In this document: positions 1 through 64,000 of the stretch, in pieces
Numbering within the stretch: position 1 is the first letter of the stretch
Layout of the letters: each line of letters begins with the position of its first letter
Assembly: GCA_001442925.1 (NCBI GenBank)
Contig: LDXX01000009.1
Span: 1-64,000, forward strand
Length of the DNA stretch: 64,000 nucleotides
Source: Candidatus Kryptonium thompsonii
GTDB lineage: Bacteria; Bacteroidota; Ignavibacteria; Kryptoniales; Kryptoniaceae
Direction of reading: 5' to 3'
Made by a program: the position numbers and the translations under genes
Notes under the pieces: generated by a model
Seen by the model: only the letters and a program-made list of their open reading frames with translations
Databases searched by the model: none
Told to the model about the DNA's origin: nothing

Positions 1-400
1 TAAAAGATGTTAAAAATGGGAAAAACTTCGGATAGTGCCAGGCGATAATATCAGGAACAATTTGAAGTATTTTTGTCTTTTTATGAAAAAATGGATAGAA
101 CTTATAGACTAAAATTGCCAAGGGCCTAATGTTAGCTATGACTAAGACAGGATTTTTATAAACAGTTTTTAAAAATTTATTAACATAAAACGGGGCCTTT
201 AATAATGATGGTGGAAATGTATGTATTGAAATCTTGTTGCTTTTTGTAATATCCTCACGAAAATCAGCCTTGTTCCTCGGCGCAATTATATTAATGTGTT
301 CAACCTCAGCATCTTGAACTAAAAGATTAATTAACTCTTCATTTACTCGCTCAATCCCGGTTTTCAGCTTAACAAATGAACCAATAAAGGTTAATCTCAT
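1..400 (-). CDS. Glycosyltransferase, N-terminal part (cut by window edge)
   Basis: Only the first 133 or so residues lie in the window; the gene runs off the left end. The start MRLTFIGSFVKLKTGIERVN resembles the N-terminus of GT4-type glycosyltransferases, where a glycine-rich loop follows the first strand. The ATG overlaps the stop of the upstream FkbM gene as ATGA, so the two are probably translationally coupled. Downstream of a GT4 enzyme and a methyltransferase, it most likely adds a sugar to a cell-surface polysaccharide. The family is inferred from the N-terminal half only; the catalytic C-terminal half is not visible. Confidence 0.55.
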   Translation of the reverse strand, partial: MRLTFIGSFVKLKTGIERVNEELINLLVQDAEVEHINIIAPRNKADFREDITKSNKISIHTFPPSLLKAPFYVNKFLKTVYKNPVLVIANIRPLAILVYKFYPFFHKKTKILQIVPDIIAWHYPKFFPFLTSF

Positions 401-1344
401 GATTTCATGAAAACTAAGTTATCTGTGTATAACTTTTCACCAATTATCTTATATCTATTAAGTAATTTTTCAAAATATTTTGTTAAATCACGCGCAAATT
501 CAATGGCGCCATCTTCATTTATAATGTAGGTTCTATAGCCTAATTTGATTGCAAATTCAAGAACATCTTTATGGAAAGTATCAAAGTTATCAACCCAAGT
601 TTCAAGAATTATAATTGGATCATATTTCTTCAGAATTGTTTCAGCGCCTTTCAAAACTAAAAATTCCGCCCCTTCTACATCAACTTTCATAAAGGTTGGG
701 ATCAATTTAAAATTTGAGCAAAATGAATCAAGCGTTATTGATTTAACAGTAAATCTAACAGGTTTAAATTTACGTTCCTCCGCAACCATTGCAGAGTAAG
801 TTTTAACTAACGTTGATAGTGTTGAAAGTGATGAAAAAGAGTATAGCTCTACTGGCCCATTTTCATCTGAAACAGCATAATTTAAAATAGTCATATTATC
901 TCTCTTGTTTTTCTGTAATATCTTAAACACATTTGGATCGGGCTCGAAAGCGACAACCTTTCCACTATCTCCCACCAATTTAGAAGATAATATGCTATAA
1001 TAACCTTGATTTGCACCTATATCAAAAAATATATCACCTTTAGATAAATTTTTTATTAAAAACTTTGTTGCTCTTACCTCGCAGTCTTCTTCAACGTACG
1101 CATTATAAAATTTAATCCCATAATTGGGCGGATAAGTTAAATACATTTCTTCATCAAAAAATAATTTAACTTTAGAATTAATAGCTACCTTGTCCCTTAA
1201 AAAATTGTGCAGAATTCGACTTAAGATGGATACTTTAACCGTCCAAAGAGGGTACTTTAAAAATTTTTTAAATTTGCTTAACCTAAATTTTTCAATAATT
1301 TTATTCAACTCTATGATATACCTTCCCCTTTCTATCAAATCCAT
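397..1344 (-). CDS. FkbM family SAM-dependent methyltransferase
   Basis: A 315-residue protein with the class I methyltransferase motif I at about 106-117 (FFDIGANQGYYS), the acidic motif II FEPDP near residue 134 and a KVDVEGAEF motif in the C-terminal half. This is the usual FkbM (Methyltransf_21) layout. The family O-methylates sugars or other small molecules using S-adenosylmethionine. About 100 residues precede the SAM domain, which is common in polysaccharide-linked members. It lies 3 nt after a GT4 gene and overlaps the next glycosyltransferase by ATGA, so it probably decorates the same glycan. The acceptor cannot be predicted. Confidence 0.85.
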   Translation of the reverse strand: MDLIERGRYIIELNKIIEKFRLSKFKKFLKYPLWTVKVSILSRILHNFLRDKVAINSKVKLFFDEEMYLTYPPNYGIKFYNAYVEEDCEVRATKFLIKNLSKGDIFFDIGANQGYYSILSSKLVGDSGKVVAFEPDPNVFKILQKNKRDNMTILNYAVSDENGPVELYSFSSLSTLSTLVKTYSAMVAEERKFKPVRFTVKSITLDSFCSNFKLIPTFMKVDVEGAEFLVLKGAETILKKYDPIIILETWVDNFDTFHKDVLEFAIKLGYRTYIINEDGAIEFARDLTKYFEKLLNRYKIIGEKLYTDNLVFMKS

Positions 1345-1347
1345 ATC

Positions 1348-2559
1348 TCACTTTGAAATTAAATTTTCATAAAAATCAATATTTTTTATAACAATTTTCT
1401 TCACATCAAAATTTTGTCTGACAAAACTTAATGTGGTTTCCCTATCCTGATTTCGATTTTTTACCTCCATCAAAGCAAACACCGTTTTCTCAATGAATTC
1501 ATCAACTGTATCCGCAATCAGAACGCTATTAACACAACCATAATCAATACCCTCAATGCCAACGCTTGTCGTAACAACAATCTTACCCATCGCCATCGCT
1601 TCAATTATCTTGACCCTTATTCCGCTTCCCGAAAAAACGGGAACAATCATCACCCCTTTCGACCCCATAAACTCACGCGCATCTTCAACTTCGCCAATAA
1701 GTTCAACATTTGGAAATTTTGAAATCTTCTTCGAGAACTTCCACAAATGTGGATTTCTCCCAGCGATGTAAAATTTTAAATTTGGAAACTTTTCATAAAC
1801 CCTCGGCCATACATTTTTCAAAAACCATTCAAGACCCTGCTGATTCGGAAACCAATCTAACGCACCAATGAAAAAGAGCGAGTCAGATTCTTTACCTTCA
1901 CTTGGATTATAATTCTCAATCTCAATTCCGGCAGGTGCAACATGGATTGGAATTCTACAACCACTTTCTTTAAAAATCTTTGCATCTCTATCTGTAATGG
2001 CAACAATACCATCAAAACTATTTAATACCCCAAGTTCATACTTTTTCAATCTCCTTGCCTGAATTTTTAGCCATAATTTTTTCAGCAATGATTTTTCCCA
2101 CTCAGCATATCGTTCAAGTATTTCATATTCAATGTTATGCGCTCGTAAAACAACTTTTGCTTTTGAATTTTCCCTTATCACATTAAGATACGGTGCAAGG
2201 TATAACCCTTCAAGCTGGACAATATCAAATCTATTGTTCTTTAAAAGCTCGATCAACTTTTCTTTAAACTTATCCGAAGAGCCATATCGCCAAATATGAT
2301 ATGATTTCTTTTGAAATAAATTAACCAAAAGATATAAAGGTCTAATTTTTGTGTCAACATCAACAGCGTAAAACTTGATCATATTCCTGAGCTCAGTTGG
2401 AATTTCTTCGATCTTGAATCTTCTTTTATATGTGTTCATCGCAAGAATAGTCACACTGCACCCCAAACGCGAAAGTTCCTTAGCATAATTTAATGTTACA
2501 ATGCTTCCACCATCCTTAGGTGGATACGGCATTTTATGTGCGAGGATCAAAATGTTCAC
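1348..2559 (-). CDS. Glycosyltransferase family 4 (GT-B fold)
   Basis: A 403-residue protein with the GT4 layout. The N-terminal acceptor domain begins with MNILILAHKMPYPPKDGGS, typical of enzymes whose first loop contains a GG pair. The C-terminal donor domain carries FIGALDWFPNQQG, then VPVFSGSGIRVKIIEAMAMG, the equivalent of the E-x7-E donor-binding motif. It should transfer a sugar from a nucleotide-sugar donor at the cytoplasmic face of the membrane. The start codon directly follows the stop of the YfhO-like gene. Sugar specificity is unknown. Confidence 0.85.
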   Translation of the reverse strand: MNILILAHKMPYPPKDGGSIVTLNYAKELSRLGCSVTILAMNTYKRRFKIEEIPTELRNMIKFYAVDVDTKIRPLYLLVNLFQKKSYHIWRYGSSDKFKEKLIELLKNNRFDIVQLEGLYLAPYLNVIRENSKAKVVLRAHNIEYEILERYAEWEKSLLKKLWLKIQARRLKKYELGVLNSFDGIVAITDRDAKIFKESGCRIPIHVAPAGIEIENYNPSEGKESDSLFFIGALDWFPNQQGLEWFLKNVWPRVYEKFPNLKFYIAGRNPHLWKFSKKISKFPNVELIGEVEDAREFMGSKGVMIVPVFSGSGIRVKIIEAMAMGKIVVTTSVGIEGIDYGCVNSVLIADTVDEFIEKTVFALMEVKNRNQDRETTLSFVRQNFDVKKIVIKNIDFYENLISK

Positions 2560-5136
2560 TTACTTTTGAAACTTCTTTTTTAACATCCCTATAACATTAG
2601 GAGCAAGTGAGACAAAAAACAAAGCAATTATAAAAAGGTTCAAGGCTAAGCTGATCTTCCCTCCGAGTTCAAATTTTTCGTCTTTGTAAATAAATAAAAC
2701 CTCATGTTCACCGGGTGGAACAACAACCGCTCTAAAAACATAATTCGCCCTATAAATTGGAGCTTCTTTGCCATCGATAAAACATTTCCATCTTGGATAC
2801 CAAACTTCGCTTAAAAACAAGAGGTTATTTCCAGTTGCTTTTACCTTCAACTTTATTTTCTGGATTTGATATTCCATGATTTCAGCGCTTGCGCTTTCAC
2901 CGGGTGGATCAACTTTTACATCCAGCGAATCTTTAAGAAATACAACATCACGAGGATTGAAATCAGCATTTTTCATCCTTAAAAGTATAGTCAAAGGTTC
3001 AGTAACCTCATAACGGTTTACCAAAAACGCCCTCGGTAGATAATTTGGGTTAAAAATAACTTTTTTCGTTCCGTTAAAAACAAGATTGCCGTAAATCGAG
3101 TCATATCTATCACTTATGATATACTTAACATTTAAGAGATTCAAAACAAATGGGTTAAGGATTCCAGCGACATCTATTAAATCTTGATACGCTCTAATTT
3201 TTGCACCGTGATAGCCATAAACATTTTGAAGACGATATAATGCGAGATGGTTCGACATTACCGGTTGTCCACCCGAAATTTCTAAAACACGATAAAGGCT
3301 CGTGTCCCGTTTAATGTATTCAACATAATCAGGGGGATTATAAATCGAGCGGAGCTCTTCTTTATCTGAATAGTGAAGTGTTATGCTATCAACACGCCAT
3401 AAATCAAACAACACAAGTGCAGCAATTCCAAGGTTGAATAAGTTTAAACTAATCCTCTTGGATATCAGTAAATAAATTAAGCCAGATGAAAAGGCTAAAA
3501 GAATAAAGAAAATTCGAAAATCCTTTAAGAAGTTATCAAAGATAAATTGATAGACATGAGGTGCAATTCTATTGTAAAGTTCCTGATTTACAAAACCAAA
3601 ATTGTTGCGAATTACAATTGAAATTGCTTTATCATCGGCAAAAAGAGATCGATAAATATCCGAAAAGAAACCCTGAAATATAAAGGTAAGGACAAACAAG
3701 ATTATAAAAGCGAAAGATAAATTCTTGAAAATATTTTTTACTTTTTCCGAACTCCCTGTTTTATAAAAATCGATAATCGCGTTTAATCCGTATCCAGCAA
3801 GTATCGGAGCTGCAAACATAACCAGAGATAAAATCATACTTGGCACTCTAAATCGGTTAAAATATGGAACATAATAAAAGAAAAGATCGTAAATTAACGG
3901 AAACTCTTTACCAAACGAAATTAAAAGCGAAATCAGGGAAAGAATGACAAGAAACTTAACAAAAATATTCTTTTTAAAATTGAAAACAGCTCCAACAATC
4001 GCCAAGAAAACAACGACGCCACCAAGATAATTCGCTGCATCAGTAAATGGCATCGGTCCAAAGTAAGTATTTATACGAACGGTTTCCCCACCAGTTAAAA
4101 CGCCTGCGTAATTTCTCCATCCAAATCCATATATGGAAGGAATTACAAAAGTGAAAACTTCCCCAGGGCTAAATGACCATTGAGTTGCGTATTCATAATC
4201 AAGCCCTGTTTTTTGAGGGTTGGACTTTTGTGCTTCTTGTGCTTTAATTTTTTCAGTAATTGGTGGCTGCCCCCTTATAGAATATTTGTTGTACTCAAGA
4301 ACAGTTAAATACTTATCAAGAAAAATTCCAAATGTTAAGATTGTAGCAAGGGCAAAAAGAAGCCCGGAACGAAGCAGGCCAAGCAGATTCTCCTTTTTAG
4401 AAATCTTGTAAATCAAATAAACAAGATAATAAAGCGCAATAGTAAGATAAACATAAAACATCATTTGAATATGTGACGCGGAAAATATAACCCATAAGAC
4501 GATTACGAGCAGAACAAAGTATAATAATTTAAACTTGTTTGTGAGTTTATCAACTAGCAATAACGCATATGGAAGCATTGACATTGTAATAATTTTCGTC
4601 TGGTGGCCAACAGTGATCCAAACGATAAAAAAGGTTGAAAAAACTGTCGCTAAAGCTACAACAAAAGAAATAAACCTACCAAACATCAAATGCCTTGATA
4701 AAAGGTAAACACCTATAGCCATAACGACGAGATAAAAAACCATATAAAAAACTATATCAAAAACTTCACGACTTGTAAAAAGACTCGCAATAGTATTTAA
4801 AATAAAACCGTGTACAACACCGATTAAATCAAATGGTCTTTCAGGTCCAACACTTAAACTTGCATACCCTGGCATTCCCGAAAAAATATAAGGATTCCAT
4901 AGAAGCGGAACTTTTTGGTTTCGAGCGTCTTCAATTAAAGCATTCCAACTTTTAAAGGCGATTATATCACCCGAAATAAAAATTTTACCCTTGAACAACG
5001 ATTCATTAAAGAAAATAAATAGCGAGGCAACGATCAGCAAAATATAAATTAAAAAATGATATTTTGGATCAATTATCTCCCGTGTCTCCTTTCGCTTTCT
5101 CTCAGTTTGCTTAGGTGTCCTTTTCTTTTCTGGCAT
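2560..5136 (-). CDS. YfhO-like polytopic membrane protein
   Basis: An 858-residue protein. After a basic cytoplasmic N-terminus (about 25 residues) come many hydrophobic segments across roughly residues 30-560, then a soluble C-terminal region of about 230 residues and a last transmembrane helix near 825-850. The order and the C-terminal sequence (YPRWKCFIDGKEAPIYRAN, then VVVPPGEHEVLFIY) match the YfhO/bacterial membrane protein family, whose members have a GT-C-like core and are linked to glycosylation of lipoteichoic acid or surface glycans. As the first gene of a four-gene glycan group, it may transfer lipid-linked sugars outside the membrane. The exact reaction is unknown. Confidence 0.75.
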   Translation of the reverse strand: MPEKKRTPKQTERKRKETREIIDPKYHFLIYILLIVASLFIFFNESLFKGKIFISGDIIAFKSWNALIEDARNQKVPLLWNPYIFSGMPGYASLSVGPERPFDLIGVVHGFILNTIASLFTSREVFDIVFYMVFYLVVMAIGVYLLSRHLMFGRFISFVVALATVFSTFFIVWITVGHQTKIITMSMLPYALLLVDKLTNKFKLLYFVLLVIVLWVIFSASHIQMMFYVYLTIALYYLVYLIYKISKKENLLGLLRSGLLFALATILTFGIFLDKYLTVLEYNKYSIRGQPPITEKIKAQEAQKSNPQKTGLDYEYATQWSFSPGEVFTFVIPSIYGFGWRNYAGVLTGGETVRINTYFGPMPFTDAANYLGGVVVFLAIVGAVFNFKKNIFVKFLVILSLISLLISFGKEFPLIYDLFFYYVPYFNRFRVPSMILSLVMFAAPILAGYGLNAIIDFYKTGSSEKVKNIFKNLSFAFIILFVLTFIFQGFFSDIYRSLFADDKAISIVIRNNFGFVNQELYNRIAPHVYQFIFDNFLKDFRIFFILLAFSSGLIYLLISKRISLNLFNLGIAALVLFDLWRVDSITLHYSDKEELRSIYNPPDYVEYIKRDTSLYRVLEISGGQPVMSNHLALYRLQNVYGYHGAKIRAYQDLIDVAGILNPFVLNLLNVKYIISDRYDSIYGNLVFNGTKKVIFNPNYLPRAFLVNRYEVTEPLTILLRMKNADFNPRDVVFLKDSLDVKVDPPGESASAEIMEYQIQKIKLKVKATGNNLLFLSEVWYPRWKCFIDGKEAPIYRANYVFRAVVVPPGEHEVLFIYKDEKFELGGKISLALNLFIIALFFVSLAPNVIGMLKKKFQK

Positions 5137-5151
5137 AATATGTTGGGTTAA

Positions 5152-5176
5152 TTTTTAACTTTTAAAAAGTTAAAAA
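5152..5176. repeat. Perfect 12-bp inverted repeat upstream of the YfhO-like gene
   Basis: TTTTTAACTTTT at 5152-5163 is followed after one base by its exact reverse complement at 5165-5176. It ends 16 nt before the YfhO-like start codon on the minus strand, where an operator or promoter would sit. It is pure A/T apart from one C/G pair per arm, so chance is a real possibility. No regulator is assigned. Confidence 0.3.
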
Positions 5177-5207
5177 AATCACCCAAAATTTCAAAGAGCA
5201 AGTTAAA

Positions 5208-5233
5208 CAAAAAACGGGGGCAAATTGCCCCCG
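5208..5233 (-). terminator. Intrinsic terminator after the octaheme cytochrome gene
   Basis: On the minus strand a 7-bp GC stem (CGGGGGC/GCCCCCG, 5215-5221 with 5227-5233, extendable by two A/T pairs) is followed by a run of six T. It sits 43 nt beyond the cytochrome stop and separates this transcript from the glycan genes. Confidence 0.85.
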
Positions 5234-5276
5234 CAGGCAGCTTAAATTTCAAAATTCCAAATGAATGAAAAATTCT

Positions 5277-6656
5277 TTACTTCAACAAAACCATCTTCTT
5301 GTAGTCACTAAATTCTGGCGTCGTAATCTTGTAAATATAAATACCACTTGGTAAGTTGCTTGCATCAAAGTTAACCTTATGTATCCCAGCGCTATACTTT
5401 ACATTTGAAATTAAAGTTTTAACCTCAACACCAATTGAGTTGTAAATTTTCAAAGTGACATTTGTTTCTTTGGGCAGGTGAAATTCGATCGTCGTCGTTG
5501 GATTGAACGGATTCGGATAATTTTGCAGAAGTTTAAATTCCGATGGGATAAGTTTAACAGCATCTTTTACAGAGACAGCCATTGAAAGTTTTGCCATTTG
5601 ATCAGAGGTCAAAGGCGCAACATATTGACTGAGTTCCTGCCTTAAATCAGTTCCAGATTTCAAAAATACCCATTTCGTTGGATCAGTTGCTGAATCAACC
5701 TTACCCGTGTAATCAACAAAGTCAAACTTCAAAGATGTTTGCCAATTTGGTGGAACAGGTATAACTCCCTTGGTGTTGATTAATTTTTTCTGAGCAGTAT
5801 CCCACTTAACAACATAAATCTCACCAGTTTGGTTATAAGTTTGAACATTGGCATTATTATGGCACTCTGAACATTTCCTTGTTGAATCTTTCGGCATAAT
5901 AACATGGGACCTATACGGAGCTATGGTGACAAATGACTTACCCTGGTATGTTAAGCTCATCAATGTTCCTGAATATACTTTCCCTTCTGGCATTCTTCTA
6001 ACCAAAAGTAAAAAGTCCCGAATTATACCATATGGTCGTTTAATCTTAGCCTGAATTTCACTCTCAAAGTGGCAGTTGTAGCACGAAATAACTGTCTTAG
6101 CATGACAAGCGGTGCAATGAACTTTCGCTGAATGAATATCATGGGCAGTATTGCTAGCAAGTGGTGAATGGCAGTTTTCGCATTTCACTTCTGTTGCACC
6201 GGGATCAAGCCAACTTTGATATGAATTGCCATCTCCGTGCGTTTCTTTCTTTGTGTGGCATGTCATACATTTGAAGCCTTTCGCAAAGTGAACATCAACT
6301 CCGGGATAAAGTGCTTTTTCATTCTTTTGCCTGCTATGGCATTTAAGACAGATGTCATCTGAAACAGTTGTACCCTGTGAAAAATTATGGCAATCATAGC
6401 AATCAGGGGTATATGTAGCAGGATCAATCGGTGTCTCATCTGCCTTTGTGCCCGGGTGACATTTCAAACAGTTTACATCTTCAACAGGGATATTTGTAAT
6501 ATTCTCAAATCCACCATTTGCACTCTTATACCAGGTGCGTTTGCCTTCTCTTGTCTTATGAAGACTCGTTCCAAAGTTGGCAGGATCCTGGGCAAAGATC
6601 AAAGTTGATAAAAATGCTGATAAAATAATCCAAATAACGAAGTAGGATTTTCTCAT
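5277..6656 (-). CDS. Octaheme c-type cytochrome with T9SS sorting domain
   Basis: A 459-residue protein with a signal peptide (1-23, cleavage near FAQ). It has eight CxxCH heme motifs at about 63, 86, 103, 130, 159, 181, 192 and 262, several extra histidines that could be distal ligands, and a C-terminal T9SS type A domain. That domain starts with LLQNYPNPFNPTTTIEF and ends in MVLLK. The protein should be exported by Sec, take up covalent heme in the periplasm, and then be passed through the T9SS to the outer surface. A strong AAGGAGG site (6667-6673) lies 10 nt before the ATG. It follows the DsrK-like gene by 96 nt and is the last gene of the sulfur-relay operon. No CxxCK active-site motif is present, so it may be an electron carrier rather than a known octaheme reductase. 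Confidence 0.9.
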   Translation of the reverse strand: MRKSYFVIWIILSAFLSTLIFAQDPANFGTSLHKTREGKRTWYKSANGGFENITNIPVEDVNCLKCHPGTKADETPIDPATYTPDCYDCHNFSQGTTVSDDICLKCHSRQKNEKALYPGVDVHFAKGFKCMTCHTKKETHGDGNSYQSWLDPGATEVKCENCHSPLASNTAHDIHSAKVHCTACHAKTVISCYNCHFESEIQAKIKRPYGIIRDFLLLVRRMPEGKVYSGTLMSLTYQGKSFVTIAPYRSHVIMPKDSTRKCSECHNNANVQTYNQTGEIYVVKWDTAQKKLINTKGVIPVPPNWQTSLKFDFVDYTGKVDSATDPTKWVFLKSGTDLRQELSQYVAPLTSDQMAKLSMAVSVKDAVKLIPSEFKLLQNYPNPFNPTTTIEFHLPKETNVTLKIYNSIGVEVKTLISNVKYSAGIHKVNFDASNLPSGIYIYKITTPEFSDYKKMVLLK

Positions 6657-6752
6657 GGCTTGTCGACCTCCTTAGTTTTAGGTTTTGTTTTTTATCGCAA
6701 TTTACCTTTGGTTTTTACCACCAGGTTATCACCCGATGGCACAGGTGCTTAA

Positions 6753-8045
6753 TTAATTTGAACTTGCATAAGCTTTCTTTCTATATAAAATTGCATTTGC
6801 AACCAGGTCAACAAGCCCTTTCACTTCAACACCAAGATTATAGTAATTATTCAAATCACCAAGCTGAAGCTTACAATTTTCACAAGCTGCAGCTACAATT
6901 TTCGCACCCGTTCTCTTTATCTGTTCAGCCTTAGGTTTGCCAGCTCTCATTCTTTTCTCGTAATATTCAGGCAATGCTACAAGACCTCCGCCTCCACCAC
7001 AACAATAGTTTTCTATCCCATTCGGATTCATCTCACGAAAATCTTTTACAACAGCCTTTAAAATAATTCTTGGTTCTCTAAATATACCTCCCGTTCTCGC
7101 AAGGTTACACGAGTCATGGTAAGTAACTGGCTCAGAATTAGCTTTAGGGTCAAGAGTTAATTTACCTTTTTGGATATATTCAGCAACAACTTCAACTACG
7201 CTTCTTATTCTAAATGGAAATTTCTCAGCAAACCAATTTGGGGCATCCCACACAAGAGCAGCACAAGCATGACCACATTCAGCGACCACAACTTCCTGAA
7301 CTTTCAACCTTTTTGCTTCATCAATTATCCTTTTGGCAATTTTCTTCGCCCTCTCAACATCACCAAGAAATACCCCATAATTCGCAGCTTCATAAATACT
7401 CAAAGTCCAATCTTCACCAACTTCGTTAAAAATTATCGCTGGCGGAATAATCGTATGCGCACCCGCAAGCCCAACATATAAAACCCTTGCGCCTTTCTTC
7501 TCAACTGGAATTTTTGCTTCTGGATTACCTGTTAATTCCTGAAGTTCTTTTTCAAGCTGTGAAATTTGCTGAAGAAACATTTCTTTGAAAATCTCTGGAT
7601 TCTCTCCTTTAGCTATCGCTGAATCAGCAAGCATAACCAAAATCTCAGGTGCTTTCCCAGTAGCAGTTGCCATTGCTCTTATAGTTCTCATAACTAATGG
7701 GGTATCCACGCCAAGCGGACAATTAAAAGTGCATCTTCTACACAAAGTGCATTCAGAAAAAGCCATTTCAACAAGCTTGTTAAACTTTTCATCATCAAGT
7801 TCTTCGGCGTCTACAAGCCATGATACATATTTACCAAAGAAATTATGCTTCTTTCTATATATTTTTCTCAATTGTTCTGCTCTATAAGCTGGCACATGTT
7901 CAACTTTAGGTTCGGCTACATAATAATGGCATGCTTCAGCACAAATACCACATCTTGCACAAACTTCAAGTGCAGTTTTTAAAGGTTGATTCAACTGCTT
8001 TTCCAAAATTTCAAGCGCTTTTTGAACACTCCCATTATTTGCCAT
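6753..8045 (-). CDS. DsrK/HdrD-like iron-sulfur protein with CCG domain
   Basis: A 430-residue cytoplasmic protein. The N-terminus has two classical 4Fe-4S motifs (C29, C32, C35, C39 and C99, C102, C105, C109). The C-terminal half has a complete CCG domain: HDSCN, then NYCCGGGGG, then CENC. This domain holds the non-cubane cluster of heterodisulfide reductase HdrB/HdrD and of DsrK. A partial first copy (AECGHAC) lies before it. Members reduce or oxidise protein or small-molecule disulfides and exchange electrons with a membrane cytochrome b partner. That partner is the preceding gene, which overlaps by 11 nt. A GGAGGT site sits just before the ATG. With TusA and DsrE2 in the same operon, the disulfide or persulfide substrate is probably a sulfur carrier protein. 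No dsrAB genes are seen, so this need not be sulfate respiration. Confidence 0.85.
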   Translation of the reverse strand: MANNGSVQKALEILEKQLNQPLKTALEVCARCGICAEACHYYVAEPKVEHVPAYRAEQLRKIYRKKHNFFGKYVSWLVDAEELDDEKFNKLVEMAFSECTLCRRCTFNCPLGVDTPLVMRTIRAMATATGKAPEILVMLADSAIAKGENPEIFKEMFLQQISQLEKELQELTGNPEAKIPVEKKGARVLYVGLAGAHTIIPPAIIFNEVGEDWTLSIYEAANYGVFLGDVERAKKIAKRIIDEAKRLKVQEVVVAECGHACAALVWDAPNWFAEKFPFRIRSVVEVVAEYIQKGKLTLDPKANSEPVTYHDSCNLARTGGIFREPRIILKAVVKDFREMNPNGIENYCCGGGGGLVALPEYYEKRMRAGKPKAEQIKRTGAKIVAAACENCKLQLGDLNNYYNLGVEVKGLVDLVANAILYRKKAYASSN

Positions 8046-8679
8046 AGCTTACCTCCGTATATTTATGGACAATTCCCCTACGCCCAAGATGAACTCCAAA
8101 GAAAAACCTTGAAAAGAAGAAATAGAGACAATGCCTTATTTTCCCAAGCGGTGCGTAGAAAAGAGTGATGGCAGAAATTAAATACATTGGGGTTGTAAAG
8201 CTTAAATCAATAAGCGAAAGAGACACAAACATAAGAAATAAACTAACTAAAAAAACCGAGATGAAATCATCTACCGTGCTTACTTTGCGAAGATTTTGCT
8301 CAACAACCCTCATTATAACACCAGCGAATCCCATAATCGCCCCAAGCCCAGTTATAAATGCAAATAAATTTACAAACAATGAATTAATTTCAATTCCAAA
8401 AAATTTTAACAAAAGAACTAAAAGTGCAGTAAATATACCCACATGGAAAACAACCCCTCGCAAATACGAAATCCAATGCCTTCTCGTGCTCTCCTTCATC
8501 CAAGGTAACATTCCAACAGTGAACGAATAAAGCACACCAATTCTATGCGAACCCTTAGGCCGTGCATAATCGACAGGAAATCTAAGTTGTTTAGTTTTAT
8601 AGTAATGATAAATCAATCCAACCACAAAAAATGCAAATGAAACAATTGCTACAGCTTTTGCTAAACCAAGCAAATCCAT
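8035..8679 (-). CDS. DsrM/NarI-like membrane cytochrome b subunit
   Basis: A 214-residue protein with about five transmembrane helices (near 8-27, 72-90, 95-120, 140-160 and 160-180) and histidines in or beside helices (RRHW, VFHVG, RHCLYF, GVHLG) that could bind heme b. Size and layout fit the NarI/DsrM/HdrE group, which passes electrons between quinones and a cytoplasmic iron-sulfur subunit. The overlapping downstream gene encodes just such a subunit, so the two probably form a membrane disulfide/persulfide oxidoreductase. A GGAG ribosome binding site precedes the ATG. The exact family is inferred from topology and context. Confidence 0.75.
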   Translation of the reverse strand: MDLLGLAKAVAIVSFAFFVVGLIYHYYKTKQLRFPVDYARPKGSHRIGVLYSFTVGMLPWMKESTRRHWISYLRGVVFHVGIFTALLVLLLKFFGIEINSLFVNLFAFITGLGAIMGFAGVIMRVVEQNLRKVSTVDDFISVFLVSLFLMFVSLSLIDLSFTTPMYLISAITLFYAPLGKIRHCLYFFFSRFFFGVHLGRRGIVHKYTEVSYGK

Positions 8680-8697
8680 AAATTTTCTCCACTTAAT

Positions 8698-8940
8698 TTA
8701 TTTTACCTTTTTAATCAAAAATCTGTATTCCTTATCCCTCTGTTCAATTGAAATGAGCTCTTGTCCACTTGTCTTTGCCCATGCTGGAACATCAGCCATA
8801 ACACCTGGATCTGTTGCTATACCTTCAATAACTGCTCCAACAGGCAAATCCTTTATTGCTTGGGATAATTTTACAATTGGCATAGGGCAGAGCAATCCTT
8901 TGAGATCAAGAACCAAATCTACTTTTACTTGTTCTGTCAT
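8698..8940 (-). CDS. tusA: TusA-family sulfur carrier protein
   Basis: An 80-residue protein with the TusA signature CPMPIVKLSQAI, active cysteine at about residue 18, and the compact two-layer alpha/beta pattern ending in FLIKKVK. TusA carries persulfide sulfur on this cysteine between donor and acceptor proteins. The frame is open up to 9003, but the ATG at 8940 is preferred: it gives a standard N-terminus (MTEQVKVDLVLDLKGLLC), has a purine-rich AAAAGG upstream and avoids a 41-nt overlap with dsrE2. It lies between dsrE2 and the DsrM-like gene, a grouping known from sulfur-oxidising bacteria and archaea, where DsrE and TusA hand sulfur to Hdr-like complexes. Confidence 0.9.
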   Translation of the reverse strand: MTEQVKVDLVLDLKGLLCPMPIVKLSQAIKDLPVGAVIEGIATDPGVMADVPAWAKTSGQELISIEQRDKEYRFLIKKVK

Positions 8941-8962
8941 TTTAGCCTTTTCTTTTTTGTTT

Positions 8963-9433
8963 TTAAATAAATAATGTGATTTTTGAATTTCTTGCTTCTT
9001 CAAGAAAAGTTGCTACCCCAGCTGGCTGCGAAACCTGGGGTATTAATTTGTCTTGTGTTAATTCCATCACTTCCATACTCATTTGACATGGGACAAGTTT
9101 AACACCAAGTTCAATAGCCATATTTCTAAGTTGATCCAACATCGCTACATTTTTCGCCTTCATCATTTTTTTAAACATCCACCTACCAATTCCACCAAAG
9201 TTCATTTTGCTTGGACCGACACCATTTATATCTTTCAGCATAAAACCAAGCAATTTCCCAAAAAAGCTTTTTCCGGTTTTTTCTGATTTTTTAATTGCTT
9301 GCAATCCCCAGAATGTGAAAAACATAGTTACTTCCATTCCTGATGCTGCTGCTCCAGTTGCAATAATGAATGCAGCCATCAACCTATCCATATCACCACT
9401 GAAAACTACCATTGAAAGCTTGTTTTGCTCCAT
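8963..9433 (-). CDS. DsrE2-type DsrE/DsrF-like sulfurtransferase
   Basis: A 156-residue protein of the DsrE2 subfamily. It starts with KLSMVVFSGDMDRLMAAFI, has a hydrophobic glycine/alanine-rich segment (about 22-45: ATGAAASGMEVTMFFTFWG), and carries the conserved cysteine at about 116 in KLVPCQMSMEVM. DsrE proteins accept and donate persulfide sulfur, and DsrE2 commonly sits beside TusA and rhodanese genes. Here it is second in the operon, 21 nt after the MerR gene, with tusA next. It may be loosely membrane-attached through its hydrophobic segment. Confidence 0.88.
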   Translation of the reverse strand: MEQNKLSMVVFSGDMDRLMAAFIIATGAAASGMEVTMFFTFWGLQAIKKSEKTGKSFFGKLLGFMLKDINGVGPSKMNFGGIGRWMFKKMMKAKNVAMLDQLRNMAIELGVKLVPCQMSMEVMELTQDKLIPQVSQPAGVATFLEEARNSKITLFI

Positions 9434-9454
9434 TTTTTCTAAATTAGTTTGTTT

Positions 9455-9907
9455 TTAAATAGCTGACTTTTCTATGTATCGTTTTAAAAGCTCTTTCAAC
9501 TCATCACAACTTTTAATAGAATTATAAACTGGACACTCACGACATTCATTTGTAGCACAATCTCCCTTCAAACTTGCCTTATGTAACCAACACGGCCTCT
9601 CATAATCAACATATGCTGGGCAACTATATTTAATATCATCCTCACAACCTTTAATTTCCCAACACGGGATCAAGGCTAATAACCTTCTTATACCAGCAAT
9701 ACTTATCTTCTTCTCGCTAATCGTCCTCTTTATGCACTCTATCCTTTCCATATCTACCTGGCTAAACAACCTGTGACCACTTTCCTTTTTGTAAGGAATA
9801 ATTAAACCTTCTCTTTCATACATTCTTATCGTATGCTCGGAAATTCCAAGTCGCTCAGCGACAACACTTATTGGGAAGACTGGATCTCTTTCGTTAATTG
9901 GTTTCAT
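9455..9907 (-). CDS. MerR-family regulator with cysteine-rich two-CW-like tail
   Basis: A 150-residue protein. Residues about 8-75 form a MerR helix-turn-helix with wing (AERLGISEHTIRMYEREGLI). In place of the usual long dimer helix and metal loop, the last 60 residues contain eight cysteines with two CW pairs (PCWEIKGC and PCWLH) plus NECRECP, resembling the two-CW zinc or iron-sulfur module. This suggests the regulator senses metal, redox or sulfane sulfur. It is the first gene of the operon it probably controls. The preceding region contains an imperfect dyad (TTTCCAAA near 9971 and TTTTGAAA near 9954) that could be its operator. Confidence 0.8.
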   Translation of the reverse strand: MKPINERDPVFPISVVAERLGISEHTIRMYEREGLIIPYKKESGHRLFSQVDMERIECIKRTISEKKISIAGIRRLLALIPCWEIKGCEDDIKYSCPAYVDYERPCWLHKASLKGDCATNECRECPVYNSIKSCDELKELLKRYIEKSAI

Positions 9908-10061
9908 ATAGTTTTTACTCTAAAAAATTTAGATTCACAAATATAGTTTTTCAAAAGCTATGCCATTTGGAAATTATTGGAAGATAATTATTTTACTTTT
10001 TACAAGGCGGGGAAAATGTAGAGAATAGAGACATAAAATAAAGGCGGGTGCAAAATAGAGA

Positions 10062-10090
10062 CAAAAAAGCCCGGGTTTGAAACCCCGGGC
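10062..10090 (-). terminator. Intrinsic terminator after the large T9SS protein gene
   Basis: On the minus strand a 7-bp GCCCGGG/CCCGGGC stem (10084-10090 with 10069-10075) is followed by six T. It lies 31 nt beyond the stop codon and ends the transcript before the merR promoter region. Confidence 0.88.
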
Positions 10091-10121
10091 CTTTGAAAGA
10101 AACGAAGTTCAAAGCCTTTAA

Positions 10122-12713
10122 TTACTTGATGAGAAGCATCTTATTCTTCAATACCCTATTTCCTGCCCTTAAAACATAGAAATATGTTCCAGAAGCATAA
10201 TTGCTGCCGTCAAACTGCACAACATAATGCCCTGCTCTCATATATTCGCTCACAAGCGTTGCAACCTTTTGCCCAATGACATTGTAAACCACAAGCTCAA
10301 CCTGTGCATCCTCGGGCAAACCAAATTTAATCGTAGTAACTGGGTTAAACGGATTAGGATAATTTTGACTTAAATAATAGTCCGTTGGTATTCCATTATC
10401 GACAACCTCAACAGAAGTTGGTTTCGAAAGATTCAATCTATAGATATTGGACTTAACAGATGGTGATTTCTTATCCGTAACTTCAACTCTCCAATAAAGC
10501 ACAAGCGTCGTGTCACCGGTTGGGAATAACGGGAAGAGCTGAGCTCCTTTCACATATTTTACTGTGTCGGTTAAAGTATCAACCATAACGGTGCTTGTGG
10601 AAGTGAAGTTTTTATCATTTGCGAGTTTAAAGATATAAATCAATGTATCCTCAGGGACATTCCCATCTTTTGCCTTATTCCACACAAAAGTTACGGTATC
10701 AGTTGAAAGGATATGAACAAATGCACTATCTGCAGGTGAGACAAGTGTTGCAGCAGACGGTGGTAAATTCACAGTTATAAAGTCAGTTGCATAATATCTT
10801 GGTGAAATCTGATATCCGCCTGTATAAACGGTTGTACCTGAAGTGAATTGGGTTGCAATCCCAATAATGCTAACGGGATATTGCGGTTCAGGTTGTCCAT
10901 CAATATCGGTATCAGCATCGATTCTGACAGTTAAAGTTTCAGTTTTTGCAAATGACACGAAACGCATATTTGCATCTGAGCCTGAAGCTGGCCAAGCCGG
11001 CGAAGTTGAAGATTTCCAAAGTGAATCTAAACGAATAAGTTGTCCTTCGTAAGATTCAAAGTTTGAAAGGAATTCAGAAACAGCAAGCTTCTTTGGGGCT
11101 GGTAAAGGATGATTTTTCCAAAGAACCTTTATAGATGTTGAATCCCCAGTCAATGGCTCAATTTCAGTTAATCCTCTAAAAACTGTAATCTTGCCTATGA
11201 CCATAAGATAATCGCCAAGATCAAAGGTTAATACAGTGCCAGACTTAAAAACATTTAACCCGGCTGTTTCATCCTGAATATAGTAAGAGGTATTCCCTGA
11301 ACTAGCAGTATAATTTGGCGAGGTCACAACCCCATAAACTAAGAGCGTATCACCAGTGTCCATATAATCAGGCTTATAATCGCCATTTTCATCTTTTCTT
11401 GCTTCTTTAAGCGTGACGAGTTTGGCTGCTTTGCCAGATTGTGATATAACAATAGGGTCAACCGCCTTTGTTGTATAAGAATTCGGTCCAGATGGTGGGG
11501 CATACATCCTCAAACGTTCAGCGGAAGGATTAGCATAATAGATATTACCAACAACATCAACCGCTATCGCATGGCTTCCCGAGGTACTTGTACTTGGGAC
11601 AAACAATTTCTCAAAAGAAGGTGGATTTGTGAAAACCACCTTGAAAACCCCACCATTCGTTCCCCTAACTCTTGCATAAAGTATATCATCTACGTTTGTA
11701 TTTTGATCAGCTCCAGAATAAATCACAATATGCGTCACATTATCCGGGAGTTCAACCGAGTCAATAACACCAAGGGACGTTCCAGTCCATTTAAACTTAT
11801 AAATTTTCTTATATGATGTTGAGCTTGCACCACCTGCAACAAATACATATCCTGAGTCATCAATTGCAATATCTCTGAAATAGGCTACTCCAGCTAATGA
11901 ATCAGTTGATAAAATTTCATGACCTGTCTTGCCAATTCGGTAAATATATTTATCACCGGTGACATAAATAATCGTATCCCTAACATTTATCCCCCTTGGT
12001 AAAAACGGCAGTGAAAACGAATCAACAAGCGTTGTATCATAATAAACCCTAATCTGCTTTAGCGTGTTGTAAGTAACATATGCTTTGCCATCTGAACCAA
12101 TTGCGATGTGCCAGGGATCGAAATCGGAATTAACAAATGTCGCTGATCTATCGAATTCAGTCACAAGCGTTCCAATAGGATTCACCTTTATCATACGATT
12201 ATATTGATAAAATGTCGTTGATTCAGTGATATACATAAAGCCAAAATTTTTGCTATTCGGATCCCTGTTAATGTCAATATCCCTATTGCTTAAACCAATC
12301 CCAGCGCCAGTATAAACAGGATTTTCCCAAACCTGTGTCCACGCACTATATCCACCCAACTGTTGTGCTTTAACTTCTACAACCCAATTTCCAGTTGGAG
12401 CGGTAGTGCCATCATCAAGCGTTCCATCCCAATAAACGCTATGTTCACCTTGCGTTAAATTATAAACTGTTATTGTCTTTGCATGTGCTGGATTAACATC
12501 ATGATAAATTTTCACCTCAACCACAGAAGCGGAATCATTCAAAGTAAACCATATTAACACCCCCGTCCTATCTGCAAAGCTTCCATCAAACGGTGTTTTA
12601 CCATCCGGATTTGTAAATCTGATATTGCTTGCATATACATCGGCAAAAGCTTGATAAGCAGGGAAAGAAATTAACAAGATTAGGAAGGTAAAAATAACTA
12701 ACTTACGCCACAT
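10122..12713 (-). CDS. Large T9SS-secreted protein (FlgD-like Ig, beta-propeller, OB-fold, FnIII)
   Basis: An 863-residue protein with a signal peptide (1-24). Domains in order: a FlgD-type Ig-like domain (about 25-130, ending in WDGTLDDG and GNWVVEV); a propeller-like region of repeated strands (about 160-410, with DPWHIAIGSDGKAYV and DIAIDDSGYVFVAGG); an OB-fold DUF5689-like segment (about 430-640, YYIQDETAGLNVF then GDYLMVIGKI); a fibronectin-III-like stretch (about 655-770); and a T9SS type A sorting domain starting at YYLSQNYPNPFNPVTTIKF and ending MLLIK. It should be an extracellular or surface-anchored protein. No catalytic motif is apparent, so a binding or structural role is more likely. 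GGAGG precedes the ATG, and the gene is monocistronic. Confidence 0.82.
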   Translation of the reverse strand: MWRKLVIFTFLILLISFPAYQAFADVYASNIRFTNPDGKTPFDGSFADRTGVLIWFTLNDSASVVEVKIYHDVNPAHAKTITVYNLTQGEHSVYWDGTLDDGTTAPTGNWVVEVKAQQLGGYSAWTQVWENPVYTGAGIGLSNRDIDINRDPNSKNFGFMYITESTTFYQYNRMIKVNPIGTLVTEFDRSATFVNSDFDPWHIAIGSDGKAYVTYNTLKQIRVYYDTTLVDSFSLPFLPRGINVRDTIIYVTGDKYIYRIGKTGHEILSTDSLAGVAYFRDIAIDDSGYVFVAGGASSTSYKKIYKFKWTGTSLGVIDSVELPDNVTHIVIYSGADQNTNVDDILYARVRGTNGGVFKVVFTNPPSFEKLFVPSTSTSGSHAIAVDVVGNIYYANPSAERLRMYAPPSGPNSYTTKAVDPIVISQSGKAAKLVTLKEARKDENGDYKPDYMDTGDTLLVYGVVTSPNYTASSGNTSYYIQDETAGLNVFKSGTVLTFDLGDYLMVIGKITVFRGLTEIEPLTGDSTSIKVLWKNHPLPAPKKLAVSEFLSNFESYEGQLIRLDSLWKSSTSPAWPASGSDANMRFVSFAKTETLTVRIDADTDIDGQPEPQYPVSIIGIATQFTSGTTVYTGGYQISPRYYATDFITVNLPPSAATLVSPADSAFVHILSTDTVTFVWNKAKDGNVPEDTLIYIFKLANDKNFTSTSTVMVDTLTDTVKYVKGAQLFPLFPTGDTTLVLYWRVEVTDKKSPSVKSNIYRLNLSKPTSVEVVDNGIPTDYYLSQNYPNPFNPVTTIKFGLPEDAQVELVVYNVIGQKVATLVSEYMRAGHYVVQFDGSNYASGTYFYVLRAGNRVLKNKMLLIK

Positions 12714-12747
12714 AATATTTCCTCCGTTTTTGTTTATGTTTCATCCT

Positions 12748-12776
12748 AAAATAGGAAATTATTTTCTTAAAGTCAA
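12748..12776 (-). promoter_or_regulatory. Sigma-70-type promoter of the large T9SS protein gene
   Basis: On the minus strand TTGACT (12771-12776) and TATTTT (12748-12753) are separated by 17 nt. The -10 box lies 34 nt before the ATG, followed by a GGAGG ribosome binding site. Spacing and -35 match are close to the standard consensus. Confidence 0.62.
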
Positions 12777-12903
12777 GAAAAATCGCCCGAAAATTATCAC
12801 ATCTAAAAATTTCCGAAATCACCCCGCTCACGATGCTTCTCTCAAGATCGCACCCAAAACTATCACCTAAAATTAATAAAGAGCATCAAAGGTCATCTCA
12901 ATT

Positions 12904-14556
12904 TTACATTTTCTCAGGTCTTGAAATTCCAAGTATTTTCAGTCCATTTGCAATAACGATTTTTGTCGCTAAACATAGCGAAAGGCGAGCAAATGTCAAG
13001 TCCATGTCGCTACTGTTAACAACTCTGTGTCTATGATAAAATCTATGAAAAGCCTCCGCCACCTCGTTAAGGTAATTTATAATTTTTAATGGTTCCAAAC
13101 TTAAATATGCTACCTCAACCACATCTGGAAATTCACCCAATAACTTAGCAAGATCAACCTCTTCTTTTTCACGAAGCAACTCAATATTTGCACTATCTAT
13201 TTTTTCAACCTTAATGCCCGAATCCTTTGCAAATCTTAATATACTTGCTATCCTAGCATGCGCATATTGGAGATAATAAACTGGATTTTCCTCAGATTGC
13301 TTCTTCGCAAGATTTAGATCAAAATTCAAATGGGCGTCTCTACTTCTGTTTAAGAAAAAGAACCTAACGACATCTGGGGTTACTTCATCGATTAATTCAT
13401 CGAGTGTAATATAATTTGCCTTACGAGTTGACATCTTAACAACTTCGCCATCTTTAACTATCGTGACGAATTGATAAATTAGCACCTTGACTTTCGATAT
13501 ATCGTATCCTAAAGCATCAAGCGCCCTTAATACATCTGGATATTCAGCGATATGGTCTGCGCCGAAAACATCGATTATTAAATCAAACCCTCTTTTAAAT
13601 TTCTCAATATGATACGCTATATCCGGTAATCTATAAGTCGGTTCACCTGTGCTTTTGACAAGAACTTTATCCTGTTCCCCGCCAAGTTTAGTAGCCATAA
13701 ACCACTTTGCACCATCCTTTTCATAAACATAACCAAGCTTTTCAAGTTCCGAAACAACATCCCATATCTTTTTTTCATAAAGCCAATCCTCATTATAGAA
13801 CACGTCAAATTTAATTCCCAATCTTTCCAAGGTTTTCTTTATGTCATCAAAAATAACGGATTCCCCTTTCTCCTTAAAAATCCTCAAATCGCTTTCGTTC
13901 TTAAGTGAATCCCCATACTCCTCCAACAACATTTTAGCAATATCCTTTATATACTCACCCTGATAATATTCCTCTGGATAATCAATTTTCTCACCAAGCA
14001 GTTCAAGATATCTGAGGCGAATTGAGTCAGCAAGAATTTTCATCTGCCTGCCTGCGTTGTTGAAGTAATATTCCCTCGTTACATCATATCCAACCCATTC
14101 AAGTATATTTGCAATCGTATCCCCAAGAACAGCGTTTCTGCCGTGTCCAACGGTAAGCGGTCCTGTTGGATTCGCGCTCACAAATTCAACATTTGCTTTC
14201 TTCCCCTTTCCAATCGTAAGTCTTCCAAAATTTTCACCTTGATTTAAAATTTCGTAAATCCTCCGAATGTAAAACTTGGGGGTAAGTTTAAAGTTTATAA
14301 AGCCCGGACCCGCAACCTCAACCTTCTCGATCAACTCCGGCTCTATATCAAGGTTTGCTACAATTTCACCAGCTATTTCTCTTGGGGCTTTTCCAACTTT
14401 TTTGGCTATCAACATCGCAATGTTAGTTGCAAAATCCCCGAATTGCTCATTTTTAGGTTTATCAAATGTGAGATCAATTCCGTCCAGCTGAATTCCGAGC
14501 TTATCGAGTGCTGTTTTAAGTTTTTCCCTTAGATATTCCCTCGCCGATGGAAACAT
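12904..14556 (-). CDS. argS: Arginyl-tRNA synthetase
   Basis: A complete class I enzyme of 550 residues that joins arginine to tRNA-Arg. It shows the ArgS N-terminal additional domain (1-85), the HIGH-equivalent region SANPTGPLTVGHGRN (127-141), a KMS-type loop (VVKMSTRKANYITL) and the C-terminal DALR anticodon-binding domain, recognisable in NPVYYLQYAHARIASILR and HRFYHRHRVV. The start overlaps the end of rsfS by 41 nt. The N-terminal domain needs these first residues, so the overlap looks real and suggests coupled translation. No clear terminator is visible in the 127 nt beyond the stop. Confidence 0.97.
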   Translation of the reverse strand: MFPSAREYLREKLKTALDKLGIQLDGIDLTFDKPKNEQFGDFATNIAMLIAKKVGKAPREIAGEIVANLDIEPELIEKVEVAGPGFINFKLTPKFYIRRIYEILNQGENFGRLTIGKGKKANVEFVSANPTGPLTVGHGRNAVLGDTIANILEWVGYDVTREYYFNNAGRQMKILADSIRLRYLELLGEKIDYPEEYYQGEYIKDIAKMLLEEYGDSLKNESDLRIFKEKGESVIFDDIKKTLERLGIKFDVFYNEDWLYEKKIWDVVSELEKLGYVYEKDGAKWFMATKLGGEQDKVLVKSTGEPTYRLPDIAYHIEKFKRGFDLIIDVFGADHIAEYPDVLRALDALGYDISKVKVLIYQFVTIVKDGEVVKMSTRKANYITLDELIDEVTPDVVRFFFLNRSRDAHLNFDLNLAKKQSEENPVYYLQYAHARIASILRFAKDSGIKVEKIDSANIELLREKEEVDLAKLLGEFPDVVEVAYLSLEPLKIINYLNEVAEAFHRFYHRHRVVNSSDMDLTFARLSLCLATKIVIANGLKILGISRPEKM

Positions 14557-14947
14557 CTTCCTTATCGCTTCTCTTTTTTGTTTTAGCCTTTTTTCTTACG
14601 CTATCTTCAGTTATATACTCAAACTTTGCATCCCCCCAAAATCTCTCAAGTCCATAAAACTCTCTGGCTGGTTTCAAGAATACATGCACAACTACATCAA
14701 CATAATCAATTAAAACCCATGTCAAATTCGTATATCCCTCAACATGCCATGCTTTTATTCCCTTCTTCTCAAGCTCCTCAACGATGTGATCAACTATCGC
14801 CTTTAATTGAACTGACGATTCCGCAGAGCATATCACGAAAAAATCTGTAATCGTAGTTAACTTTCTTACATCCGCTATCACTATATCCTCTGCCTTTTTC
14901 TCAAGCGCAAGCAGTGCTGCACGCTTAGCCAGTGTCTTTGGCCTCAA
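14516..14947 (-). CDS. rsfS: Ribosomal silencing factor RsfS
   Basis: A 143-residue member of the RsfS/Iojap/DUF143 family, which binds ribosomal protein L14 and blocks subunit joining when nutrients are low. Diagnostic stretches are DVRKLTTITDFFVICSAES, GYTNLTWVLIDYVDVVVHVF and the closing REFYGLERFWGDA. The last 25 residues are a charged tail not typical of the core family. The start is a TTG overlapping the LytR_C stop as TTGA; no ATG is available nearby. Confidence 0.95.
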   Translation of the reverse strand: MRPKTLAKRAALLALEKKAEDIVIADVRKLTTITDFFVICSAESSVQLKAIVDHIVEELEKKGIKAWHVEGYTNLTWVLIDYVDVVVHVFLKPAREFYGLERFWGDAKFEYITEDSVRKKAKTKKRSDKEDVSIGEGISKGKT

Positions 14948-15390
14948 AAACTTTCTCCATCTTTGTTTTTAAATGGCTTTAACATGATATAATCTTTGCC
15001 TATTACAACAGTAAATTCATTGTAATAATTTGATTTGGACCGAACAATTTTACCTTCATCTATGCCAAGTGCTTTTGCTATCACCTTCGCCGTATCTGGC
15101 CAGCCAACATGATCAATGATAAAACTTTCGTTTACAATCAAATCGTAATTCCCATAGTCAATAACATCGAAACCCTTACTTCTTAAGTACTGCGTTATCT
15201 GAAAAGCAACATCTTCAACTCCGCATCCATTTAACACATCAATTTGATAAGATGGATTTTCAACACTGATCTCTTCATCTGAAAATTTATGTTTCCCGTT
15301 TAAAATTTTCAAAAATAAAAAAACTAAAATCGCTACGAAAACTACCCCCAAACCGACAAATATTATAACATTTGAACCCTTCCCTTTCAT
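14944..15390 (-). CDS. LytR C-terminal domain protein, single-pass membrane
   Basis: A 148-residue protein with an N-terminal transmembrane helix (about 8-28) and an extracytoplasmic LytR_C domain (about 48-140, signature IDVLNGCGVEDVAFQ). This domain often occurs alone next to rsfS in Bacteroidota/Chlorobi-type genomes. Its role is unclear; a cell-wall or envelope function is assumed from its occurrence in LytR-CpsA-Psr enzymes, whose catalytic domain is missing here. The ATG overlaps the acylase stop as ATGA. Confidence 0.85.
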   Translation of the reverse strand: MKGKGSNVIIFVGLGVVFVAILVFLFLKILNGKHKFSDEEISVENPSYQIDVLNGCGVEDVAFQITQYLRSKGFDVIDYGNYDLIVNESFIIDHVGWPDTAKVIAKALGIDEGKIVRSKSNYYNEFTVVIGKDYIMLKPFKNKDGESF

Positions 15391-17870
15391 TCCTGCGGAA
15401 CAATCTTTAATATCTTAGTAGTTTTTTTATTTTTTAAGCTCTCCAGGCGCATCTCTATTTTAACATATTCTCCGTTCAAATAAAGCCGTGTTTGATTATC
15501 ATAAAACTGACTCATAATCTGCCCTGATGCTCCCGCTGGTATAACTGAATATAATAAATTTTCTGAAAAATTAACAATTTGACGCATGGATGGACCAAGG
15601 ACGCAATTGAAAGGTTTCAACAGGCTAAAACCAGCGTTATTAACAGTTGTCCCCGCTCCCCCAATTTCAAATGGACCAAGGTTAAAGATTTTATCAAGTG
15701 GTTTTCTCAGTCCAAGTGGATGAACAAGCTCAAGTTTATGAACTTTTCCCCAGTGCCATGTTAATATATCATCTCCAAGCTGTTTCTTTAAATCAAACAT
15801 ACTTTTCAAAAAGCTTTCTCTGATAATTTCATCCCTTGTCTCAATTTTATTTTTCGTTCTAACATCATCAAACCAAAGTGTATCATTTTCAGTTATCAAT
15901 TGTTTCAAAACTCTTAATGGAATGCCAGAATAAAACACAAATTTTTTATAAAGTCCCTGCCCAAGTTCATCTTCAAATGTATTCTTCATCATCTCAACAA
16001 GAAATGCATTAAAAATCGTAGTCGCTATGTCATCACGAGAAAAATTATAATTCCACCTTTTTAAATAGTCAAGTCCCTCTTTTACTAAACTTTCTTTAAC
16101 GTCAATGTTTTCAAAAGCACGGATTATATATGGCGTTAACTCGCGCGCATAATGCGAAAAATAGTCAAGTTGCAGTGATTTAAAATCATCAATACTTAAT
16201 TTCCCTTTTGACGAGAGAAATTCATTAATCCTCATCGCCCTGGATTCTGGCTCCCACAGATAGCTTATGTAGTAAGGATAATTATCGGGGACAGTTTTAT
16301 TATTTGCAGTTGCTATGAAATTCTCGGGTGGATTTAAAAGATTCGGTTGCAAATTAAATGGGACAAAATCAACCCAATCGAAGTCACTTGTCTCACCTGG
16401 ATTTAACAATAAAGGGTTTAAATTTTTTCTTACTGGAATTTTCCCGGCGCAATAGTATCCTATATTTCCATATATATCGGCATAGATAAAATTTTGCGCC
16501 GGAACTGTAAAGAACTTAAGTCCTTCTTTAAACTCCTCCCAATTTTTGGCACGATTAATTTTATAAAAAGCGAGAACTTCATCTGAGATCAAATTTCCAG
16601 TCCATTGCATTGAAACCGCCTGTGAAGGGATATACTTCGAATCAAGATCACGTGCATACCCTGTAAAGCTAAAATTATACACATCGCTTATAATCGGACC
16701 ACGATGGGTTGAAAGAACTTTAAATTTATATTTCCCCTTGCCCCTTACATTTATTTCCTCTTCTCTTTCGGTAAGCTGAACCCATTTGCCGTTGTAGAGA
16801 TACTTTGTCCCAGATGAATCAATTTTCTCAATATAAAAATCGGTATCATCAAGCATAACATTTGTCAAACCCCAAGCTATATAATTATTTCGCCCTATAA
16901 CTATTCCAGGGGTTCCTGGAATACAAACGCCAACCACATCAAGCCCACCATTGTTCAAGTGCACCTGATACCATATTGATGGAAGCGAATGTGGAAGGTG
17001 TGGATCATTCGCAAGCATTGGTTTACCACTTGCTGATTTCTCACCAGAGACGACCCACGAATTGCTCCCAAGCCCATCCGAAAGCATCCCAAACATTTCT
17101 CTAAATCGCATATTCGCTTCAACAAACTTACTCGATGGCGGAACATACTTTTTAATTATAAGCGGTGCGTTTTCAGGATATTGAGGGACTATCTTTCTAA
17201 ACTTTTCCTCACCCACTTTCGATAAAATCTCTGAAAAAACTGGCTCAGTCAGCCAAGCAAAATTCAACTGCCACGCAATTAGCCTTGTAATTAAAAGGCA
17301 GTCGGTTATGCTCCATTCTTCAGGTTCATATTTCAGCAATTTAAATTCAATGGGATAATTCCCTTTGTGTGTCTGTATAAAATAGTTAACACCATCTGAA
17401 TAGGATTTCAATATCTCGATCGACTTTTCACTGAGATACTTTTGCATCTTTTTAGCAGTTTCATTGAGGGAAAGCGTTCTGAAAAGTTTATCAACCTCAA
17501 GTGCGTCAACCCCGAATATTTCCGATAATCTTCCCGCAGCAATTCTTCTCGACAGGTCCATTTGCCACAACCTATCTTGTGCGGTCACATAGCCAAGCGC
17601 AAAATAAAGGTCGTGCTCATTTTTTGCGAATATGTGAGGTATTCCATACTCATCCCTGTAAATATAGACGGAGTCGATCAAAAGATGTGATTTTAGTTCC
17701 CCATCAATTTGTGGGTGCGATCTTGTAACAAGTTTGTAAGATAAAATAATCACAGCAATTAAAAGAACGATTAAAGTAAATGAAATCCCAGCGATAAATT
17801 TCGCCAGCTTTGACATAAAGTTGTTTGTTATGTTTTTAGTTTTAAAAAATTTACAAAATTCATCATTCAT
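15387..17870 (-). CDS. Penicillin acylase family N-terminal-nucleophile hydrolase
   Basis: An 827-residue S45-family precursor with an N-terminal hydrophobic segment (about 25-48), an alpha-chain region with YGIPHIFAKNEHDLYFALGY, and the autocatalytic junction GLGSNSWVVSGEKSASGKP. There the Ser after Gly/Asn becomes the free N-terminal nucleophile of the beta chain. Family partners include MLANDPHLPHSLPSIWYQ and GRNNYIAWGLTN. Such enzymes hydrolyse amide bonds, for example in acyl-homoserine lactones or beta-lactams; the substrate here is unknown. A second ATG at 17816 (MSKLAK) just before the hydrophobic segment is an equally plausible start. It is first in an operon with LytR_C, rsfS and argS. 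Confidence 0.88.
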   Translation of the reverse strand: MNDEFCKFFKTKNITNNFMSKLAKFIAGISFTLIVLLIAVIILSYKLVTRSHPQIDGELKSHLLIDSVYIYRDEYGIPHIFAKNEHDLYFALGYVTAQDRLWQMDLSRRIAAGRLSEIFGVDALEVDKLFRTLSLNETAKKMQKYLSEKSIEILKSYSDGVNYFIQTHKGNYPIEFKLLKYEPEEWSITDCLLITRLIAWQLNFAWLTEPVFSEILSKVGEEKFRKIVPQYPENAPLIIKKYVPPSSKFVEANMRFREMFGMLSDGLGSNSWVVSGEKSASGKPMLANDPHLPHSLPSIWYQVHLNNGGLDVVGVCIPGTPGIVIGRNNYIAWGLTNVMLDDTDFYIEKIDSSGTKYLYNGKWVQLTEREEEINVRGKGKYKFKVLSTHRGPIISDVYNFSFTGYARDLDSKYIPSQAVSMQWTGNLISDEVLAFYKINRAKNWEEFKEGLKFFTVPAQNFIYADIYGNIGYYCAGKIPVRKNLNPLLLNPGETSDFDWVDFVPFNLQPNLLNPPENFIATANNKTVPDNYPYYISYLWEPESRAMRINEFLSSKGKLSIDDFKSLQLDYFSHYARELTPYIIRAFENIDVKESLVKEGLDYLKRWNYNFSRDDIATTIFNAFLVEMMKNTFEDELGQGLYKKFVFYSGIPLRVLKQLITENDTLWFDDVRTKNKIETRDEIIRESFLKSMFDLKKQLGDDILTWHWGKVHKLELVHPLGLRKPLDKIFNLGPFEIGGAGTTVNNAGFSLLKPFNCVLGPSMRQIVNFSENLLYSVIPAGASGQIMSQFYDNQTRLYLNGEYVKIEMRLESLKNKKTTKILKIVPQE

Positions 17871-17959
17871 TTCAAATGTGCCAAGTTCACGAAACTTTGG
17901 AAATTTTATCTTGGCTAACTAAATTAATATGCAACAAAAACTAAAAAACATTCCCACCT

Positions 17960-19681
17960 ATGGACATCAAAGGAAAAACAGTCCTTATCCTAGGAGCCTG
18001 GGGCCTTGTTGGTTCCGCCATAGCCAGGAGAATAGTTCAAGAAAAACCTAAGAACATAATCATAGCTTCCCTCAAACAGTGGGAAGCTGAAGAAGCAGTT
18101 GCAAAGTTAAAAGAAGAATTCCCCGAATTAGGTGATAACTTCTTCATACCATGGTGGGGAAATATTTTTGTAAGGGATGAATTTAAAGATATGAGCAGAG
18201 AAGAAATTTTATCAGACCCCGAGCGCAGAAGAATCTTAATTAATGACATAATCGGCGAGCTCACTGATGAAACCTTAAAACACTCAGCACTTTACAAACT
18301 GTTAAATCAATTTGCACCTGAAATTGTCATCGATTGTATCAATACCGCCACTGCAATTGCATACCAAAACATCTTCACAATAGCGACCGAAGTTCTAAAT
18401 TCAATTGACAAATTCAAAAACAGTGATGGAAAGAAGGAAAAAGAAAATCTAATTGAACTAACAGAAAGGTTGCTTGCGACCCTTTACATTCCTCAAATAA
18501 TAAAGCATGTTCAAATACTTTATCGATCGATGCAGGAGGTTGGAACAAAAATTTATGTCAAAATTGGGACGAGCGGTACAGGTGGAATGGGGCTAAATAT
18601 CCCATATACACACAGTGAGGAAAGACCCTCGAGGGTTTTGTTAAGTAAATCAGCTGTTGCGGGCGCTCATACACTTTTACTTTTCCTCATGGGGAGAACA
18701 CCAGATGCACCGATAACAAAAGAAATAAAGCCAACCGCAGCAATTGCGTGGAAAAAAATTGGATTTGGAGAGATAAAATTTCAAGGCAAACCTGTTGAAC
18801 TTATCGACTGCCCACCCGATAAAGCATTTAAGTTAAAGGGAACGCTTGAATTAAGAATTACTGAGAATAATTTTGAAAAACTTAACGAAACTCTAAAATC
18901 TGTTTTCATTGATACTGGGGAAAACGGACTTTTCTCAAGAGCTGAATTTGAAACACTTTCAACACCTGGGCAGATGGAATATGTAACACCTGAAGAGATT
19001 GCCGAAACCGTCATCTTTGAAATAAAGGGAGGAAATACAGGGCATGATATCATAAATGCGCTTGATCACGCAACCCTTGAACCAACTTACAGAGCTGGAT
19101 TTTTGACCGAATTTGCTTTAAAAAAGATGCGAGAACTTGAAAAACAATATAATGTTGAAAGTATAGCTTTTGAATTACTTGGTCCTCCAAGATTATCGAA
19201 ACTTTTATATGAAGCGCATCTCTTGAAACTTGCCTACGGGAGCATGGAAAATGCTGTTAAACAAGATCCAAAAGATATGAGCCAAAAATGCGCAGAAATT
19301 ATAAAGTCGAATAAAAAGTTAAGAGCGCAGATCATCTCGATAGGAATTCCAATTTTAATGCCAGATGGTGAGACTCTTATTCGTGGTAATGAAATTAAAA
19401 TCCCGCCATACCGAGGAGAAAACACAGTTGAAATAACTCCTGAAAAAATCAATCACTGGGCTTACGATGGCTGGGTTGATCTAAGAGTTGAAAATATGGA
19501 GGTCTGGAAAAGAAGATTTGAGCAGATAATAAAGGAAACTCAATTAATTCCTCCAGGTGATACAAGTTCAAGAGCTGTTAGAACAAAAGATTATTGGGAA
19601 GACTTTAAGACAATCAATGAAGGGAAACTCGCAGGTTGGATACTTGACCGTGAGGAACGTGGAATGAGAATGAAAGCATAA
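17960..19681 (+). CDS. Large NAD(P)-binding Rossmann-fold protein of unknown function
   Basis: A 573-residue protein with an N-terminal dinucleotide-binding motif (KTVLILGAWGLVGSAIARRI) and features reminiscent of extended short-chain dehydrogenases: VIDCINTATAIAYQN as an NxA-like strand, IGTSGTGGMGLNIPYTHSEE and then LLSKSAVAGAH in the catalytic region. At this length it has a C-terminal half of about 300 residues with no motif I recognise. No signal peptide or membrane helix. It is transcribed away from the acylase operon and is followed 72 nt later by an isochorismatase-like hydrolase, so the two may share a pathway. Function not assigned. Confidence 0.6.
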   Translation: MDIKGKTVLILGAWGLVGSAIARRIVQEKPKNIIIASLKQWEAEEAVAKLKEEFPELGDNFFIPWWGNIFVRDEFKDMSREEILSDPERRRILINDIIGELTDETLKHSALYKLLNQFAPEIVIDCINTATAIAYQNIFTIATEVLNSIDKFKNSDGKKEKENLIELTERLLATLYIPQIIKHVQILYRSMQEVGTKIYVKIGTSGTGGMGLNIPYTHSEERPSRVLLSKSAVAGAHTLLLFLMGRTPDAPITKEIKPTAAIAWKKIGFGEIKFQGKPVELIDCPPDKAFKLKGTLELRITENNFEKLNETLKSVFIDTGENGLFSRAEFETLSTPGQMEYVTPEEIAETVIFEIKGGNTGHDIINALDHATLEPTYRAGFLTEFALKKMRELEKQYNVESIAFELLGPPRLSKLLYEAHLLKLAYGSMENAVKQDPKDMSQKCAEIIKSNKKLRAQIISIGIPILMPDGETLIRGNEIKIPPYRGENTVEITPEKINHWAYDGWVDLRVENMEVWKRRFEQIIKETQLIPPGDTSSRAVRTKDYWEDFKTINEGKLAGWILDREERGMRMKA

Positions 19682-19753
19682 ATGAAACGCAAAGAAACTT
19701 CATTATGTTTTTAATTTTGAAAGATTTAGCAAAAATAAACACGGAGGTGCGCC

Positions 19754-20419
19754 ATGATTAGAGAGCTCATCTTCTGGGATGTTGATACACAATATGACTT
19801 CATGATGAAAGATGGGAAACTTTATGTGCCGAATGCTGAAGAGATAATTCCAAATCTCGAAAAGCTTTACAACTATGCCAGAAAAAATGAAATTCAAATC
19901 ATGGGTTCGGCTGACTATCATACTCTACAAGATGAGGAAATTTCCGATAATCCTGATTATTTAAATACCTTCCCACCTCATTGTTTGCAGAATACATCAG
20001 GCTGGGAAAGAATTGACGCAACGAAACCATTGAACCCGCTGTATATAGATAGTTCTCCCCTTTCAAAAGAAGAACTCGAAAAGATGATACGAGATCATAA
20101 GGGCGAAATAATTTTTAGAAAACAGAAATTTGATGTGTTTTCAAATCCAAATGTTGATCCTGTTCTTGAAATTATAAACCCTAAAGAAATTGTCGTCTTC
20201 GGTGTGGCACTTGATGTGTGTGATGCTTATGCGATAGAAGGATTTTTGAAGAGAGGAAAATATAAAATTTATCTCGTTGAAGATGCAGCAAAACCAATTT
20301 ATGAAGATCGAGGGAAGCAACTTATCGAGAAATGGAAAACTGAAGGCGTTGAAATTATAAAAACTGACGATATTGTTGAAAAAAATATCTTAAGCGATAA
20401 ATTTGCTTTCCAAAAGTAA
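19754..20419 (+). CDS. Isochorismatase/nicotinamidase-like cysteine hydrolase
   Basis: A 221-residue protein of the isochorismatase-like fold. Expected catalytic elements are the N-terminal Asp (FWDVDTQYDFM), a lysine in FRKQKFDVFSNPN, and the nucleophile cysteine in VVFGVALDVCDAYAIEG. Metal-site candidates are Asp and His in GSADYHTLQDEE. Nicotinamidases convert nicotinamide to nicotinate, but other members act on different amides, so the substrate is not certain. A GGAGGT site lies 5 nt before the ATG. It follows the Rossmann-fold gene and is closed by two terminator-like hairpins. Confidence 0.8.
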   Translation: MIRELIFWDVDTQYDFMMKDGKLYVPNAEEIIPNLEKLYNYARKNEIQIMGSADYHTLQDEEISDNPDYLNTFPPHCLQNTSGWERIDATKPLNPLYIDSSPLSKEELEKMIRDHKGEIIFRKQKFDVFSNPNVDPVLEIINPKEIVVFGVALDVCDAYAIEGFLKRGKYKIYLVEDAAKPIYEDRGKQLIEKWKTEGVEIIKTDDIVEKNILSDKFAFQK

Positions 20420-20427
20420 GAACATCC

Positions 20428-20450
20428 AAGGAAAATCCTTTTCCTTTTTG
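20428..20450 (+). terminator. Terminator after the isochorismatase-like gene
   Basis: AAGGAAAA (20428-20435) pairs with TTTTCCTT (20439-20446) around a 3-nt loop and runs into a T tract. It lies 9 nt after the stop. The stem is A/T-rich, so efficiency may be moderate. Confidence 0.55.
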
Positions 20451-20484
20451 TTGTTCAATTTAAAAATCTTATCTTTATCCTGTT

Positions 20485-20507
20485 CCTCCCCACAGTGGGA
20501 GGTTTTT
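20485..20507 (+). terminator. Second terminator-like hairpin before the PHP gene
   Basis: CCTCCC (20485-20490) pairs with GGGAGG (20497-20502), followed by TTTTT. It could act in tandem with the previous hairpin or as an attenuator for the PHP-purF transcript. Confidence 0.5.
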
Positions 20508-20511
20508 AAAT

Positions 20512-20530
20512 TTGTAAACTTTGTTTACAA
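20512..20530. promoter_or_regulatory. Perfect palindrome upstream of the PHP-purF genes, candidate operator
   Basis: TTGTAAAC (20512-20519) and GTTTACAA (20523-20530) form a perfect 8-bp dyad with a 3-nt centre, ending 17 nt before the PHP gene ATG. The half-sites resemble those of biotin-operon (BirA) operators, but the spacing is far too short for BirA. Position and symmetry suggest a repressor site for the PHP-purF transcript. The regulator is unknown. Confidence 0.4.
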
Positions 20531-20547
20531 TAAAATTTCTTAAATAA

Positions 20548-21606
20548 ATGTTTGAATATGTTGGCGTAGTTCATGTTCACTCCATCTATTCAGATGGAAC
20601 TGGAACAATCCCTGAGATAGCGAAAGCTGCAAGTGAACTTGGACTTGACTTTGTGATGATGACAGATCACAACACTTTAAAACCCAAGCATGATGGCTTT
20701 GAAGGGTGGTATAACGATACAATGATTATAATTGGTTATGAACTCAATGATCCAAATGATAAAAATCACTATCTTGTTTTCAGGGTAGATGAGGTTTTCT
20801 ATCCAAACAGTTCAGCAAAAGAATATGTGCAAAAGGTTAAAGCTCTAAATGGAATTGGGATAATAGCACATCCCGATGAAAGAAGAAACAATTTTGAAGA
20901 ATATCCCCCATATCCTTGGAAAGAGTGGGATTTGGATGAATTTACAGGGATTGAAATTTGGAACCATATGTCCGAATGGGTTGAGGGATTAACGCAACAA
21001 AATAAATTTCAAAGATTTATCCATCCCCTTAAATCCTTGCAAGGTCCTTATCCCGAAACTCTCAAACGTTGGGATGAAATAGCGAGGAGAAAAAGAGTTG
21101 TTGGAATTGGAGGCGTTGACGCACACGGGCATAAATATAAAATTTGGCAACTGTTTGAAGTTGAGGTATTTCCATATAAAGTTATGTTCAGAGGGATTAG
21201 AACCCATGTTTTACTTGATGAACCCATAGATAAAAGCAAAAAGGAAAATTTTGAACTTTACAAACAAAAAATTTTTTCAGCAATTGAAAACGGGCGATGT
21301 TTTGTCGCCTATGCATATTTTGCTGACCCCAAGGGCTTCAGATTTTTCGCTGAGAGAAATGGTGAAATTTTTCAAATGGGAGATTATATTGAAATTGATG
21401 ATAAACCAATTAAATTAAATGTACTTTTGCCCCGACCAGGAGAAATAATTTTACTAAGAAACGGTGAAGTTATGACTAAAATTTATGGAGACAGGTTAAC
21501 ATATGAAGTCGGAGAGACAGGGGTTTATAGAGTTGAAGCTCGGCATAATGAGAAACCATGGATTTTTTCGAACCATATAAGGATTGGAAATAAAGGAGTG
21601 ATTTAA
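20548..21606 (+). CDS. PHP-domain metal-dependent phosphoesterase-like protein
   Basis: A 352-residue protein with the PHP metal-binding motifs in order: HVHSIYSDGTG (about 10-20), MTDHNTL (about 39-45), IIAHPDE (about 108-114) and GVDAHGHK near 190. The family hydrolyses phosphate esters using up to three metal ions; free-standing members include histidinol phosphatases and nucleotide phosphatases. The C-terminal 100 residues (about 255-350) look like an added beta-rich domain. It ends one base before purF, so the two are coupled, but the substrate is unknown. Confidence 0.8.
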   Translation: MFEYVGVVHVHSIYSDGTGTIPEIAKAASELGLDFVMMTDHNTLKPKHDGFEGWYNDTMIIIGYELNDPNDKNHYLVFRVDEVFYPNSSAKEYVQKVKALNGIGIIAHPDERRNNFEEYPPYPWKEWDLDEFTGIEIWNHMSEWVEGLTQQNKFQRFIHPLKSLQGPYPETLKRWDEIARRKRVVGIGGVDAHGHKYKIWQLFEVEVFPYKVMFRGIRTHVLLDEPIDKSKKENFELYKQKIFSAIENGRCFVAYAYFADPKGFRFFAERNGEIFQMGDYIEIDDKPIKLNVLLPRPGEIILLRNGEVMTKIYGDRLTYEVGETGVYRVEARHNEKPWIFSNHIRIGNKGVI

Positions 21607-21607
21607 T

Positions 21608-23089
21608 GTGTGCGGTATATTTGGAATTTATGGACATCCTCAAGCTGCGTTGATGACCTATTATGGGCTTTATGCGCTTCAGCATAGAGGACAGGAATCA
21701 ACAGGGATTGTTACATGCGAAAGAGATGAATTAAGTGGAAAAGTTAAATTTAATTTCCACAAGGGCCTTGGACTTGTTGCCGATGTTTTTAAAGACGAAA
21801 AAATAATTAACGAATATCTTAGAGGAACATCAGCAATTGGACATAATCGTTATTCAACCACTGGCGCCTCAAACAAAGCAAACATTCAGCCCTTTGTTGT
21901 TCATTATAAAGGTGGAAATCTTGCAATTGCACATAATGGGAATTTGACCAACACACGAACTTTGCGAAATAAACTTCAATTGGAGGGAACAATTTTCCAG
22001 TCTTCAACTGATACGGAAATTATTTTACACTTAATTGCAAAAAGCCAAAGGGAAGATCAAATTGAGCAGATAAAAGAATCATTAAATCAAATTGAAGGGG
22101 CATATTCCCTTGTTATTCTCACAGATGACAAGCTTATAGCGATTCGTGACCCGTATGGATTTAGACCTCTCTCAGTCGGTATTATGCCCGATGGAGCTTA
22201 TGTCGTTGCATCAGAAACATGTGCTTTTGATCTGATTGAAGCAAAATACGTGCGCGATGTTTTGCCTGGTGAAATGCTTGTCATTGACGATGAAGTGATA
22301 AGGACTGGAAATTTGAAATCGTATTGGATAGAGAAGAAAGTTGAAAGACAGGCGTTCTGCATTTTTGAATTTATTTATTTCTCACGACCCGACAGTAAAA
22401 TTTTTGGTGAAAATGTTGATAAAGTGAGGCGAAAACTTGGAAAATTGCTTGCACATGAACATCCCGCTCCCAAATCAACTGAAGATGACAAGGTAATTGT
22501 AATCAATGTGCCCGACTCAAGTAATACAGCGACCCTTGGATTTGTTACTGAAAGCAACAAACTTGGGAACAATGTTAAAATTGAAATTGGCTTGATAAGA
22601 AGTCATTATGTTGGCAGAACATTTATTCAACCACAACAGAATATGAGAGAGTTAAATGTAAAGGTAAAGTTTAATACTGTCAAGGGAGTTCTTGAAAACA
22701 AGCGTGTTGTAATAGTTGACGACTCAATAGTGCGTGGGACGACATCGAAGGCGCTTGTAAAACTTATCAAAGAAGCTGGGGCAAGAGAAGTTCATTTCAG
22801 AGTTGCTTCACCTCCGATCAAATTTCCATGTTACTATGGGATGGATTTCCCAAGCCAAGAAGAATTAATAGCGTCAAGATTAAACGGAGATATTGAAGCG
22901 ATAAGGAAAGAGCTTGGCGTTGAAACACTTGGATATTTATCTGTTGAAAAACTTTTGGAATCGGCACCGAAACACCTAAGTTTTTGCACAGCCTGCTTCA
23001 CGGGTAATTATCCAACTTCAACTGAAGAAAAACCCGAAAAATATGAACATGAATTAAACATCAAAGAAGCAACCGAAAGGTTTGATTGA
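21608..23089 (+). CDS. purF: Amidophosphoribosyltransferase (glutamine PRPP amidotransferase)
   Basis: A 493-residue enzyme for the first committed step of purine synthesis (PRPP plus glutamine to phosphoribosylamine). The start is GTG at 21608, one base after the PHP stop. It is fixed by the need for Cys at position 2, the glutaminase nucleophile (MCGIFGIYG), so there is no propeptide. The N-terminal half is a class II glutaminase (LQHRGQESTG, GHNRYSTTG, NGNLTN). The C-terminal half has the PRPP-binding loop VVIVDDSIVRGTT. Four cysteines (QAFCIFEF, FPCYYG and SFCTACFTG) match the 4Fe-4S ligands of the Bacillus-type enzyme. Confidence 0.97.
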   Translation: MCGIFGIYGHPQAALMTYYGLYALQHRGQESTGIVTCERDELSGKVKFNFHKGLGLVADVFKDEKIINEYLRGTSAIGHNRYSTTGASNKANIQPFVVHYKGGNLAIAHNGNLTNTRTLRNKLQLEGTIFQSSTDTEIILHLIAKSQREDQIEQIKESLNQIEGAYSLVILTDDKLIAIRDPYGFRPLSVGIMPDGAYVVASETCAFDLIEAKYVRDVLPGEMLVIDDEVIRTGNLKSYWIEKKVERQAFCIFEFIYFSRPDSKIFGENVDKVRRKLGKLLAHEHPAPKSTEDDKVIVINVPDSSNTATLGFVTESNKLGNNVKIEIGLIRSHYVGRTFIQPQQNMRELNVKVKFNTVKGVLENKRVVIVDDSIVRGTTSKALVKLIKEAGAREVHFRVASPPIKFPCYYGMDFPSQEELIASRLNGDIEAIRKELGVETLGYLSVEKLLESAPKHLSFCTACFTGNYPTSTEEKPEKYEHELNIKEATERFD

Positions 23090-23090
23090 G

Positions 23091-23678
23091 ATGAATAAAA
23101 AAATTTTAAACATCTCGAATTTTTTAAGTTTCAGTAGATTTATAATTTTAATCCCAGCGATTTACTTTTTAACTAAGGAATCTGGAATTATTCTTTTTGA
23201 TGCATACGGCTTACATCTTTCTTTCAATCGTGCAATATCGATGCTTTTTATGTTGATGCTTTATTTGACTGATTTAGCAGATGGATATTTTGCAAGGAAG
23301 TATAATCAAATTACGGAGTTTGGAAAGATAATCGATCCACTTGCTGATAAAGTTTGCGTTGGAGCAATTGTTTTAAGTTTGGTGCAACAGGGTGATCTAC
23401 CAGCATGGTATGTCGGCGTAGTCATCGGGCGTGATTTGTTAATACTATCTGCGGGTGCCTATTTAAGCACACGAATAAAATTTGTTCTGCCATCAAATAA
23501 AATTGGTAAATACACCGTAACATCAATTGCAATTGTCATCGCCTTTGCCATGTTCAAGGCAAAGGGTTTTATCATGGACATTTTAATCACGGCAAGTTTG
23601 GCAATGATTTTTCTTTCGCTTTATGTTTATGGCAAAAGATTTTTCGAACATTTAAAAAATGTCAATCTAAGAACCTGA
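23091..23678 (+). CDS. pgsA: CDP-alcohol phosphatidyltransferase (PgsA-like)
   Basis: About 195 residues with several transmembrane helices and the complete CDP-alcohol phosphotransferase motif DLADGYFAR, then GKIIDPLADK (D-x2-D-G-x2-A-R-x8-G-x3-D-x3-D). Most likely makes phosphatidylglycerol phosphate from CDP-diacylglycerol and glycerol-3-phosphate; other alcohol acceptors cannot be excluded. The frame is open from a TTG at 23082, inside purF; the ATG at 23091, two nt after the purF stop codon, is the preferred start. Confidence 0.85.
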   Translation: MNKKILNISNFLSFSRFIILIPAIYFLTKESGIILFDAYGLHLSFNRAISMLFMLMLYLTDLADGYFARKYNQITEFGKIIDPLADKVCVGAIVLSLVQQGDLPAWYVGVVIGRDLLILSAGAYLSTRIKFVLPSNKIGKYTVTSIAIVIAFAMFKAKGFIMDILITASLAMIFLSLYVYGKRFFEHLKNVNLRT

Positions 23679-23703
23679 AAAATAAACTCGCTCTGTGGGG
23701 AAT

Positions 23704-24651
23704 ATGGGAATTCTGGACAAACTTAGTTTAAAAAAGATCAAAGATGGTTTAACAAGGACAAGAAATGATCTTCTTGGGAAAATTTTAAATTTATTTGGAA
23801 CAACGAGAGCAATTGATGCGAACTTTTTCACTAATCTGGAAGAAATTTTAATTTCAGCCGATGTTGGGGTTGATATGACAGATAAAATAATTTCAAACTT
23901 AAAAGAAAGGCTAAAAATTGAAAGGATAAACGAGGTAAACGATGTTCTCACAATTTTAAAAGATGAACTTTACAAAATTTTAAAATCCACTTGCGACTCT
24001 AAAGATCTCGATCCGTTCTTAATCCCAGAAGGGGTAAAACCATTTGTTATAATGATCGTTGGCGTCAATGGCGTTGGAAAAACGACAACCATCGGCAAGC
24101 TCGCTTATAATTATAAATCCCGCGGCAAAAAAGTTTTAATTGGCGCAGCCGATACGTTCAGGGCGGCTGCAAACGAACAACTTGAGATATGGGCAGAAAG
24201 AGCTGGGGTTGATATAATCCAACAACAAAAGGGAGCTGATCCAGGGGCTGTCGTATTTGACACCCTTAAATCGGCAGTTGCACGGAATATTGATGTTGTT
24301 TTAGTTGATACCGCTGGGCGACTTCATACCAAGACAAATTTAATGGAGGAACTTAAAAAAGTTAAAAAAGTAATGCAGAAGGTAATCCCCGAAGCACCCC
24401 ATGAAGTATGGCTTGTGCTTGATGCGACCACTGGTCAAAACTCAATTCAACAAGCGAGACAATTTAAACAAGCTGTTGGAGTAACTGGTTTAATCATCAC
24501 AAAACTTGATGGAACGGCAAAAGGCGGTGTCGTATTTGCAATCGCAAATGAACTGAAAATACCTGTTAAATTTATAGGGGTTGGAGAAGATATCGATGAT
24601 CTTCAACCGTTTGATCCAGAAGTTTTTGTCGATGCGTTGCTCAAAACATAA
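23704..24651 (+). CDS. ftsY: Signal recognition particle receptor FtsY
   Basis: About 315 residues containing the NG domain of the SRP GTPases: helical N domain (about 1-95), P-loop GVNGVGKTTTIGKLA, DTFRAAANEQL, the G3 motif DTAGRLHTKTNLMEEL, and the G4 motif TKLDGTAKGG. FtsY docks ribosome-SRP complexes to the Sec translocon. There is no long acidic A domain, as in many non-proteobacterial forms. A GTG at 23695 in frame is possible, but the ATG at 23704 is preceded by TGGGGAAT and fits the family better. Confidence 0.97.
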   Translation: MGILDKLSLKKIKDGLTRTRNDLLGKILNLFGTTRAIDANFFTNLEEILISADVGVDMTDKIISNLKERLKIERINEVNDVLTILKDELYKILKSTCDSKDLDPFLIPEGVKPFVIMIVGVNGVGKTTTIGKLAYNYKSRGKKVLIGAADTFRAAANEQLEIWAERAGVDIIQQQKGADPGAVVFDTLKSAVARNIDVVLVDTAGRLHTKTNLMEELKKVKKVMQKVIPEAPHEVWLVLDATTGQNSIQQARQFKQAVGVTGLIITKLDGTAKGGVVFAIANELKIPVKFIGVGEDIDDLQPFDPEVFVDALLKT

Positions 24652-24671
24652 TTTAAAATCATGAAATAAAA

Positions 24672-26351
24672 TTGGAAGAAACCAGAAAATTTGCAAGACT
24701 GTTAATTATTCTCTTACTTCTTTTCTTTTTGCTCCACAGATTTTATAATCTTGGCTTCAAAGAGCTTCAAATGTGGGATGAATCCCTTTACGGGGTTCGT
24801 GCGAAAGCCATCTATTACTTCAACGAATGGATTGACCAAACAAATTATGCCGTGGGAGGATTATATTCATCAGCACATCCGCCTTTGTTCATCTGGCTGA
24901 CCACGATTTTATACAAGATCTTCGGCATCTCAGAATTTACAACGAGATTTTTCTCAGCTTTATTTGGTTCACTAATCGTTCTGCTTACATATTTGATGGC
25001 AAGGAAATTTTTCGATCATCAATCAAGCTTTTTAACAATACCTTTTATAGGCTCAATTTATCTGGTTAACTTTTACTCAAGGCAGGCACAGCTTGACATC
25101 CCATACATATTTTTTATAACGCTCTCCCTTTACTTTTATCTTGAGTTTTTAAACGGTAAAAAATTTCACCTGTATTTATCTTCTTTTGCTTTGGGGCTTG
25201 CCCTGATGACAAAAATAATTGTCGGCTTTTTCGTTCCCATAACACTTGCGTTTTTTCTATTCACAATGTATCTAACCGGCAGGGTCAAATTTAAAGAAGC
25301 CTGTCTTCAATTGATCACTTTAACTTCAATAGGGCTTCTTATAGCCTTGCCATGGCATGTTTATATGCTTACAGCCCACGGCGAGGATTTTATAAATACA
25401 TTCTTTAAATTTCACATAATTGAAAGATTAACTGAAGGCGTTGAGGAGAACATCCCTGAGCTTGGCTACTTTTACATTCTGAATCAGTTAATTGTTCAAT
25501 TTCCCCCATCGATACTTGTTTTCATCGATTTAATTAAAAATGTCAAACACTTAAAGAAAATTGACAGCCAAAAGATTTTAATTCACTCGTGGTTTTGGAG
25601 CGAATTTTTTATCATCTCGCTTTCAAAAACAAAAATACCCAACTATGTTCTTCCACTATTTGTTCCAGCGGTTATAATTTCTGCAAACTATATAAAAGAA
25701 GTGATAGATAAAAAAGAAGGGATTTTCCCGCTCTCGCTTTTGTTAATTTCGCTTGTGTGGTCGTCAAGTCAAGAATTAAGAAATGCGGTTAAGGAAGTTT
25801 TAAAGCTCAATGCGGATTTAAACTCGCTGATCATCACTGCACTATTTGCTTTATCAATGCCATTTATTTTGTCAGTTGTGAGTTTAGTTTTAAAGAAAAT
25901 TGAATCGGGTAAAATTGTAAAGTTTGTTTATGTAATGGCTATTGGCGTTGGTTTATTTTCAATTTTAAAGACGGAATTCTTCATAGATTATGAAAGATAC
26001 AATGATGGCGCTGAAAAGGTTTGCAGTTTTATAGATAGTTCAAAGGTTGACACAGTTCTTTACCTTCACACAAAACACTCGACGGCTGGGATGAACCCCC
26101 AATTGACATTTTACTCATACCGCAAGCTTTCGGGCTTAATAAAGTGGATAGAAATTCCAAGGGGCAAGCATCAAATTATAAAAAATTATCTCCACAATTT
26201 ACGAAATCCGATCGTCATAGTAGAGCGAACAGCCCGAGATTTACAAAATAAACAACATGAATTTGAATCTACGAAACATCTTCTCCTTGAAGCTGGATTT
26301 AAAGAGTTGATAAATGTCAGAAGGTATATTCTTTTTAAAAGGGAGCCATGA
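24672..26351 (+). CDS. Glycosyltransferase family 39 / ArnT-like membrane protein
   Basis: A 559-residue GT-C fold membrane protein. After a first helix (about 8-24) comes the family motif ELQMWDESLYGVRA, whose acidic residues form the catalytic DE pair in the first periplasmic loop; LYSSAHPPLFIWLTT matches the following HPPL element of ArnT/PMT-like enzymes. About ten more hydrophobic segments follow to residue 430, then a soluble tail. These enzymes transfer a sugar from a lipid-phosphate donor to lipid A, glycan or protein. The start is a TTG just after ftsY; no upstream ATG exists in frame. Confidence 0.82.
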   Translation: MEETRKFARLLIILLLLFFLLHRFYNLGFKELQMWDESLYGVRAKAIYYFNEWIDQTNYAVGGLYSSAHPPLFIWLTTILYKIFGISEFTTRFFSALFGSLIVLLTYLMARKFFDHQSSFLTIPFIGSIYLVNFYSRQAQLDIPYIFFITLSLYFYLEFLNGKKFHLYLSSFALGLALMTKIIVGFFVPITLAFFLFTMYLTGRVKFKEACLQLITLTSIGLLIALPWHVYMLTAHGEDFINTFFKFHIIERLTEGVEENIPELGYFYILNQLIVQFPPSILVFIDLIKNVKHLKKIDSQKILIHSWFWSEFFIISLSKTKIPNYVLPLFVPAVIISANYIKEVIDKKEGIFPLSLLLISLVWSSSQELRNAVKEVLKLNADLNSLIITALFALSMPFILSVVSLVLKKIESGKIVKFVYVMAIGVGLFSILKTEFFIDYERYNDGAEKVCSFIDSSKVDTVLYLHTKHSTAGMNPQLTFYSYRKLSGLIKWIEIPRGKHQIIKNYLHNLRNPIVIVERTARDLQNKQHEFESTKHLLLEAGFKELINVRRYILFKREP

Positions 26352-26364
26352 AATCTTTCAAAAA

Positions 26365-26396
26365 TTTGATTTATTCCATCAAAAATTTTATATTTA
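26365..26396 (+). promoter_or_regulatory. Candidate promoter for tRNA-Arg and the cobalamin leader
   Basis: TTTGAT (26365-26370) and TATATTTA (26389-26396) are 18 nt apart and end 16 nt before the tRNA. The second box resembles the TAnnTTTG -7 box of Bacteroidota. No promoter can fit well between the tRNA and the riboswitch, so this may serve both. Confidence 0.42.
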
Positions 26397-26412
26397 CACA
26401 AAGTTTCACCCC

Positions 26413-26485
<73 letters not shown>

Positions 26486-26502
26486 CTCGTTCTTTAACAT
26501 TG

Positions 26503-26689
26503 GGATTCTGGCCCCCTTAAAGGGGTTAAAAGGGAAGTCCGGTGAAAATCCGGCGCTGCCCCGCAACTGTGATCCCGTAAAATAAAACTTCAGCAATGCG
26601 CTTAATACAGCGCTAAAGCCACTGTTCCCTAAATGGGAATGGGAAGGCAAGCTGAAGTTTCGGGAAAGCCAGGAGACCTGCCAGAATCC
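26503..26689 (+). promoter_or_regulatory. Cobalamin (AdoCbl) riboswitch aptamer
   Basis: Closing helix P1 pairs GGATTCTGG (26503-26511) with CCAGAATCC (26681-26689). Inside are the conserved blocks of the cobalamin aptamer: GGGAAgtCCGGTGAAAATCC followed by GCTGCCCCGCAACTGTGA, the GCCACTG core (26618-26624), GGGAAGGC, and the B12 box AGCCAGGAGACCTGCC (26667-26682). It lies before a BtuB-like receptor gene, the usual target, and should lower expression when cobalamin is abundant. Confidence 0.96.
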
Positions 26690-26693
26690 ACGG

Positions 26694-26757
26694 GAATCCA
26701 AAACCTCCGAGGGGAGGTTGAGGATTCAAAAAGAAACAAGTTTTGAATTTCTCAACC
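26694..26757 (+). promoter_or_regulatory. Riboswitch expression platform: two mutually exclusive hairpins
   Basis: Hairpin H1 pairs GAATCC and AACCTCC (26694-26708) with GGAGGTT and GGATTC (26713-26727). Hairpin H2 pairs GGTTGAG plus ATTCAAAA (26716-26730) with TTTTGAAT plus CTCAACC (26741-26757). H2 overlaps both H1 and the left arm of the downstream terminator, so it reads as the antiterminator and H1 as the anti-antiterminator. Confidence 0.65.
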
Positions 26758-26800
26758 CAACCTTCTCTCGGGGTTTTTCCTGGGAGTTGGTTGGGTTTTT
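26754..26800 (+). terminator. Riboswitch-controlled intrinsic terminator before btuB
   Basis: AACCCAACC (26754-26762) pairs with GGTTGGGTT (26789-26797), with further pairing inside, and continues into a T run. It ends 27 nt before the btuB-like ATG. Its left arm is partly shared with the antiterminator hairpin H2. Confidence 0.85.
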
Positions 26801-26826
26801 TATTTTAAACTTAATAAAGCGAACCA

Positions 26827-29010
26827 ATGCTTAGAGCTATTCTGATATTAACGCTGCTTTTTTCAAGAATTTTTGCGCAAGAAATTATCCTAAAAGGCTA
26901 CATAATCGACGAAGAACATAACCCTGTTAAAAATTCACTCATTGAATTAATCCAAAACAACTCCTTCAAAACAACAATATCTGATTCTCTTGGTTTCTTC
27001 AGCTTCAAAATCAATCCTGGGGAAGTTAAAATTATTACGAAACATTTGGGCTATAATCAATTTGAGAAAACATTCAAAATTTTATCAGATACACTGTTAT
27101 TTATTCAACTTTCGAGTCGCGTAATCAAGTTTAATGAAGTTACAGTCACAGCCACAAGATACCAGGCAAACACAGCAGAAATTTCAAGTTTTGTTGAGAT
27201 AGTAAACATAGAAACGATTAAGAAAACTTCTTCAATTTCCTTAACCGATATTTTAAAAAACACAACCTCAATATATGTCAGAGACTACGGTGGAACCCCA
27301 GCAGTGCTTAAAACCATCTCACTTCGCGGAACCGGGTCTGAGCATACCGTTTTTCTTCTGAACGGAATGCGAATATCAAGTTATCAAAACGGGATCTTTG
27401 ACCTAAGTTTAATGCCGAGCCATGTGATCGAAAGAATTGAAATCATCCATTCAAATTTATCTTCCCTTTATGGAGCTGATGCGGTTGGCGGGGTTGTTAA
27501 TATAATTACTCGAAGAGAAAACGAGAACAAAATCGCTGAAATCAATTTTGCTTTTGATTCGTTTGGATTAAAGAAATTGAACACAAATGTCTCTGGAACC
27601 CTTAAAACTCTCTCCTACTTTTCTTCCTTTTCAAGAACTTATGGTCCTGGGAGTTTCAAATACAAATATAAACTTGCCGATAAATACCTGATTTTAAAAA
27701 GGAAAAATGCTCACTTTAACATTTCTGATTTATATCTCAACATTTCGAACGACAATTTTATGTTTTCAACTTTTTACATCAGGTCAAATCGTGGAATCCC
27801 CGCCCAGGTCACAAAGTATGATCCATCGAGTACCGCTACTCAGCTTGATGAAGATTTCAACCTTTTAATATCAACATCCAAAACGCTATCATCTTTTATT
27901 TTAAAGGGAACCTTAATGTTTAAAAACTCATATTTGCGTTATATCAATAACGATCTACTTATCGCTGGATCAGGTATTGACAGTTACTCTCATAATTTAT
28001 TTTACACCGCAAATTTAAATACGATCTTCGCCCCAAATTCAAACCTTATTTTATCTTCTGGGGTTGAAACATCACTCGGAATGGCAGAGGGAAATTCATT
28101 CGGAAGGGCAAAAAGATTTAACCTCGCATTCTTTTTGAGCGGTGAGGGGAAAATTAACCCGGGATTCCTCCCCGAGGTAAAAATTTACCCGATGTTAAGA
28201 AATGATTATTTTTCTGATTTCGGAAATAAAATTGTTTATAAACTTGGGATCAACTCTCAAATTTTAAAGAAACCATCTTTAAATCTAAAGTTTAGCTACG
28301 GCACCGGTTTTAGAGCCCCAACCTTCAATGACCTCTATTGGCCTGGAAGCGGAAATAAAAACCTTAAACCAGAAGAATCAAAAGGGTATGATGCTGGACT
28401 TATAATGATTGTAGAGCCAGAGAGAAAAAGTTCATCTGGGTTAAAAATCGAAATTTCATTTTTCAATATCGACATCAAAGATAGAATAGTTTGGCTACCG
28501 TCTCAGGAAAACCAAAACATTTGGAAACCGATAAACATAGACCATGTTAATTCAAGTGGCATTGAAGTTTCTGGAGATGTGAATTTATTTAACAAATTAA
28601 CCATTTCTGGAAATTTTTCAATTGCTAAAAGCATTAGAAAAAATAAAAGAGCCCAAGATGACGCCACTCAAAATAAATATCTAATTTACATACCCAACTC
28701 AACAGGCAACATCAGAACCGAACTGTCGCTTGGTAAATTATTCCTTCTTGTTCAAGCAAATTATGTTGGATTAAGATACACAACAGAGACAAATGACAGA
28801 GGGCTTCAACCTTATTTCGTCGTTGATCTAACTTGTGGAATAACTTACGGGAATCAATTTTTTGATGGGGGGATAAAATTCAGTGTTAAGAATCTTTTCA
28901 ACGAAAACTATGAAACGATGGTTGGATATCCGATGCCATTAAGAAGTTTTTTAATTGAGCTTTCCCTTGCCATAAAAAATAAACAAAAACAAAAAGGAGA
29001 GATAAAATGA
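26827..29010 (+). CDS. btuB: TonB-dependent outer-membrane cobalamin receptor, BtuB-like
   Basis: A 727-residue protein with a signal peptide (1-18), a carboxypeptidase-regulatory-like domain (about 20-100, LKGYIIDEEHNPVKNSLIEL), a plug domain (about 120-235, with SLRGTGSEHTVFLLNGMRI and LYGADAVGGVVNIITR) and a 22-strand-type barrel (about 240-715, with GTGFRAPTFNDLYWPG). It binds its ligand at the surface and imports it with energy from TonB/ExbBD. The cobalamin riboswitch just upstream makes vitamin B12 or a related corrinoid the likely ligand. Its stop overlaps the next gene as ATGA. Confidence 0.9.
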   Translation: MLRAILILTLLFSRIFAQEIILKGYIIDEEHNPVKNSLIELIQNNSFKTTISDSLGFFSFKINPGEVKIITKHLGYNQFEKTFKILSDTLLFIQLSSRVIKFNEVTVTATRYQANTAEISSFVEIVNIETIKKTSSISLTDILKNTTSIYVRDYGGTPAVLKTISLRGTGSEHTVFLLNGMRISSYQNGIFDLSLMPSHVIERIEIIHSNLSSLYGADAVGGVVNIITRRENENKIAEINFAFDSFGLKKLNTNVSGTLKTLSYFSSFSRTYGPGSFKYKYKLADKYLILKRKNAHFNISDLYLNISNDNFMFSTFYIRSNRGIPAQVTKYDPSSTATQLDEDFNLLISTSKTLSSFILKGTLMFKNSYLRYINNDLLIAGSGIDSYSHNLFYTANLNTIFAPNSNLILSSGVETSLGMAEGNSFGRAKRFNLAFFLSGEGKINPGFLPEVKIYPMLRNDYFSDFGNKIVYKLGINSQILKKPSLNLKFSYGTGFRAPTFNDLYWPGSGNKNLKPEESKGYDAGLIMIVEPERKSSSGLKIEISFFNIDIKDRIVWLPSQENQNIWKPINIDHVNSSGIEVSGDVNLFNKLTISGNFSIAKSIRKNKRAQDDATQNKYLIYIPNSTGNIRTELSLGKLFLLVQANYVGLRYTTETNDRGLQPYFVVDLTCGITYGNQFFDGGIKFSVKNLFNENYETMVGYPMPLRSFLIELSLAIKNKQKQKGEIK

Positions 29011-30053
29011 GAAAATTTAAATTTATCTTGGCTCTATTCTTTACAATTTCTCTGTTTCTCGTCGGCTGCAAGAAGAGCGAAACTATCACAGGTGAGATAC
29101 CAACTCTTAAGGGAGTATATGTCTTAAATGAGGGAAATTTTGGGAGAAACAACTCAACTTTAAGTTACTATATCCCCGATTCAAATCGTGTTTACGAGGA
29201 TGTATTTTCACAGGTCAACGGGAGAGAACTTGGTGATACGGGAAATGATATAGTGATAAGCAGCGATGGAAGAAAAGTTTATATAGTTGTTAATAACTCT
29301 GATAAAATAGAGGTGATAGAGTCAAAAACGCATAGATCACTTGCAACCGTTCTTCTTCCGCAGGCAAGCCCATATAAAATTACATTGCTTGGGAATAAAG
29401 GTTATGTGACAAACCTATATAGAAATGCTGTAACGGTGATCGATTTAACAACATACTCAATCCTCGTTGACACGATAAAGGTTGGAAATAACCCAACGGG
29501 GATTTACTCAATCAACGGTAAAATTTATGTAGCAAATTCTGGTTTTGGTTATGGTAAAACTGTTTCTATAATTGATCCAGCTACGAATAAGGTCAGGAAA
29601 ACGATAAATGTCGGGGATGGTCCAGATGCATTTGCGGTTGATCAACTTGGAAGGTTATGGGTTTTGTGCTATGGTTCTTACGGCGACTGGCAGAATCCAA
29701 ATGATGATACAGATGGAAAGCTATTTGCGATAGATGTTAACTCTGATTCGGTCGTTGATTCAATTTTAATAGGTGGACATCCGTCACGACTTTTAATTGT
29801 TGATGATTTTGCTTACACAATTAAAAATGGAAACATTGCAAGGATAAATTTAAAAACGAAAGAAAAAAATGAAAATTTCATTCAGGGGAATTTTTACTCG
29901 CTTGGTTTTGATCCCTTGAATAAACTATTATATTGCTCTGATGCAAAAGATTATGTTCAAAAGGGCGAGGTTTATATCTACGATTTAAGTGGGAAATTTA
30001 TTAAGAAATTTCAGGCTGGCATAATACCAAGTTCATTTGTGTTTGCTTATTAA
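29007..30053 (+). CDS. BtuG-like surface beta-propeller lipoprotein
   Basis: A 348-residue protein with a lipoprotein signal (FLVGCKK, lipidated Cys near residue 21) and a YncE-like seven-bladed propeller. The blade repeats can be seen in GNDIVISSDGRKVYIVVNNS, VIDLTTYSILVDTIKVGNNP, TGIYSINGKIYVANSG and IDPATNKVRKTINVGDGP. In Bacteroides the BtuG propeller lipoprotein caps BtuB and binds corrinoids very tightly. This gene has the same size, fold and place, overlapping the btuB-like gene and sharing its riboswitch. Assignment as a corrinoid-capture partner is inference from context and fold. Confidence 0.72.
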   Translation: MRKFKFILALFFTISLFLVGCKKSETITGEIPTLKGVYVLNEGNFGRNNSTLSYYIPDSNRVYEDVFSQVNGRELGDTGNDIVISSDGRKVYIVVNNSDKIEVIESKTHRSLATVLLPQASPYKITLLGNKGYVTNLYRNAVTVIDLTTYSILVDTIKVGNNPTGIYSINGKIYVANSGFGYGKTVSIIDPATNKVRKTINVGDGPDAFAVDQLGRLWVLCYGSYGDWQNPNDDTDGKLFAIDVNSDSVVDSILIGGHPSRLLIVDDFAYTIKNGNIARINLKTKEKNENFIQGNFYSLGFDPLNKLLYCSDAKDYVQKGEVYIYDLSGKFIKKFQAGIIPSSFVFAY

Positions 30054-30059
30054 TTTTGA

Positions 30060-30085
30060 GGGGGACAGGTTTGTCCCCCCAATTT
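30060..30085. terminator. Bidirectional terminator between btuG-like and mannosidase genes
   Basis: GGGGGACA (30060-30067) pairs with TGTCCCCC (30072-30079) around GGTT. A T-rich tract follows on the plus strand and a TCAAAATT-type tract on the minus strand. It lies between two convergent genes only 32 nt apart. Confidence 0.8.
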
Positions 30086-32548
30086 TTATGTTAGCGTTTT
30101 TATTTTAATTGAGTTTATAAGCTTGTGTAAAGATTCATTCGAATTTATTTTTATCTCAATTGTACTATCTGGATGAAGGTCAAAGAAGTTATCGCTTAAT
30201 TTTGCCTCGATCCCTTCGAAATAAATAAAGACAGACTTAAGCAAAATTTTTGATTTCATCCTCAAGATATACTCTGCCTCACCAATCTTTGAAATTTTAT
30301 ATGTAAAGCCCAATCCTTTGAGCTCCAAAAATTTGGGTTCAACTAAGAAAAGCGAATTTTCAGCGATCACTTTGCCATTTGATTCAAGCTTCACATAGAT
30401 ATAATCCGTCCCCAGCTTGGCGATGTTTAAATTTGAAATCTCCTCATCCAATACAATTGCGGTGGAATTTTTCTCAACAATTACAGGAACTTTCCGCTCA
30501 AATTTTTTAACTCCATAAGTTGTGAATGTATTTACTATTAAATTTCCTTCAACTGGGGACAAAAGATCGTTCACAACAAAAATTTTTATCTTGTCATCAA
30601 ATCTTTTAACAACAACGATAACTGGATTAAAAAATTTTCGAGCGTAGTAATACAACGCTTTTGGTTTTTTTCTGTAATCAATCGCTGACCAGCTTATCAC
30701 ATTCCAACAGTCATTCCATTGCCAGAACAAAGCCCCAGCGGTTTTAAATTTTCTGATTCGCCAGTTCTCAACAGCAAACTTAATTGCTTCAGCCTGATTC
30801 AATTGCATCCTGTAGATTAAATCTTCAAAATCAGATGTAACCTTGTGATGTGAGGACAAAAATTTGAAAAGTCGAGGTATCCCATCTTCCTGCCTATTAT
30901 GGTGTTGGATTGACAAGGAGTTAAAATTCCTATTTTCTGGTTTCAAAACTTCCTTAAGCGTTTCCGGGTGCGGTGGGGCTTGAAAACCAAATTCAGTTAT
31001 AAACCTTGCTTTGACTTTTTCGTAATCTCTATAATCAACCCAATGACTCCACACTTTCCATTGATGATGATTTCCATCCGTTTCAGAATTTGGATAATCC
31101 TTACCCCACGGGGAACTTCGCCAATAAGGTCTTGTCCCATCATATTCTTGACAAATTTGCTTTAACACACCGCTAAATATCATTGCCCCGGGCATTTCAT
31201 CGGGATGCTTTTTAGTTTTGTCCACCCAAATCCACTCATTTTCATTATTCCCACACCAGATAACAATTGAAGGATGATTTCTCAACCTTTTTACAATTTG
31301 AATTGCTTCATTTTTAACATTTTGAATAAAGTCATCATGCTCCGGATAACTTGCGCATGCGAACATAAAATCCTGCCAAATCATTATACCAAGCTCATCA
31401 CATTTATCATAAAAATAATCACTCTCGTAAACTCCCCCACCCCAGACCCTTAACATATTCAAATTAGACTCTTTAGCCATTCCAAGAAGAGCATCGTAAT
31501 CTTCATTTTTAACTCTCGGCAAAAAACAATCGGCAGGGATCCAATTTGCTCCTTTACAAAAAATTTTTTCGCCGTTTATTTCAAAGATAAAACTTTCACC
31601 TTCGTCATCGCTTTCCTGTAGCAACCTAACTGTCCTTATTCCAAATTTTTTTATAACTTCATCAAGGATTACTCCATCTTTTGACAATTTAATCCGGGCT
31701 GTGTAAAGTGAGGGTTCACCATAACCATTTGGAAACCACAATTTCGGCGAGATCACCTCAAAGCGATGAACTCTGACCCTGTCTCTTCCCTTTTGAACAA
31801 AATCTCGCTCGTAGATTTTTTCGTTCTCAAAAAAGACCTCAATTTGAAGGTCGATATCATCATCGGTTAATTTCTCAAGTTCAATTTCGACAGCAACTAA
31901 AGCTTTAGAATCTGAAACCGAAATGGTTTTGAACCAGATATTTTTTATCCGCGCTAATTCAATAAATTCAAGATAAACAGGTTTCCAAATTCCCGAAGTT
32001 GTAAGCACAGGCGCCCAATCCCATCCAAAGGAATATTGTGCTTTTCTTAAATATACCCTATGCGATGCAAGTTCAACTGGCAATTTCCCATATCTTGACT
32101 CAAGTTCTTTACCTGCAAGTGTTGGAGATTTAAAATATACTTCGATTTCGTTCTCACCAAACTTCAAAATATCCTTAACTTCAAACGAATGTTGAATGAA
32201 CATATTATCAAACGAACCGAGAAATTGACCATTCAACTTAACATTTCCAACTGTATCAAGCCCTTCAAAAACAAGCTTAATAGAATTAAACTTGGACTTC
32301 GATGGATCAAGGTCAAGAATAAATTTTTTTCGATAGAGCCAGTCAACTTTATCAACCCATTGAACTTCAAATTCGTTCATTTCAAAGTAGGGATCGGGAA
32401 TGAAGCCGTTTGAAATAAGATCAAGATGTACTGCTCCGGGAACAATACCCTTGTTCCATTTTAAAAGATTTACTTTTAAATCATCTGGAATGAAATTTTC
32501 AGAGCAGGCTTTAAATTCCCATTCGCCAGATAAATCAAACCTTTTCAT
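30086..32548 (-). CDS. Beta-mannosidase, glycoside hydrolase family 2
   Basis: An 820-residue GH2 enzyme. The N-terminal jelly-roll sugar-binding domain (1-190, LSGEWEFKACSE and WLYRKKF) is followed by an Ig-like domain and a TIM barrel with FCKGANWIPADCFLPR, MLRVWGGGVYE, the acid/base glutamate in WCGNNENEW and the nucleophile glutamate in FITEFGFQ. These are characteristic of beta-mannosidases of this family. No signal peptide, so it probably acts in the cytoplasm on imported manno-oligosaccharides. Its ATG overlaps the stop of the enoyl-CoA hydratase gene as ATGA, an odd partnership. Confidence 0.92.
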   Translation of the reverse strand: MKRFDLSGEWEFKACSENFIPDDLKVNLLKWNKGIVPGAVHLDLISNGFIPDPYFEMNEFEVQWVDKVDWLYRKKFILDLDPSKSKFNSIKLVFEGLDTVGNVKLNGQFLGSFDNMFIQHSFEVKDILKFGENEIEVYFKSPTLAGKELESRYGKLPVELASHRVYLRKAQYSFGWDWAPVLTTSGIWKPVYLEFIELARIKNIWFKTISVSDSKALVAVEIELEKLTDDDIDLQIEVFFENEKIYERDFVQKGRDRVRVHRFEVISPKLWFPNGYGEPSLYTARIKLSKDGVILDEVIKKFGIRTVRLLQESDDEGESFIFEINGEKIFCKGANWIPADCFLPRVKNEDYDALLGMAKESNLNMLRVWGGGVYESDYFYDKCDELGIMIWQDFMFACASYPEHDDFIQNVKNEAIQIVKRLRNHPSIVIWCGNNENEWIWVDKTKKHPDEMPGAMIFSGVLKQICQEYDGTRPYWRSSPWGKDYPNSETDGNHHQWKVWSHWVDYRDYEKVKARFITEFGFQAPPHPETLKEVLKPENRNFNSLSIQHHNRQEDGIPRLFKFLSSHHKVTSDFEDLIYRMQLNQAEAIKFAVENWRIRKFKTAGALFWQWNDCWNVISWSAIDYRKKPKALYYYARKFFNPVIVVVKRFDDKIKIFVVNDLLSPVEGNLIVNTFTTYGVKKFERKVPVIVEKNSTAIVLDEEISNLNIAKLGTDYIYVKLESNGKVIAENSLFLVEPKFLELKGLGFTYKISKIGEAEYILRMKSKILLKSVFIYFEGIEAKLSDNFFDLHPDSTIEIKINSNESLHKLINSIKIKTLT

Positions 32549-33324
32549 TTATTCTTAAACACCGGTTTTCTTTTTTCAAGGAAGGCGGATGTCCCCTCTT
32601 TAAAATCTTCCGTTCCACAACATATTCCAAACAGTGTCGCTTCAAGGTGAAGTCCATCGCTTAAATTTGTTTCATAAGCCATATTAACTGCTTTAATCGC
32701 CATGCGGATTGCGATTTGTGGTTTTGAGGCAAGTGTTTTCGCAAGCTCTTTCGCTTCTTTAAGCAGTTCAGATTGTGGAACGACTTTATTTACAGCCCCC
32801 ATTTCATAGGCTTCCTTGGCTGTGAATCTTCTTCCTGTTAAAATAAGTTCCATTGCTCTTGTTTTTCCCACAAGTCGTGTTAGCCTTTGGGTTCCGCCGT
32901 ATCCGGGTATTATTCCCAAATCAATTTCAGGTTGACCAAATACAGCATTTTCAGAAGCAATTCTAAAATGACATGCCCATGCGAGTTCACTTCCACCACC
33001 AAGGGCATACCCATTTACAGCTGCAATTACTGGCTTCCCGAGATTTTCAATTAAATTGAAAATTTCTTGACCTCTTTCTGCAAACTCACGTCCCGAGACA
33101 GCATCAAGTTTGTTAAGTTCAGATATATCAGCGCCAGCCACAAATGCCTTTTCTCCAGCTCCCGTCACTATAACAGCGTAAATTTCGTCGTCATTTTTAA
33201 TTTTAACAAAAACATCTCTTAGCTCAAGCATCGTTTGAGCGTTAAGTGCGTTTAATTTTTCAGGTCGGTTAATTGTAACAATTGCTATGTGATCCTCAAC
33301 TTCAAATAAAATGTTTTGGTACAT
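32545..33324 (-). CDS. Enoyl-CoA hydratase/isomerase (crotonase family)
   Basis: About 260 residues with the crotonase oxyanion-hole motifs AFVAGADISEL and NGYALGGGSELAWACH, the catalytic glutamate region FGQPEIDLGIIPGYGGTQRL, and the closing EGTSAFLEKRKPVF typical of short-chain enoyl-CoA hydratases. Likely hydrates trans-2-enoyl-CoA in fatty-acid or amino-acid breakdown. The frame can be read from a TTG at 33336, but the ATG at 33324 has GGAGG 5 nt upstream and is the better start. Confidence 0.93.
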   Translation of the reverse strand: MYQNILFEVEDHIAIVTINRPEKLNALNAQTMLELRDVFVKIKNDDEIYAVIVTGAGEKAFVAGADISELNKLDAVSGREFAERGQEIFNLIENLGKPVIAAVNGYALGGGSELAWACHFRIASENAVFGQPEIDLGIIPGYGGTQRLTRLVGKTRAMELILTGRRFTAKEAYEMGAVNKVVPQSELLKEAKELAKTLASKPQIAIRMAIKAVNMAYETNLSDGLHLEATLFGICCGTEDFKEGTSAFLEKRKPVFKNK

Positions 33325-33348
33325 TTTTGCCTCCAATGTTTTTTATTT

Positions 33349-34422
33349 TTACCATGCAATTTCAACCCTTGATTGATCCCCAAGCATAAATTTATGAACC
33401 CTTGGTTTACCAGTTGCTTCAACTATTTCAACATCACTTCCAAGCAAACTGCTTTCAATTCTTATCCCAACATTTAAAATCTTGCAATTCTTCATAACTA
33501 TGCTATACTCAATCTCGCTATTTAAAACAAAAGTATTTTCATCAATAGAAGTGTATGGTCCAATGTAGCTTCCCTCTATCACGCAGTTTTTCCCTATTAT
33601 CGCTGGTCCACGAATGATGCTATTTTTTATCTTCGCACCTTTTTCAAGGATAACTTTACCTTCAATCTTTGTGTGCTGGTCAACTTCTACCCCTTCTTCA
33701 ATTCTTGGTTCAAGCGAATCAAGAACGAGGCGATTCGCCTCAAGCAGGTCTTCCGGCTTTCCGGTGTCTTTCCACCATCCAGTTATCTCAGCGAAACCAA
33801 CTTTATAACCTTTCTCTATCAGATAGGTATGTGCATCTGAGATTTCGAGTTCACCGCGCCAGCTTGGTTTTATATTTTTAACAGCTTCAAAAATTGAACT
33901 ATCATAAAAGTAGATTCCAGCGACAGCGTAATTACTTTTCGGAACTTTTGGCTTTTCTTCAATTCTTACTATTTTGCCGTCAATGATCTCAGGCACCCCA
34001 AATCTTTCAGGATCCTTCACCTTTGCAAGTGTGAGAAAACAGTTGTAATTATTTTTTTCAAATTCCTCCACAAATTTTTTTATTCCACCGACAAACATAT
34101 TATCACCAAGATAGAACACAAATTTATCCGAGCCAATAAAATCTTCAGCTATTTTGACTACATGAGCAAGTCCAAGCGGCGCTTCCTGTGGAATGTAAGT
34201 TATTTTAACTCCCCATCTGCTTCCGTCACCAATTGCCTTCGGGACTTCATCACTATCAGCATTATGAACTATACCAATTTCTTTTATCCCGGCTTTAGCT
34301 ATTGTCTCAATTGCATAATGAAGCATCGGTTTATTCGCGATAGGAATTAAATGTTTATTTTGGGTATGGGTAAGCGGTCTCAACCTTGTCCCTCTCCCTC
34401 CACTTGCTATTAGAGCCTTCAT
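33349..34422 (-). CDS. Sugar-1-phosphate nucleotidyltransferase (long RmlA type)
   Basis: A 357-residue protein with an N-terminal nucleotidyltransferase domain (MKALIASGGRGTRLRPLTHT, FVFYLGDNM, the EISDAHTYLIEKG substrate motif) and a C-terminal left-handed beta-helix (about 245-340) with hexapeptide repeats such as IGKNCVIEGSYIGPYTSI. This layout is that of the long glucose-1-phosphate thymidylyltransferase-like enzymes. It makes an activated sugar, probably dTDP-glucose, for surface polysaccharide. No other rml genes are adjacent, so the nucleotide and sugar are not certain. Confidence 0.88.
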   Translation of the reverse strand: MKALIASGGRGTRLRPLTHTQNKHLIPIANKPMLHYAIETIAKAGIKEIGIVHNADSDEVPKAIGDGSRWGVKITYIPQEAPLGLAHVVKIAEDFIGSDKFVFYLGDNMFVGGIKKFVEEFEKNNYNCFLTLAKVKDPERFGVPEIIDGKIVRIEEKPKVPKSNYAVAGIYFYDSSIFEAVKNIKPSWRGELEISDAHTYLIEKGYKVGFAEITGWWKDTGKPEDLLEANRLVLDSLEPRIEEGVEVDQHTKIEGKVILEKGAKIKNSIIRGPAIIGKNCVIEGSYIGPYTSIDENTFVLNSEIEYSIVMKNCKILNVGIRIESSLLGSDVEIVEATGKPRVHKFMLGDQSRVEIAW

Positions 34423-34529
34423 GCTTTTTCAATTTTGTTTTGAAATCTTTTGTTAAAATTTAAAAAAAGTTAATGTCTTTGACAATTTGAATCCCCCCTT
34501 CATAGGAGAGAAAGACTTAGACAGATTCA

Positions 34530-35264
34530 TCAAGATGCTTCTTTTAATTTTTTAACAAGCTCTGGTAAGACCTCTCCAGATTTACCAATTATCACTTCAT
34601 CCATAAACCATGAAAGTTCAGTTCTTTCAACATTAATTTCAACAGTATAAGCTCCGCTTCTCTTAGCAATTTGTGGAAGTGATGCAGCGGGATAGACAAC
34701 CCCGGATGTTCCGATTGAGAAAAAAACTTCACAATTCGAAGCAGATTCCTCAGCTTTCTCCCACGCCTCCACCGGTAACATTTCTCCAAACCACACAACA
34801 TCCGGTCTTATCAAACCGCCACATTCACACTTTGGAATTTTCATCTCAAGAGCAAGATTCACATCGTCGTATCTTTTTCCACATTTGATGCAGTAATTTT
34901 TTTCAATATTTCCATGGATCTCAATTACATTTCTACTCCCAGCCCTGCGATGAAGGTTATCAACATTCTGTGTAATCAAAGTAAAGTTTGGAATTAAATT
35001 TTCAAGTTCAACAAGAGCATAATGTCCGGGGTTAGGTTTAACCTCTTGAATTAATTTCCTTCGATAATTATACCATTCCCAGACAAGCTCCGGGTTACGA
35101 ATAAATGCGTCAAAGGTAGCAAGTTCCTCAGGTTTAAATTTTTTCCATAATCCTTCCTGGCCTCTAAAAGTTGGGACTCCGCTTTCGGCGGAAATCCCTG
35201 CCCCGGTTAAGACGGTAACTGATTTTGCTGTTTTTAACTTTTGAATCAATTTTTCTGAGATCAT
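34530..35264 (-). CDS. cobB: NAD-dependent protein deacylase, sirtuin (CobB-like)
   Basis: About 244 residues with sirtuin motifs: NAD-binding GAGISAESGVPTFRG, TQNVDNLHRRAGS, catalytic histidine in VIEIHGN, a zinc ribbon (CIKCG and CECGG), VVWFGEMLP and IGTSGVVYPAASL. Removes acetyl or other acyl groups from lysines using NAD. The Tyr/Arg pair of class III desuccinylases (YxxR after the first helix) can be seen in WEWYNYRRKL, so longer acidic acyl groups are possible substrates. The frame opens at a TTG (35270); the ATG at 35264 is preferred. Confidence 0.93.
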   Translation of the reverse strand: MISEKLIQKLKTAKSVTVLTGAGISAESGVPTFRGQEGLWKKFKPEELATFDAFIRNPELVWEWYNYRRKLIQEVKPNPGHYALVELENLIPNFTLITQNVDNLHRRAGSRNVIEIHGNIEKNYCIKCGKRYDDVNLALEMKIPKCECGGLIRPDVVWFGEMLPVEAWEKAEESASNCEVFFSIGTSGVVYPAASLPQIAKRSGAYTVEINVERTELSWFMDEVIIGKSGEVLPELVKKLKEAS

Positions 35265-35290
35265 TTTCAAAACTAAACTTTGATTCTAAA

Positions 35291-35334
35291 CAAAAAACCG
35301 ATCTCACTTGGTATTTTGCCCAAGATGAGATCGG
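35291..35334 (-). terminator. Terminator of the type IV pilus operon
   Basis: A 14-bp stem (CCGATCTCA plus CTTGG at 35298-35311 with CCAAG plus TGAGATCGG at 35320-35334, one-base bulge) is followed on the minus strand by six T. It lies 28 nt beyond the response-regulator stop and closes the long pilus operon. Confidence 0.9.
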
Positions 35335-35361
35335 CTCATCAGTTCACTTTAAGCTTTTAAT

Positions 35362-35730
35362 TTACCTTCCGAGAGCTCGATTGATGGATGTTAAAATATC
35401 TTCAAGATCATAAGGTTTGCTTACAAAATCAGAAGCCCCGAGTTTTAATGCCTCAATTGCGTTTTTCACATCTGCATAAGCAGTAAGCATTATAACTTTA
35501 ATCTCCGGCTTATTTTGCTTTATAAACCTTAACACCTCGAAGCCATCAACACGTGGCATCTTAATATCAAGCAAGACCACATCATAATCTTTTTGTTTTA
35601 TTGATTCAATCGCTTCATCTCCATCTCCAGCAGTTTCAACTTCATAACCTTCTGCAGCAAGTTCACTGCTTAGCAAATATCTCAATGCCTCTTCATCATC
35701 AACAACAAGGATCCTTGATTTCTCCGCCAT
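35362..35730 (-). CDS. Stand-alone response regulator receiver domain
   Basis: A 122-residue CheY-like protein with all receiver residues: acidic pocket D11-D12, phosphoacceptor D55 (VVLLDIKMPR), T83 (MLTAYAD) and K105 (FVSKPYD). There is no output domain, so it acts through protein contacts. As the last gene of the pilus operon it may control the pilus motors, like PilG/PilH in twitching bacteria. No kinase is in the window. Confidence 0.93.
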   Translation of the reverse strand: MAEKSRILVVDDEEALRYLLSSELAAEGYEVETAGDGDEAIESIKQKDYDVVLLDIKMPRVDGFEVLRFIKQNKPEIKVIMLTAYADVKNAIEALKLGASDFVSKPYDLEDILTSINRALGR

Positions 35731-35760
35731 TTTAAAGTCGCCTCCATATTTTATTTTGTT

Positions 35761-37140
35761 TTATCTCGCTTTTCCGGAAATATTTACAGTTGCAGAACCA
35801 TTTGGGCCAGTTGTGGAGATACGAATAAGAATAGGCCTTTGCGTAGTATCAGCCGTTGTATCTTGAATTGCGAATGAAAACCTTGTCCAACTTCTGTCCC
35901 TTGTATCTGGCAGAGTTATATTAAGATCTCCCAACGCCCTTACATCTTTGCCATCAATTGAAACTGTAATTGTAGTTCCACCAGCAAGCGGATTTCCATT
36001 TTGATCGCTCACTGTATAATTAAAAACTTGAGAACCCAAATTAGGAATATCAAATGTTATCGGCTCAATTGAGATCTGTGGTATACCTGAGAAAAGAACG
36101 ATCGTCTCAGCTTTTATAGTATTTTGATTCTCATCAGCTGTTGTAGCTGTTATAACTGCGTAACCAGGCCCAAGGATTGGATGAACAGGCCTTGGTTCAG
36201 CTGAAATCAAATTAACACTTCCCTGTCCCCTATCATCTGTTAAAACCGAACCCTCAATTATTCCACCCGTGGTTGTAAAATAAACAGCCGTGCCGGGCTT
36301 TACGGGATTTCCATATTTATCTCCAACATATGCAGTTATTTTATTTGTAAGACCAAAAATGTTATATCCCGGAAAGTTTAATTTTTCAGGTGCGATACTA
36401 AAATGCGCTGAGTCAGGCAGTCCTCCATGAATTACTATCACGACAGGAAGAGATCTTATAACTTTCGTTCCAATGAAAGACTCAGCAACAATTTGAACGA
36501 CACCAGCTTTCGTCCCACTTACAATGTTAACAGTTACTCTACCCTTACTATCCGTCCTCGCCTTTGGCGGATATACAAATTCCCCACCGCCTGGACCCGA
36601 GCCTATTTTGAAATTAACCTCGACGGAATGCGCTAAATCAACCGGTTTACCACTTGAATCTTGAACTTCAAAAACCATTTGTGCTGTTTCAACGGAACCA
36701 CTACCTTTGACACCTATATTTTTAGAGCTTTGTGATACAAGAACTATGCTCGCCGGCTCACCGCTTGTTGGTACCTCAGATACAACTCGCTGTAACATGA
36801 AAGCTGGAACTTCAACAACTCGTCCTGGAACAACCAAAACATTGATAGTATCCGGATCGTAGCCCTCTTTAAATGCCACCAATTGAACTTCTATTTCACT
36901 CTCAATTTCAAATTGAAACTCATATTTACCCAATGAATCAGTATAAGCTATTAATGTCGGCGTTATCCCAAGAACTCGTACAACTGCATTTTGTAAAGGG
37001 GCATTTGTTGCCGACTCAAGCACTTGCCCTTTTAATGTAACGGTCTTCAATTGCTTTTCCGCCTCTGGTTCCACTGCTTTTTTGCAGCCAACCATAATTA
37101 ATGAAAGTAAAGCAATAAAAATAAAAACTTTTTTCAACAT
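35761..37140 (-). CDS. Lipoprotein with carboxypeptidase-regulatory and Ig-like domains
   Basis: A 459-residue protein with a lipoprotein signal (LIMVGCKK, Cys at about 19). A carboxypeptidase-regulatory-like domain (about 34-115, LKGQVLESATNAPLQNAVV) is followed by two bacterial Ig-like (invasin/Big_1-type) domains (about 130-240 and 245-350, with DSSGKPVDLAHSVEVNF and DKYGNPVKPGTAVYFTT) and a last beta-rich domain. It follows the secretin gene by 13 nt. A role in assembling or anchoring the secretin, or as an adhesin, is inferred only from its place in the pilus operon. Confidence 0.7.
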   Translation of the reverse strand: MLKKVFIFIALLSLIMVGCKKAVEPEAEKQLKTVTLKGQVLESATNAPLQNAVVRVLGITPTLIAYTDSLGKYEFQFEIESEIEVQLVAFKEGYDPDTINVLVVPGRVVEVPAFMLQRVVSEVPTSGEPASIVLVSQSSKNIGVKGSGSVETAQMVFEVQDSSGKPVDLAHSVEVNFKIGSGPGGGEFVYPPKARTDSKGRVTVNIVSGTKAGVVQIVAESFIGTKVIRSLPVVIVIHGGLPDSAHFSIAPEKLNFPGYNIFGLTNKITAYVGDKYGNPVKPGTAVYFTTTGGIIEGSVLTDDRGQGSVNLISAEPRPVHPILGPGYAVITATTADENQNTIKAETIVLFSGIPQISIEPITFDIPNLGSQVFNYTVSDQNGNPLAGGTTITVSIDGKDVRALGDLNITLPDTRDRSWTRFSFAIQDTTADTTQRPILIRISTTGPNGSATVNISGKAR

Positions 37141-37153
37141 TTAAATTCAAAAT

Positions 37154-38371
37154 TTATTTTTTTAGCTGTTTCTTATAATTCTCAAGAGCTTTCAAAAATT
37201 TCTCTCTACCTTCTTTTAAAGTTGGTACTTCTCCAACCTTTAAGCTCATTTCCTTTAACCTTTCAGCAAGGCTTGGTAAAATCTCGGCTTTCAAAAGTAT
37301 TATCAATTCCTTTTTTGCCACAGTTTTAACATCAAACCCAAACAGATACCTTAAACCAAAAAACCACCATGGCAAATCTTTCAAAAGCGGAACCCCTTCA
37401 CGAGTCGTTCTTTCTTCATTTATGTAAAGACCTCCGATTATGGTTTCTTCTCCATCAAGAAGTAAAATCTTAGTTTGGGCTGACGATTTATTTATTGTTA
37501 TCTGCGGAGCTACACCCGCCACATTGCTTCTTTCAATGTTAAGTTCAAGCGAAATAAAGTAAATTGTATCAAACTTTATAACTTCAGGTTTAACTCTAAT
37601 TATTGAACCAGTTGATATGAACTGCGTGATTGCATTTCCAGCGAAATCCCTTACAGTAGTTGAAACGTCGCTCCCAACCTGAATTTGGCCCTGCTCTCCA
37701 GATCTGACTACAATTCTGGGGTTAGCAACGACCTCACCTATTTGTTGTGATTCAAGCGTTTTAAAAACAGCCACTAGACTTCCAAAGTCAAGATCCGGAG
37801 TGACATCAATCGTAAATAAACCCGTTTTACCCTCACCTGCTGACATAGTCACACCAACATTTACTCCCTTCCCACGGAAGAAATCCCAGCTAAAACCGTA
37901 TTGCTTTAACTTAGCTGCGTCAGCCTCAAAAAATACAGCCGAAATCATAACCTCACGGGTCTCAAACTGAACCTTTGCTTTTTCTTCTTCCGTTGGAGCA
38001 GTTGGGGTTGGTATCCCCGTTACCTCAGTAAGGGGGACAATCTTTATATAATCAGCGTATTCCTCATACCAAAGCTTATTTACCCTTAAAATTAACTCAA
38101 GAGCATCAAGCCAATGCATCCTATCAATGTCAACCCCAATCGGTATTGTCCTTGCCTCTGGGTCAATTATAACCTTACCAAGAAACTTTTTACTTATGTC
38201 ATTAAAAATTTGAAGAGCTTGATTAAATGGCATCGTCCTTGACATTGAAACTATCTCCTCGGGAGCAACATAAGCTCTTCTCAACTCTCGGGGGCGACCT
38301 CCGATTTGTGAAAGAGCCAAACCTGTTAAAAGTTCAAAAAGAAGTAAAAAAACAAAAATCTTTAGTTTCAT
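37154..38371 (-). CDS. Short PilQ/GspD-type secretin
   Basis: A 405-residue outer-membrane secretin with a signal peptide (about 1-22). It has one N-terminal secretin/TonB short-N-like domain (about 50-115, PIGVDIDRMHWLDALELIL) and the conserved C-terminal secretin domain (about 150-380) with VVANPRIVVRSGEQGQIQVG, GSIIRVKPEVI and LLDGEETIIGGLYINEE. Secretins form the pore through which the pilus leaves. It is much shorter than typical PilQ, with no AMIN domains, so it may rely on other proteins for peptidoglycan contact. A GAGGTGAT site precedes the ATG. Order after the PilO-PilP fusion matches the classical pilMNOPQ order. Confidence 0.85.
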   Translation of the reverse strand: MKLKIFVFLLLFELLTGLALSQIGGRPRELRRAYVAPEEIVSMSRTMPFNQALQIFNDISKKFLGKVIIDPEARTIPIGVDIDRMHWLDALELILRVNKLWYEEYADYIKIVPLTEVTGIPTPTAPTEEEKAKVQFETREVMISAVFFEADAAKLKQYGFSWDFFRGKGVNVGVTMSAGEGKTGLFTIDVTPDLDFGSLVAVFKTLESQQIGEVVANPRIVVRSGEQGQIQVGSDVSTTVRDFAGNAITQFISTGSIIRVKPEVIKFDTIYFISLELNIERSNVAGVAPQITINKSSAQTKILLLDGEETIIGGLYINEERTTREGVPLLKDLPWWFFGLRYLFGFDVKTVAKKELIILLKAEILPSLAERLKEMSLKVGEVPTLKEGREKFLKALENYKKQLKK

Positions 38372-38383
38372 ATCACCTCTCTA

Positions 38384-39265
38384 TTATTTTTGTTGCTCAA
38401 ACCTGAGTTTCAACACAAACTTTTCCACTATGCCTGCTTTGTTAAGCGTAAATTCAACTTGATTTTTATCAATATCAATTTTCGTCACATAACCAAGGTA
38501 AACTTCATCCCCCTCTCTTAAAACATGAATCTTTCCGGTGTGATCAGCAATAAATGCCCTCCCGGGTATCACTGCTTTCAAATCAGCTCTTTCAACTTCA
38601 AGTAAACCCCTTGTATTAGGTGGCAGTTCTCTGTAAATATACGGTGCAAAGGGATTTTTGACTTCCTCAACAACTACATCCCCAAGAGTTCTTTTTATTG
38701 GGGGCAAATCTTTAACCTCAGCATAAAGGGCGTGAACTTCCATCTGAAACGGAACCACAATTTTAAATCTTTTCGTCTCCTCATCCCTTGTTTCAACGCC
38801 ACGAAGATCAAGCCGTGCAATCCTGTAAATCTGTGGACCTCGCTCAAGATACCAAATGAATTTATAAATATTTTCAAATGAGGCTTCACCCTTTATATTG
38901 TAAATATTGTACGCATACTTCTGCGCCTTTTTACTGCCCATATATAGCATATCAAATTTAACAAAGCCAGCATAATTTAAAATTGAATTCAGATATGAAT
39001 AAGTCATCGCGGGTGTGACATCCGGAACTATCTGTTTATCAAGCTGTGCTAATTTTTCCTGCTCTTCTTTAATCTGCTTTTGCAAATTGTAAAGTTCAAC
39101 CTGCAATCCAGCAAGAGTATTTATCTGTTGTTCAGTGTTTCGAATTTCAGCCTTAGCTTCATTTATCTTTTTCGGATAAGAATAAACAATAAAATACGCT
39201 CCAACCGCAATAATTATAACAAGAAATGCAAGGAGTATGAGTGTATTTCTAGTTTTATATGGCAA
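38384..39265 (-). CDS. PilO-PilP fusion, pilus alignment complex
   Basis: A 293-residue inner-membrane protein. An N-terminal transmembrane helix (about 8-28), a coiled coil (about 33-80) and a ferredoxin-like periplasmic domain (about 85-185) match PilO. After a linker, residues about 203-290 look like PilP: NPFAPYI, then LKAVIPGRAFIADHTGKIHV and GDEVYLGYVTKIDI. PilP is normally a separate lipoprotein that contacts the secretin. The start is TTG with a GAGGTGAAAA ribosome binding site. It lies between the PilM-PilN fusion and the secretin, exactly where pilO and pilP would be. The PilP assignment rests on pattern and position. Confidence 0.75.
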   Translation of the reverse strand: MPYKTRNTLILLAFLVIIIAVGAYFIVYSYPKKINEAKAEIRNTEQQINTLAGLQVELYNLQKQIKEEQEKLAQLDKQIVPDVTPAMTYSYLNSILNYAGFVKFDMLYMGSKKAQKYAYNIYNIKGEASFENIYKFIWYLERGPQIYRIARLDLRGVETRDEETKRFKIVVPFQMEVHALYAEVKDLPPIKRTLGDVVVEEVKNPFAPYIYRELPPNTRGLLEVERADLKAVIPGRAFIADHTGKIHVLREGDEVYLGYVTKIDIDKNQVEFTLNKAGIVEKFVLKLRFEQQK

Positions 39266-39281
39266 TTTTCACCTCAAACTT

Positions 39282-40886
39282 TTATTTTTTAATCTCCTTG
39301 CTTTGTTCAGGCACTACAGATGCTTTTATTTCAAATTGATAAACTGTTCTTCCCCTTATTTCCTGCACCTGAACTTGCATTAATGTTGCATTTCCAAGGG
39401 CGTTTGAAAATCTTGGAATCCTGTTCCTATAAAGCGAATAACCCCTAATTGTGACCGTCTTCGGATCAGATGCCCCTATATCAGTGATCCAAATCCTTCC
39501 AACCCTTTGAGCTTCCATTGCAATCTTGTTCAAGAACTTACTCCATATATCGGTATTAACTCGCATTGAATCGAGAACCCCAAAGGTTGCTTTATAATAA
39601 GCTAACTTTTGCCTTGCGAAATCCACTTGCTGCTGCAATGTCTGAAGCTCTGCAAGTTCAGATTTTTTCCTTTGAAGCTCGGTTCGAGTTTCCAAAAGCG
39701 TTCGATTAAGTTGTGCTATTTTTGTTGTCACTTGAAAAGTAAGAATAGGAATTAAAAGTAAAAATAACCACCCAAGAATTCCAAGTTTAAAAACCTTCTG
39801 TCCTTCCCTGATTTCAAACGGGGTTAAATCAATCGCATAAAGTTCTTTATTTTTTATCTCAAGTGCTCTCCAAGCTGAACCAATCGCAACCGCGACTCTG
39901 GGTAAATTTTCCAAAAGTAAAGGATCTGAACCATTCGGAGATAAATTGGGCAATTTTATATACTCAATTTTAACATCCTCTGGAAACATTTGCTCTAGAA
40001 CTTCTTTAACGCCAGCAGATTGCGCCTCGCCAGCAAGAATTATATTGTTTATCAACGGTAACCCAAGATTATCTTGCTCAAGTATTAACCTGCTATAAAT
40101 TGTGTTTGCAATATTGTATGAATCAATTCCTTCACCAATAAGAGGCGATATGTGATAAAGTTCGTCACCCTTCATAAAAATTAATCTGCTAAATTCATGC
40201 CCAATGTAAACTATAACAGTAATTGAATTTGGTGGGAATTTATAGTTTAACTTGACAAGGTTCGCAAGGGATATCTCGGGACTTTCAATAAACGAGATTT
40301 TAGGAATTCTTCCTCCAATTGATTTCTTAATGTTATCAAGCAGATCAAGCAAAACAATTCTTAAATCTCGAACAATCGCAAGGACAGAGCCATCGGGAAA
40401 TTCAATGTAATTTACCGCATCTGGTTTAAAGGGTTCACCAGATCTCCCCTTTGATATCTCCTCAATTATCTTCGCTTTAAGTTTATCCTTCTTCAAGCCC
40501 CAATTTGATTCAAAAGCTGCATAATAGACATAGGGTTCAGGGACTGAAATGCCGAGCTTATATTTTCGTTTTGGATATTTACTCAAAACCCCAATAAGAA
40601 TTGATGCGTTGTCCCCTTGACCCGTTTCAGTTAAAAGTAAATCTGGGGTTGATGCTTCCGATGTTATATCTATCGGCGTTAACTCAGAGATAGATCTCGG
40701 CTCAATTTGTTCAACTATTCGCGCTCCGGCTGACGCTGTTTCCAACTTTGAGGCAAGATTAACTATCTGGGCATCAACAAATCTCACCTTTTTCCCCGAT
40801 TTCGCAAGACAAGCAACTTGCAAAGATAAACCGTCAACAAAAATCCCAACAGCAAGTTTTCCTGAAAACTTTTTGTCTCTCGCCAT
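39282..40886 (-). CDS. PilM-PilN fusion, pilus inner-membrane platform
   Basis: A 534-residue protein. Residues 1-345 have an actin-like PilM layout, starting with VGIFVDGLSLQVACL and ending with ENLPRVAVAIGSAWRAL. Residues 351-363 (AIDLTPFEIREGQ) match the short cytoplasmic peptide of PilN that binds PilM. Then come a transmembrane helix (about 366-385), a coiled coil (about 386-430) and a PilN-like periplasmic domain to the end. PilM and PilN normally meet through this peptide; here they are covalently joined. It is followed by the PilO-PilP fusion. Confidence 0.82.
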   Translation of the reverse strand: MARDKKFSGKLAVGIFVDGLSLQVACLAKSGKKVRFVDAQIVNLASKLETASAGARIVEQIEPRSISELTPIDITSEASTPDLLLTETGQGDNASILIGVLSKYPKRKYKLGISVPEPYVYYAAFESNWGLKKDKLKAKIIEEISKGRSGEPFKPDAVNYIEFPDGSVLAIVRDLRIVLLDLLDNIKKSIGGRIPKISFIESPEISLANLVKLNYKFPPNSITVIVYIGHEFSRLIFMKGDELYHISPLIGEGIDSYNIANTIYSRLILEQDNLGLPLINNIILAGEAQSAGVKEVLEQMFPEDVKIEYIKLPNLSPNGSDPLLLENLPRVAVAIGSAWRALEIKNKELYAIDLTPFEIREGQKVFKLGILGWLFLLLIPILTFQVTTKIAQLNRTLLETRTELQRKKSELAELQTLQQQVDFARQKLAYYKATFGVLDSMRVNTDIWSKFLNKIAMEAQRVGRIWITDIGASDPKTVTIRGYSLYRNRIPRFSNALGNATLMQVQVQEIRGRTVYQFEIKASVVPEQSKEIKK

Positions 40887-40906
40887 TTTAATTTAATGTT
40901 AATTTT

Positions 40907-42151
40907 TTAAGCTGCCTGCAAAAGTTGCTGCATTCTTCGTTTATTATTTGCAAAATTCATGGCCGTTTCAAGTGAAATTTTCCGCTCAAGATAAAGCCGT
41001 CTTAAATCCTGCTCCATCGTAATCATACCGTATTCAGCTCCTTCTGCTATCATTTGGTAAATCTCACCAGTGTTGTTATTCTTTATCGCAGCCCTTATTG
41101 ATGGCGTCATGACCATAACCTCTTTAGCAAGAACTCTCTTCCCGTCCAGGCTCGGAACAAGTTTCTGTGAAATTACACACCTTAAAATATCAGCCAACCT
41201 GTTTCTTACCCTCTCCTGTTCGATCGGTGGGACCTCCCCAATTATTCTATCAATGCTTTCAACAGCCGAAGATGTGTGAAGCGTCGATAGAACTTTATGT
41301 CCACTGTCAGCAACCTCAAGCGCAGCCATTATCGTATCTGGATCCCTCATCTCACCAATTATAATTATGTCCGGGTCCTGACGCAATGCTTCTATTGTTC
41401 CCTGCTTAAAAGACATCGTATCCCTTCCAACTTCCCTATGCCGAATTATACAACGCTTTGACTCGTGAACATACTCAATGGGGGATGCAATTATAATTAT
41501 ATGCGCATCAACCGTTCTATTGTTAAGATCAACTATCGCATCGAGCGTTGTGCTTTTTCCTGACCCTGTTATCCCTGTGACGAGAATTAAACCCTCCTTG
41601 GTATATTGCAAACTTAACATTCTTGTCACATTTGGATGGAAACCATAACTTTCATACGGTCTTATCTGGGTATTGATCGCTCTCATATTCAAAGCAAGAT
41701 CATCTAAATCAAAATAAGCATCTGCACGATAGCGATATATGACACCATTTTCATCTTTAAGCGTATACGAAAAATCAAGGTTCCTATTTTCATAAAGATA
41801 TTCTCTTTGTCTTTCCATCAACAAACTTTGAATTAAAATGTTAAATTCATCCAATTCATAAACCCCAAACTCCGGGATTGGCTTCTTCACACCATGAATT
41901 CTAAGCCAAACCATTTTTTTCGAACCCCATCCTCCAAGATCTATATCCGAGGCTTCAACCTCTCTCATTCTAATGAGAAACATATTGATCAAATTTCTCA
42001 AAAGAAGCTTTTGTTCCTCGGGCATTTTCTTTATTATTTCATTGCCAATATACATTTGCTTCTCGATACTAAAAAGCGTAACCGGAATTTTCTTTGCAAG
42101 CGAACTCAACAATTCTTTTGCTTCCTTCACTAACTGCGGATTTACAGGCAT
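40907..42151 (-). CDS. PilT/PilU-like pilus retraction ATPase
   Basis: A 414-residue secretion ATPase with an N-terminal domain of about 170 residues, Walker A GITGSGKSTTLDAI, Asp box and Walker B (DPDIIIIGEMRDPDT) and His box (LSTLHTSSAVESIDR). Close similarity to PilT over the motor core suggests a retraction motor, so the pilus could drive twitching or DNA uptake. The C-terminal AIRNLIRE motif of PilT corresponds to a diverged SIRAAIKNNN here. The N-terminal extension is longer than in PilT (about 350 residues in all). Confidence 0.88.
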   Translation of the reverse strand: MPVNPQLVKEAKELLSSLAKKIPVTLFSIEKQMYIGNEIIKKMPEEQKLLLRNLINMFLIRMREVEASDIDLGGWGSKKMVWLRIHGVKKPIPEFGVYELDEFNILIQSLLMERQREYLYENRNLDFSYTLKDENGVIYRYRADAYFDLDDLALNMRAINTQIRPYESYGFHPNVTRMLSLQYTKEGLILVTGITGSGKSTTLDAIVDLNNRTVDAHIIIIASPIEYVHESKRCIIRHREVGRDTMSFKQGTIEALRQDPDIIIIGEMRDPDTIMAALEVADSGHKVLSTLHTSSAVESIDRIIGEVPPIEQERVRNRLADILRCVISQKLVPSLDGKRVLAKEVMVMTPSIRAAIKNNNTGEIYQMIAEGAEYGMITMEQDLRRLYLERKISLETAMNFANNKRRMQQLLQAA

Positions 42152-42177
42152 AAAATAAAATCAAAATTTTGTTTTTA

Positions 42178-43533
42178 CTATTCCCACCATGAAACCAACC
42201 TTAACTGTCTTATGCCGGGAAAGCTCACAAGAGGATAATATGGCGGTGCTTTATCTCTGAAGCGGGGATCATATCTGTATCTCTTATTAAATCCATTTTG
42301 AATTATTCCACTACCACCTGAAAACTGTCCCACCGGTCCTCTTCCTTCCTGAACTATACCTCCAGTTAAATAAATTGTCCCTGATGGTGGTCTTTTATCC
42401 CAGTTTTCAGCAATGAAACTTTTATCATTTGAACCCCCATCATAAGCCATAATAGCAGCTTGAATAACTACATCATTTTGATTCGGGTCGCTATCAGCTA
42501 TGATAACATTTTTATAAGAGACAAGCCCAAGAAAATCATCAGAGTTTGGATTTACATTTGGATCATCAGCATATTTTAAATCATCCCAAATTCTTATGTT
42601 TCCATCAGCAAGGATGGTAAGTTGACCGTTCAATGTACCTTCAACAACAACTTCATTTTTAACCCAAATAACACCAGTTGAACTTAAGCTTGAAATATTA
42701 GCTACTGTATCAGGCGGTGACAACTGAGGAACTCGGCGTTGCCTTAAGTATTGTCCACTCCCTATTGTCTCAACCGTCCACCCAACTATATCTCTTTTCA
42801 CAACTTTACCATTGGACAGGAATTTAAGATAAACTGGGTTATTAAAAACTCCTCCACCGTTTACTGCAGCTGTCTTAGTTCTCGTCATATCAACCGGTAT
42901 TTCAGCCTGTATTCCAACTTCCCATCCACCATAAAACTTTGCTTTGTTTCTATTTGAAGTTGGCTGCGGGTTGATCCCAGCATAAGCAGTAACTTTATCA
43001 TAAAACACGGGCGAGCCATATGTGTGCAAAACTCCATTTGTATGAACAGGACCCCAAACGGTATCACCGGTTATCCAGTAAACTGGCGCACCATTGTAAA
43101 ATTCGGTTCCAGTAAGCCAAAAATATCTTGAAGCAGGTGTATTAGGACCGCTCGAATATATAAAGTAAGCAAAAGCAGAATCTTCTATTTTATAAGGTTT
43201 TTTATATCTGGCATAATAAGTATCAACAAAAGCATAACCCCATGCTTTAACGCTTAACCTTACAAGCGAATCTGGAACAACTGGATATATGCGAACAGTT
43301 GCAGTGCAATTATTCATTACGACATTGAAAGTTGCATTAGTTAATGTATCTTTCCAAACTTTACTTGCACCAATATTCATTGCACTTACAGCCGTTTCAT
43401 GAACAAGCGTCTTTGAATAGTAATAGTTAAAACTGTCCGTTGCCGAAATCACAGCCCGAGTTAAGCGAAGCTGATAAACTGAAAATATCGAAATAAAGCC
43501 TATTAATATCAACAAAGATGTTTTACCAAACAT
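42178..43533 (-). CDS. Pilus-associated protein with N-terminal pilin-like helix
   Basis: A 451-residue protein starting with a hydrophobic helix (MFGKTSLLILIGFISIFSVY) like PilX/PilY-type accessory or minor pilins, followed by a large beta-rich part. That part includes ITGDTVWGPVHTNGVLHTYG and VEGTLNGQLTILADGNI, which resembles the DUF4900 family. There is no KGFTLIE-like cleavage site. Two genes upstream encode smaller pilin-like proteins, so this may be a tip or minor component of the pilus. Function not established. Confidence 0.6.
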   Translation of the reverse strand: MFGKTSLLILIGFISIFSVYQLRLTRAVISATDSFNYYYSKTLVHETAVSAMNIGASKVWKDTLTNATFNVVMNNCTATVRIYPVVPDSLVRLSVKAWGYAFVDTYYARYKKPYKIEDSAFAYFIYSSGPNTPASRYFWLTGTEFYNGAPVYWITGDTVWGPVHTNGVLHTYGSPVFYDKVTAYAGINPQPTSNRNKAKFYGGWEVGIQAEIPVDMTRTKTAAVNGGGVFNNPVYLKFLSNGKVVKRDIVGWTVETIGSGQYLRQRRVPQLSPPDTVANISSLSSTGVIWVKNEVVVEGTLNGQLTILADGNIRIWDDLKYADDPNVNPNSDDFLGLVSYKNVIIADSDPNQNDVVIQAAIMAYDGGSNDKSFIAENWDKRPPSGTIYLTGGIVQEGRGPVGQFSGGSGIIQNGFNKRYRYDPRFRDKAPPYYPLVSFPGIRQLRLVSWWE

Positions 43534-43540
43534 AATCTTT

Positions 43541-44233
43541 TTATCTTCTTAGATTTTTAGATACTAATCTCGTCTGTCTCCAGAAAGAAGTCCTCAACAA
43601 CCGCCTTAATTCTCTTTTTCTAAACTCCTGATCTTGAATACTTGAAACTTCCTTTTTGACAAGTTCAGGTGATAAAACAACCCTTGGGTTAAACATAGTA
43701 AGAGTTACCTCAACCATTTTTGTAGCAATTAATTCCATTCCCGGATCAACTGGATTTCCTATTTGATCAAGGTACCTAAAAACTCGTGCATTCCCTATTC
43801 TACCTACATCTGTCATGCGAACACCTTCACCCGTGATTTTCAAAATCCTCGTAACTTTATACATCCGCAAAATTGTGTCCCCGTAATCAATAGTTTCTGC
43901 AAGCGATATTACATATTCAATTGTATCTGGTACATTATCTTTATGGGGTATTACATGATCAAAATAGTCAAACTCACGATTTAAGTGCGCTATAAACTTA
44001 ATATGACCTGGTTCAGCTTTAAAAAGAATTTGAGAGCCCTCCGGAATACCATAACCCATTTTTCTCAGGTCATATTCAATTACTCCAGATGTATTTGCAA
44101 GATTTATTTGAGTGATGGCATCTGAATTATAATTAAGAAATTCACGCGTTCCAGTATCAGTGACAGTTATAGTAATAAGTAGAATAGCTCCTCCTATAAT
44201 TGTAGCCATTATGTAGTCAAGCAGTGAACTCAT
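43541..44233 (-). CDS. PilW-like minor pilin candidate
   Basis: About 230 residues with an N-terminal hydrophobic helix (MSSLLDYIMATIIGGAILLI) followed by an amphipathic stretch and a globular domain, similar in length and outline to PilW/GspJ-type minor pilins. ATG at 44233 preferred over the TTG one codon upstream. The GF-x4-E prepilin site is not present, although an Asp sits near the start of the hydrophobic helix. Identified by context rather than by motif. Confidence 0.5.
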   Translation of the reverse strand: MSSLLDYIMATIIGGAILLITITVTDTGTREFLNYNSDAITQINLANTSGVIEYDLRKMGYGIPEGSQILFKAEPGHIKFIAHLNREFDYFDHVIPHKDNVPDTIEYVISLAETIDYGDTILRMYKVTRILKITGEGVRMTDVGRIGNARVFRYLDQIGNPVDPGMELIATKMVEVTLTMFNPRVVLSPELVKKEVSSIQDQEFRKRELRRLLRTSFWRQTRLVSKNLRR

Positions 44234-44248
44234 CAAAATTAGCTAAAT

Positions 44249-44800
44249 TTAATTATAAAACCAGTAACTATAAACGAAACTTATTTTAATCGTATCTCTA
44301 ACTTTGCCAGATGCTGTCTCCTTGTAAATTAAAGGTGGGTCATATATATCCGATATAAATACCGTCATCCTTTTATGAAATGTCTTATACGAAACTGGAA
44401 TAACCCTGTTACCCGAGAGATCAACATACTCAACCTTAAAACTAACTTTATATATAACGCTGCTTCTCCCTGTGTCAATTTTGGATATACTATTATAATC
44501 ATCAAAATCATCTATCTCCATGGCGCCAACCATTGTTGTATCATCTGGGTCAAGCCCAAGCGTTGAAGAGAAAGTATTTGGATCAGTTTTAGCGGTGTTG
44601 TTCGTATCAGCAACCGCTTCATCAAAATAATATTGTGATGCTTGTTCAATATAAGATGTAGCAATGGAGAGCGCTTCAAGTCTATATCTATTTTGAGCAA
44701 GTGAAACATCGTGACTTGAGAGACCACGATTTACATTTAAGACAGCAAGCGAGAGAAGCGCCAACGCTAAAATAGTTATGAGTGTTTGTCCAGTCGTCAT
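44249..44800 (-). CDS. Small pilin-like protein
   Basis: A 183-residue protein starting MTTGQTLITILALALLSLAV, a hydrophobic helix followed by a helical spine (about 25-60) and a beta-rich domain, like minor pilins of the PilV/GspI type. Gly4 could be the residue before a cleavage site, giving QTLITILA, but Glu5 is missing. Note that Gly-Gln before the helix also occurs in the major pilin. It lies between the PilB-like and PilW-like genes. Confidence 0.5.
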   Translation of the reverse strand: MTTGQTLITILALALLSLAVLNVNRGLSSHDVSLAQNRYRLEALSIATSYIEQASQYYFDEAVADTNNTAKTDPNTFSSTLGLDPDDTTMVGAMEIDDFDDYNSISKIDTGRSSVIYKVSFKVEYVDLSGNRVIPVSYKTFHKRMTVFISDIYDPPLIYKETASGKVRDTIKISFVYSYWFYN

Positions 44801-44818
44801 AAAACTTTTTCCATTTTG

Positions 44819-46606
44819 TTAATCTTCGGTTGTGGCATGTGCAACCTCTTCAAGCGTTGTAAGCCCTTGTTTTATCCTCTCTCTCCCAGCTGCTCTCAAA
44901 GTTAGCATTCCATCCTTTATAGCCTGCTCCCTTATTGCTTCCTCGTCAATATCTTTCCCAGTTTTGAAAATTAATCTGCGAATTTCTCTCGTGAAATAAA
45001 GCGCTTCATGTATGGCGATCCTTCCCTTATATCCACCATGGCATTGATCACATCCGACCGCTTCGTAGAAAACAGTATTTTTAATTTCTTCCTCCGTAAA
45101 TCCCAAACTCAAAGGAATCGCCGGGTCAAGATCCTCTATTGGACGCTTACATTTATCACACAACTTACGGATCAATCTTTGTGCGATTATAATGTTTATC
45201 GCATATGCGATAAGAAATGTCTCAATTCCCATTTTATATAATCTCGATATGGCACTTGGGGCATCATTTGTATGCAGGGTTGAAAATGTTAAGTGGCCTG
45301 TATTTGCAAGTTTAATTGCTATCTCCGCTGTTTCCTTATCTCTTATCTCACCAACCATAACAACATCCGGATCATGACGCAAAATCGCCCTCAATGCTTG
45401 TTCAAAATTCATCTTCGGACCAATCTTCAACTGCCTCGCTCCTGGAATTATATACTCAACTGGATCTTCAACTGTCAAGACGTTTATCTCCGGCTTTATA
45501 ATATAATGTAAAGCAGCCATCAATGTTGTTGATTTACCGCTTCCCGTAGGACCCGTAACAATAACCATCCCTTGTGGTTTTGAAATCGCTTTAATGAAGA
45601 ATTCTTTTGCCTTACCTTGGAAACCAAGTTTATCGAGATCAGTTATAACCTTTCTATCATCAAGGACACGAATGACAATGCTCTCAAACTTATATTGAAA
45701 TTCCCTCCCAACTATTGGAAGGATCGAAACCCTATATCTTATCATATGCCCATCAACTTTTCTCTGGATAAATCCATCTTGTGCCATCTCCCGCTCGAAT
45801 CTATCAACATTCTTTGACCTATCTTTTACAACTGCTGCAATTGCTTCAGGTCTTATACCCTCCTGAACATGCCAAAGTCTGAGCTTTCCATCTATTCTAA
45901 AGTGAATTTCAGTTGTCCTTGAATCCCTAGGAATTATGTGAATATCGCTCGCCCCTTTTCTCACCGCTTCAACCAACATTCCCTCGACAAGATTAACCAA
46001 CATACTCTTGTTTATCTCCGCTTCAAGTGCAGCTTCATCAAGTGTTTCCTCTTCAAGTTCCTCCTCAGTTATTTCAAGTTTTGATTCCTCAAGAACTTTT
46101 AAAAACTCATTTTCAGGAGGAAAAACTTTATCAAAAAGATTTTGCATATCCTTCAACCTCACATAGCACACCTCATATCTCTTCGCACCAAGCGCCCTTG
46201 CAATTAAAGGGATAGCTCTACTCGTGGGATCAGCTGAAATTAAAATAAGTTTATCAGGCCTTTGCTCATCATATTTCAAAGGTAAAATCTTCTCCGATCG
46301 CATCTGTTCTTTAAGTGCTTGAGGAAGCGGCTCAACAAGTTTCTTTATAAAATCAATTCTATTCTTGTCAATGTTCTCATCCGCAAGATAAATCTCCCTG
46401 AACCCATAAAGATTCGCAACTTCTTTAAATACACTGTCGTGATCAATCCCAAAATCAGACACAAGTATCTGCGCCAAGCTTCGCCTTGTCTTTGAATCCT
46501 CTTGTTCTTTAATCTTTAAAGCTCTGTCAAGTGTTTCATAATCTACCACACCCTTTTTCAAAAGCGTATATCCCAATTTATCCGTAATATCCACTCCAAC
46601 AGTCAT
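44819..46606 (-). CDS. pilB: PilB/GspE-type pilus assembly ATPase
   Basis: A 595-residue ATPase with an N-terminal MshEN/T2SSE_N domain (about 1-165), a linker with an acidic stretch (about 180-200), and the motor: Walker A GPTGSGKSTTLMAAL, Asp box, Walker B DPDVVMVGEIRDKETAEIA and His box FSTLHTNDAPSAISR. A tetracysteine zinc site (CDKCK and CDQCHGG) is typical of PilB. It powers pilus extension. GAGGTGAT precedes the ATG. It follows PilC and is followed by the minor pilin-like genes. Confidence 0.95.
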   Translation of the reverse strand: MTVGVDITDKLGYTLLKKGVVDYETLDRALKIKEQEDSKTRRSLAQILVSDFGIDHDSVFKEVANLYGFREIYLADENIDKNRIDFIKKLVEPLPQALKEQMRSEKILPLKYDEQRPDKLILISADPTSRAIPLIARALGAKRYEVCYVRLKDMQNLFDKVFPPENEFLKVLEESKLEITEEELEEETLDEAALEAEINKSMLVNLVEGMLVEAVRKGASDIHIIPRDSRTTEIHFRIDGKLRLWHVQEGIRPEAIAAVVKDRSKNVDRFEREMAQDGFIQRKVDGHMIRYRVSILPIVGREFQYKFESIVIRVLDDRKVITDLDKLGFQGKAKEFFIKAISKPQGMVIVTGPTGSGKSTTLMAALHYIIKPEINVLTVEDPVEYIIPGARQLKIGPKMNFEQALRAILRHDPDVVMVGEIRDKETAEIAIKLANTGHLTFSTLHTNDAPSAISRLYKMGIETFLIAYAINIIIAQRLIRKLCDKCKRPIEDLDPAIPLSLGFTEEEIKNTVFYEAVGCDQCHGGYKGRIAIHEALYFTREIRRLIFKTGKDIDEEAIREQAIKDGMLTLRAAGRERIKQGLTTLEEVAHATTED

Positions 46607-46625
46607 TTCGTATCACCTCAAAGTT

Positions 46626-47990
46626 TTAAAAAATTTGAAATGGAAGTATAATCGTATATGGCGTCTTAGGTTTAACCATTGCCGTCTCAGACGATACAAG
46701 TGTAAGAAGTGTCATCACAATCATTATTATCATCGCAATCATAAGCTGAATAAAGTCAACGGCATTCTTAAGTTTATAAACTGTTTCCTTTTCGTAATAA
46801 TTTGCGATTTGAAGTGCTGTTTGCTTAACTGTTCCAGTTTCAGCACCAGAGTGAAACCTTGCAAGTGCTGTCTTTGTGAAAACCCCCGTCGCTTCAAATG
46901 CTTCCGTAAGCCCCTTACCTTGACTTAACATCATCGGAATGGCTATAGTTTTTATCTGATGCTCCATATACTTATTCCCGCACGCCTCTGCTGCCAAGCG
47001 AATTGCATCAATGTTCTCCCCCGAACCTGTGTATAAAGCGTAAAAAACCCTGCAAAAAATTTCAATAGTTGTCTTGTGAATCAGTGGTCCAAGAACAGGA
47101 AGTTTTATAATATATTTGTCGCGCAAAAATTGACCTTTTGGAGTTCTAATAAAGTAAATAAAAGCAACCGAAATTAAAACCAAGCCAAGGAGGATGAAAG
47201 TTATATTCTCAGTTAAGAAATAACTCAACTTCAAAGTTGCTGCTGTCATCGGCGGAAGCTCAGTTCCAAGCTTGAGAAAAAGTTCAGCGGTCTCAGGGAA
47301 AATATAAGCAACATAAAACACAACAGCGATAAACAAAACAATTAATGTAAAAACAGGCATTATCAAAGCACTTTTGAGATTTTTCTTAAATTCAGCATTC
47401 CTTTCAAGAAATTTAGCCGTGCTCTCGTAAATATCAGCCATATTTCCACTCTTTGACGCAAGCCCAAGCATTCGAGCTGTAAATTTACCAAGCACTCTCT
47501 CCTGCTTTATAAACGCCTCTTCACTATCCTTACCCTGGCGTAAATCATTATTTATCTCTCGCAATGCTTCTCTTAAAGTTGGGTGTTGAACATCATTTAT
47601 CAAAAGCTGGAGAATCTCATTATAAGGAAGCTTTTCCCTTAACAAATCAGCGCTGACCCGAACAAACGTTACAATTTCCGTATCTGGTGGTTTAAACTTA
47701 AAATCCAAAACTTTGGGTTGTATGCTTACAACCTTATAACCAAGTTTTTCAAGCGCCTGTCTTACCTCTTCTTTCGTAAATGCTTTCTGTTCACCTGTTA
47801 TAGGCTTTTCACTATCACGCTGAACTTTGTAAATAAAAGTCCTACGCTTTTGAATCTTCGTTATCTTAATCTTCCTCTGATCAGCTAAGGCTTTAATCTT
47901 TTTCTTCGCCTCGGAAAGATTATCAGCGGTGATAATACCTTGGACAGGACGCCCCGTTAATGTTAACCCTTCAAAACGATAATCGGGCAA
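46626..47990 (-). CDS. pilC: PilC/GspF-type inner-membrane platform protein
   Basis: About 454 residues from a TTG at 47990 (reading PDYRFEGLTLTGRP). This start has GGGAGGTGG about 7 nt upstream. The frame is open to an ATG at 48050, but that stretch is the terminator-like hairpin and its T tract. The N-terminal region holds two copies of the GspF cap pattern (YRFEGLTLTGRPVQGIITAD and FIYKVQRDSEKPITGEQKAF). Two T2SSF domains follow (about 100-230 and 300-430) with paired transmembrane helices; motifs include GKFTARMLGLASKSGNM and ALARFHSGAETGTV. It anchors the assembly and retraction motors in the inner membrane. Confidence 0.93.
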   Translation of the reverse strand: MPDYRFEGLTLTGRPVQGIITADNLSEAKKKIKALADQRKIKITKIQKRRTFIYKVQRDSEKPITGEQKAFTKEEVRQALEKLGYKVVSIQPKVLDFKFKPPDTEIVTFVRVSADLLREKLPYNEILQLLINDVQHPTLREALREINNDLRQGKDSEEAFIKQERVLGKFTARMLGLASKSGNMADIYESTAKFLERNAEFKKNLKSALIMPVFTLIVLFIAVVFYVAYIFPETAELFLKLGTELPPMTAATLKLSYFLTENITFILLGLVLISVAFIYFIRTPKGQFLRDKYIIKLPVLGPLIHKTTIEIFCRVFYALYTGSGENIDAIRLAAEACGNKYMEHQIKTIAIPMMLSQGKGLTEAFEATGVFTKTALARFHSGAETGTVKQTALQIANYYEKETVYKLKNAVDFIQLMIAMIIMIVMTLLTLVSSETAMVKPKTPYTIILPFQIF

Positions 47991-47996
47991 CCTGAA

Positions 47997-48005
47997 CCAC
48001 CTCCC
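47997..48005 (-). promoter_or_regulatory. Strong ribosome binding site fixing the pilC TTG start
   Basis: GGGAGGTGG on the minus strand lies about 7 nt before the TTG at 47990. No comparable site precedes the ATG at 48050, which instead lies at the edge of a hairpin stem. Confidence 0.75.
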
Positions 48006-48050
48006 AAAAAATAAATTAAAAATCAATGGGGATGCATCAAGCATCCCCAT
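48006..48050 (-). terminator. Terminator/attenuator between pilin and pilC
   Basis: A perfect 10-bp stem (ATGGGGATGC at 48026-48035 with GCATCCCCAT at 48041-48050, 5-nt loop) is followed on the minus strand by a T-rich tract ending in TTTTTT. It begins 10 nt after the pilin stop. Partial termination here would make pilin mRNA more abundant than mRNA for the machinery genes, as is common in pilus operons. Confidence 0.78.
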
Positions 48051-48060
48051 ATTATCTTAA

Positions 48061-48510
48061 TTATTGCTGTGTCCAGCCCTGCAATTTCCCATAGCCTTTA
48101 GTGGCATCCGTTGTCTGCAAACTCGTTGCAGTACCTTGATAAATCCTGCTTTTATCAGCATCTACACAGTCAATTGCAGCAACATACGCTGTTCCAACTT
48201 TTTCTTTACCAAGGGCATGAATAACAATTGCCTGCTCACCTGTTAAAATTTCAACCCTGTAGCTCCCATTCGCATTACCAGTATCAAGCGGGCTTAGAGC
48301 GAAGTTAGCGAAGCTATTTCCACCACCACCCAATTCAACAGGTGTTCTGTAATATCTTTGTGCCTTTGAAGCAAGATTTGCAAGGTCACTTGCAACTGCG
48401 CTCCTATTGGCGTCAACTGCGCTGCTCTTGAACATTGAAATACCAACAGCAATCGCAATTCCAACTATGATGACGCCAAGGACGATGAGTAAAAGTTGCT
48501 GCTGACCCAT
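48061..48510 (-). CDS. Major type IV pilin-like protein without a canonical prepilin leader
   Basis: A 149-residue protein starting MGQQQLLLIVLGVIIVGIAI, continuing with a helical spine (about 25-55: RSAVASDLANLASKAQRYYR) and a Gly-rich, beta-rich head with one cysteine (AIDCVDADK). Size and layout match a type IVa/IVb pilin, and it is first in the pilus operon with its own promoter. Unlike normal prepilins there is no basic leader, no GF-type cleavage site and no Glu5. The start is fixed by AGGAGGT 8 nt upstream. Processing after Gly2, leaving a Gln at +1, or no processing at all, are both conceivable. Confidence 0.75.
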   Translation of the reverse strand: MGQQQLLLIVLGVIIVGIAIAVGISMFKSSAVDANRSAVASDLANLASKAQRYYRTPVELGGGGNSFANFALSPLDTGNANGSYRVEILTGEQAIVIHALGKEKVGTAYVAAIDCVDADKSRIYQGTATSLQTTDATKGYGKLQGWTQQ

Positions 48511-48551
48511 ATTAATTACCTCCTGAATTTAATTTTAGTTTTTGATTTTTA

Positions 48552-48570
48552 TTTAAGCGAAATGCTTAAA
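48552..48570 (-). promoter_or_regulatory. Hairpin in the pilin mRNA 5-prime leader
   Basis: TTTAAGC (48552-48558) pairs with GCTTAAA (48564-48570) around a 5-nt loop, between the promoter and the ribosome binding site. It may protect the abundant pilin mRNA; no T run follows, so it is not a terminator. Confidence 0.45.
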
Positions 48571-48588
48571 AGAACAACCTTTCTAACT

Positions 48589-48619
48589 CAAAGATAACCT
48601 TATATTTTGTAAAAGTCAA
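48589..48619 (-). promoter_or_regulatory. Promoter of the type IV pilus operon
   Basis: On the minus strand TTGACT (48614-48619) and TATCTT (48591-48596) are 17 nt apart. The second box continues as TATCTTTG, which also fits the TAnnTTTG box of Bacteroidota promoters. It leaves a leader of about 70 nt with a hairpin and AGGAGGT before the pilin ATG. The rest of the 266-nt gap upstream (48620-48776) shows no other clear element. Confidence 0.62.
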
Positions 48620-48776
48620 GTCTTTCCGTCTACACTTATAATAGAATATAAACTTTTGTGCCACAAATCACAATTTAAAAACTGATTAAAAATCAAAGCA
48701 GATAACAATCGCAAATTTATCTTTTCCCATACATCTCTGAAATTTTTACAAACACTCTCTGTCACACTTCATTACA

Positions 48777-49217
48777 CTAAAACGGCTTAAACACGGCAAG
48801 AAAGACAATAACTATAAACACAGCGAGATTCACATATGCATAAGTCTCAATTGCCTTATTTATCTTTAAGAGCTCCTCGGATGGAATTGCCTTAGATTCT
48901 AAAATACTTTCCCGCTTTGAAATATATTTCACCCCGACAAAAATTCCAGATATAACAAACCACAAGAATAAAATCAGTTTAACAATTAACCACCCTGGAG
49001 CACCACCAATTGATATCCAGTTATAAATTCCAGTAATTATAGCGAGAATTCCACCAACGCGAGCAAGTCTTGAAAAATTTAATGATAATTTATGCAAACT
49101 AAAACTATTCTCTTTTCTCAATGATGACTCAACCACTGGAAAACCAAAGGCAGAAACTGCTATGAGCATAGCTGATAAGATGTGAAGGAAAAGCGAAATT
49201 TTCAGGGTAAGATACAT
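48777..49217 (-). CDS. Small four-helix membrane protein, CopD/DUF2269-like
   Basis: A 146-residue integral membrane protein with four hydrophobic segments (about 5-27, 48-68, 75-95 and 125-145) and a conserved-looking N-terminal His in LFLHILSAMLIAVSA, as in the CopD/DUF2269/DUF420-like group. It lies 31 nt after the TPR gene. Function unknown; the family assignment rests on topology and the first helix. Confidence 0.5.
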   Translation of the reverse strand: MYLTLKISLFLHILSAMLIAVSAFGFPVVESSLRKENSFSLHKLSLNFSRLARVGGILAIITGIYNWISIGGAPGWLIVKLILFLWFVISGIFVGVKYISKRESILESKAIPSEELLKINKAIETYAYVNLAVFIVIVFLAVFKPF

Positions 49218-49248
49218 AATATTTGGCCTAATTATATTTTTAGCCTGG

Positions 49249-49938
49249 TTAATCTTTCAACGATGCGATGTATATTTCAACATCGCGAATCTTTGCAAAA
49301 TTCGGATAATCTTTTTTTATCCTCTCGTATAATCTAAGCGCCTTCTCTTTTTCGCCAGCAAGTTTATAATTTCTTGCAGCATTATAAAGATATTCGGGAA
49401 CAAGTATATTTTCCCTAAACCTTTGTGCTGCCTTTTCGAAATACTCTCCAGCCTTTTTATATTCCCCCTTTATCTCATAGATAGACGCAATCCCAGCAAG
49501 TGAAGCTGAGAACAAAAGCTTATCATTTCCATCATACTTTTTGAAATACTTTAAAGCGTTATCGTAATCACCAAGCATAAAATATGCACTTGCAAGATAA
49601 TAAGTTGCTATTTCTCCAGCATCCGTTCCACCGTAATTTTCGACAATATACTTCAATCCCTGTATATTCCGCTGTGGAATCCCATCAATTGCAGTTTTAT
49701 AATCACCGTTGTCATAATAGCCTATAATTTTTGAAAGGAGTGCTTCTGCTCTCTCATTTTCAGCCTTAACATTGTTTCTGTAAATAATTATCCCAGCAAC
49801 TATAATAATTACACCAGTTAAGATATAGCTTAAAATTTTTTTGTTTTTCTCAACGAACTCACGAGCTTTATAATATGTCAACACAAGTTTATCCTCTTTT
49901 AACTCTTGCTTTTTCAATTTCTTTCGTGGTTTTAGCAT
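49249..49938 (-). CDS. Membrane-anchored TPR protein (YfgM-like)
   Basis: A 229-residue protein with a basic cytoplasmic N-terminus (about 1-38), one transmembrane helix (about 39-55), then several tetratricopeptide repeats, for example AGEIATYYLASAYFMLGDYD and YKKAGEYFEKAAQRFRENIL. The outline matches YfgM/TPR_21 proteins, which sit in the inner membrane with periplasmic repeats and help chaperones of exported proteins. Start ATG at 49938. Confidence 0.75.
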   Translation of the reverse strand: MLKPRKKLKKQELKEDKLVLTYYKAREFVEKNKKILSYILTGVIIIVAGIIIYRNNVKAENERAEALLSKIIGYYDNGDYKTAIDGIPQRNIQGLKYIVENYGGTDAGEIATYYLASAYFMLGDYDNALKYFKKYDGNDKLLFSASLAGIASIYEIKGEYKKAGEYFEKAAQRFRENILVPEYLYNAARNYKLAGEKEKALRLYERIKKDYPNFAKIRDVEIYIASLKD

Positions 49939-50009
49939 GATGATATGTCTTTGTGTTTTTGTAAATTTATTTAAATATGCAAAATTTTAAGAGATAAATC
50001 AAAATTCTC

Positions 50010-50738
50010 TCATCGAGCTTTTATTACGCCATCAGAATAAATTGGTAAAATTGGTATCGAATCAACAGAAGAAGCAATTTTTAAATCCTCCTCAAAGCCA
50101 AGGCTAATTAAAAATTTACCATGTTCACTTTCTCCTAACATTTTCAATAAGTTCTTTTTGTATGTCTTGTAAAGTTTTAACGCAGCAATTGCTGAATCGC
50201 TCAAGTTAAGGTTCTTTTTCGATTTGCCCTTTGTAAGCAAAAAGGTTATCATCCCACCACACACTGCATCTTCGATGCAAAAACGGTTTAGTTTGCCCGA
50301 ACAGAGAATCAAAACATCGTTGCCATTTTCACTGGCAAACTTTACAGCTTCAGATATATTCACAAATCCAACTATTAGCGAATATTTGGCATATTTTGTT
50401 TTTGTTATCGCAATTGAGCCATTTGTGCTCGCGTAAATCAAAGTTTTACCTTTAACTTTTTCTTCGGTGTATTCAAGTGGAGAGTTGCCAAGATGAAAGC
50501 CATCAATTATTTCCCCACCTCTTTCCCCACATAAAAGAAACGAACCTTCTTCAAGCGTTGATGCATACTTAACTGCACTTTCAACGGATGCTGCTGGAAT
50601 TATAACCCTTGCCCCATTTTTTAATGCGGTTGCAATTGTTGTAGAGGCTCTCAAAACATCGACCACCAAGACAGTTTTATTTTGCAGGCTTAACTCATCT
50701 TGAACTTGCAAGGGTGTGAAAAATACATCTATATTCAT
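50010..50738 (-). CDS. comB: 2-phosphosulfolactate phosphatase (ComB family)
   Basis: About 242 residues of the ComB family: MNIDVFFTPLQV, VVDVLRASTTIATALKNGA, CGERGGEIIDGFHLGNSP, IYASTNGSIAI and FCIEDAVCGGMIT. ComB removes phosphate from 2-phosphosulfolactate, a step of coenzyme M synthesis in methanogens and of sulfolactate formation in some bacteria. No other CoM genes are adjacent. The frame is open to 50780, inside gcvT, but the ATG at 50738 begins the family N-terminus. Confidence 0.9.
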   Translation of the reverse strand: MNIDVFFTPLQVQDELSLQNKTVLVVDVLRASTTIATALKNGARVIIPAASVESAVKYASTLEEGSFLLCGERGGEIIDGFHLGNSPLEYTEEKVKGKTLIYASTNGSIAITKTKYAKYSLIVGFVNISEAVKFASENGNDVLILCSGKLNRFCIEDAVCGGMITFLLTKGKSKKNLNLSDSAIAALKLYKTYKKNLLKMLGESEHGKFLISLGFEEDLKIASSVDSIPILPIYSDGVIKAR

Positions 50739-50757
50739 CCCGAAGCCAAATTTTGTT

Positions 50758-51852
50758 TTACCTTGCTCTATTTGGAACAAATGGAAGATTTACAATTACA
50801 GCTGTTAACTCTTTTCCACGAGCATTGACTGATATTCTTTCGCCTGGATTTGAGAATTTAATATCAACATACCCCATCCCTATCCCCTTTTCAAGAATTG
50901 GGGAAAAAGTTCCGCTCGTGACATAACCAACTTTCTCACCATCTTTAAAGATTTCATACCCATGCCTCGGTGGAATTCTTTCATCAACGACCGTAAAGCC
51001 GACGAGTTTTCTCTTGAGCCCTTCATTTTTAATGCGAAGCAAACTTTCACGACCGATGAAATCACCTTTATCTAACTTTACAATCCAGTCAAGCCCTGCT
51101 TCAAGTGGGTTTGTGGTTTGATCAATATCGTTTCCATAAAGCATATAACCCATTTCAGTTCTAAGGGTGTCCCGTGCACCAAGTCCTGCAGGACCTATGC
51201 CAAACTCTTTACCAGCTTCCATAACGGCAGTCCACACCTTTTTGCAAATCTCGGGATCTGCTTCAAAATAAAGTTCAAACCCAAGTTCACCCGTATATCC
51301 AGTCCTTGAAATTATCATATCAACCCCTGCAAGTTTTCCCTTGACGAAATGATAATATTTAATCTGGCTCAGATCAACACCCGTTAATTTCTGTAAAGTT
51401 AAAAGAGACTTTGGACCTTGGACAGCGAGCAGAGCAACTTCATCACTTATGTTTTCAAAATTGACATCACCATCAAGATGTTTTTTCATCCATTCAAAGT
51501 CCTTTTCTATGTTTGCTGCGTTTACAACAACCATATACGAATCGCCAAGATTATAAATTAAAAGGTCATCAACTATTCCACCATCTTCATAGCACATCGC
51601 TGAATATTGAGCTCTCCCTGGGGTAAGTTTTGAGACATCATTAACCGTCAATTTTTGCAGGAAACCCAATGCGTCTTTTCCGCTTACCCTAAATTCTCCC
51701 ATATGAGAGACATCAAACACACCAACCGATTCGCGCACGCGTTTATGCTCGACTATTATTCCATCATATTGAATCGGCATTTCATAGCCAGCAAAAGGTG
51801 CTATTTTTGCGCCAAGTTCCAAATGAATTTCATAAAATGGGGTGCGTTTCAT
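50758..51852 (-). CDS. gcvT: Aminomethyltransferase, glycine cleavage T protein
   Basis: A 364-residue protein with GcvT hallmarks: HLELGAKIAPFAGYEMPIQY, GVFDVSHMGEF, the folate-binding LAVQGPKS and SRTGYTGELGFE, GPAGLGARDTLRTEMGY and a C-terminal beta-barrel (GYVTSGTFSPILEKGIGMGY). It transfers the methylene group of glycine to tetrahydrofolate, with H protein and P protein encoded elsewhere. GGAG precedes the ATG; 15 nt after transaldolase. Confidence 0.96.
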   Translation of the reverse strand: MKRTPFYEIHLELGAKIAPFAGYEMPIQYDGIIVEHKRVRESVGVFDVSHMGEFRVSGKDALGFLQKLTVNDVSKLTPGRAQYSAMCYEDGGIVDDLLIYNLGDSYMVVVNAANIEKDFEWMKKHLDGDVNFENISDEVALLAVQGPKSLLTLQKLTGVDLSQIKYYHFVKGKLAGVDMIISRTGYTGELGFELYFEADPEICKKVWTAVMEAGKEFGIGPAGLGARDTLRTEMGYMLYGNDIDQTTNPLEAGLDWIVKLDKGDFIGRESLLRIKNEGLKRKLVGFTVVDERIPPRHGYEIFKDGEKVGYVTSGTFSPILEKGIGMGYVDIKFSNPGERISVNARGKELTAVIVNLPFVPNRAR

Positions 51853-51866
51853 AACCTTTGCTCCTT

Positions 51867-52541
51867 TTATTTAACTTTTTCAAATTTTTTCTCAAGCTCC
51901 AACTGCGCCTTTCTCCAGTCCTCAAGAAATCTTTCAAGGCCAATATCAGTAAGCGGATGTTTTATCATTTGTTCAAGAACTTTAAATGGCATTGTGACAA
52001 CATCCGCACCTATCAAACCAGCCTCAACAACATGCATCGGATGTCTAACGCTTGCGACAAGAACCTTCGTCTCAAAATTATAATTCTTGTAAATTTGAAC
52101 GATCTGTTTGACCAGGTTCATTCCATCACTTGATATATCATCGAGACGACCAATGAACGGACTTATGTAATAAGCTCCAGCTTTTGCAGCAAGGATCGCT
52201 TGGGTAGGCGAAAAACAAAGTGTGACATTTGTCCTTATTCCCTCAGATTTTAAGAACTTAACAGCTTTTAAACCATCCTTTATCAAGGGAATTTTCACAA
52301 CGATGTTATCAGCAAGCCTCGCAAGCTCTCTTGCTTCCTTAACCATTCCATCAAAGTCGGTTGATATAACCTCAGCGCTAACATCACCATCAACAATAGC
52401 ACATATCTCCTGGATAAGCTCTTTAAAATCTCTTTTCTCCTTCGCAATCAAACTCGGATTAGTTGTGACGCCATCAAGTATCCCCCAGCTGGCGGCTTCT
52501 TTTATTTCTTCCAAATTCGCTGTGTCAAGAAAAATTTTCAT
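51867..52541 (-). CDS. Transaldolase / fructose-6-phosphate aldolase-like (short type)
   Basis: About 224 residues, the short TalC/MipB type. It shows [32 protein letters not shown], the Schiff-base lysine in [36 protein letters not shown] and [10 protein letters not shown]. Acts in the non-oxidative pentose phosphate route. The frame is open to 52595, but the ATG at 52541 is the family start and lies one nt after the RNase G stop. Confidence 0.94.
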
Positions 52542-52542
52542 T

Positions 52543-54228
52543 TTAAAATTCCTCTTTTTTATTTTGGTTTTCCTTTGGAATAGGAGTTGGGGCAACGCTT
52601 GTCTCAGTAAATTCTTTTCCAGTTTTAGCAGAAATGACTTTAAATTCCTCTACTGAAAGAGTTGGATCGGGCTCAACCTTAATCAAAACAAAATATTTAG
52701 CCATAAGTTTTAAAATTTTAAACTTGCCTTTTAAGCTCGATTTCACATAGCTTGCAACAGTGGGATGCAGTTTTAAAATAAGCTTTCTTTCACTTGAATC
52801 ACTTGAAATTGCCTTGAACTTAGCAAACCATCTTTCAACTCTCTTAAAGATTAAATTTCTAAGGAAAATTGTTCCAGTCCCTGCACAGGTTGGGCATGGC
52901 TCGCTAAACTTCTCAAACACGCTCGGCCTTACCCTCTGCCTTGTAATTTGAATCAACCCAAACTCGGTCATTGGTAAAACAGTGACTTTTGCTCTATCTT
53001 TTTTGAACTCCTTGCGGAGTTCATCAAATAAGCGCTTTTTACTTTTTTCATCTTCCATATCAATAAAATCAACAACAATCAATCCACCTATATCTCTTAA
53101 CCTTAATTGTCTCACAATCTCCCTCGCAGCATCAAGATTAATTCTTAACGAAACTTGCTCCTGATTTTGCCTTGGGGCATATCTACCTGTATTCACATCG
53201 ATAACGGTCATTGCCTCTGTTTGCTCAATTAAAATATAAGCTCCACCACGAAGGTAAATTTTCCTGCCAAGCGAATTTTCGATCTCTCTATTTATTCCAT
53301 ATTTCTCAAAAATGTCCTCAGTTTCATCAAGTTCAATTTTATCAACTATGTCAGGTGCTGCCCATCTTGCGTATGCAACAACTTCACGGAAGAGAGATTT
53401 TGAATCGATGACAACTTTTTCAACATCTTTAGTTAAAAGGTCGCGCATCACACTTGATGTGACACTGAGATCTTTATAAAGCAAAGCTGGGGGTTTTTCA
53501 TTAGGTAACATCTTTTCTATCTTTTCCCATGTTAGTATCAATTGCTCAAGCTCGCCTCGCAATGTCTTGGTATCCTTCCCCTCAGCTGCAGTTCTAACTA
53601 TGACACCATATCCATTGGGAAGAAGTGCTTTGATTATATTTCTTAATCTTCGCCTTTCCCTTTGATTTAAAATTTTTCTTGATATCCCAATTTTGTTCTC
53701 CATAAAAGGCATTAAAACAAGAAATCGTCCTGGCAAAGTTATTCGTGTTGTAACACGCGCCCCCTTTCTACCGAGCGGTTCTTTTATTACCTGAACGAGA
53801 ATTGGTTGTCCCTTCTTAAGAAGATGAGATTTGCTGGGTGCGTAGGTTTCAGCGGTTCCCAATCTCTGCGTTGTAGAAACTGGTTGTAATAATTTTAACT
53901 CCCCCTCTTCGGTGGATTCTTTTACCGTTTCAGTGCCAGCCTCAGCAACTTCATCAATGCTGGTATCATCCCCAAGGAGATCCGCGTACTCTTCAATAGA
54001 TGTTTTATCGATATCAGCAAAGTGAAGAAACGCATCTTGCTTCTGCCCAATATCTATAAAAGCCGCTTTTATCCCAGGTAAAACTCTCGCAACCCTGCCA
54101 AGGTAAATATCACCAACCATTCTCCCCTGCTTAGGATTTTCAAAGAACAGTTCAGCGAGTTGGCCATCTTCAAGAACTGCTATACGCGTTTCTTTTTTCC
54201 GCGTGCTGATATAAATTTCCTTCCTCAT
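52543..54228 (-). CDS. rng: Ribonuclease G/E family endoribonuclease
   Basis: A 561-residue protein with an N-terminal S1-type domain ([20 protein letters not shown]), RNase E/G catalytic parts ([55 protein letters not shown] with the metal-binding aspartates) and the zinc-link CPTCAGTG. It processes rRNA and decays mRNA. An acidic, low-complexity insert (about 80-135) lies in the S1 domain. The first 59 nt overlap the end of the radical SAM gene. Confidence 0.95.
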
Positions 54229-56893
54229 GATAATAAACCCCTATTTTGTTTTCTTCTACATTATCTTCGATCGGGTCAATAATAACACCATTTTCCCAAA
54301 TGAATTGACCCGTTCGTTCAATTTTTAGTTCTCTGATTTCATTTTCATTTAAACCCAAAAGAATTTTAAGAATCGAATCAACCCGTGGCATAACCCCGTT
54401 CTCATCGCGAACAATCTTTAATCTAAAACCATCATCCTCGACATAAATTCCAGCGATATATTTGCGAACATTGATAGTTTTCACCTTTCCATCTTGAGTG
54501 ACTTTATCGATTAAAACTTCATCCTTGGAAAGTAAAAGTTCAACCTGAGTTTGAAGATTTTCAGAAGTGTAATAAACTTTGTACTCAAAAAGATTGATTT
54601 GTTTATCGAGCGATTTCTTTTGTTTGGGTATCCTTTTTATCGCAAGGATTCGCATCCCGTTGGGGAGATTAAAAGCAAGTCGTTCTTTAATCTCATCTGG
54701 ATCGAGAAATTCTTCAAGCTCAAAATCAAGAAATTCACATAAACTTGAATAACCAATTGGAAGTGGTGCTGAAAATGAGAACTTTGGATGAGGATGAAAG
54801 CCTTGGGTATACGCAACTTTTAAATTCGCTTTTCTAAAAATACGATTGAAAAGACGAATCAAATCAAGGTGCGAGATGTATCTTAAATCCCCTTCCTTTG
54901 TATATTTCATCCTGTAGACAAAAGTTTGAACTTTAACATTACTTCTTTGATATGATTTATCAATCCAAATAGTCTCCTCACCGATGCTTAAGACTTCCCC
55001 ATCCCGTGCACCCTTCACATCTTTATCAATTTGCTCTCTTATTAACATCTTTATCGTTTTAAAATCACAAGCTCCACAAGCATGGCATATATCTTCAGGT
55101 CTACAATCAGGTATCATCGCCTCTTTGTAAGCTTTTTGCCTGTCCCTCCATAAAAATTTTTTCAAAACACCCATAAAAATATGATCCCATGGGAAGACCT
55201 CATCTTTATCATATTCACGAGTGTAATCTTCAACCCTTAGCCCATTTTCATTCAATGCTTCAAGCCACAAATCAAAGTTCATTTTATCAGTCCAAGCATC
55301 AAACTTCGCACCTTTTCTCCAAGCAGAATAAATCACATCAGATATTCTTCTATCACCCCGCCCAAGAATTGTTTCAAGCGTTGTCACTCGTGGATCTCGA
55401 ATGTCAAGTCTTATATTTTTACATTTATTCTTCGATCTCAAATATCTTGTTTTATCAATGAGCTCTTCGATCGAATTTTGTCTTTCCCACTGAAATGGGG
55501 TATGCGGCTTGGGAGAAAACGGGGAAACGGAAACATGAACTTCCATATTATAGACTTTTTTCCTTTGGGCAATCTTCACAACATTTTCAGCAATTCTTAA
55601 AATTCCATCGAGATCCTCATAAGTTTCGGTCGGAAGTCCCATCATAAAGTAAAGTTTCACAAGGCGCCATCCATAGTCAATAGCTATTTCAACCGCTCGA
55701 TAGAAATCGTCCTCGGAACTTTGTTTATTTATAACTCTACGCAACCTTTCCGTTCCAGCCTCAGGAGCAAAAGTAAGACCGCTTGCGCCACCCTCACGGG
55801 CAAATTTTGCAATCCCCTTTGTATATGTCTGCGGGCGAAGCGATGGGAAACTCGGCGAAACCTTCTTTTCAGTGATAAGTTCGTAACTTCTACTCATAAG
55901 CTCAGGCAACAGAGAATAATCAGAGGTTGAAAGCGAAACAAACGACATCTCTTCATAGCCAGTATTTTCAATCACAGTTTTCGTCTCGTTGATTAAATCG
56001 TCAACAGCTCTTTCTCGTACAGGTCTATAAATCATTCCAGCATTACAAAACCTACAACCCTGCGTGCATCCCCTCATTATCTCAAGTTGAAACCTATCAT
56101 GCACAATCTCAACTAAAGGGACAACAGGTTTATCAGGGTAATATTCAGGTTTTAACTCAGGAACAACATTCCTTTTAATAGGAAGAGGGAGTTCATCAAA
56201 AAGTTTTTTAACACCTTTTAATTTCCCGTTTTCGTAAATCGGTTCATAAAACTTGGGAACATAAACACCTTGCAAAGTTTTTGCAGATTCAAATAAAATT
56301 TCATCTCTCTTTCTTCTCTCTTTTTTCATTCTATATACAATTTCAAGAAACGCAGGCAGAAGATTTTCCCCATCCCCAAGAAGAAAGACATCAATGAACG
56401 CAGACATCGGCTCCGGATTACAAGCAACTGGACCACCGGCAATAACTATGGGATCTTCTTCAGATCTATCTTTTGAAAAAATTGGTATTCCCCCAAGTTC
56501 AAGCATATTCAAAATGTTCGTATAGTGAAGCTCATATTGTAAAGTGAAACCAACGACATCAAAAAGCTTAAGAGGTCTTTTGGTCTCAAGGGAATACAGA
56601 GGAATCTTTTCCCGTCGCATTATCTCTTCGGCATCCACCCATGGGGCATAAACCCGTTCGGCACTTGCCCACGGTATCTTGTTCACAATATTGTACAAAA
56701 TTTTAAACCCAATATATGACATTCCTATATCGTAAATATCGGGGAAACACAGGGCAATTTTAACCTGTGCTTCCGGCTTGACGACAATGTTAAACTCATT
56801 TCCTATATATCTTCCAGGCTTTTCAACAAATGGCAGAATCTTTCTTTCTACATCCATTTTAACTTTAAACAATCTATCCTCAAACTCCATCAT
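54170..56893 (-). CDS. B12-binding-type radical SAM protein with DUF2344 domain (TIGR03960-like)
   Basis: A 907-residue fusion. The N-terminal part resembles B12-binding-type domains (IALCFPDIYDIGMSYIGFKI). A radical SAM core follows with the cluster motif MRGCTQGCRFCNAGMIYRP and EAGTERLRRVIN. The C-terminal quarter (about 660-860, YRMKYTKEGDLRYISHLDLI and YTQGFHPHPKFSFSAPLPIG) is DUF2344. This pairing beside rng is common in many bacteria; an rRNA or tRNA modification role has been suggested but not shown. The stop lies 59 nt inside rng. A second ATG at 56890 fits the AAGGA site slightly better. Confidence 0.9.
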   Translation of the reverse strand: MMEFEDRLFKVKMDVERKILPFVEKPGRYIGNEFNIVVKPEAQVKIALCFPDIYDIGMSYIGFKILYNIVNKIPWASAERVYAPWVDAEEIMRREKIPLYSLETKRPLKLFDVVGFTLQYELHYTNILNMLELGGIPIFSKDRSEEDPIVIAGGPVACNPEPMSAFIDVFLLGDGENLLPAFLEIVYRMKKERRKRDEILFESAKTLQGVYVPKFYEPIYENGKLKGVKKLFDELPLPIKRNVVPELKPEYYPDKPVVPLVEIVHDRFQLEIMRGCTQGCRFCNAGMIYRPVRERAVDDLINETKTVIENTGYEEMSFVSLSTSDYSLLPELMSRSYELITEKKVSPSFPSLRPQTYTKGIAKFAREGGASGLTFAPEAGTERLRRVINKQSSEDDFYRAVEIAIDYGWRLVKLYFMMGLPTETYEDLDGILRIAENVVKIAQRKKVYNMEVHVSVSPFSPKPHTPFQWERQNSIEELIDKTRYLRSKNKCKNIRLDIRDPRVTTLETILGRGDRRISDVIYSAWRKGAKFDAWTDKMNFDLWLEALNENGLRVEDYTREYDKDEVFPWDHIFMGVLKKFLWRDRQKAYKEAMIPDCRPEDICHACGACDFKTIKMLIREQIDKDVKGARDGEVLSIGEETIWIDKSYQRSNVKVQTFVYRMKYTKEGDLRYISHLDLIRLFNRIFRKANLKVAYTQGFHPHPKFSFSAPLPIGYSSLCEFLDFELEEFLDPDEIKERLAFNLPNGMRILAIKRIPKQKKSLDKQINLFEYKVYYTSENLQTQVELLLSKDEVLIDKVTQDGKVKTINVRKYIAGIYVEDDGFRLKIVRDENGVMPRVDSILKILLGLNENEIRELKIERTGQFIWENGVIIDPIEDNVEENKIGVYYHEEGNLYQHAEKRNAYSSS

Positions 56894-56958
56894 ATTCCTT
56901 TAAGTTTTTATTCCTGTTCCCTTACTTTACACTCAAAAATACGAAAAAATTATAAGTA

Positions 56959-56988
56959 TTGCAAAAATTTTGTTTTTGGGTTTATTTT
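56959..56988 (+). promoter_or_regulatory. Candidate promoter of murA
   Basis: TTGCAA (56959-56964) and TATTTT (56983-56988) are 18 nt apart, ending 44 nt before the murA ATG. GAAGGTG (57022-57028) is the ribosome binding site. The gap separates divergent genes, so a promoter is expected here. Confidence 0.4.
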
Positions 56989-57032
56989 TCTGAATTTTGA
57001 GACAAGGAACGAAAATTTAAAGAAGGTGAAAA

Positions 57033-58295
57033 ATGGAAAAATTTGTAATCATCGGAGGTCAAAAGCTCTCTGGGACAGTTGAGATCAGTGGAGCCAAAAA
57101 CTCAGTCCTTGCTTTAATGCCAGCGACAATTCTTGCCAGCGGAACTTACAAAATTTATAACACCCCCGACCTTAGGGATGTAAAAACGATGAGCCAAGTT
57201 TTAATGGAAATGGGGGTTGATGTTAAATTTGAAAATCATGTTTTGACAATCAATACGGAAAACATATCAAAGTTTGAAGCTCCTTACGAACTTGTGAAGA
57301 AAATGAGAGCATCAATCTATGTCCTTGGTCCGCTTGTTGGAAGGTTTGGTTATGCCCGTGTTTCCCTGCCCGGCGGTTGTGCCTGGGGTCCAAGGCCTGT
57401 TGATCTGCATATCGAAGGAATTCGAAAACTTGGCGCTGAAGTTGAACTTGATGCTGGTTATATCGTCGCAAAAGCAAAACAACTAAAAGGCGCAAAAATT
57501 CATTTCGATAAACCAAGCGTCGGCGCAACGGGAAACATCATGATGGCTTCCGTGCTTGCAAAAGGGACAACAGTGATTGAAAACGCTGCAAAAGAACCCG
57601 AAATCGTCCAACTTGGTGAGTTTTTAATTTCAATGGGTGCAAGAATAAATGGTCTGGGGACAGACAAAATTGAAATCGAAGGCGTTGATGCACTTCATCC
57701 TGCGGATATTGTAACCATACCAGATAGAATTGAAGCCGGAACTTTTCTCGTTGCTGGAGCGATAACAGGCGGACGGATCAAGGTTGAAAAATGCAATCCT
57801 TCGCACTTTGAGGCGCTTCTTCTTAAACTTGAAGATGCAGGGTGCCATCTAAATATTGGAGCAGACTTTGTTGAAATTGAGGCTCCCGACGAAATTAAAC
57901 CAGTTGATGTTACAACCGCCGTGTACCCCGGATTCCCAACAGATATGCAGGCACAATGGATTGCACTTATGTCGATTGCAAATGGGACATCAGTTATAAC
58001 AGAGACAATTTTTTACGACAGATTCAAACATGTGCCAGAGCTTGTTCGTCTTGGGGCAGATATTGAGGTAAATGAAAATGTAGCGATTGTAAGAGGTGTC
58101 AAAAAACTTAAGGGGACGAAGGTGATGTCGACAGATTTGAGGGCAAGCGCATCGTTAATTTTGGCGGGGCTTGTCGCAGAGGGACGAACTGAGGTTCTAA
58201 GGATTTATCACATAGACAGAGGCTACGAGCATATTGAGAAAAAACTTCAGCAGCTTGGAGCCCAGATATGGAGAGAAAAAACGGATGAATTTTAA
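57033..58295 (+). CDS. murA: UDP-N-acetylglucosamine 1-carboxyvinyltransferase
   Basis: A 420-residue EPSP-synthase-fold enzyme that makes the first committed peptidoglycan precursor. Motifs: SGAKNSVLALMPATI, the catalytic loop LPGGCAWGPRPVDLHIEG with catalytic Cys at 116, GATGNIMMASVLAKG, and PGFPTDMQAQWIAL. The loop has WGP where most MurA proteins have IGA or IGS. The ATG is preceded by GAAGGTG. It ends two bases before the -35 box of the following sigma-factor promoter. Confidence 0.96.
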   Translation: MEKFVIIGGQKLSGTVEISGAKNSVLALMPATILASGTYKIYNTPDLRDVKTMSQVLMEMGVDVKFENHVLTINTENISKFEAPYELVKKMRASIYVLGPLVGRFGYARVSLPGGCAWGPRPVDLHIEGIRKLGAEVELDAGYIVAKAKQLKGAKIHFDKPSVGATGNIMMASVLAKGTTVIENAAKEPEIVQLGEFLISMGARINGLGTDKIEIEGVDALHPADIVTIPDRIEAGTFLVAGAITGGRIKVEKCNPSHFEALLLKLEDAGCHLNIGADFVEIEAPDEIKPVDVTTAVYPGFPTDMQAQWIALMSIANGTSVITETIFYDRFKHVPELVRLGADIEVNENVAIVRGVKKLKGTKVMSTDLRASASLILAGLVAEGRTEVLRIYHIDRGYEHIEKKLQQLGAQIWREKTDEF

Positions 58296-58296
58296 A

Positions 58297-58322
58297 GGAA
58301 CTTTATTCAAATTTAATCCGTC
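58297..58322 (+). promoter_or_regulatory. ECF-type promoter upstream of the ECF sigma gene
   Basis: GGAAC (58297-58301) and CGTC (58319-58322) are separated by exactly 17 nt, the pattern of ECF sigma promoters. The sigma ATG is only 14 nt beyond CGTC and has no Shine-Dalgarno, so this transcript would be almost leaderless. This implies positive autoregulation. Confidence 0.65.
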
Positions 58323-58335
58323 ATAATTTCGGAAT

Positions 58336-58917
58336 ATGAACAAACAATTTGAGACACTTGATGAAGTTGAAATCGTACAGTTGGCAAAGGACGGCGATGA
58401 AAAGGCATTTGAGTTCATAGTTAAAAAATATCAAAACAAGGTTGCGAATTTAATCTTTAAAATAATTGGCGATGCAAGTATTGTTGAAGATCTAACGCAG
58501 GAGGTGTTTTTAAGAGTGATCGAATCGCTAAAAGAATATAAATTTGGCTCTGCCCTTTATACATGGATTTACAGGATTACGGTCAACATCTGCATTGATG
58601 AAATCCGGAGAAGGCAACGTTCAAGAGCTTATTCCCTATCAGATGTATTAAGCCAGAATCCAAAAGCGGAGCCATCGCATTCACATGTGGAAAAAACAGT
58701 TGAACAAAAAGAGATGAGAGAAATAATCGAAGAAGCGATTTCAAAGCTTCCGCCTGAGTATAAAACAGCTTTAATTCTGCGTGAGTTTGAAGATTTACCC
58801 TATGAAGAAATAGCAAGGGTTCTTAAAATTAGAGTTGGCACTGTAAAATCAAGGATTTTCAGAGCAAGAAAGCTTTTAGCTGAACATTTAAAAGAATATA
58901 AGGACCTTTTAAAATGA
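58336..58917 (+). CDS. ECF-family RNA polymerase sigma factor
   Basis: A 193-residue sigma-70 family protein with only regions 2 and 4. Region 2 (about 25-95) has DASIVEDLTQEVFLRVIESL and ALYTWIYRITVNICIDEIRR; region 4 (about 130-185) has LPPEYKTALILREFEDLPYE and the recognition helix RVLKIRVGTVKSRIFRARKL. This is RpoE-like ECF architecture. The next gene, overlapping as ATGA, encodes a zinc-binding anti-sigma factor. The system probably answers envelope stress. Confidence 0.94.
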   Translation: MNKQFETLDEVEIVQLAKDGDEKAFEFIVKKYQNKVANLIFKIIGDASIVEDLTQEVFLRVIESLKEYKFGSALYTWIYRITVNICIDEIRRRQRSRAYSLSDVLSQNPKAEPSHSHVEKTVEQKEMREIIEEAISKLPPEYKTALILREFEDLPYEEIARVLKIRVGTVKSRIFRARKLLAEHLKEYKDLLK

Positions 58918-59366
58918 GGCACGCAAAAATCAAAAAACTCGTTTCAGAATACATCGACGGCGAACTAAAAAATAATATCGAACTGGTCAAAGAACACATA
59001 AAAACTTGTGAAGAATGCGCACAACTTTTTAGGCTTCACTCTCTTGTCAGAGAAACTCTGAAAGAGAACACAATTGAAGTTTCGCCGTATTTATTTACAA
59101 GGATACAAGCAAAGCTTAAAGAGCGGAAATCTCAACAGCCCTTGTGGGATTATATAATTGGCTTCTCAAAAGAGCTTGCTGTCGTCTTGATTTTGATTTT
59201 TATGCTTTTGTTGGGCATTGAATTAATTTCAAGTCGATCTTCAGTTAAAATCGAAGAAGCCATTTTAAGCGAATCACCGTCAATTCAAAAGGTTATTTCA
59301 TCTGGTGGAGATCTAACAAAAGATGATGTTCTTGAACTAACACTATCAAATGGGAAAAGAAAATGA
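58914..59366 (+). CDS. Membrane zinc-binding anti-sigma factor
   Basis: A 150-residue protein with the ZAS motif H28-x3-C32-x2-C35 (EHIKTCEECAQLF) in its cytoplasmic N-terminus, a transmembrane helix (about 80-100) and a short periplasmic part. It should hold the ECF sigma factor inactive until a stress signal frees it. It overlaps both neighbours as ATGA, so all three genes are coupled. Confidence 0.9.
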   Translation: MRHAKIKKLVSEYIDGELKNNIELVKEHIKTCEECAQLFRLHSLVRETLKENTIEVSPYLFTRIQAKLKERKSQQPLWDYIIGFSKELAVVLILIFMLLLGIELISSRSSVKIEEAILSESPSIQKVISSGGDLTKDDVLELTLSNGKRK

Positions 59367-59722
59367 GCAACAAAACCAAAGCAATAATAGTTATACTTGG
59401 ATGCATTATAATAGGCTTCATCCTTGGAGTCTTAGCGGATAGATTACTTTTTCTCAAATATCATCCCAGAAAACCTGGATTGAAGGAGTATCGAAAGGAA
59501 CTCATCAAAAAATTGAACTTGAATCAAACTCAACAAGTTCGGCTTGATTCAATTTTAAGTTGGTCTCAAATAGAATTTAAAAATTTAAGCAAAGAATTTC
59601 GCCCGAAATATGATTCCCTAAAAAACGCACTTCGTGATTCAATCAAATCTATTTTGAACCCAGATCAAATTGAAAAGTTTGAAAAGATGATGAAAGAAAT
59701 AGAAAAAAATGGTCGGAGGTAA
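59363..59722 (+). CDS. Spy/CpxP/ZraP-like periplasmic sensor protein
   Basis: A 119-residue protein with an N-terminal membrane anchor (about 8-28) and a mainly helical, highly charged periplasmic part (LKKLNLNQTQQVRLDSILSW-type, with DQIEKFEKMM near the end). The hydrophobic-then-LTxxQ-like pattern is that of the heavy-metal resistance/Spy group of small periplasmic chaperones and sensors. Its place after sigma and anti-sigma suggests it modulates the stress signal. Family assignment from pattern and context. Confidence 0.6.
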   Translation: MSNKTKAIIVILGCIIIGFILGVLADRLLFLKYHPRKPGLKEYRKELIKKLNLNQTQQVRLDSILSWSQIEFKNLSKEFRPKYDSLKNALRDSIKSILNPDQIEKFEKMMKEIEKNGRR

Positions 59723-59728
59723 ACAGCA

Positions 59729-61030
59729 ATGAGACGAAAAATAACTCGCATTTTCATAATTGTAGCCGTTTTAATAGCCGCTGGACTTGCGGTGGCTTTT
59801 TATTTCAACAATAGAAAATCAGGAACGCTACCGCTCAAGACATCGAAAGTAGACACAGGAAATATTGAGGTATATGTCACAACAACTGGGACATTAAATC
59901 CTGTCACGCTTGTTCAAGTTGGGACACAGGTATCTGGAACGATTGCAAAGATATATGTTGATTTCAATGATGTTGTAAAAAAAGGTCAAATAATAGCCCA
60001 AATTGATTCTACTTTTCTTGCGGCACAGGTTAAAGACGCGGAGGCTCAAGTTGAAAGAGCAAAGGCTCAAGTAAACCAGGCGCAACGAGACTTAAATAGA
60101 ATAAAAGAACTTTACGCCAAAAATCTTGTTTCCCAAGCTGATTATGATCAAGCGTTAACAAATTATGAAACTGCACTTGCGCAGTTGAAGTCAGCCGAGG
60201 CTCAGCTTGAAAGAGCCCGGGTAAACTTGAAGTATTCAACAATTTACTCACCGATAGATGGAATTGTTATTTCTAGAAATGTCGATGTCGGTCAAACCGT
60301 CGCCGCAAGTTTACAAGCCCCAACCCTTTTCACAATAGCAAACGATTTGAGAAAGATGAGAGTTGAGGCAAATGTAGATGAAGCAGATATAGGGAAAGTT
60401 AAACCGGGTCAAATCGTATATTTCACAGTTGATGCATATCCTGAAGAAACATTCACCGGAAAAGTTTCGCAAGTTCGACTTCAGCCGATAAATGTTCAAA
60501 ATGTGATAAATTACACCGTGATCATAGATGTTGACAACAAGGATTTGAAATTAAAGCCAGGTATGACTGCAAATGTTAAAATTTTAATTGAAAAGCGCGA
60601 GAATGTGTTGAGACTTCCAAATCTTGCATTAAGGTTTAAACCTGATCCTGCGGATAAACGCTTTGCAAAAGCGATGGAAGAGATGCAGAAAAGAAGAGAA
60701 GAATTTATGAGACGAAGGCAACAAGAAGGTGGACCAGGATTTCCAAATCAAGCGCCACAGGGTCAAGGTGAACAAAGATTTGGTGGTTTCCCTGGTGGGG
60801 GTTCACCAGGAGGCGGAAATAGAGCAATAATCTGGATTCTTGATGAAAACAAAAATCCCAAACCAGTCTTCGTAAGAACTGGAATAACTGATGGAAACTA
60901 TACTGAGGTTGTGGGTGGAAATCTTAAAGAAGGTGACGAAGTAATAACTGGCTATGTTTTCCAAACTGCGGCAGGAAATAATCCATCAACCCCACAACCA
61001 TTCCAGTTCAGAGGAAGAACGCCATTTTAA
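59729..61030 (+). CDS. RND/MacA-type efflux periplasmic adaptor
   Basis: A 433-residue membrane-fusion protein: N-terminal transmembrane anchor (about 7-27), lipoyl-like and barrel-sandwich halves (VQVGTQVSGTIAKIYVDFND and STIYSPIDGIVISRNVDVG), a long helical hairpin between them (about 95-165), and beta-barrel parts. Near 310-375 is an unusual Arg/Glu-rich then Gly/Pro/Gln-rich insert (GEQRFGGFPGGGSPGG). The usual partner, a MacB-like ABC permease, does not follow: the next gene is rpmE. It is the last gene of the sigma operon, 6 nt after the Spy-like gene. Confidence 0.88.
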   Translation: MRRKITRIFIIVAVLIAAGLAVAFYFNNRKSGTLPLKTSKVDTGNIEVYVTTTGTLNPVTLVQVGTQVSGTIAKIYVDFNDVVKKGQIIAQIDSTFLAAQVKDAEAQVERAKAQVNQAQRDLNRIKELYAKNLVSQADYDQALTNYETALAQLKSAEAQLERARVNLKYSTIYSPIDGIVISRNVDVGQTVAASLQAPTLFTIANDLRKMRVEANVDEADIGKVKPGQIVYFTVDAYPEETFTGKVSQVRLQPINVQNVINYTVIIDVDNKDLKLKPGMTANVKILIEKRENVLRLPNLALRFKPDPADKRFAKAMEEMQKRREEFMRRRQQEGGPGFPNQAPQGQGEQRFGGFPGGGSPGGGNRAIIWILDENKNPKPVFVRTGITDGNYTEVVGGNLKEGDEVITGYVFQTAAGNNPSTPQPFQFRGRTPF

Positions 61031-61105
61031 TTTCGGATAAAAAAGCAAATAATTTTTGGGGAAAATTGAGGTTTTTAAAATTTCGCTTTTTTGCGATCCT
61101 TTTTC

Positions 61106-61134
61106 TTGCCTTTAATTTGTGTTTTGTTTATATT
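61106..61134 (+). promoter_or_regulatory. Promoter of rpmE
   Basis: TTGCCT (61106-61111) and TATATT (61129-61134) are 17 nt apart, 41 nt before the rpmE ATG. AAGGAG at 61163-61168 is the ribosome binding site. Confidence 0.52.
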
Positions 61135-61175
61135 TAAGTGCGAAAAATTAATAATTCAACATAAGGAGATAAAGA

Positions 61176-61400
61176 ATGAAGAAAGGAATTCATCCGCCTT
61201 ATAAGAAGACGGTAATTGCGTGCGTTTGTGGAAATACTTTTGAGACAAGGTCGACCGTAGGTGGAGTTATTAAAGTTGAGATTTGTTCCAATTGTCATCC
61301 TTTTTTCACCGGAAAGCAGAAGTTCGTCGACACTGCAGGAAGAGTTGAACGTTTCATGAAGCGCTATGGAAAAGATTATCAAAAGGTCAAAGGTGAGTAA
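61176..61400 (+). CDS. rpmE: Ribosomal protein L31, zinc-binding type
   Basis: A 74-residue L31 ([20 protein letters not shown]) with the four zinc cysteines of the C+ form at 16, 18, 37 and 40, and the family stretch [20 protein letters not shown]. It helps bridge the ribosomal subunits. It has its own promoter and terminator. Confidence 0.97.
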
Positions 61401-61433
61401 TCATAATTTTAACTTTAACTTTTGGAAAATTTC

Positions 61434-61464
61434 AAAGGGAAGGATATAAGCCTTCCCTTTTTTG
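61434..61464 (+). terminator. Intrinsic terminator of rpmE
   Basis: AAAGGGAAGG (61434-61443) pairs with CCTTCCCTTT (61451-61460) around a 7-nt loop and runs into TTTTTTG. It lies 34 nt after the rpmE stop. Confidence 0.9.
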
Positions 61465-61529
61465 TTTTTCTAGGAAAACTTTAACCTAAAAAATAAAAAA
61501 TAAAACAAAAACTAAATTGGAGGAATCAA

Positions 61530-62312
61530 ATGCTTGTAATTGTCAAGGAAGATTACGATGCAATGAGCAAAGAAGCAGCCAAAATTGTGGCTGATAGGAT
61601 TCGCAGAAAACCAAATTTAGTTCTTGGTCTTGCAACTGGTAGCACACCGCTTGGACTTTACAAAGAACTTATAAGGATGCACAAGGAGGAAGGTCTTGAC
61701 TTTTCAAAAGTTGTAACATTTAACCTTGATGAGTACATCGGTCTTCCGCCAACCCATGATCAAAGCTATCATTATTTTATGTGGGAAAATTTCTTCAAAC
61801 ATATCAACATTAACCCAGCAAATGTGCATATACCACAGGGAATGTTTGGAGATCTCAAAATAAGCCCATATGAAACGGATCCAAAGGTTGAAGCTTATTG
61901 TCAATGGTATGAGGAGCAGATTAAAAAATTCGGTGGAATTGATTTGCAAATCCTTGGCATAGGTGCCAATGGGCACATCGCCTTCAATGAACCAGGTTCA
62001 TCGCTTGGCTCAAGAACGAGAATTAAAACATTGACTGAAAAAACAAGGCAAGATAATTCAAGATTTTTCAAAAGCATTGACGAAGTTCCTAAGTATGCGA
62101 TAACCATGGGAATTGGAACAATTATGGAAGCAAAGGAAGTCATTTTGCTGGCAAGCGGTGAAAACAAAGCAGATGCTGTAAAAGCAGCCGTTGAAGGTCC
62201 AATAACTGCTATGTGTCCAGCTTCAATGTTGCAAATGCACAGGAAAGCAATTATAATTGTTGATAAAAAAGCTGCTTCTAAACTTTCGGCAGAATTCGTC
62301 TATTATGGGTAA
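61530..62312 (+). CDS. nagB: Glucosamine-6-phosphate deaminase
   Basis: A 260-residue enzyme with NagB motifs: LGLATGSTPLGLYKELI, the catalytic Asp in TFNLDEYIGL, LGIGANGHIAFNEPGSSL with the catalytic histidine, and IGTIMEAKEVILLASGE. It converts glucosamine-6-phosphate to fructose-6-phosphate and ammonia. GGAGGA precedes the ATG by 5 nt. Next to a GlmU-like gene, it may control amino-sugar flux into the cell wall. Confidence 0.96.
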   Translation: MLVIVKEDYDAMSKEAAKIVADRIRRKPNLVLGLATGSTPLGLYKELIRMHKEEGLDFSKVVTFNLDEYIGLPPTHDQSYHYFMWENFFKHININPANVHIPQGMFGDLKISPYETDPKVEAYCQWYEEQIKKFGGIDLQILGIGANGHIAFNEPGSSLGSRTRIKTLTEKTRQDNSRFFKSIDEVPKYAITMGIGTIMEAKEVILLASGENKADAVKAAVEGPITAMCPASMLQMHRKAIIIVDKKAASKLSAEFVYYG

Positions 62313-62321
62313 AAACAATTC

Positions 62322-62354
62322 CCCCTGGATTTTATCAATCCAGGGGTGTTCTTT
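62322..62354 (+). terminator. Terminator after nagB
   Basis: CCCCTGGATT (62322-62331) pairs perfectly with AATCCAGGGG (62337-62346), followed by TGTTCTTT. The U tract is imperfect, so some read-through into the GlmU-like gene is possible. Confidence 0.7.
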
Positions 62355-62383
62355 AACAACAAAAACAAATTCAAATTAAAACT

Positions 62384-63646
62384 ATGAACATCTGTATATT
62401 TGAAGATGAAAAATACAGAAAACTTTTGCCACTTGTTTATTTCAGGCCTGTTTACGAACTGCGATGTGGAATCAGTTTATTGATGGATAAAATCATACGA
62501 AGTTTCTCTAACCCAACCGTAATACTTCATGCGAGGGATTACTTAACAGATGTCTTGAAACGAAGCTATCCAAGTTTTTATGTCAATGAACTTCCAAACG
62601 CCGTAAAACAAGTCCTTTTCATCAACGGAAGAGTTTTAGCGGATCCACACTTTGCTGACAAGTTTAAATATAACGGCAAGGATGTTGCTTATGTCAAGGG
62701 TGATGATGTAGTTGCATTCTGGGCCACTGGCGAAAATATTCAAAAGTTTAAGGAAAAATTTGGTAAACCATTTTCAAAGAAAGATTTCGATGACTTCGAA
62801 AAAATTGAAGTTAATGTAAAATTAATAACTTATCCGTGGGAACTTGTAAACAACAACGGTGAACAGATAGCGGTTGACTTTAACATTTTAACAGAAGGAA
62901 AACCTAAAAAATTGGGGAAAATCTACGACGGAGTTCACCTTTTAAATGAACATTTCATTCATATTGATGAAGGGGCGAAGATAAAACCTGGTGTTGTTCT
63001 TGATGCTGAAAACGGTCCAATCTACATAGGTAAAAACGCAAAAATACTGCCAAATGCGGTAATTGAAGGACCTGCATATATTGGTGATGATAGCCTTATA
63101 AAAGTTTCAGCAAAAATTTATGAGAACACAAGTATAGGTCCTGTGTGCAAAGTTGGGGGCGAGGTTGAGGCATCGATAATTCATGCATATTCAAACAAAC
63201 AGCACGAGGGATTTATAGGGCACTCATACCTTGGGACTTGGGTTAACATTGGAGCTGATACAAATAACAGTGATTTAAAGAACGATTATGGAAATGTCAA
63301 AGTTTACATTGATGGTGAATTGATTGATAGCGGTTCTATGTTTGTTGGCTTAACGATGGGTGATCATTCAAAAAGCGGAATAAATTTGATGTTCAACACC
63401 GGAACTGTTGTTGGGGTTAGCTGTAACATCTACGGAGCTGGGTTACCTCCAAAGTTTATCCCTTCATTTTCATGGGGTGGTGCTGAAGATGGATTTGTCA
63501 CATATAGAATTGACAAAGCGATAGAGGTTGCTAAAAGAGTAATGGCAAGAAGAAAAGTTCAGTTTACAGAAATTGATGAGAAACTTTTTAGGAAAATTTT
63601 TGAACTGACCCAGGACGAAAGAGAAAGGAACGGGGTAAAAGACTAA
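62384..63646 (+). CDS. GlmU-like putative sugar nucleotidyltransferase (TIGR03991 type)
   Basis: A 420-residue protein with the family N-terminus MNICIFEDEKYRKLLPLVYF and RPVYELRCGISLL, in place of the classical GlmU pyrophosphorylase start. The C-terminal half (about 195-370) is a left-handed beta-helix with hexapeptide repeats (IYIGKNAKILPNAVIEGPAY) and the GlmU-like EGFIGHSYLGTWVNIGADTN. This alternative GlmU-like family is common in Bacteroidota and Chlorobi relatives and probably replaces or supplements GlmU in UDP-GlcNAc synthesis. Reaction inferred from family and from nagB and murA nearby. Confidence 0.85.
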   Translation: MNICIFEDEKYRKLLPLVYFRPVYELRCGISLLMDKIIRSFSNPTVILHARDYLTDVLKRSYPSFYVNELPNAVKQVLFINGRVLADPHFADKFKYNGKDVAYVKGDDVVAFWATGENIQKFKEKFGKPFSKKDFDDFEKIEVNVKLITYPWELVNNNGEQIAVDFNILTEGKPKKLGKIYDGVHLLNEHFIHIDEGAKIKPGVVLDAENGPIYIGKNAKILPNAVIEGPAYIGDDSLIKVSAKIYENTSIGPVCKVGGEVEASIIHAYSNKQHEGFIGHSYLGTWVNIGADTNNSDLKNDYGNVKVYIDGELIDSGSMFVGLTMGDHSKSGINLMFNTGTVVGVSCNIYGAGLPPKFIPSFSWGGAEDGFVTYRIDKAIEVAKRVMARRKVQFTEIDEKLFRKIFELTQDERERNGVKD

Positions 63647-63655
63647 CTAACTTCC

Positions 63656-63679
63656 GCCCCCGGTATGGGGGCTTTTTTT
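63656..63679 (+). terminator. Intrinsic terminator after the GlmU-like gene
   Basis: GCCCCC (63656-63661) pairs with GGGGGC (63667-63672) around GGTAT and is followed by seven T. It lies 9 nt after the stop. Confidence 0.92.
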
Positions 63680-63736
63680 ATTTCTACCCTCATTTTGCTA
63701 TATTATTAAAAACAAATTCAATCAAACTCTCACACC

Positions 63737-64000
63737 ATGGAAATAAACATTCTTTTTATAGGCGATGTCGTCGGAGAGCCCGGTTTAAGAATAGTTGAAA
63801 TGCTTCTCCCAAACTTCAAAAGGGAATATAAGATAGATTTTTGCATTGCGAATGGTGAAAATCTCGCGGATGGCAAGGGTATAACACCTGAAACGGCGCA
63901 ACGACTTTTTAATGCAGGTGTTAATGTTATAACAACGGGAAATCACGTTTGGGATAAATTACAACAAGTAAAAGATTATCTTATAGCTGAGCCAAATATC
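63737..64000 (+). CDS. ymdB: YmdB/TIGR00282-family metallophosphoesterase (cut by window edge)
   Basis: The first 88 residues are in the window. MEINILFIGDVVGEPGLRIV with the metal ligand Asp, ANGENLADGKGIT and ITTGNHVWDK match the YmdB family of calcineurin-like phosphoesterases, which hydrolyse 2-prime,3-prime-cyclic nucleotides and influence RNA-linked regulation. The gene continues beyond the window. Confidence 0.9.
   Translation, partial: MEINILFIGDVVGEPGLRIVEMLLPNFKREYKIDFCIANGENLADGKGITPETAQRLFNAGVNVITTGNHVWDKLQQVKDYLIAEPNI

Follow-up and report, generated by a model that had tools for sequence, protein, structure and literature searches.

Fused PilM-PilN and PilO-PilP genes as a probable two-chain alignment complex of a type IVa-like pilus machine in Candidatus Kryptonium thompsonii and its relatives

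In type IVa pili (T4aP), the canonical alignment complex of the inner membrane consists of four chains, PilM, PilN, PilO and PilP. In a pilus operon of the hot-spring bacterium Candidatus Kryptonium thompsonii, two genes lie between PilT and the secretin, which raises the question of whether two genes can account for all four proteins. We analysed this operon in a stretch of 64,000 nucleotides (the window), which is part of contig C9 in a draft genome of 2.59 Mb and 98.5% completeness. On the minus strand, the operon has the order pilin, PilC, PilB, three minor-pilin-like ORFs, PilT, PilMN, PilOP, secretin and Ig-domain lipoprotein, and a response-regulator gene is found beyond it. The initial annotation had read PilMN and PilOP as fusions and as the only genes between PilT and the secretin, and the ORF list of the window agrees, as it contains no further ORF of at least 100 aa in this interval. 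Because PilB, PilC, PilT, a secretin and several pilins are present, the operon resembles that of a T4aP. Based on sequence comparisons and predicted models, we assign a probability of about 0.87 to the reading that this gene pair accounts, as two chains, for the entire alignment complex in the inner membrane of a type IVa-like pilus system.

Features of the operon

39282..40886, minus strand: PilM-PilN fusion (PilMN), 534 aa, ATG start; ORF, PilM fold match, PilN profile match and conservation
39852..40886, minus strand: actin-like PilM part, approximately residues 1-345; VIA-align matches of model residues 10-357 to 5eou_B and 9-344 to 2ych
39795..39839, minus strand: putative PilN peptide inside the fused chain, residues 350-364, YAIDLTPFEIREGQK; conserved [ND]-L-x-P core
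39318..39557, minus strand: predicted periplasmic ferredoxin-like PilN domain, approximately residues 444-523; model fold and profile match to PilN of 3jc8
38384..39265, minus strand: PilO-PilP fusion (PilOP), 293 aa, TTG start; ORF, model, fold matches and conservation
38723..39265, minus strand: PilO part (membrane helix, long helix, ferredoxin-like domain), residues 1-181; 2rjz, 5uvr and PilO of 3jc8
38408..38644, minus strand: predicted PilP / GspC-HR beta domain, residues 208-286; fold matches to 2lc4, 3oss_C and 2ivw
37154..38371, minus strand: short secretin, 405 aa, with signal peptide, one N0-like domain and secretin domain; PF00263, 5.3e-29
35761..37140, minus strand: lipoprotein with Big_1-type domains, the usual next gene; Big_1, 1.7e-14, and neighbour survey
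40907..42151, minus strand: PilT retraction ATPase; TIGR01420, 339.6 bits (cut-off 319.1)
42178..43533, minus strand: minor-pilin-like ORFa, start MFGKTSLLILIGF; position, N-terminal hydrophobic helix, homologues without leader
43541..44236, minus strand: minor-pilin-like ORFb; same evidence as ORFa
44249..44800, minus strand: minor-pilin-like ORFc, start MTTGQTLITIL; same evidence as ORFa
44819..46606, minus strand: PilB extension ATPase; TIGR02538, 3.2e-138, below the cut-off of that family
46626..48050, minus strand: PilC platform protein; PF00482, 8.9e-31
48061..48510, minus strand: major-pilin-like protein, 149 aa, start MGQQQLLLIVLGVIIVG, no space for a leader; upstream AGGAGG and stop, conserved start

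Domains of the two fusion proteins

When scanned as single proteins, both fusions gave weak matches to Pfam and NCBIfam families that lie below the respective cut-offs (PF05137 (PilN) on PilMN: E=0.0023, 18.4 bits, cut-off 22.8; Pfam PilO on PilOP: 12.8 bits, cut-off 22). We thus built alignments of relatives for both proteins. The PilMN profile (A2) matches M. xanthus PilN (3jc8) in columns 335-478 (E=1.7e-6), and the PilOP profile (A1) matches M. xanthus PilO (3jc8) in columns 23-163 (E=3.4e-5). The search of each half by profile, which had been suggested with the initial annotation, therefore identified the PilN and PilO halves, whereas the PilM half matched no PDB sequence by profile search and the PilP half has no PilP match by sequence (Pfam scan and PDB profile search; best chain DotF, E=0.17).

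The remaining halves were assigned by comparing the folds of predicted models. The PilMN model is a monomer built from 68 sequences (the window and the named loci described below; mean pLDDT 84.2), whose residues 10-357 match the PilM:PilN1-12 entry 5eou_B (Z 25.6, rmsd 3.1, 290 aligned residues); the model also matches Thermus PilM-PilN (2ych, Z 25.2). The VIA match to 5eou_B stops at chain residue 366, which we read as taking in the predicted PilN peptide. Judging from the residue numbers up to 366, this crystal entry appears to engineer what PilM-PilN has naturally. The PilM-binding peptide that the initial annotation had noticed in the fused chain is indeed conserved, with [ND]353 in 68/68 rows, L354 in 64/68 and P356 in 67/68. 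The PilN domain of the model has the secondary structure alpha-beta-beta-alpha-beta-beta. At the nucleotide site, 66 of the 68 rows have Tyr at position 227 and all 68 have Gly-Glu/Asp at positions 286-287; actin-like ATPases carry Asp and Gly-Gly at the equivalent columns. Compared to canonical T4aP PilM, the nucleotide motifs thus appear degenerate here, which might mean that ATP binding is lost, as in GspL. The PilM-PilN profile finds one place only in the source genome. A lone PilM-like gene (293 aa, PF11104 9.9e-8) lies on another contig, so that this genome has more than one PilM domain, which counts against our reading; a profile alignment of the lone protein with PilMN gave nothing useful.

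For PilOP, the model (monomer, 71 sequences from the window and the named loci, mean pLDDT 87.3) resembles PilO in residues 80-183 (2rjz, Z 11.1), and its PilO part also matches 5uvr (Z 9.9). The C-terminal part resembles PilP and the GspC-HR fold of the type II secretion system (T2SS): residues 208-292 match PilP 2lc4 (Z 9.1), residues 225-288 match GspC-HR 3oss_C (Z 8.6, rmsd 1.0 over 57 residues) and PilP 2ivw is matched with Z 7.7, where unrelated folds can come close to Z 8-9 and the VIA match lists cover parts of a model rather than every part. We nonetheless favour the assignment to PilP because three independent PilP/GspC-HR entries match the same stretch and because this stretch follows PilO. 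The predicted structures hence agree with the proposed domains of both proteins. That the PilM and PilP halves rest on predicted models counts against the assignment of the complex.

PilP is a lipoprotein in canonical T4aP, whereas we found no lipobox within the first 45 residues in any of the 71 PilOP proteins, and the N terminus of PilOP is a membrane helix. The loss of the lipoprotein anchor had been anticipated from the sequence. In the T2SS, the secretin-contact domain of GspC is likewise anchored by a membrane helix. A separate pilP gene elsewhere in the genome would speak against the fusion; Pfam PilO and PilP gave no match in the source genome at E<=10, although the PilP model detects only 1 of 14 control genomes and its silence is thus weak evidence. 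Flags of '1 TAG' in the PilOP family were considered as a sign of a frame artefact and rejected, as they reflect the normal PilOP stop with the secretin downstream in the same frame.

Taken together, the operon shares with the T4aP of P. aeruginosa, M. xanthus, T. thermophilus and N. meningitidis all four domains, the PilN core peptide, the gene order and the neighbours PilT and secretin; the difference is that two chains take the place of four. PilM-PilN would be a single polypeptide that runs from the actin-like domain in the cytoplasm through the PilM-binding peptide of PilN and a membrane helix to a ferredoxin-like domain in the periplasm, an arrangement known from GspL of type II secretion, and the peptide might be bound in the PilM groove of its own chain or of a neighbouring chain. 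In PilO-PilP, a membrane helix and a coiled coil would be joined to the other ferredoxin-like domain and to the beta domain that contacts the secretin. By analogy to canonical systems, we expect both ferredoxin-like domains to pair like PilN and PilO and the PilP domain to bind the short secretin at its single N0-like domain. Contacts would then run from the cytoplasm to the outer membrane through PilMN, PilOP and N0, and PilT may retract the pilus. A physical 1:1 tether is plausible, a stoichiometry that we infer from the fusions.

Spread of the fused genes

The initial annotation had described a complex that is reduced at this locus. Instead, we find that both fusions are the standard of a large clade. 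PilOP matches are present in 40 of 61 relatives and PilMN matches in 41. Among 80 named loci from Ignavibacteria, Kryptonia and Calditrichota, which were fetched with the PilMN profile and whose record titles include Ignavibacteria, Calditrichaeota, Caldithrix and Bacteroidetes, 71 contain both proteins full-length, fused and adjacent; in the other nine, the frames are incomplete or interrupted, in several cases at the end of a contig. In a sample of 395 genomes of the phylum, PilOP was found in 134 and PilMN in 130 (about one third), and all 130 PilMN-positive genomes are also PilOP-positive. According to our reading of the tables, both halves are in one frame in 128/130 genomes for PilMN and in 128/134 for PilOP. 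The PilOP-only genomes G091, G098, G309 and G327 have weak matches (E about 5e-4 to 9e-4) that are probably due to chance. Among 20 regions that we compared from distant families, all 20 have PilOP as a single ORF, 19 have PilMN as a single ORF and 19 contain PilT. Furthermore, the order pilin-PilC-PilB-(minor pilins)-PilT-PilMN-PilOP-secretin is fixed in the named loci and in these 20 regions. Since matches occur throughout the phylum and the gene order is retained in distant families, we conclude that both fusions are old and common to a large clade and no local reduction; their conservation over the phylum also shows that the ORFs are not due to chance.

One might take the fused genes for relics or assembly artefacts, and two cases look like it: one paralogue pair in genome G223 is split and appears decayed, and in G049 an insertion affects the membrane-helix region of PilMN. 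Neither was accepted as a native split, as the contig ends in G049 share a short repeated target, CACGGAATATTGATGGG, which we read as an insertion, and the second PilMN copy of G223 contains about 0.8 kb of intervening sequence, which we read as decay. Against this explanation, the frames are open and conserved in dozens of independent assemblies, and the aligned PilOP rows are 86-92% identical within the genus and 30-44% outside it. We thus regard an artefact as exceedingly improbable.

Each fusion on its own had precedent, PilM-PilN in PulL and PilO-PilP in Pseudomonas putida. For the latter, a PilO-PilP fusion (UniProt Q88CU9) together with the argument for a 1:1 stoichiometry was printed in 2011 (PMC3169554). 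Q88CU9 joins the same pair; the passages available from that paper present it as one of a few cases, neither as a clade mark nor with a PilM-PilN partner. We found no description in the open-access literature of both fusions together or as the standard of a clade. Similarities also extend to the Amuc_1098-1102 genes of Akkermansia, which belongs to another phylum: the NCBIfam family Amuc_1101 (PilM-like) matches PilMN residues 395-471 in register with E=5.8e-4, far below its cut-off, and the fold of the PilO-like Amuc_1100 resembles the PilO part with Z 9.7.

Secretin, pilins and prepilin peptidase

A T2SS-like secretion system, with PilMN as GspL and PilOP as GspM plus GspC, would be an alternative to a retractile pilus. 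This alternative draws on GspL/PulL, which itself holds the equivalent of PilM and PilN in one chain (PMC10191384), on the close fit of the PilP part to GspC-HR given above and on the so-called T2SS of Bacteroidetes, which branches with T4aP (PMC6668835). However, PilMN retains the PilN peptide motif, unlike GspL, and GspM and GspC are separate chains in the T2SS, whereas they would be fused here. PilT, which the excerpted text of PMC10191384 gives as lacking from the T2SS, adjoins PilMN in this operon with a score above the family cut-off, in addition to its presence in 19 of the 20 distant regions. The secretin does not show the layout of a T2SS either. It is the only secretin in the source genome, and the operon secretins have a length of 392-451 aa (n=70). 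Among 30 aligned homologues, STN was detected in five, and the secretin-type models listed comprise STN and Secretin only, with no N1. T2SS GspD carries N0-N3 domains, and the operon secretin differs from this layout in length and in domain models.

The T2SS of the same phylum is represented by the so-called T2SS of Cytophaga hutchinsonii (CHU_3191-3202), in which CHU_3194/3193/3191 have HHpred matches to PilN/M/O/P in the available text of PMC5553014; this cluster is, however, a separate one with a prepilin peptidase and canonical pseudopilins. Clusters that resemble it co-occur with the fused-gene operon in the 18 genomes examined for this, and it is this separate cluster, with its own ATPase, mostly a secretin of 635-812 aa and canonical pseudopilins, that is T2SS-like. 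A secretion system encoded by the fused-gene operon is therefore quite improbable, and we retain the type IVa-like pilus machine.

The operon pilins differ from those of known T4aP. Class III leaders are 6-26 aa long and end in Gly (PMC4471445). The operon pilins have neither the class III leader nor the Glu5 that are usual in T4aP pilins. All 41 pilin homologues kept by the length filter start with MG, and Gly follows Met in all major pilins from the named loci. The start aligns as M-G-x-Q-Q, and M1, G2, Q4 and Q5 do not vary among the 38 aligned rows; Glu5 is absent, and there is no Glu in alignment columns 1-10. There is no space for a leader, as an in-frame stop lies within 45 bases 5' of the pilin ATG, often together with a Shine-Dalgarno-like AGGAGG-like site before the ATG. 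In the source genome itself, AGGAGG lies directly 5' of the ATG, which is the first start codon after the upstream stop. In the minor-pilin-like ORFs, too, the hydrophobic helix comes soon after the start (3 to 6 residues, as medians). In the PDB, the two best matches of the major pilin are Geobacter PilA (E 0.24-0.35, in register with the mature N terminus to within a few residues), with unrelated transporters scoring close behind. Its identity is thus based mainly on position and helix pattern, and sequence recognition is weak.

We detected no match to the prepilin peptidase model Peptidase_A24 in the source genome at E<=10, whereas 12 of 14 control genomes were positive with this one Pfam model, on which the absence is based. 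The operon thus lacks two usual features of T4aP, the prepilin peptidase and class III leaders, which counts against its assignment to T4aP. Above the cut-off, the peptidase was found in 15 of the 130 operon-bearing genomes of the phylum sample and was missing from 115, and the presence of the operon is not associated with that of the peptidase in this sample (odds ratio 0.89, p 0.75). Likewise, 6 of the 41 operon-bearing genomes among the 61 relatives have a peptidase. Twelve single-contig genomes contain the operon and no peptidase match above the cut-off; three of these (G084, G223 and G334) have weak matches below it, with E 0.04-0.09.

To locate the peptidase where it is present, we inspected 20 regions from 18 of 19 operon-bearing genomes with a match above the cut-off. 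A second PilB-type ATPase of at least 297 bits was found in 17 of them; L275 and L280 lack one, and L265 ends at a contig edge. Furthermore, 14 regions contain a secretin-type ORF of 635-812 aa, most contain canonical GFSLTELL-type pseudopilins (by a crude regular expression), and three contain a separate PilO-like ORF of 182-190 aa with weak scores (15-26 bits). For instance, in genome G113 the operon pilins start with MGQQQLLLVIL and MANKEIII, and a leader-bearing pseudopilin, GFSLTELLIVLAIIGI, adjoins the peptidase. Thus, where present, the peptidase mostly adjoins a second, T2SS-like cluster and not the fused-gene operon.

Ordinary T4aP processing could be hidden by a divergent peptidase and a wrongly chosen ATG, which would contradict the leaderless reading and leave the fusions untouched. 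The Pfam model may miss divergent peptidases, the genome is a draft, and one gene of the genus on contig C7 starts with MAQAKAKGSIILEILIVVL, which resembles a class III leader. We considered this gene as evidence for processing and rejected it, as the motif is kept in the genus and missing from homologues outside it. The positive controls, the 115 operon-bearing genomes without an above-cut-off peptidase and the stops directly upstream of the pilin ATG, often with AGGAGG, also argue against hidden processing, which we consider unlikely but still worth bearing in mind. Other systems offer some guidance: the peptidase is listed in all pilin-bearing phyla but Nanoarchaeota in the available text of PMC4471445, and Denise et al. 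mention MSH loci without a peptidase, which may borrow one (PMC6668835). We found no description of peptidase-free pili in the open-access literature.

The operon probably encodes a machine of the T4aP type whose alignment complex has two chains and whose pilins are leaderless and peptidase-independent. For the Bacteroidota/Calditrichota branch of type IV pili as a whole, we think it rather likely that the pilins are born mature (with no class III leader, Glu5 or prepilin peptidase, and at most with the initiator Met removed), that they are combined with the PilM-PilN/PilO-PilP complex and a secretin that has one N0-like domain, and that the peptidase and the leader-bearing pseudopilins belong to the co-resident T2SS-like system.

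The four-protein scaffold serves as a model for the communication, in type IV pili, between the cytoplasmic ring and the pore in the outer membrane. In a natural version with two chains, covalent linkage would fix the stoichiometry, and reconstitution and cryo-EM would have a simpler target. Should the pilins indeed be leaderless, the prepilin peptidase would be dispensable, even though reviews count it among the core parts of the superfamily, and the roles of leader cleavage and of Glu5 in membrane extraction and assembly would become directly testable.

Pilin-like proteins and prepilin peptidase

48061-48510, minus strand: pilin-like protein
42178-44800, minus strand: pilin-like proteins

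The leader peptide is absent from these proteins, and the genome encoding them gave no match to Peptidase_A24 (Pfam model, E<=10). This combination of leaderless pilin-like proteins and a missing Peptidase_A24 match is a conserved pattern within the phylum. Eighteen of the genomes that were looked at carry, besides the operon with the fused genes, T2SS-like clusters (regions L265-L284) with a prepilin peptidase, a second ATPase and a large secretin.

The PilM part and further pilus-like genes

39852-40886, minus strand: PilM part of the PilM-PilN fusion

Residue 227 of the PilM part is Tyr and residues 286-287 are Gly-Glu; at the matching positions, actin-like ATPases carry Asp and Gly-Gly. 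Judged from its sequence, the PilM part may have lost ATP binding.

In the same genome, three consecutive genes on contig C7 (L150:3248-5115) encode a ComEA-like protein, a bitopic pilin-like protein, whose gene was also found in relatives of the class, and a lone PilM-like protein of 293 aa (PF11104, 9.9e-8).

Among relatives, the PilM-PilN gene of genome G049 holds an insertion in its membrane-helix region, and a target of about 17 bases is repeated at both contig ends (end of region L058, start of L026). Genome G223 has a second pilus cluster (L226) that is probably decaying, in which PilM and PilN are separate, divergent ORFs.

Secretin and lipoprotein

37154-38371, minus strand: secretin
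35761-37140, minus strand: lipoprotein with Big_1 Ig domain

The secretin is short (392-451 aa among 70 homologues), and such short secretins apparently have one N0-like domain and lack N1. The lipoprotein gene is the usual gene after the secretin; its homologues range from about 460 to >1,900 aa, and the protein is possibly a partner of the secretin or an adhesin.

What the first reader, a model, noticed from the sequence alone, without database searches (positions are those of the whole stretch)
48061..48510. Major pilin of a full type IV pilus operon lacks a prepilin leader and Glu5
The gene heads an operon with PilB, PilC, PilT-like, PilMN, PilOP and secretin proteins, yet starts MGQQQLLLIVLGVIIVGIAI. 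AGGAGGT 8 nt before the ATG and a promoter about 70 nt upstream fix the start, so a hidden leader is unlikely. Canonical pilins need a basic leader, Gly before an aromatic residue or Met, and Glu5 for methylation and subunit register. None is present, and no prepilin peptidase gene is in the window. The neighbouring small pilin-like protein (MTTGQTLITIL) also has Gly-Gln before its helix, hinting at a shared non-standard rule: cleavage after a minimal leader, or insertion without cleavage.
Basis: partly seen in the sequence, partly recalled or inferred. Interest (0 to 1): 0.72.

Follow-up and report, generated by a model that had tools for sequence, protein, structure and literature searches.

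The report
Type IV pilus without leader or peptidase
A whole family of bacterial surface-filament machines, spread over the Bacteroidota and related phyla, encodes its pilin building blocks without the cut-off leader that textbook type IV pilins carry; most Bacteroidota genomes examined that have it, this one included, also lack the enzyme that would cut it, so these filaments seem to be built by a rule not yet described.

Summary
The pilin starts MGQQQLLLIVLG at a well-marked start, six codons after an in-frame stop. Among 196 distinct homologues (Bacteroidota, Calditrichota, KSB1, Cloacimonadota, Latescibacterota, Gemmatimonadota) all have a start codon at this residue, usually with a stop a few codons upstream; none has a leader. 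The minor pilins are leaderless too; one is predicted to have the GspI/XcpV fold. The operon PilA-PilC-PilB-minor pilins-PilT-PilMN-PilOP-secretin is conserved.

The 98.5%-complete genome has no prepilin peptidase by four profiles and no canonical pilin. Of 148 Bacteroidota genomes, 55 have the leaderless pilin; 48 of these lack the peptidase, 46 lack canonical pilins as well. The other seven carry the peptidase beside canonical pilins.

Best reading: a type IV filament whose pilins are made already mature. Methionine aminopeptidase probably exposes Gly2, and conserved Gln3-5 probably replaces Glu5. Filament formation and the true N-terminus are untested. [quoted passage not shown] no report of leaderless type IV pilins was found in the open-access library.

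The parts
48061..48510 (-). major pilin (PilA-like), leaderless, MGQQQLLL start
   Evidence: AF2 model with long alpha1 plus 4-strand sheet, top VIA hits are type IV pilins
48518..48524 (-). Shine-Dalgarno AGGAGGT, 7 nt spacer to the ATG
   Evidence: sequence
48591..48619 (-). promoter-like site TTGACT-17-TATCTT (not above chance in the scan)
46626..48050 (-). PilC/GspF inner-membrane platform
   Evidence: PF00482 E 8.9e-31
44819..46606 (-). PilB assembly ATPase with MshEN-like N-terminus
   Evidence: PF00437 E 5e-109; TIGR02538 462 bits, below its equivalog cut-off
44249..44800 (-). minor pilin 1, GspI/XcpV/PilV-like, leaderless (MTTGQTLITIL)
   Evidence: family alignment; AF2 model; top six VIA hits are XcpV/GspI/EpsI, Z 6.7-8.4
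43541..44236 (-). minor pilin 2, probably GspJ/PilW-like, leaderless; start probably the second codon (MSSLLDYIMATIIGG)
   Evidence: position in operon and N-terminal alignment; fold not tested
42178..43533 (-). minor pilin 3, large, probably GspK/PilX-like, leaderless (MFGKTSLLI; relatives MG[KR]xxLLL)
   Evidence: (DUF4900, E 2e-4, below cut-off); fold not tested
40907..42151 (-). PilT-family retraction ATPase
   Evidence: TIGR01420 339.6 bits, over the cut-off of 319.1
39282..40886 (-). PilM-PilN-like fusion
   Evidence: PilN PF05137 E 0.0023 (below cut-off), Amuc_1101 family E 6e-4; synteny
38384..39265 (-). PilO/PilP-like alignment protein
   Evidence: synteny and architecture only
37154..38371 (-). 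PilQ-type secretin
   Evidence: PF00263 E 5e-29, TIGR02515 88 bits
35761..37140 (-). Ig-like-repeat lipoprotein downstream of the secretin; homologues also follow PilQ in several class-level relatives
   Evidence: L062, L064, L066, L067

Best explanation
This is the major pilin of a type IV filament system whose pilins are made already in mature form. Shown: (i) major and minor pilins have no leader; translation starts at, or a few residues before, the hydrophobic alpha1 helix; (ii) this genome and most Bacteroidota genomes with the system have no detectable A24 prepilin peptidase, and where one exists it lies beside canonical N-methyl-type pilins of another system; (iii) the rest of the machine (PilB, PilC, PilT, secretin, minor pilins) is conserved in order. 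Inferred: the alpha1 helix inserts as an uncleaved signal anchor, N-terminus inside, helped by a neutral N-terminus and a net negative stretch after the helix; methionine aminopeptidase removes Met1 of the major pilin (residue 2 is Gly, once Ala), leaving G-Q-Q-Q-LLL; since no basic leader must be cut off, PilB/PilC can extract subunits without PilD; the uncharged Gln3-Gln5 track takes over the packing/register role of Glu5 and the methylated N-terminus; PilT retracts the filament. The minor pilins (one predicted GspI-like, the others GspJ- and GspK-like by position) probably prime the tip.
For: Start fixed by SD and in-frame stop. 196/196 distinct homologues begin at a start codon at the same residue; 167/196 read [M/V/L]GQQQ plus a hydrophobic run, the rest mostly MGTQQ/MGSQQ. 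No A24 peptidase by PF01478, a Bacteroidota PilD profile or a profile that includes short divergent PilDs; no N_methyl pilin. 48 of 55 leaderless-pilin genomes in the Bacteroidota sample lack PilD, 46 lack both, including six single-contig genomes (G003, G030, G073, G112, G124, G132). In the 7 with PilD, a further PilB is present and an N_methyl pilin lies within about 1.5 kb of PilD. PilD goes with N_methyl, not with the leaderless pilin (p 2e-7 and 9e-9; leaderless versus PilD not associated, p 0.13). Operon synteny across phyla. PilB tree separates this system from the canonical one, also in the same genomes. Pilin fold of PilA and minor pilin 1; gapless profile match to Geobacter pilin. 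Charges: residues 2-8 net 0 in 54/54, residues 27-46 mean -1.2; two Balneolaceae paralogues replace Q4-Q5 by K4-E5 or R4-E5.
Against: No experiment shows filaments, or the N-terminus, in any of these organisms. Many relatives in Cloacimonadota, KSB1 and Calditrichota do have a PilD (29 of 50 FCB genomes), so there cleavage after MG cannot be excluded. Some minor pilins start MQ, MH or MW, where Met would probably be kept, so Met removal is not a general rule. Three leaderless-pilin genomes of the FCB set have PilD without a detected N_methyl pilin, and four genomes over the two sets have N_methyl pilins without a detected PilD. Foldseek alone gave no significant match for either model. The Gln-track role rests on conservation plus two variants.
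Confidence: 0.8

Rival explanations
1. Minimal-leader cleavage: an unrecognised, non-A24 peptidase (or PilD where present) cuts after Met-Gly, giving QQQLLL or QQLLL as mature start.
For: Gly2 is almost invariant (195/196), and Gly(-1) is the canonical cleavage site; some phyla with the system do have PilD.
Against: No A24 peptidase in 48 of 55 Bacteroidota genomes with the pilin; minor pilins of the same operons start MQQT, MHVL, MWFI, without Gly, so a Gly rule would not serve them; no extra conserved peptidase gene seen in the operons. Gly2 is also explained by methionine aminopeptidase specificity (established knowledge).
Confidence: 0.12
2. The protein is an anchored, pilin-like component of a machine that builds no surface filament (a periplasmic pseudopilus for secretion or DNA uptake).
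For: Minor pilin 1 resembles GspI of the GspI/J/K tip set of type II secretion; ComEC is present.
Against: A PilT-family retraction ATPase over its curated cut-off, tandem pilin copies in many relatives and MshEN-type PilB point to a dynamic pilus. The leaderless puzzle would be the same for a pseudopilus.
Confidence: 0.12
3. A prepilin peptidase exists but was missed (gap in the assembly, or divergence beyond the profiles).
For: Short divergent PilDs in Bacteroidota escaped PF01478 and were found only by opening the loci and building a tailored profile.
Against: The tailored profile recovers those and still finds none here or in six single-contig genomes with the pilin; and there is no leader to cut.
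Confidence: 0.05
4. A hidden leader: an upstream non-standard start or a frameshift adds a basic leader.
For: Six open codons lie upstream in the window.
Against: Those six codons contain the SD and no basic residue; most relatives have stops 0-8 codons upstream, nine of them directly before the start.
Confidence: 0.01

Closest known systems
Type IVa pilus (PilA/B/C/T/M-Q of Myxococcus, Pseudomonas, Neisseria)
   Same: PilB, PilC, PilT, PilMN/OP-like proteins, secretin, minor pilins; predicted pilin fold; gapless match of alpha1 to Geobacter pilin
   Different: no class III leader, no Glu5 in the major pilin, no prepilin peptidase in most Bacteroidota genomes with it, PilM-N fused, PilB below the equivalog cut-off
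Type II secretion pseudopilus (GspG-K)
   Same: minor pilin 1 predicted with the GspI/XcpV fold; large third minor pilin in the place of GspK
   Different: has PilT; no GspC seen; minor pilins are leaderless; ATPase branch separate from the canonical Bacteroidota type II-like systems
Bacteroidota type II-like system (Cytophaga CHU_3191-3201, PMC5553014)
   Same: same phylum, homologous ATPase and platform
   Different: that system has a short PilD and canonical pilins; ATPases of the kind form a separate branch
Akkermansia Amuc_1098-1102 pilus-like locus
   Same: weak similarity of PilMN to Amuc_1101 and of the secretin to Amuc_1098
   Different: matches far below the family cut-offs; Akkermansia pilin N-termini were not examined
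Archaeal type IV pilins and archaellins
   Same: archaeal pilins also often lack Glu5 (PMC4471445)
   Different: archaeal pilins keep a leader and a peptidase

Membership tests
Type IV filament superfamily | class III signal peptide (hydrophilic leader ending in Gly before the hydrophobic tract) | tested here: not met
Type IV filament superfamily | dedicated A24 prepilin peptidase in the genome | tested here: not met
   absent in 48 of 55 Bacteroidota genomes with the system
Type IV filament superfamily | extension ATPase (PilB/GspE) | tested here: met
   PF00437 E 5e-109
Type IV filament superfamily | inner-membrane platform (PilC/GspF) | tested here: met
   PF00482 E 9e-31
Type IV filament superfamily | pilin fold: long alpha1 plus antiparallel sheet | tested here: met
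   predicted models only: PilE, PilV, PilX Z 8-9; XcpV/GspI Z 7-8; Foldseek not significant (47, 82)
Type IVa pilus | Glu5 in the major pilin | tested here: not met
   54 of 54 without acid at the aligned position (Leu/Val/Ile8); two paralogues have Glu at precursor position 5 next to Lys/Arg
Type IVa pilus | PilT retraction ATPase | tested here: met
   TIGR01420 over cut-off
Type IVa pilus | PilM, PilN, PilO, PilP | tested here: inconclusive
   fused, sub-threshold matches; conserved position
Type IVa pilus | secretin | tested here: met
   PF00263
Type IVa pilus | assembles a retractable surface filament | not testable with these tools
   needs microscopy and genetics
Type II secretion system | canonical pseudopilins with GspO, and GspC | tested here: not met
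   no N_methyl, no A24 in the genome; no GspC match among the operon proteins

The most novel reading that the evidence does not exclude
A superphylum-wide (FCB) class of type IV filaments works without class III signal peptides and without any prepilin peptidase: the pilins are born mature, and a Gln track instead of Glu5 and the methylated N-terminus sets subunit register. Leader cleavage would then not be a universal requirement of type IV filament assembly.
Probability: 0.72. Interest if true: 0.88.

Novelty: new variant of a known kind. Interest (0 to 1): 0.8.

Why it matters
The class III signal peptide and its peptidase are treated as universal, defining parts of type IV filaments (review PMC4471445), and genome surveys look for pilins by that motif. 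[quoted passage not shown] It makes old questions testable: why pilins need processing at all, what Glu5 does, how an unmarked N-terminus is oriented in the membrane, and whether leaderless pilins are ancestral or derived.

Tried and rejected
PF01478 alone was not trusted: genomes with canonical pilins but no hit (families f22, f13 of the sample) were opened and proved to have short divergent PilD-like proteins next to PilB; a profile with these (A3) was then run and still found none here. Hidden leader: rejected. Canonical pilin elsewhere in the genome: none found; the only second relative, G000:C5:101444, is also MGQQQLLL. Plain Foldseek searches gave no significant match; the VIA second look gave pilins first, but its absences prove nothing. 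Solved structures by sequence: only Geobacter pilin at E 0.004-0.02, with one weaker pilin row. Literature searches for leaderless or PilD-free type IV pilins gave nothing on bacteria beyond MSH systems that may borrow a peptidase (PMC6668835), the Melioribacter remark and, for archaea, Nanoarchaeota (PMC4471445); subscription papers and preprints are not covered.

Full report
The observation. The gene at 48510..48061 on the minus strand encodes MGQQQLLLIVLGVIIVGIAIAVGISMFKSS.... The start is firmly placed: AGGAGGT with a 7-nt spacer, and the upstream frame reads stop-IQEVIN-Met. The protein has no basic leader, no Gly-aromatic cleavage site and no Glu5. It heads a row of genes on the same strand: PilC, PilB, three small-to-large proteins with N-terminal hydrophobic helices, a PilT-family ATPase, a PilM/N-like fusion, a PilO/P-like protein and a secretin.

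Is it real beyond this gene? A search of 148 Bacteroidota genomes found the pilin in 55; a scan of a named collection found at least 293 relatives, and the best 80 lie in Ignavibacteria, Kryptoniota, Balneolaceae, Calditrichota, KSB1, Cloacimonadota, Latescibacterota, Gemmatimonadota and a few unplaced or possibly misbinned contigs. I extracted 196 distinct pilin sequences from the fetched loci. In every one the residue before the conserved G-Q-Q-Q (or its variants) is a start codon (183 ATG, 8 TTG, 5 GTG); in most, an in-frame stop lies within a few codons, in nine directly before the start. 148 of 196 read exactly MGQQQLLL; residue 2 is Gly in all but one (Ala). This is not chance and leaves no room for a leader.

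No peptidase. The window's genome (98.5% complete) has no Peptidase_A24 match, and no N_methyl pilin. Because Pfam might miss divergent PilDs, I opened the loci of Bacteroidota genomes that have canonical pilins but no Pfam hit and found short (about 155 aa) PilD-like proteins beside PilB. Profiles built from the long forms (A2) and from long plus short forms (A3) were run over all 148 genomes. They recover the short forms and still find nothing in this genome; A24_N gives only an E of 7. Of the 55 genomes with the leaderless pilin, 48 lack PilD, and 46 lack both PilD and canonical pilins; six of these are single-contig assemblies (G003, G030, G073, G112, G124, G132). The seven with PilD (G014, G019, G116, G065, G077, G139, G143) all have a further PilB and an N_methyl pilin within about 1.5 kb of PilD (pilins read in two of them). 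Within leaderless-pilin genomes PilD is associated with N_methyl pilins (Fisher p 2e-7; in 50 further FCB genomes, partly overlapping the first set, p 9e-9), whereas leaderless pilin and PilD are not associated (p 0.13) (relatedness is not corrected for). So PilD, where present, most likely belongs to something else.

The machine. The order PilA-PilC-PilB-(minor pilins)-PilT-PilMN-PilOP-PilQ is kept across the Bacteroidota and, in part or whole, in the other phyla, often with two to four tandem pilins. A tree of the assembly ATPases puts these (30 rows) apart from the canonical ones (13 rows, 98/94 support), also where both occur in one genome (the support for the leaderless side itself is modest, 77/55, and one row, L064 13783, is a distant PilB-like neighbour on a long branch).

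The pilins. AlphaFold2 gives the major pilin a helix 3-59 and a four-stranded sheet (pLDDT 84). The VIA second look puts type IV pilins in ranks 1-7 (PilE, Shewanella pilin, PilV, PilX, ComZ, PilA; Z 9.0-5.7). The family profile matches Geobacter pilin without gaps, Ile9 on mature position 6 (E 0.005-0.02, marginal), so Leu8 stands where Glu5 would be. Minor pilins 2 and 3 are assigned GspJ-like and GspK-like from position, size and N-terminus only. All three families are leaderless. Minor pilin 2 is instructive: with Met removed, the window's SSLLDYIMATIIGG and relatives HVLWDHTNAMVIGG and WFIFDNLNALIVGG have an acid at position 5 and Gly at 14, the register of canonical mature pilins; other relatives (MGSQVIIDLIGSIVLFG) have two more residues. 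These genes look like mature pilins with a start codon put in front.

How it most likely works. Shown: no leader, no A24 peptidase in most such Bacteroidota genomes, complete conserved machine; predicted: pilin fold. Inferred: the helix inserts as an uncleaved anchor. The N-terminus carries no net charge in 54 of 54, and the 20 residues after the helix average -1.2, which mildly favours an N-in orientation without a basic leader. Gly2 makes Met1 a good substrate for methionine aminopeptidase (established specificity), so the likely mature start is G-Q-Q-Q-L-L-L; minor pilins starting MQ, MH or MW would keep Met. Since nothing basic has to be cut away before the helix can leave the membrane, PilD is dispensable. 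In canonical pili Glu5 mutants do not form homopolymers (reviewed in PMC4471445), so something must replace it. The near-invariant Q3-Q5 is the obvious candidate, and two Balneolaceae paralogues have K4-E5 or R4-E5 instead of Q4-Q5, as if positions 4 and 5 of neighbours pair. That last step is the least certain.

Against what is known. The superfamily is defined by the class III signal peptide and its peptidase (PMC4471445; PMC6668835). Those two features were tested and not met, while ATPase, platform, PilT, secretin and predicted pilin fold are met. I therefore call it a variant of the type IV filament, not a textbook type IVa pilus. In the library, MSH loci without their own peptidase may use one from another system in the genome (PMC6668835); Nanoarchaeota were noted without a detectable one (PMC4471445). 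The Melioribacter roseus paper reported pilT, pilQ, pilB and pilC but neither pilA nor pilD (PMC3534657); the family found here is a plausible answer (a Melioribacteraceae locus, L127, has the operon), though M. roseus itself was not examined. No description of leaderless type IV pilins was found, but only open-access papers were searched.

Limits. Everything is sequence and prediction. Neither filaments nor N-termini have been seen.

Noticed in passing
L060 7445-7828 (G000:C5:101444-101755): A second leaderless pilin of the same genome stands alone directly after an LptF/LptG-like gene pair, away from the pil operon; MGTQQ pilins also lie away from the operon in G039 (L218 6634-8085).
   Followed up: partly
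L075 5935-7449, L089 12733-14178: In some Rhodothermia-like and Balneolaceae operons a Wzy_C O-antigen-ligase-type protein sits beside the pilin, hinting at O-glycosylation of the pilin.
   Followed up: partly
L089 8595-9101, L070 8993-9514, L074 9276-9764: A small protein between PilB and PilT in Balneolaceae and relatives; one member has a cyclic-nucleotide-binding domain, a possible regulator of pilus dynamics.
   Followed up: partly
L088 3227-3601, L090 11553-11924: Second-copy pilins with MGNRELLL and MANKEIII: Q4-Q5 replaced by a basic-acid pair.
   Followed up: partly
L213 8507-8944, L215 6010-6471, L216 2477-2944: Short PilD-like proteins beside canonical PilB with GSAD or GAAD in place of the catalytic GxGD motif (alignment A3); they may be inactive or use a changed motif.
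   Followed up: no
window 35761-37140: Ig-like-repeat lipoprotein downstream of the secretin, with homologues in the same place in four relatives and on the opposite strand near the operon in Balneolaceae; possibly a surface adhesin of the system.
   Followed up: no
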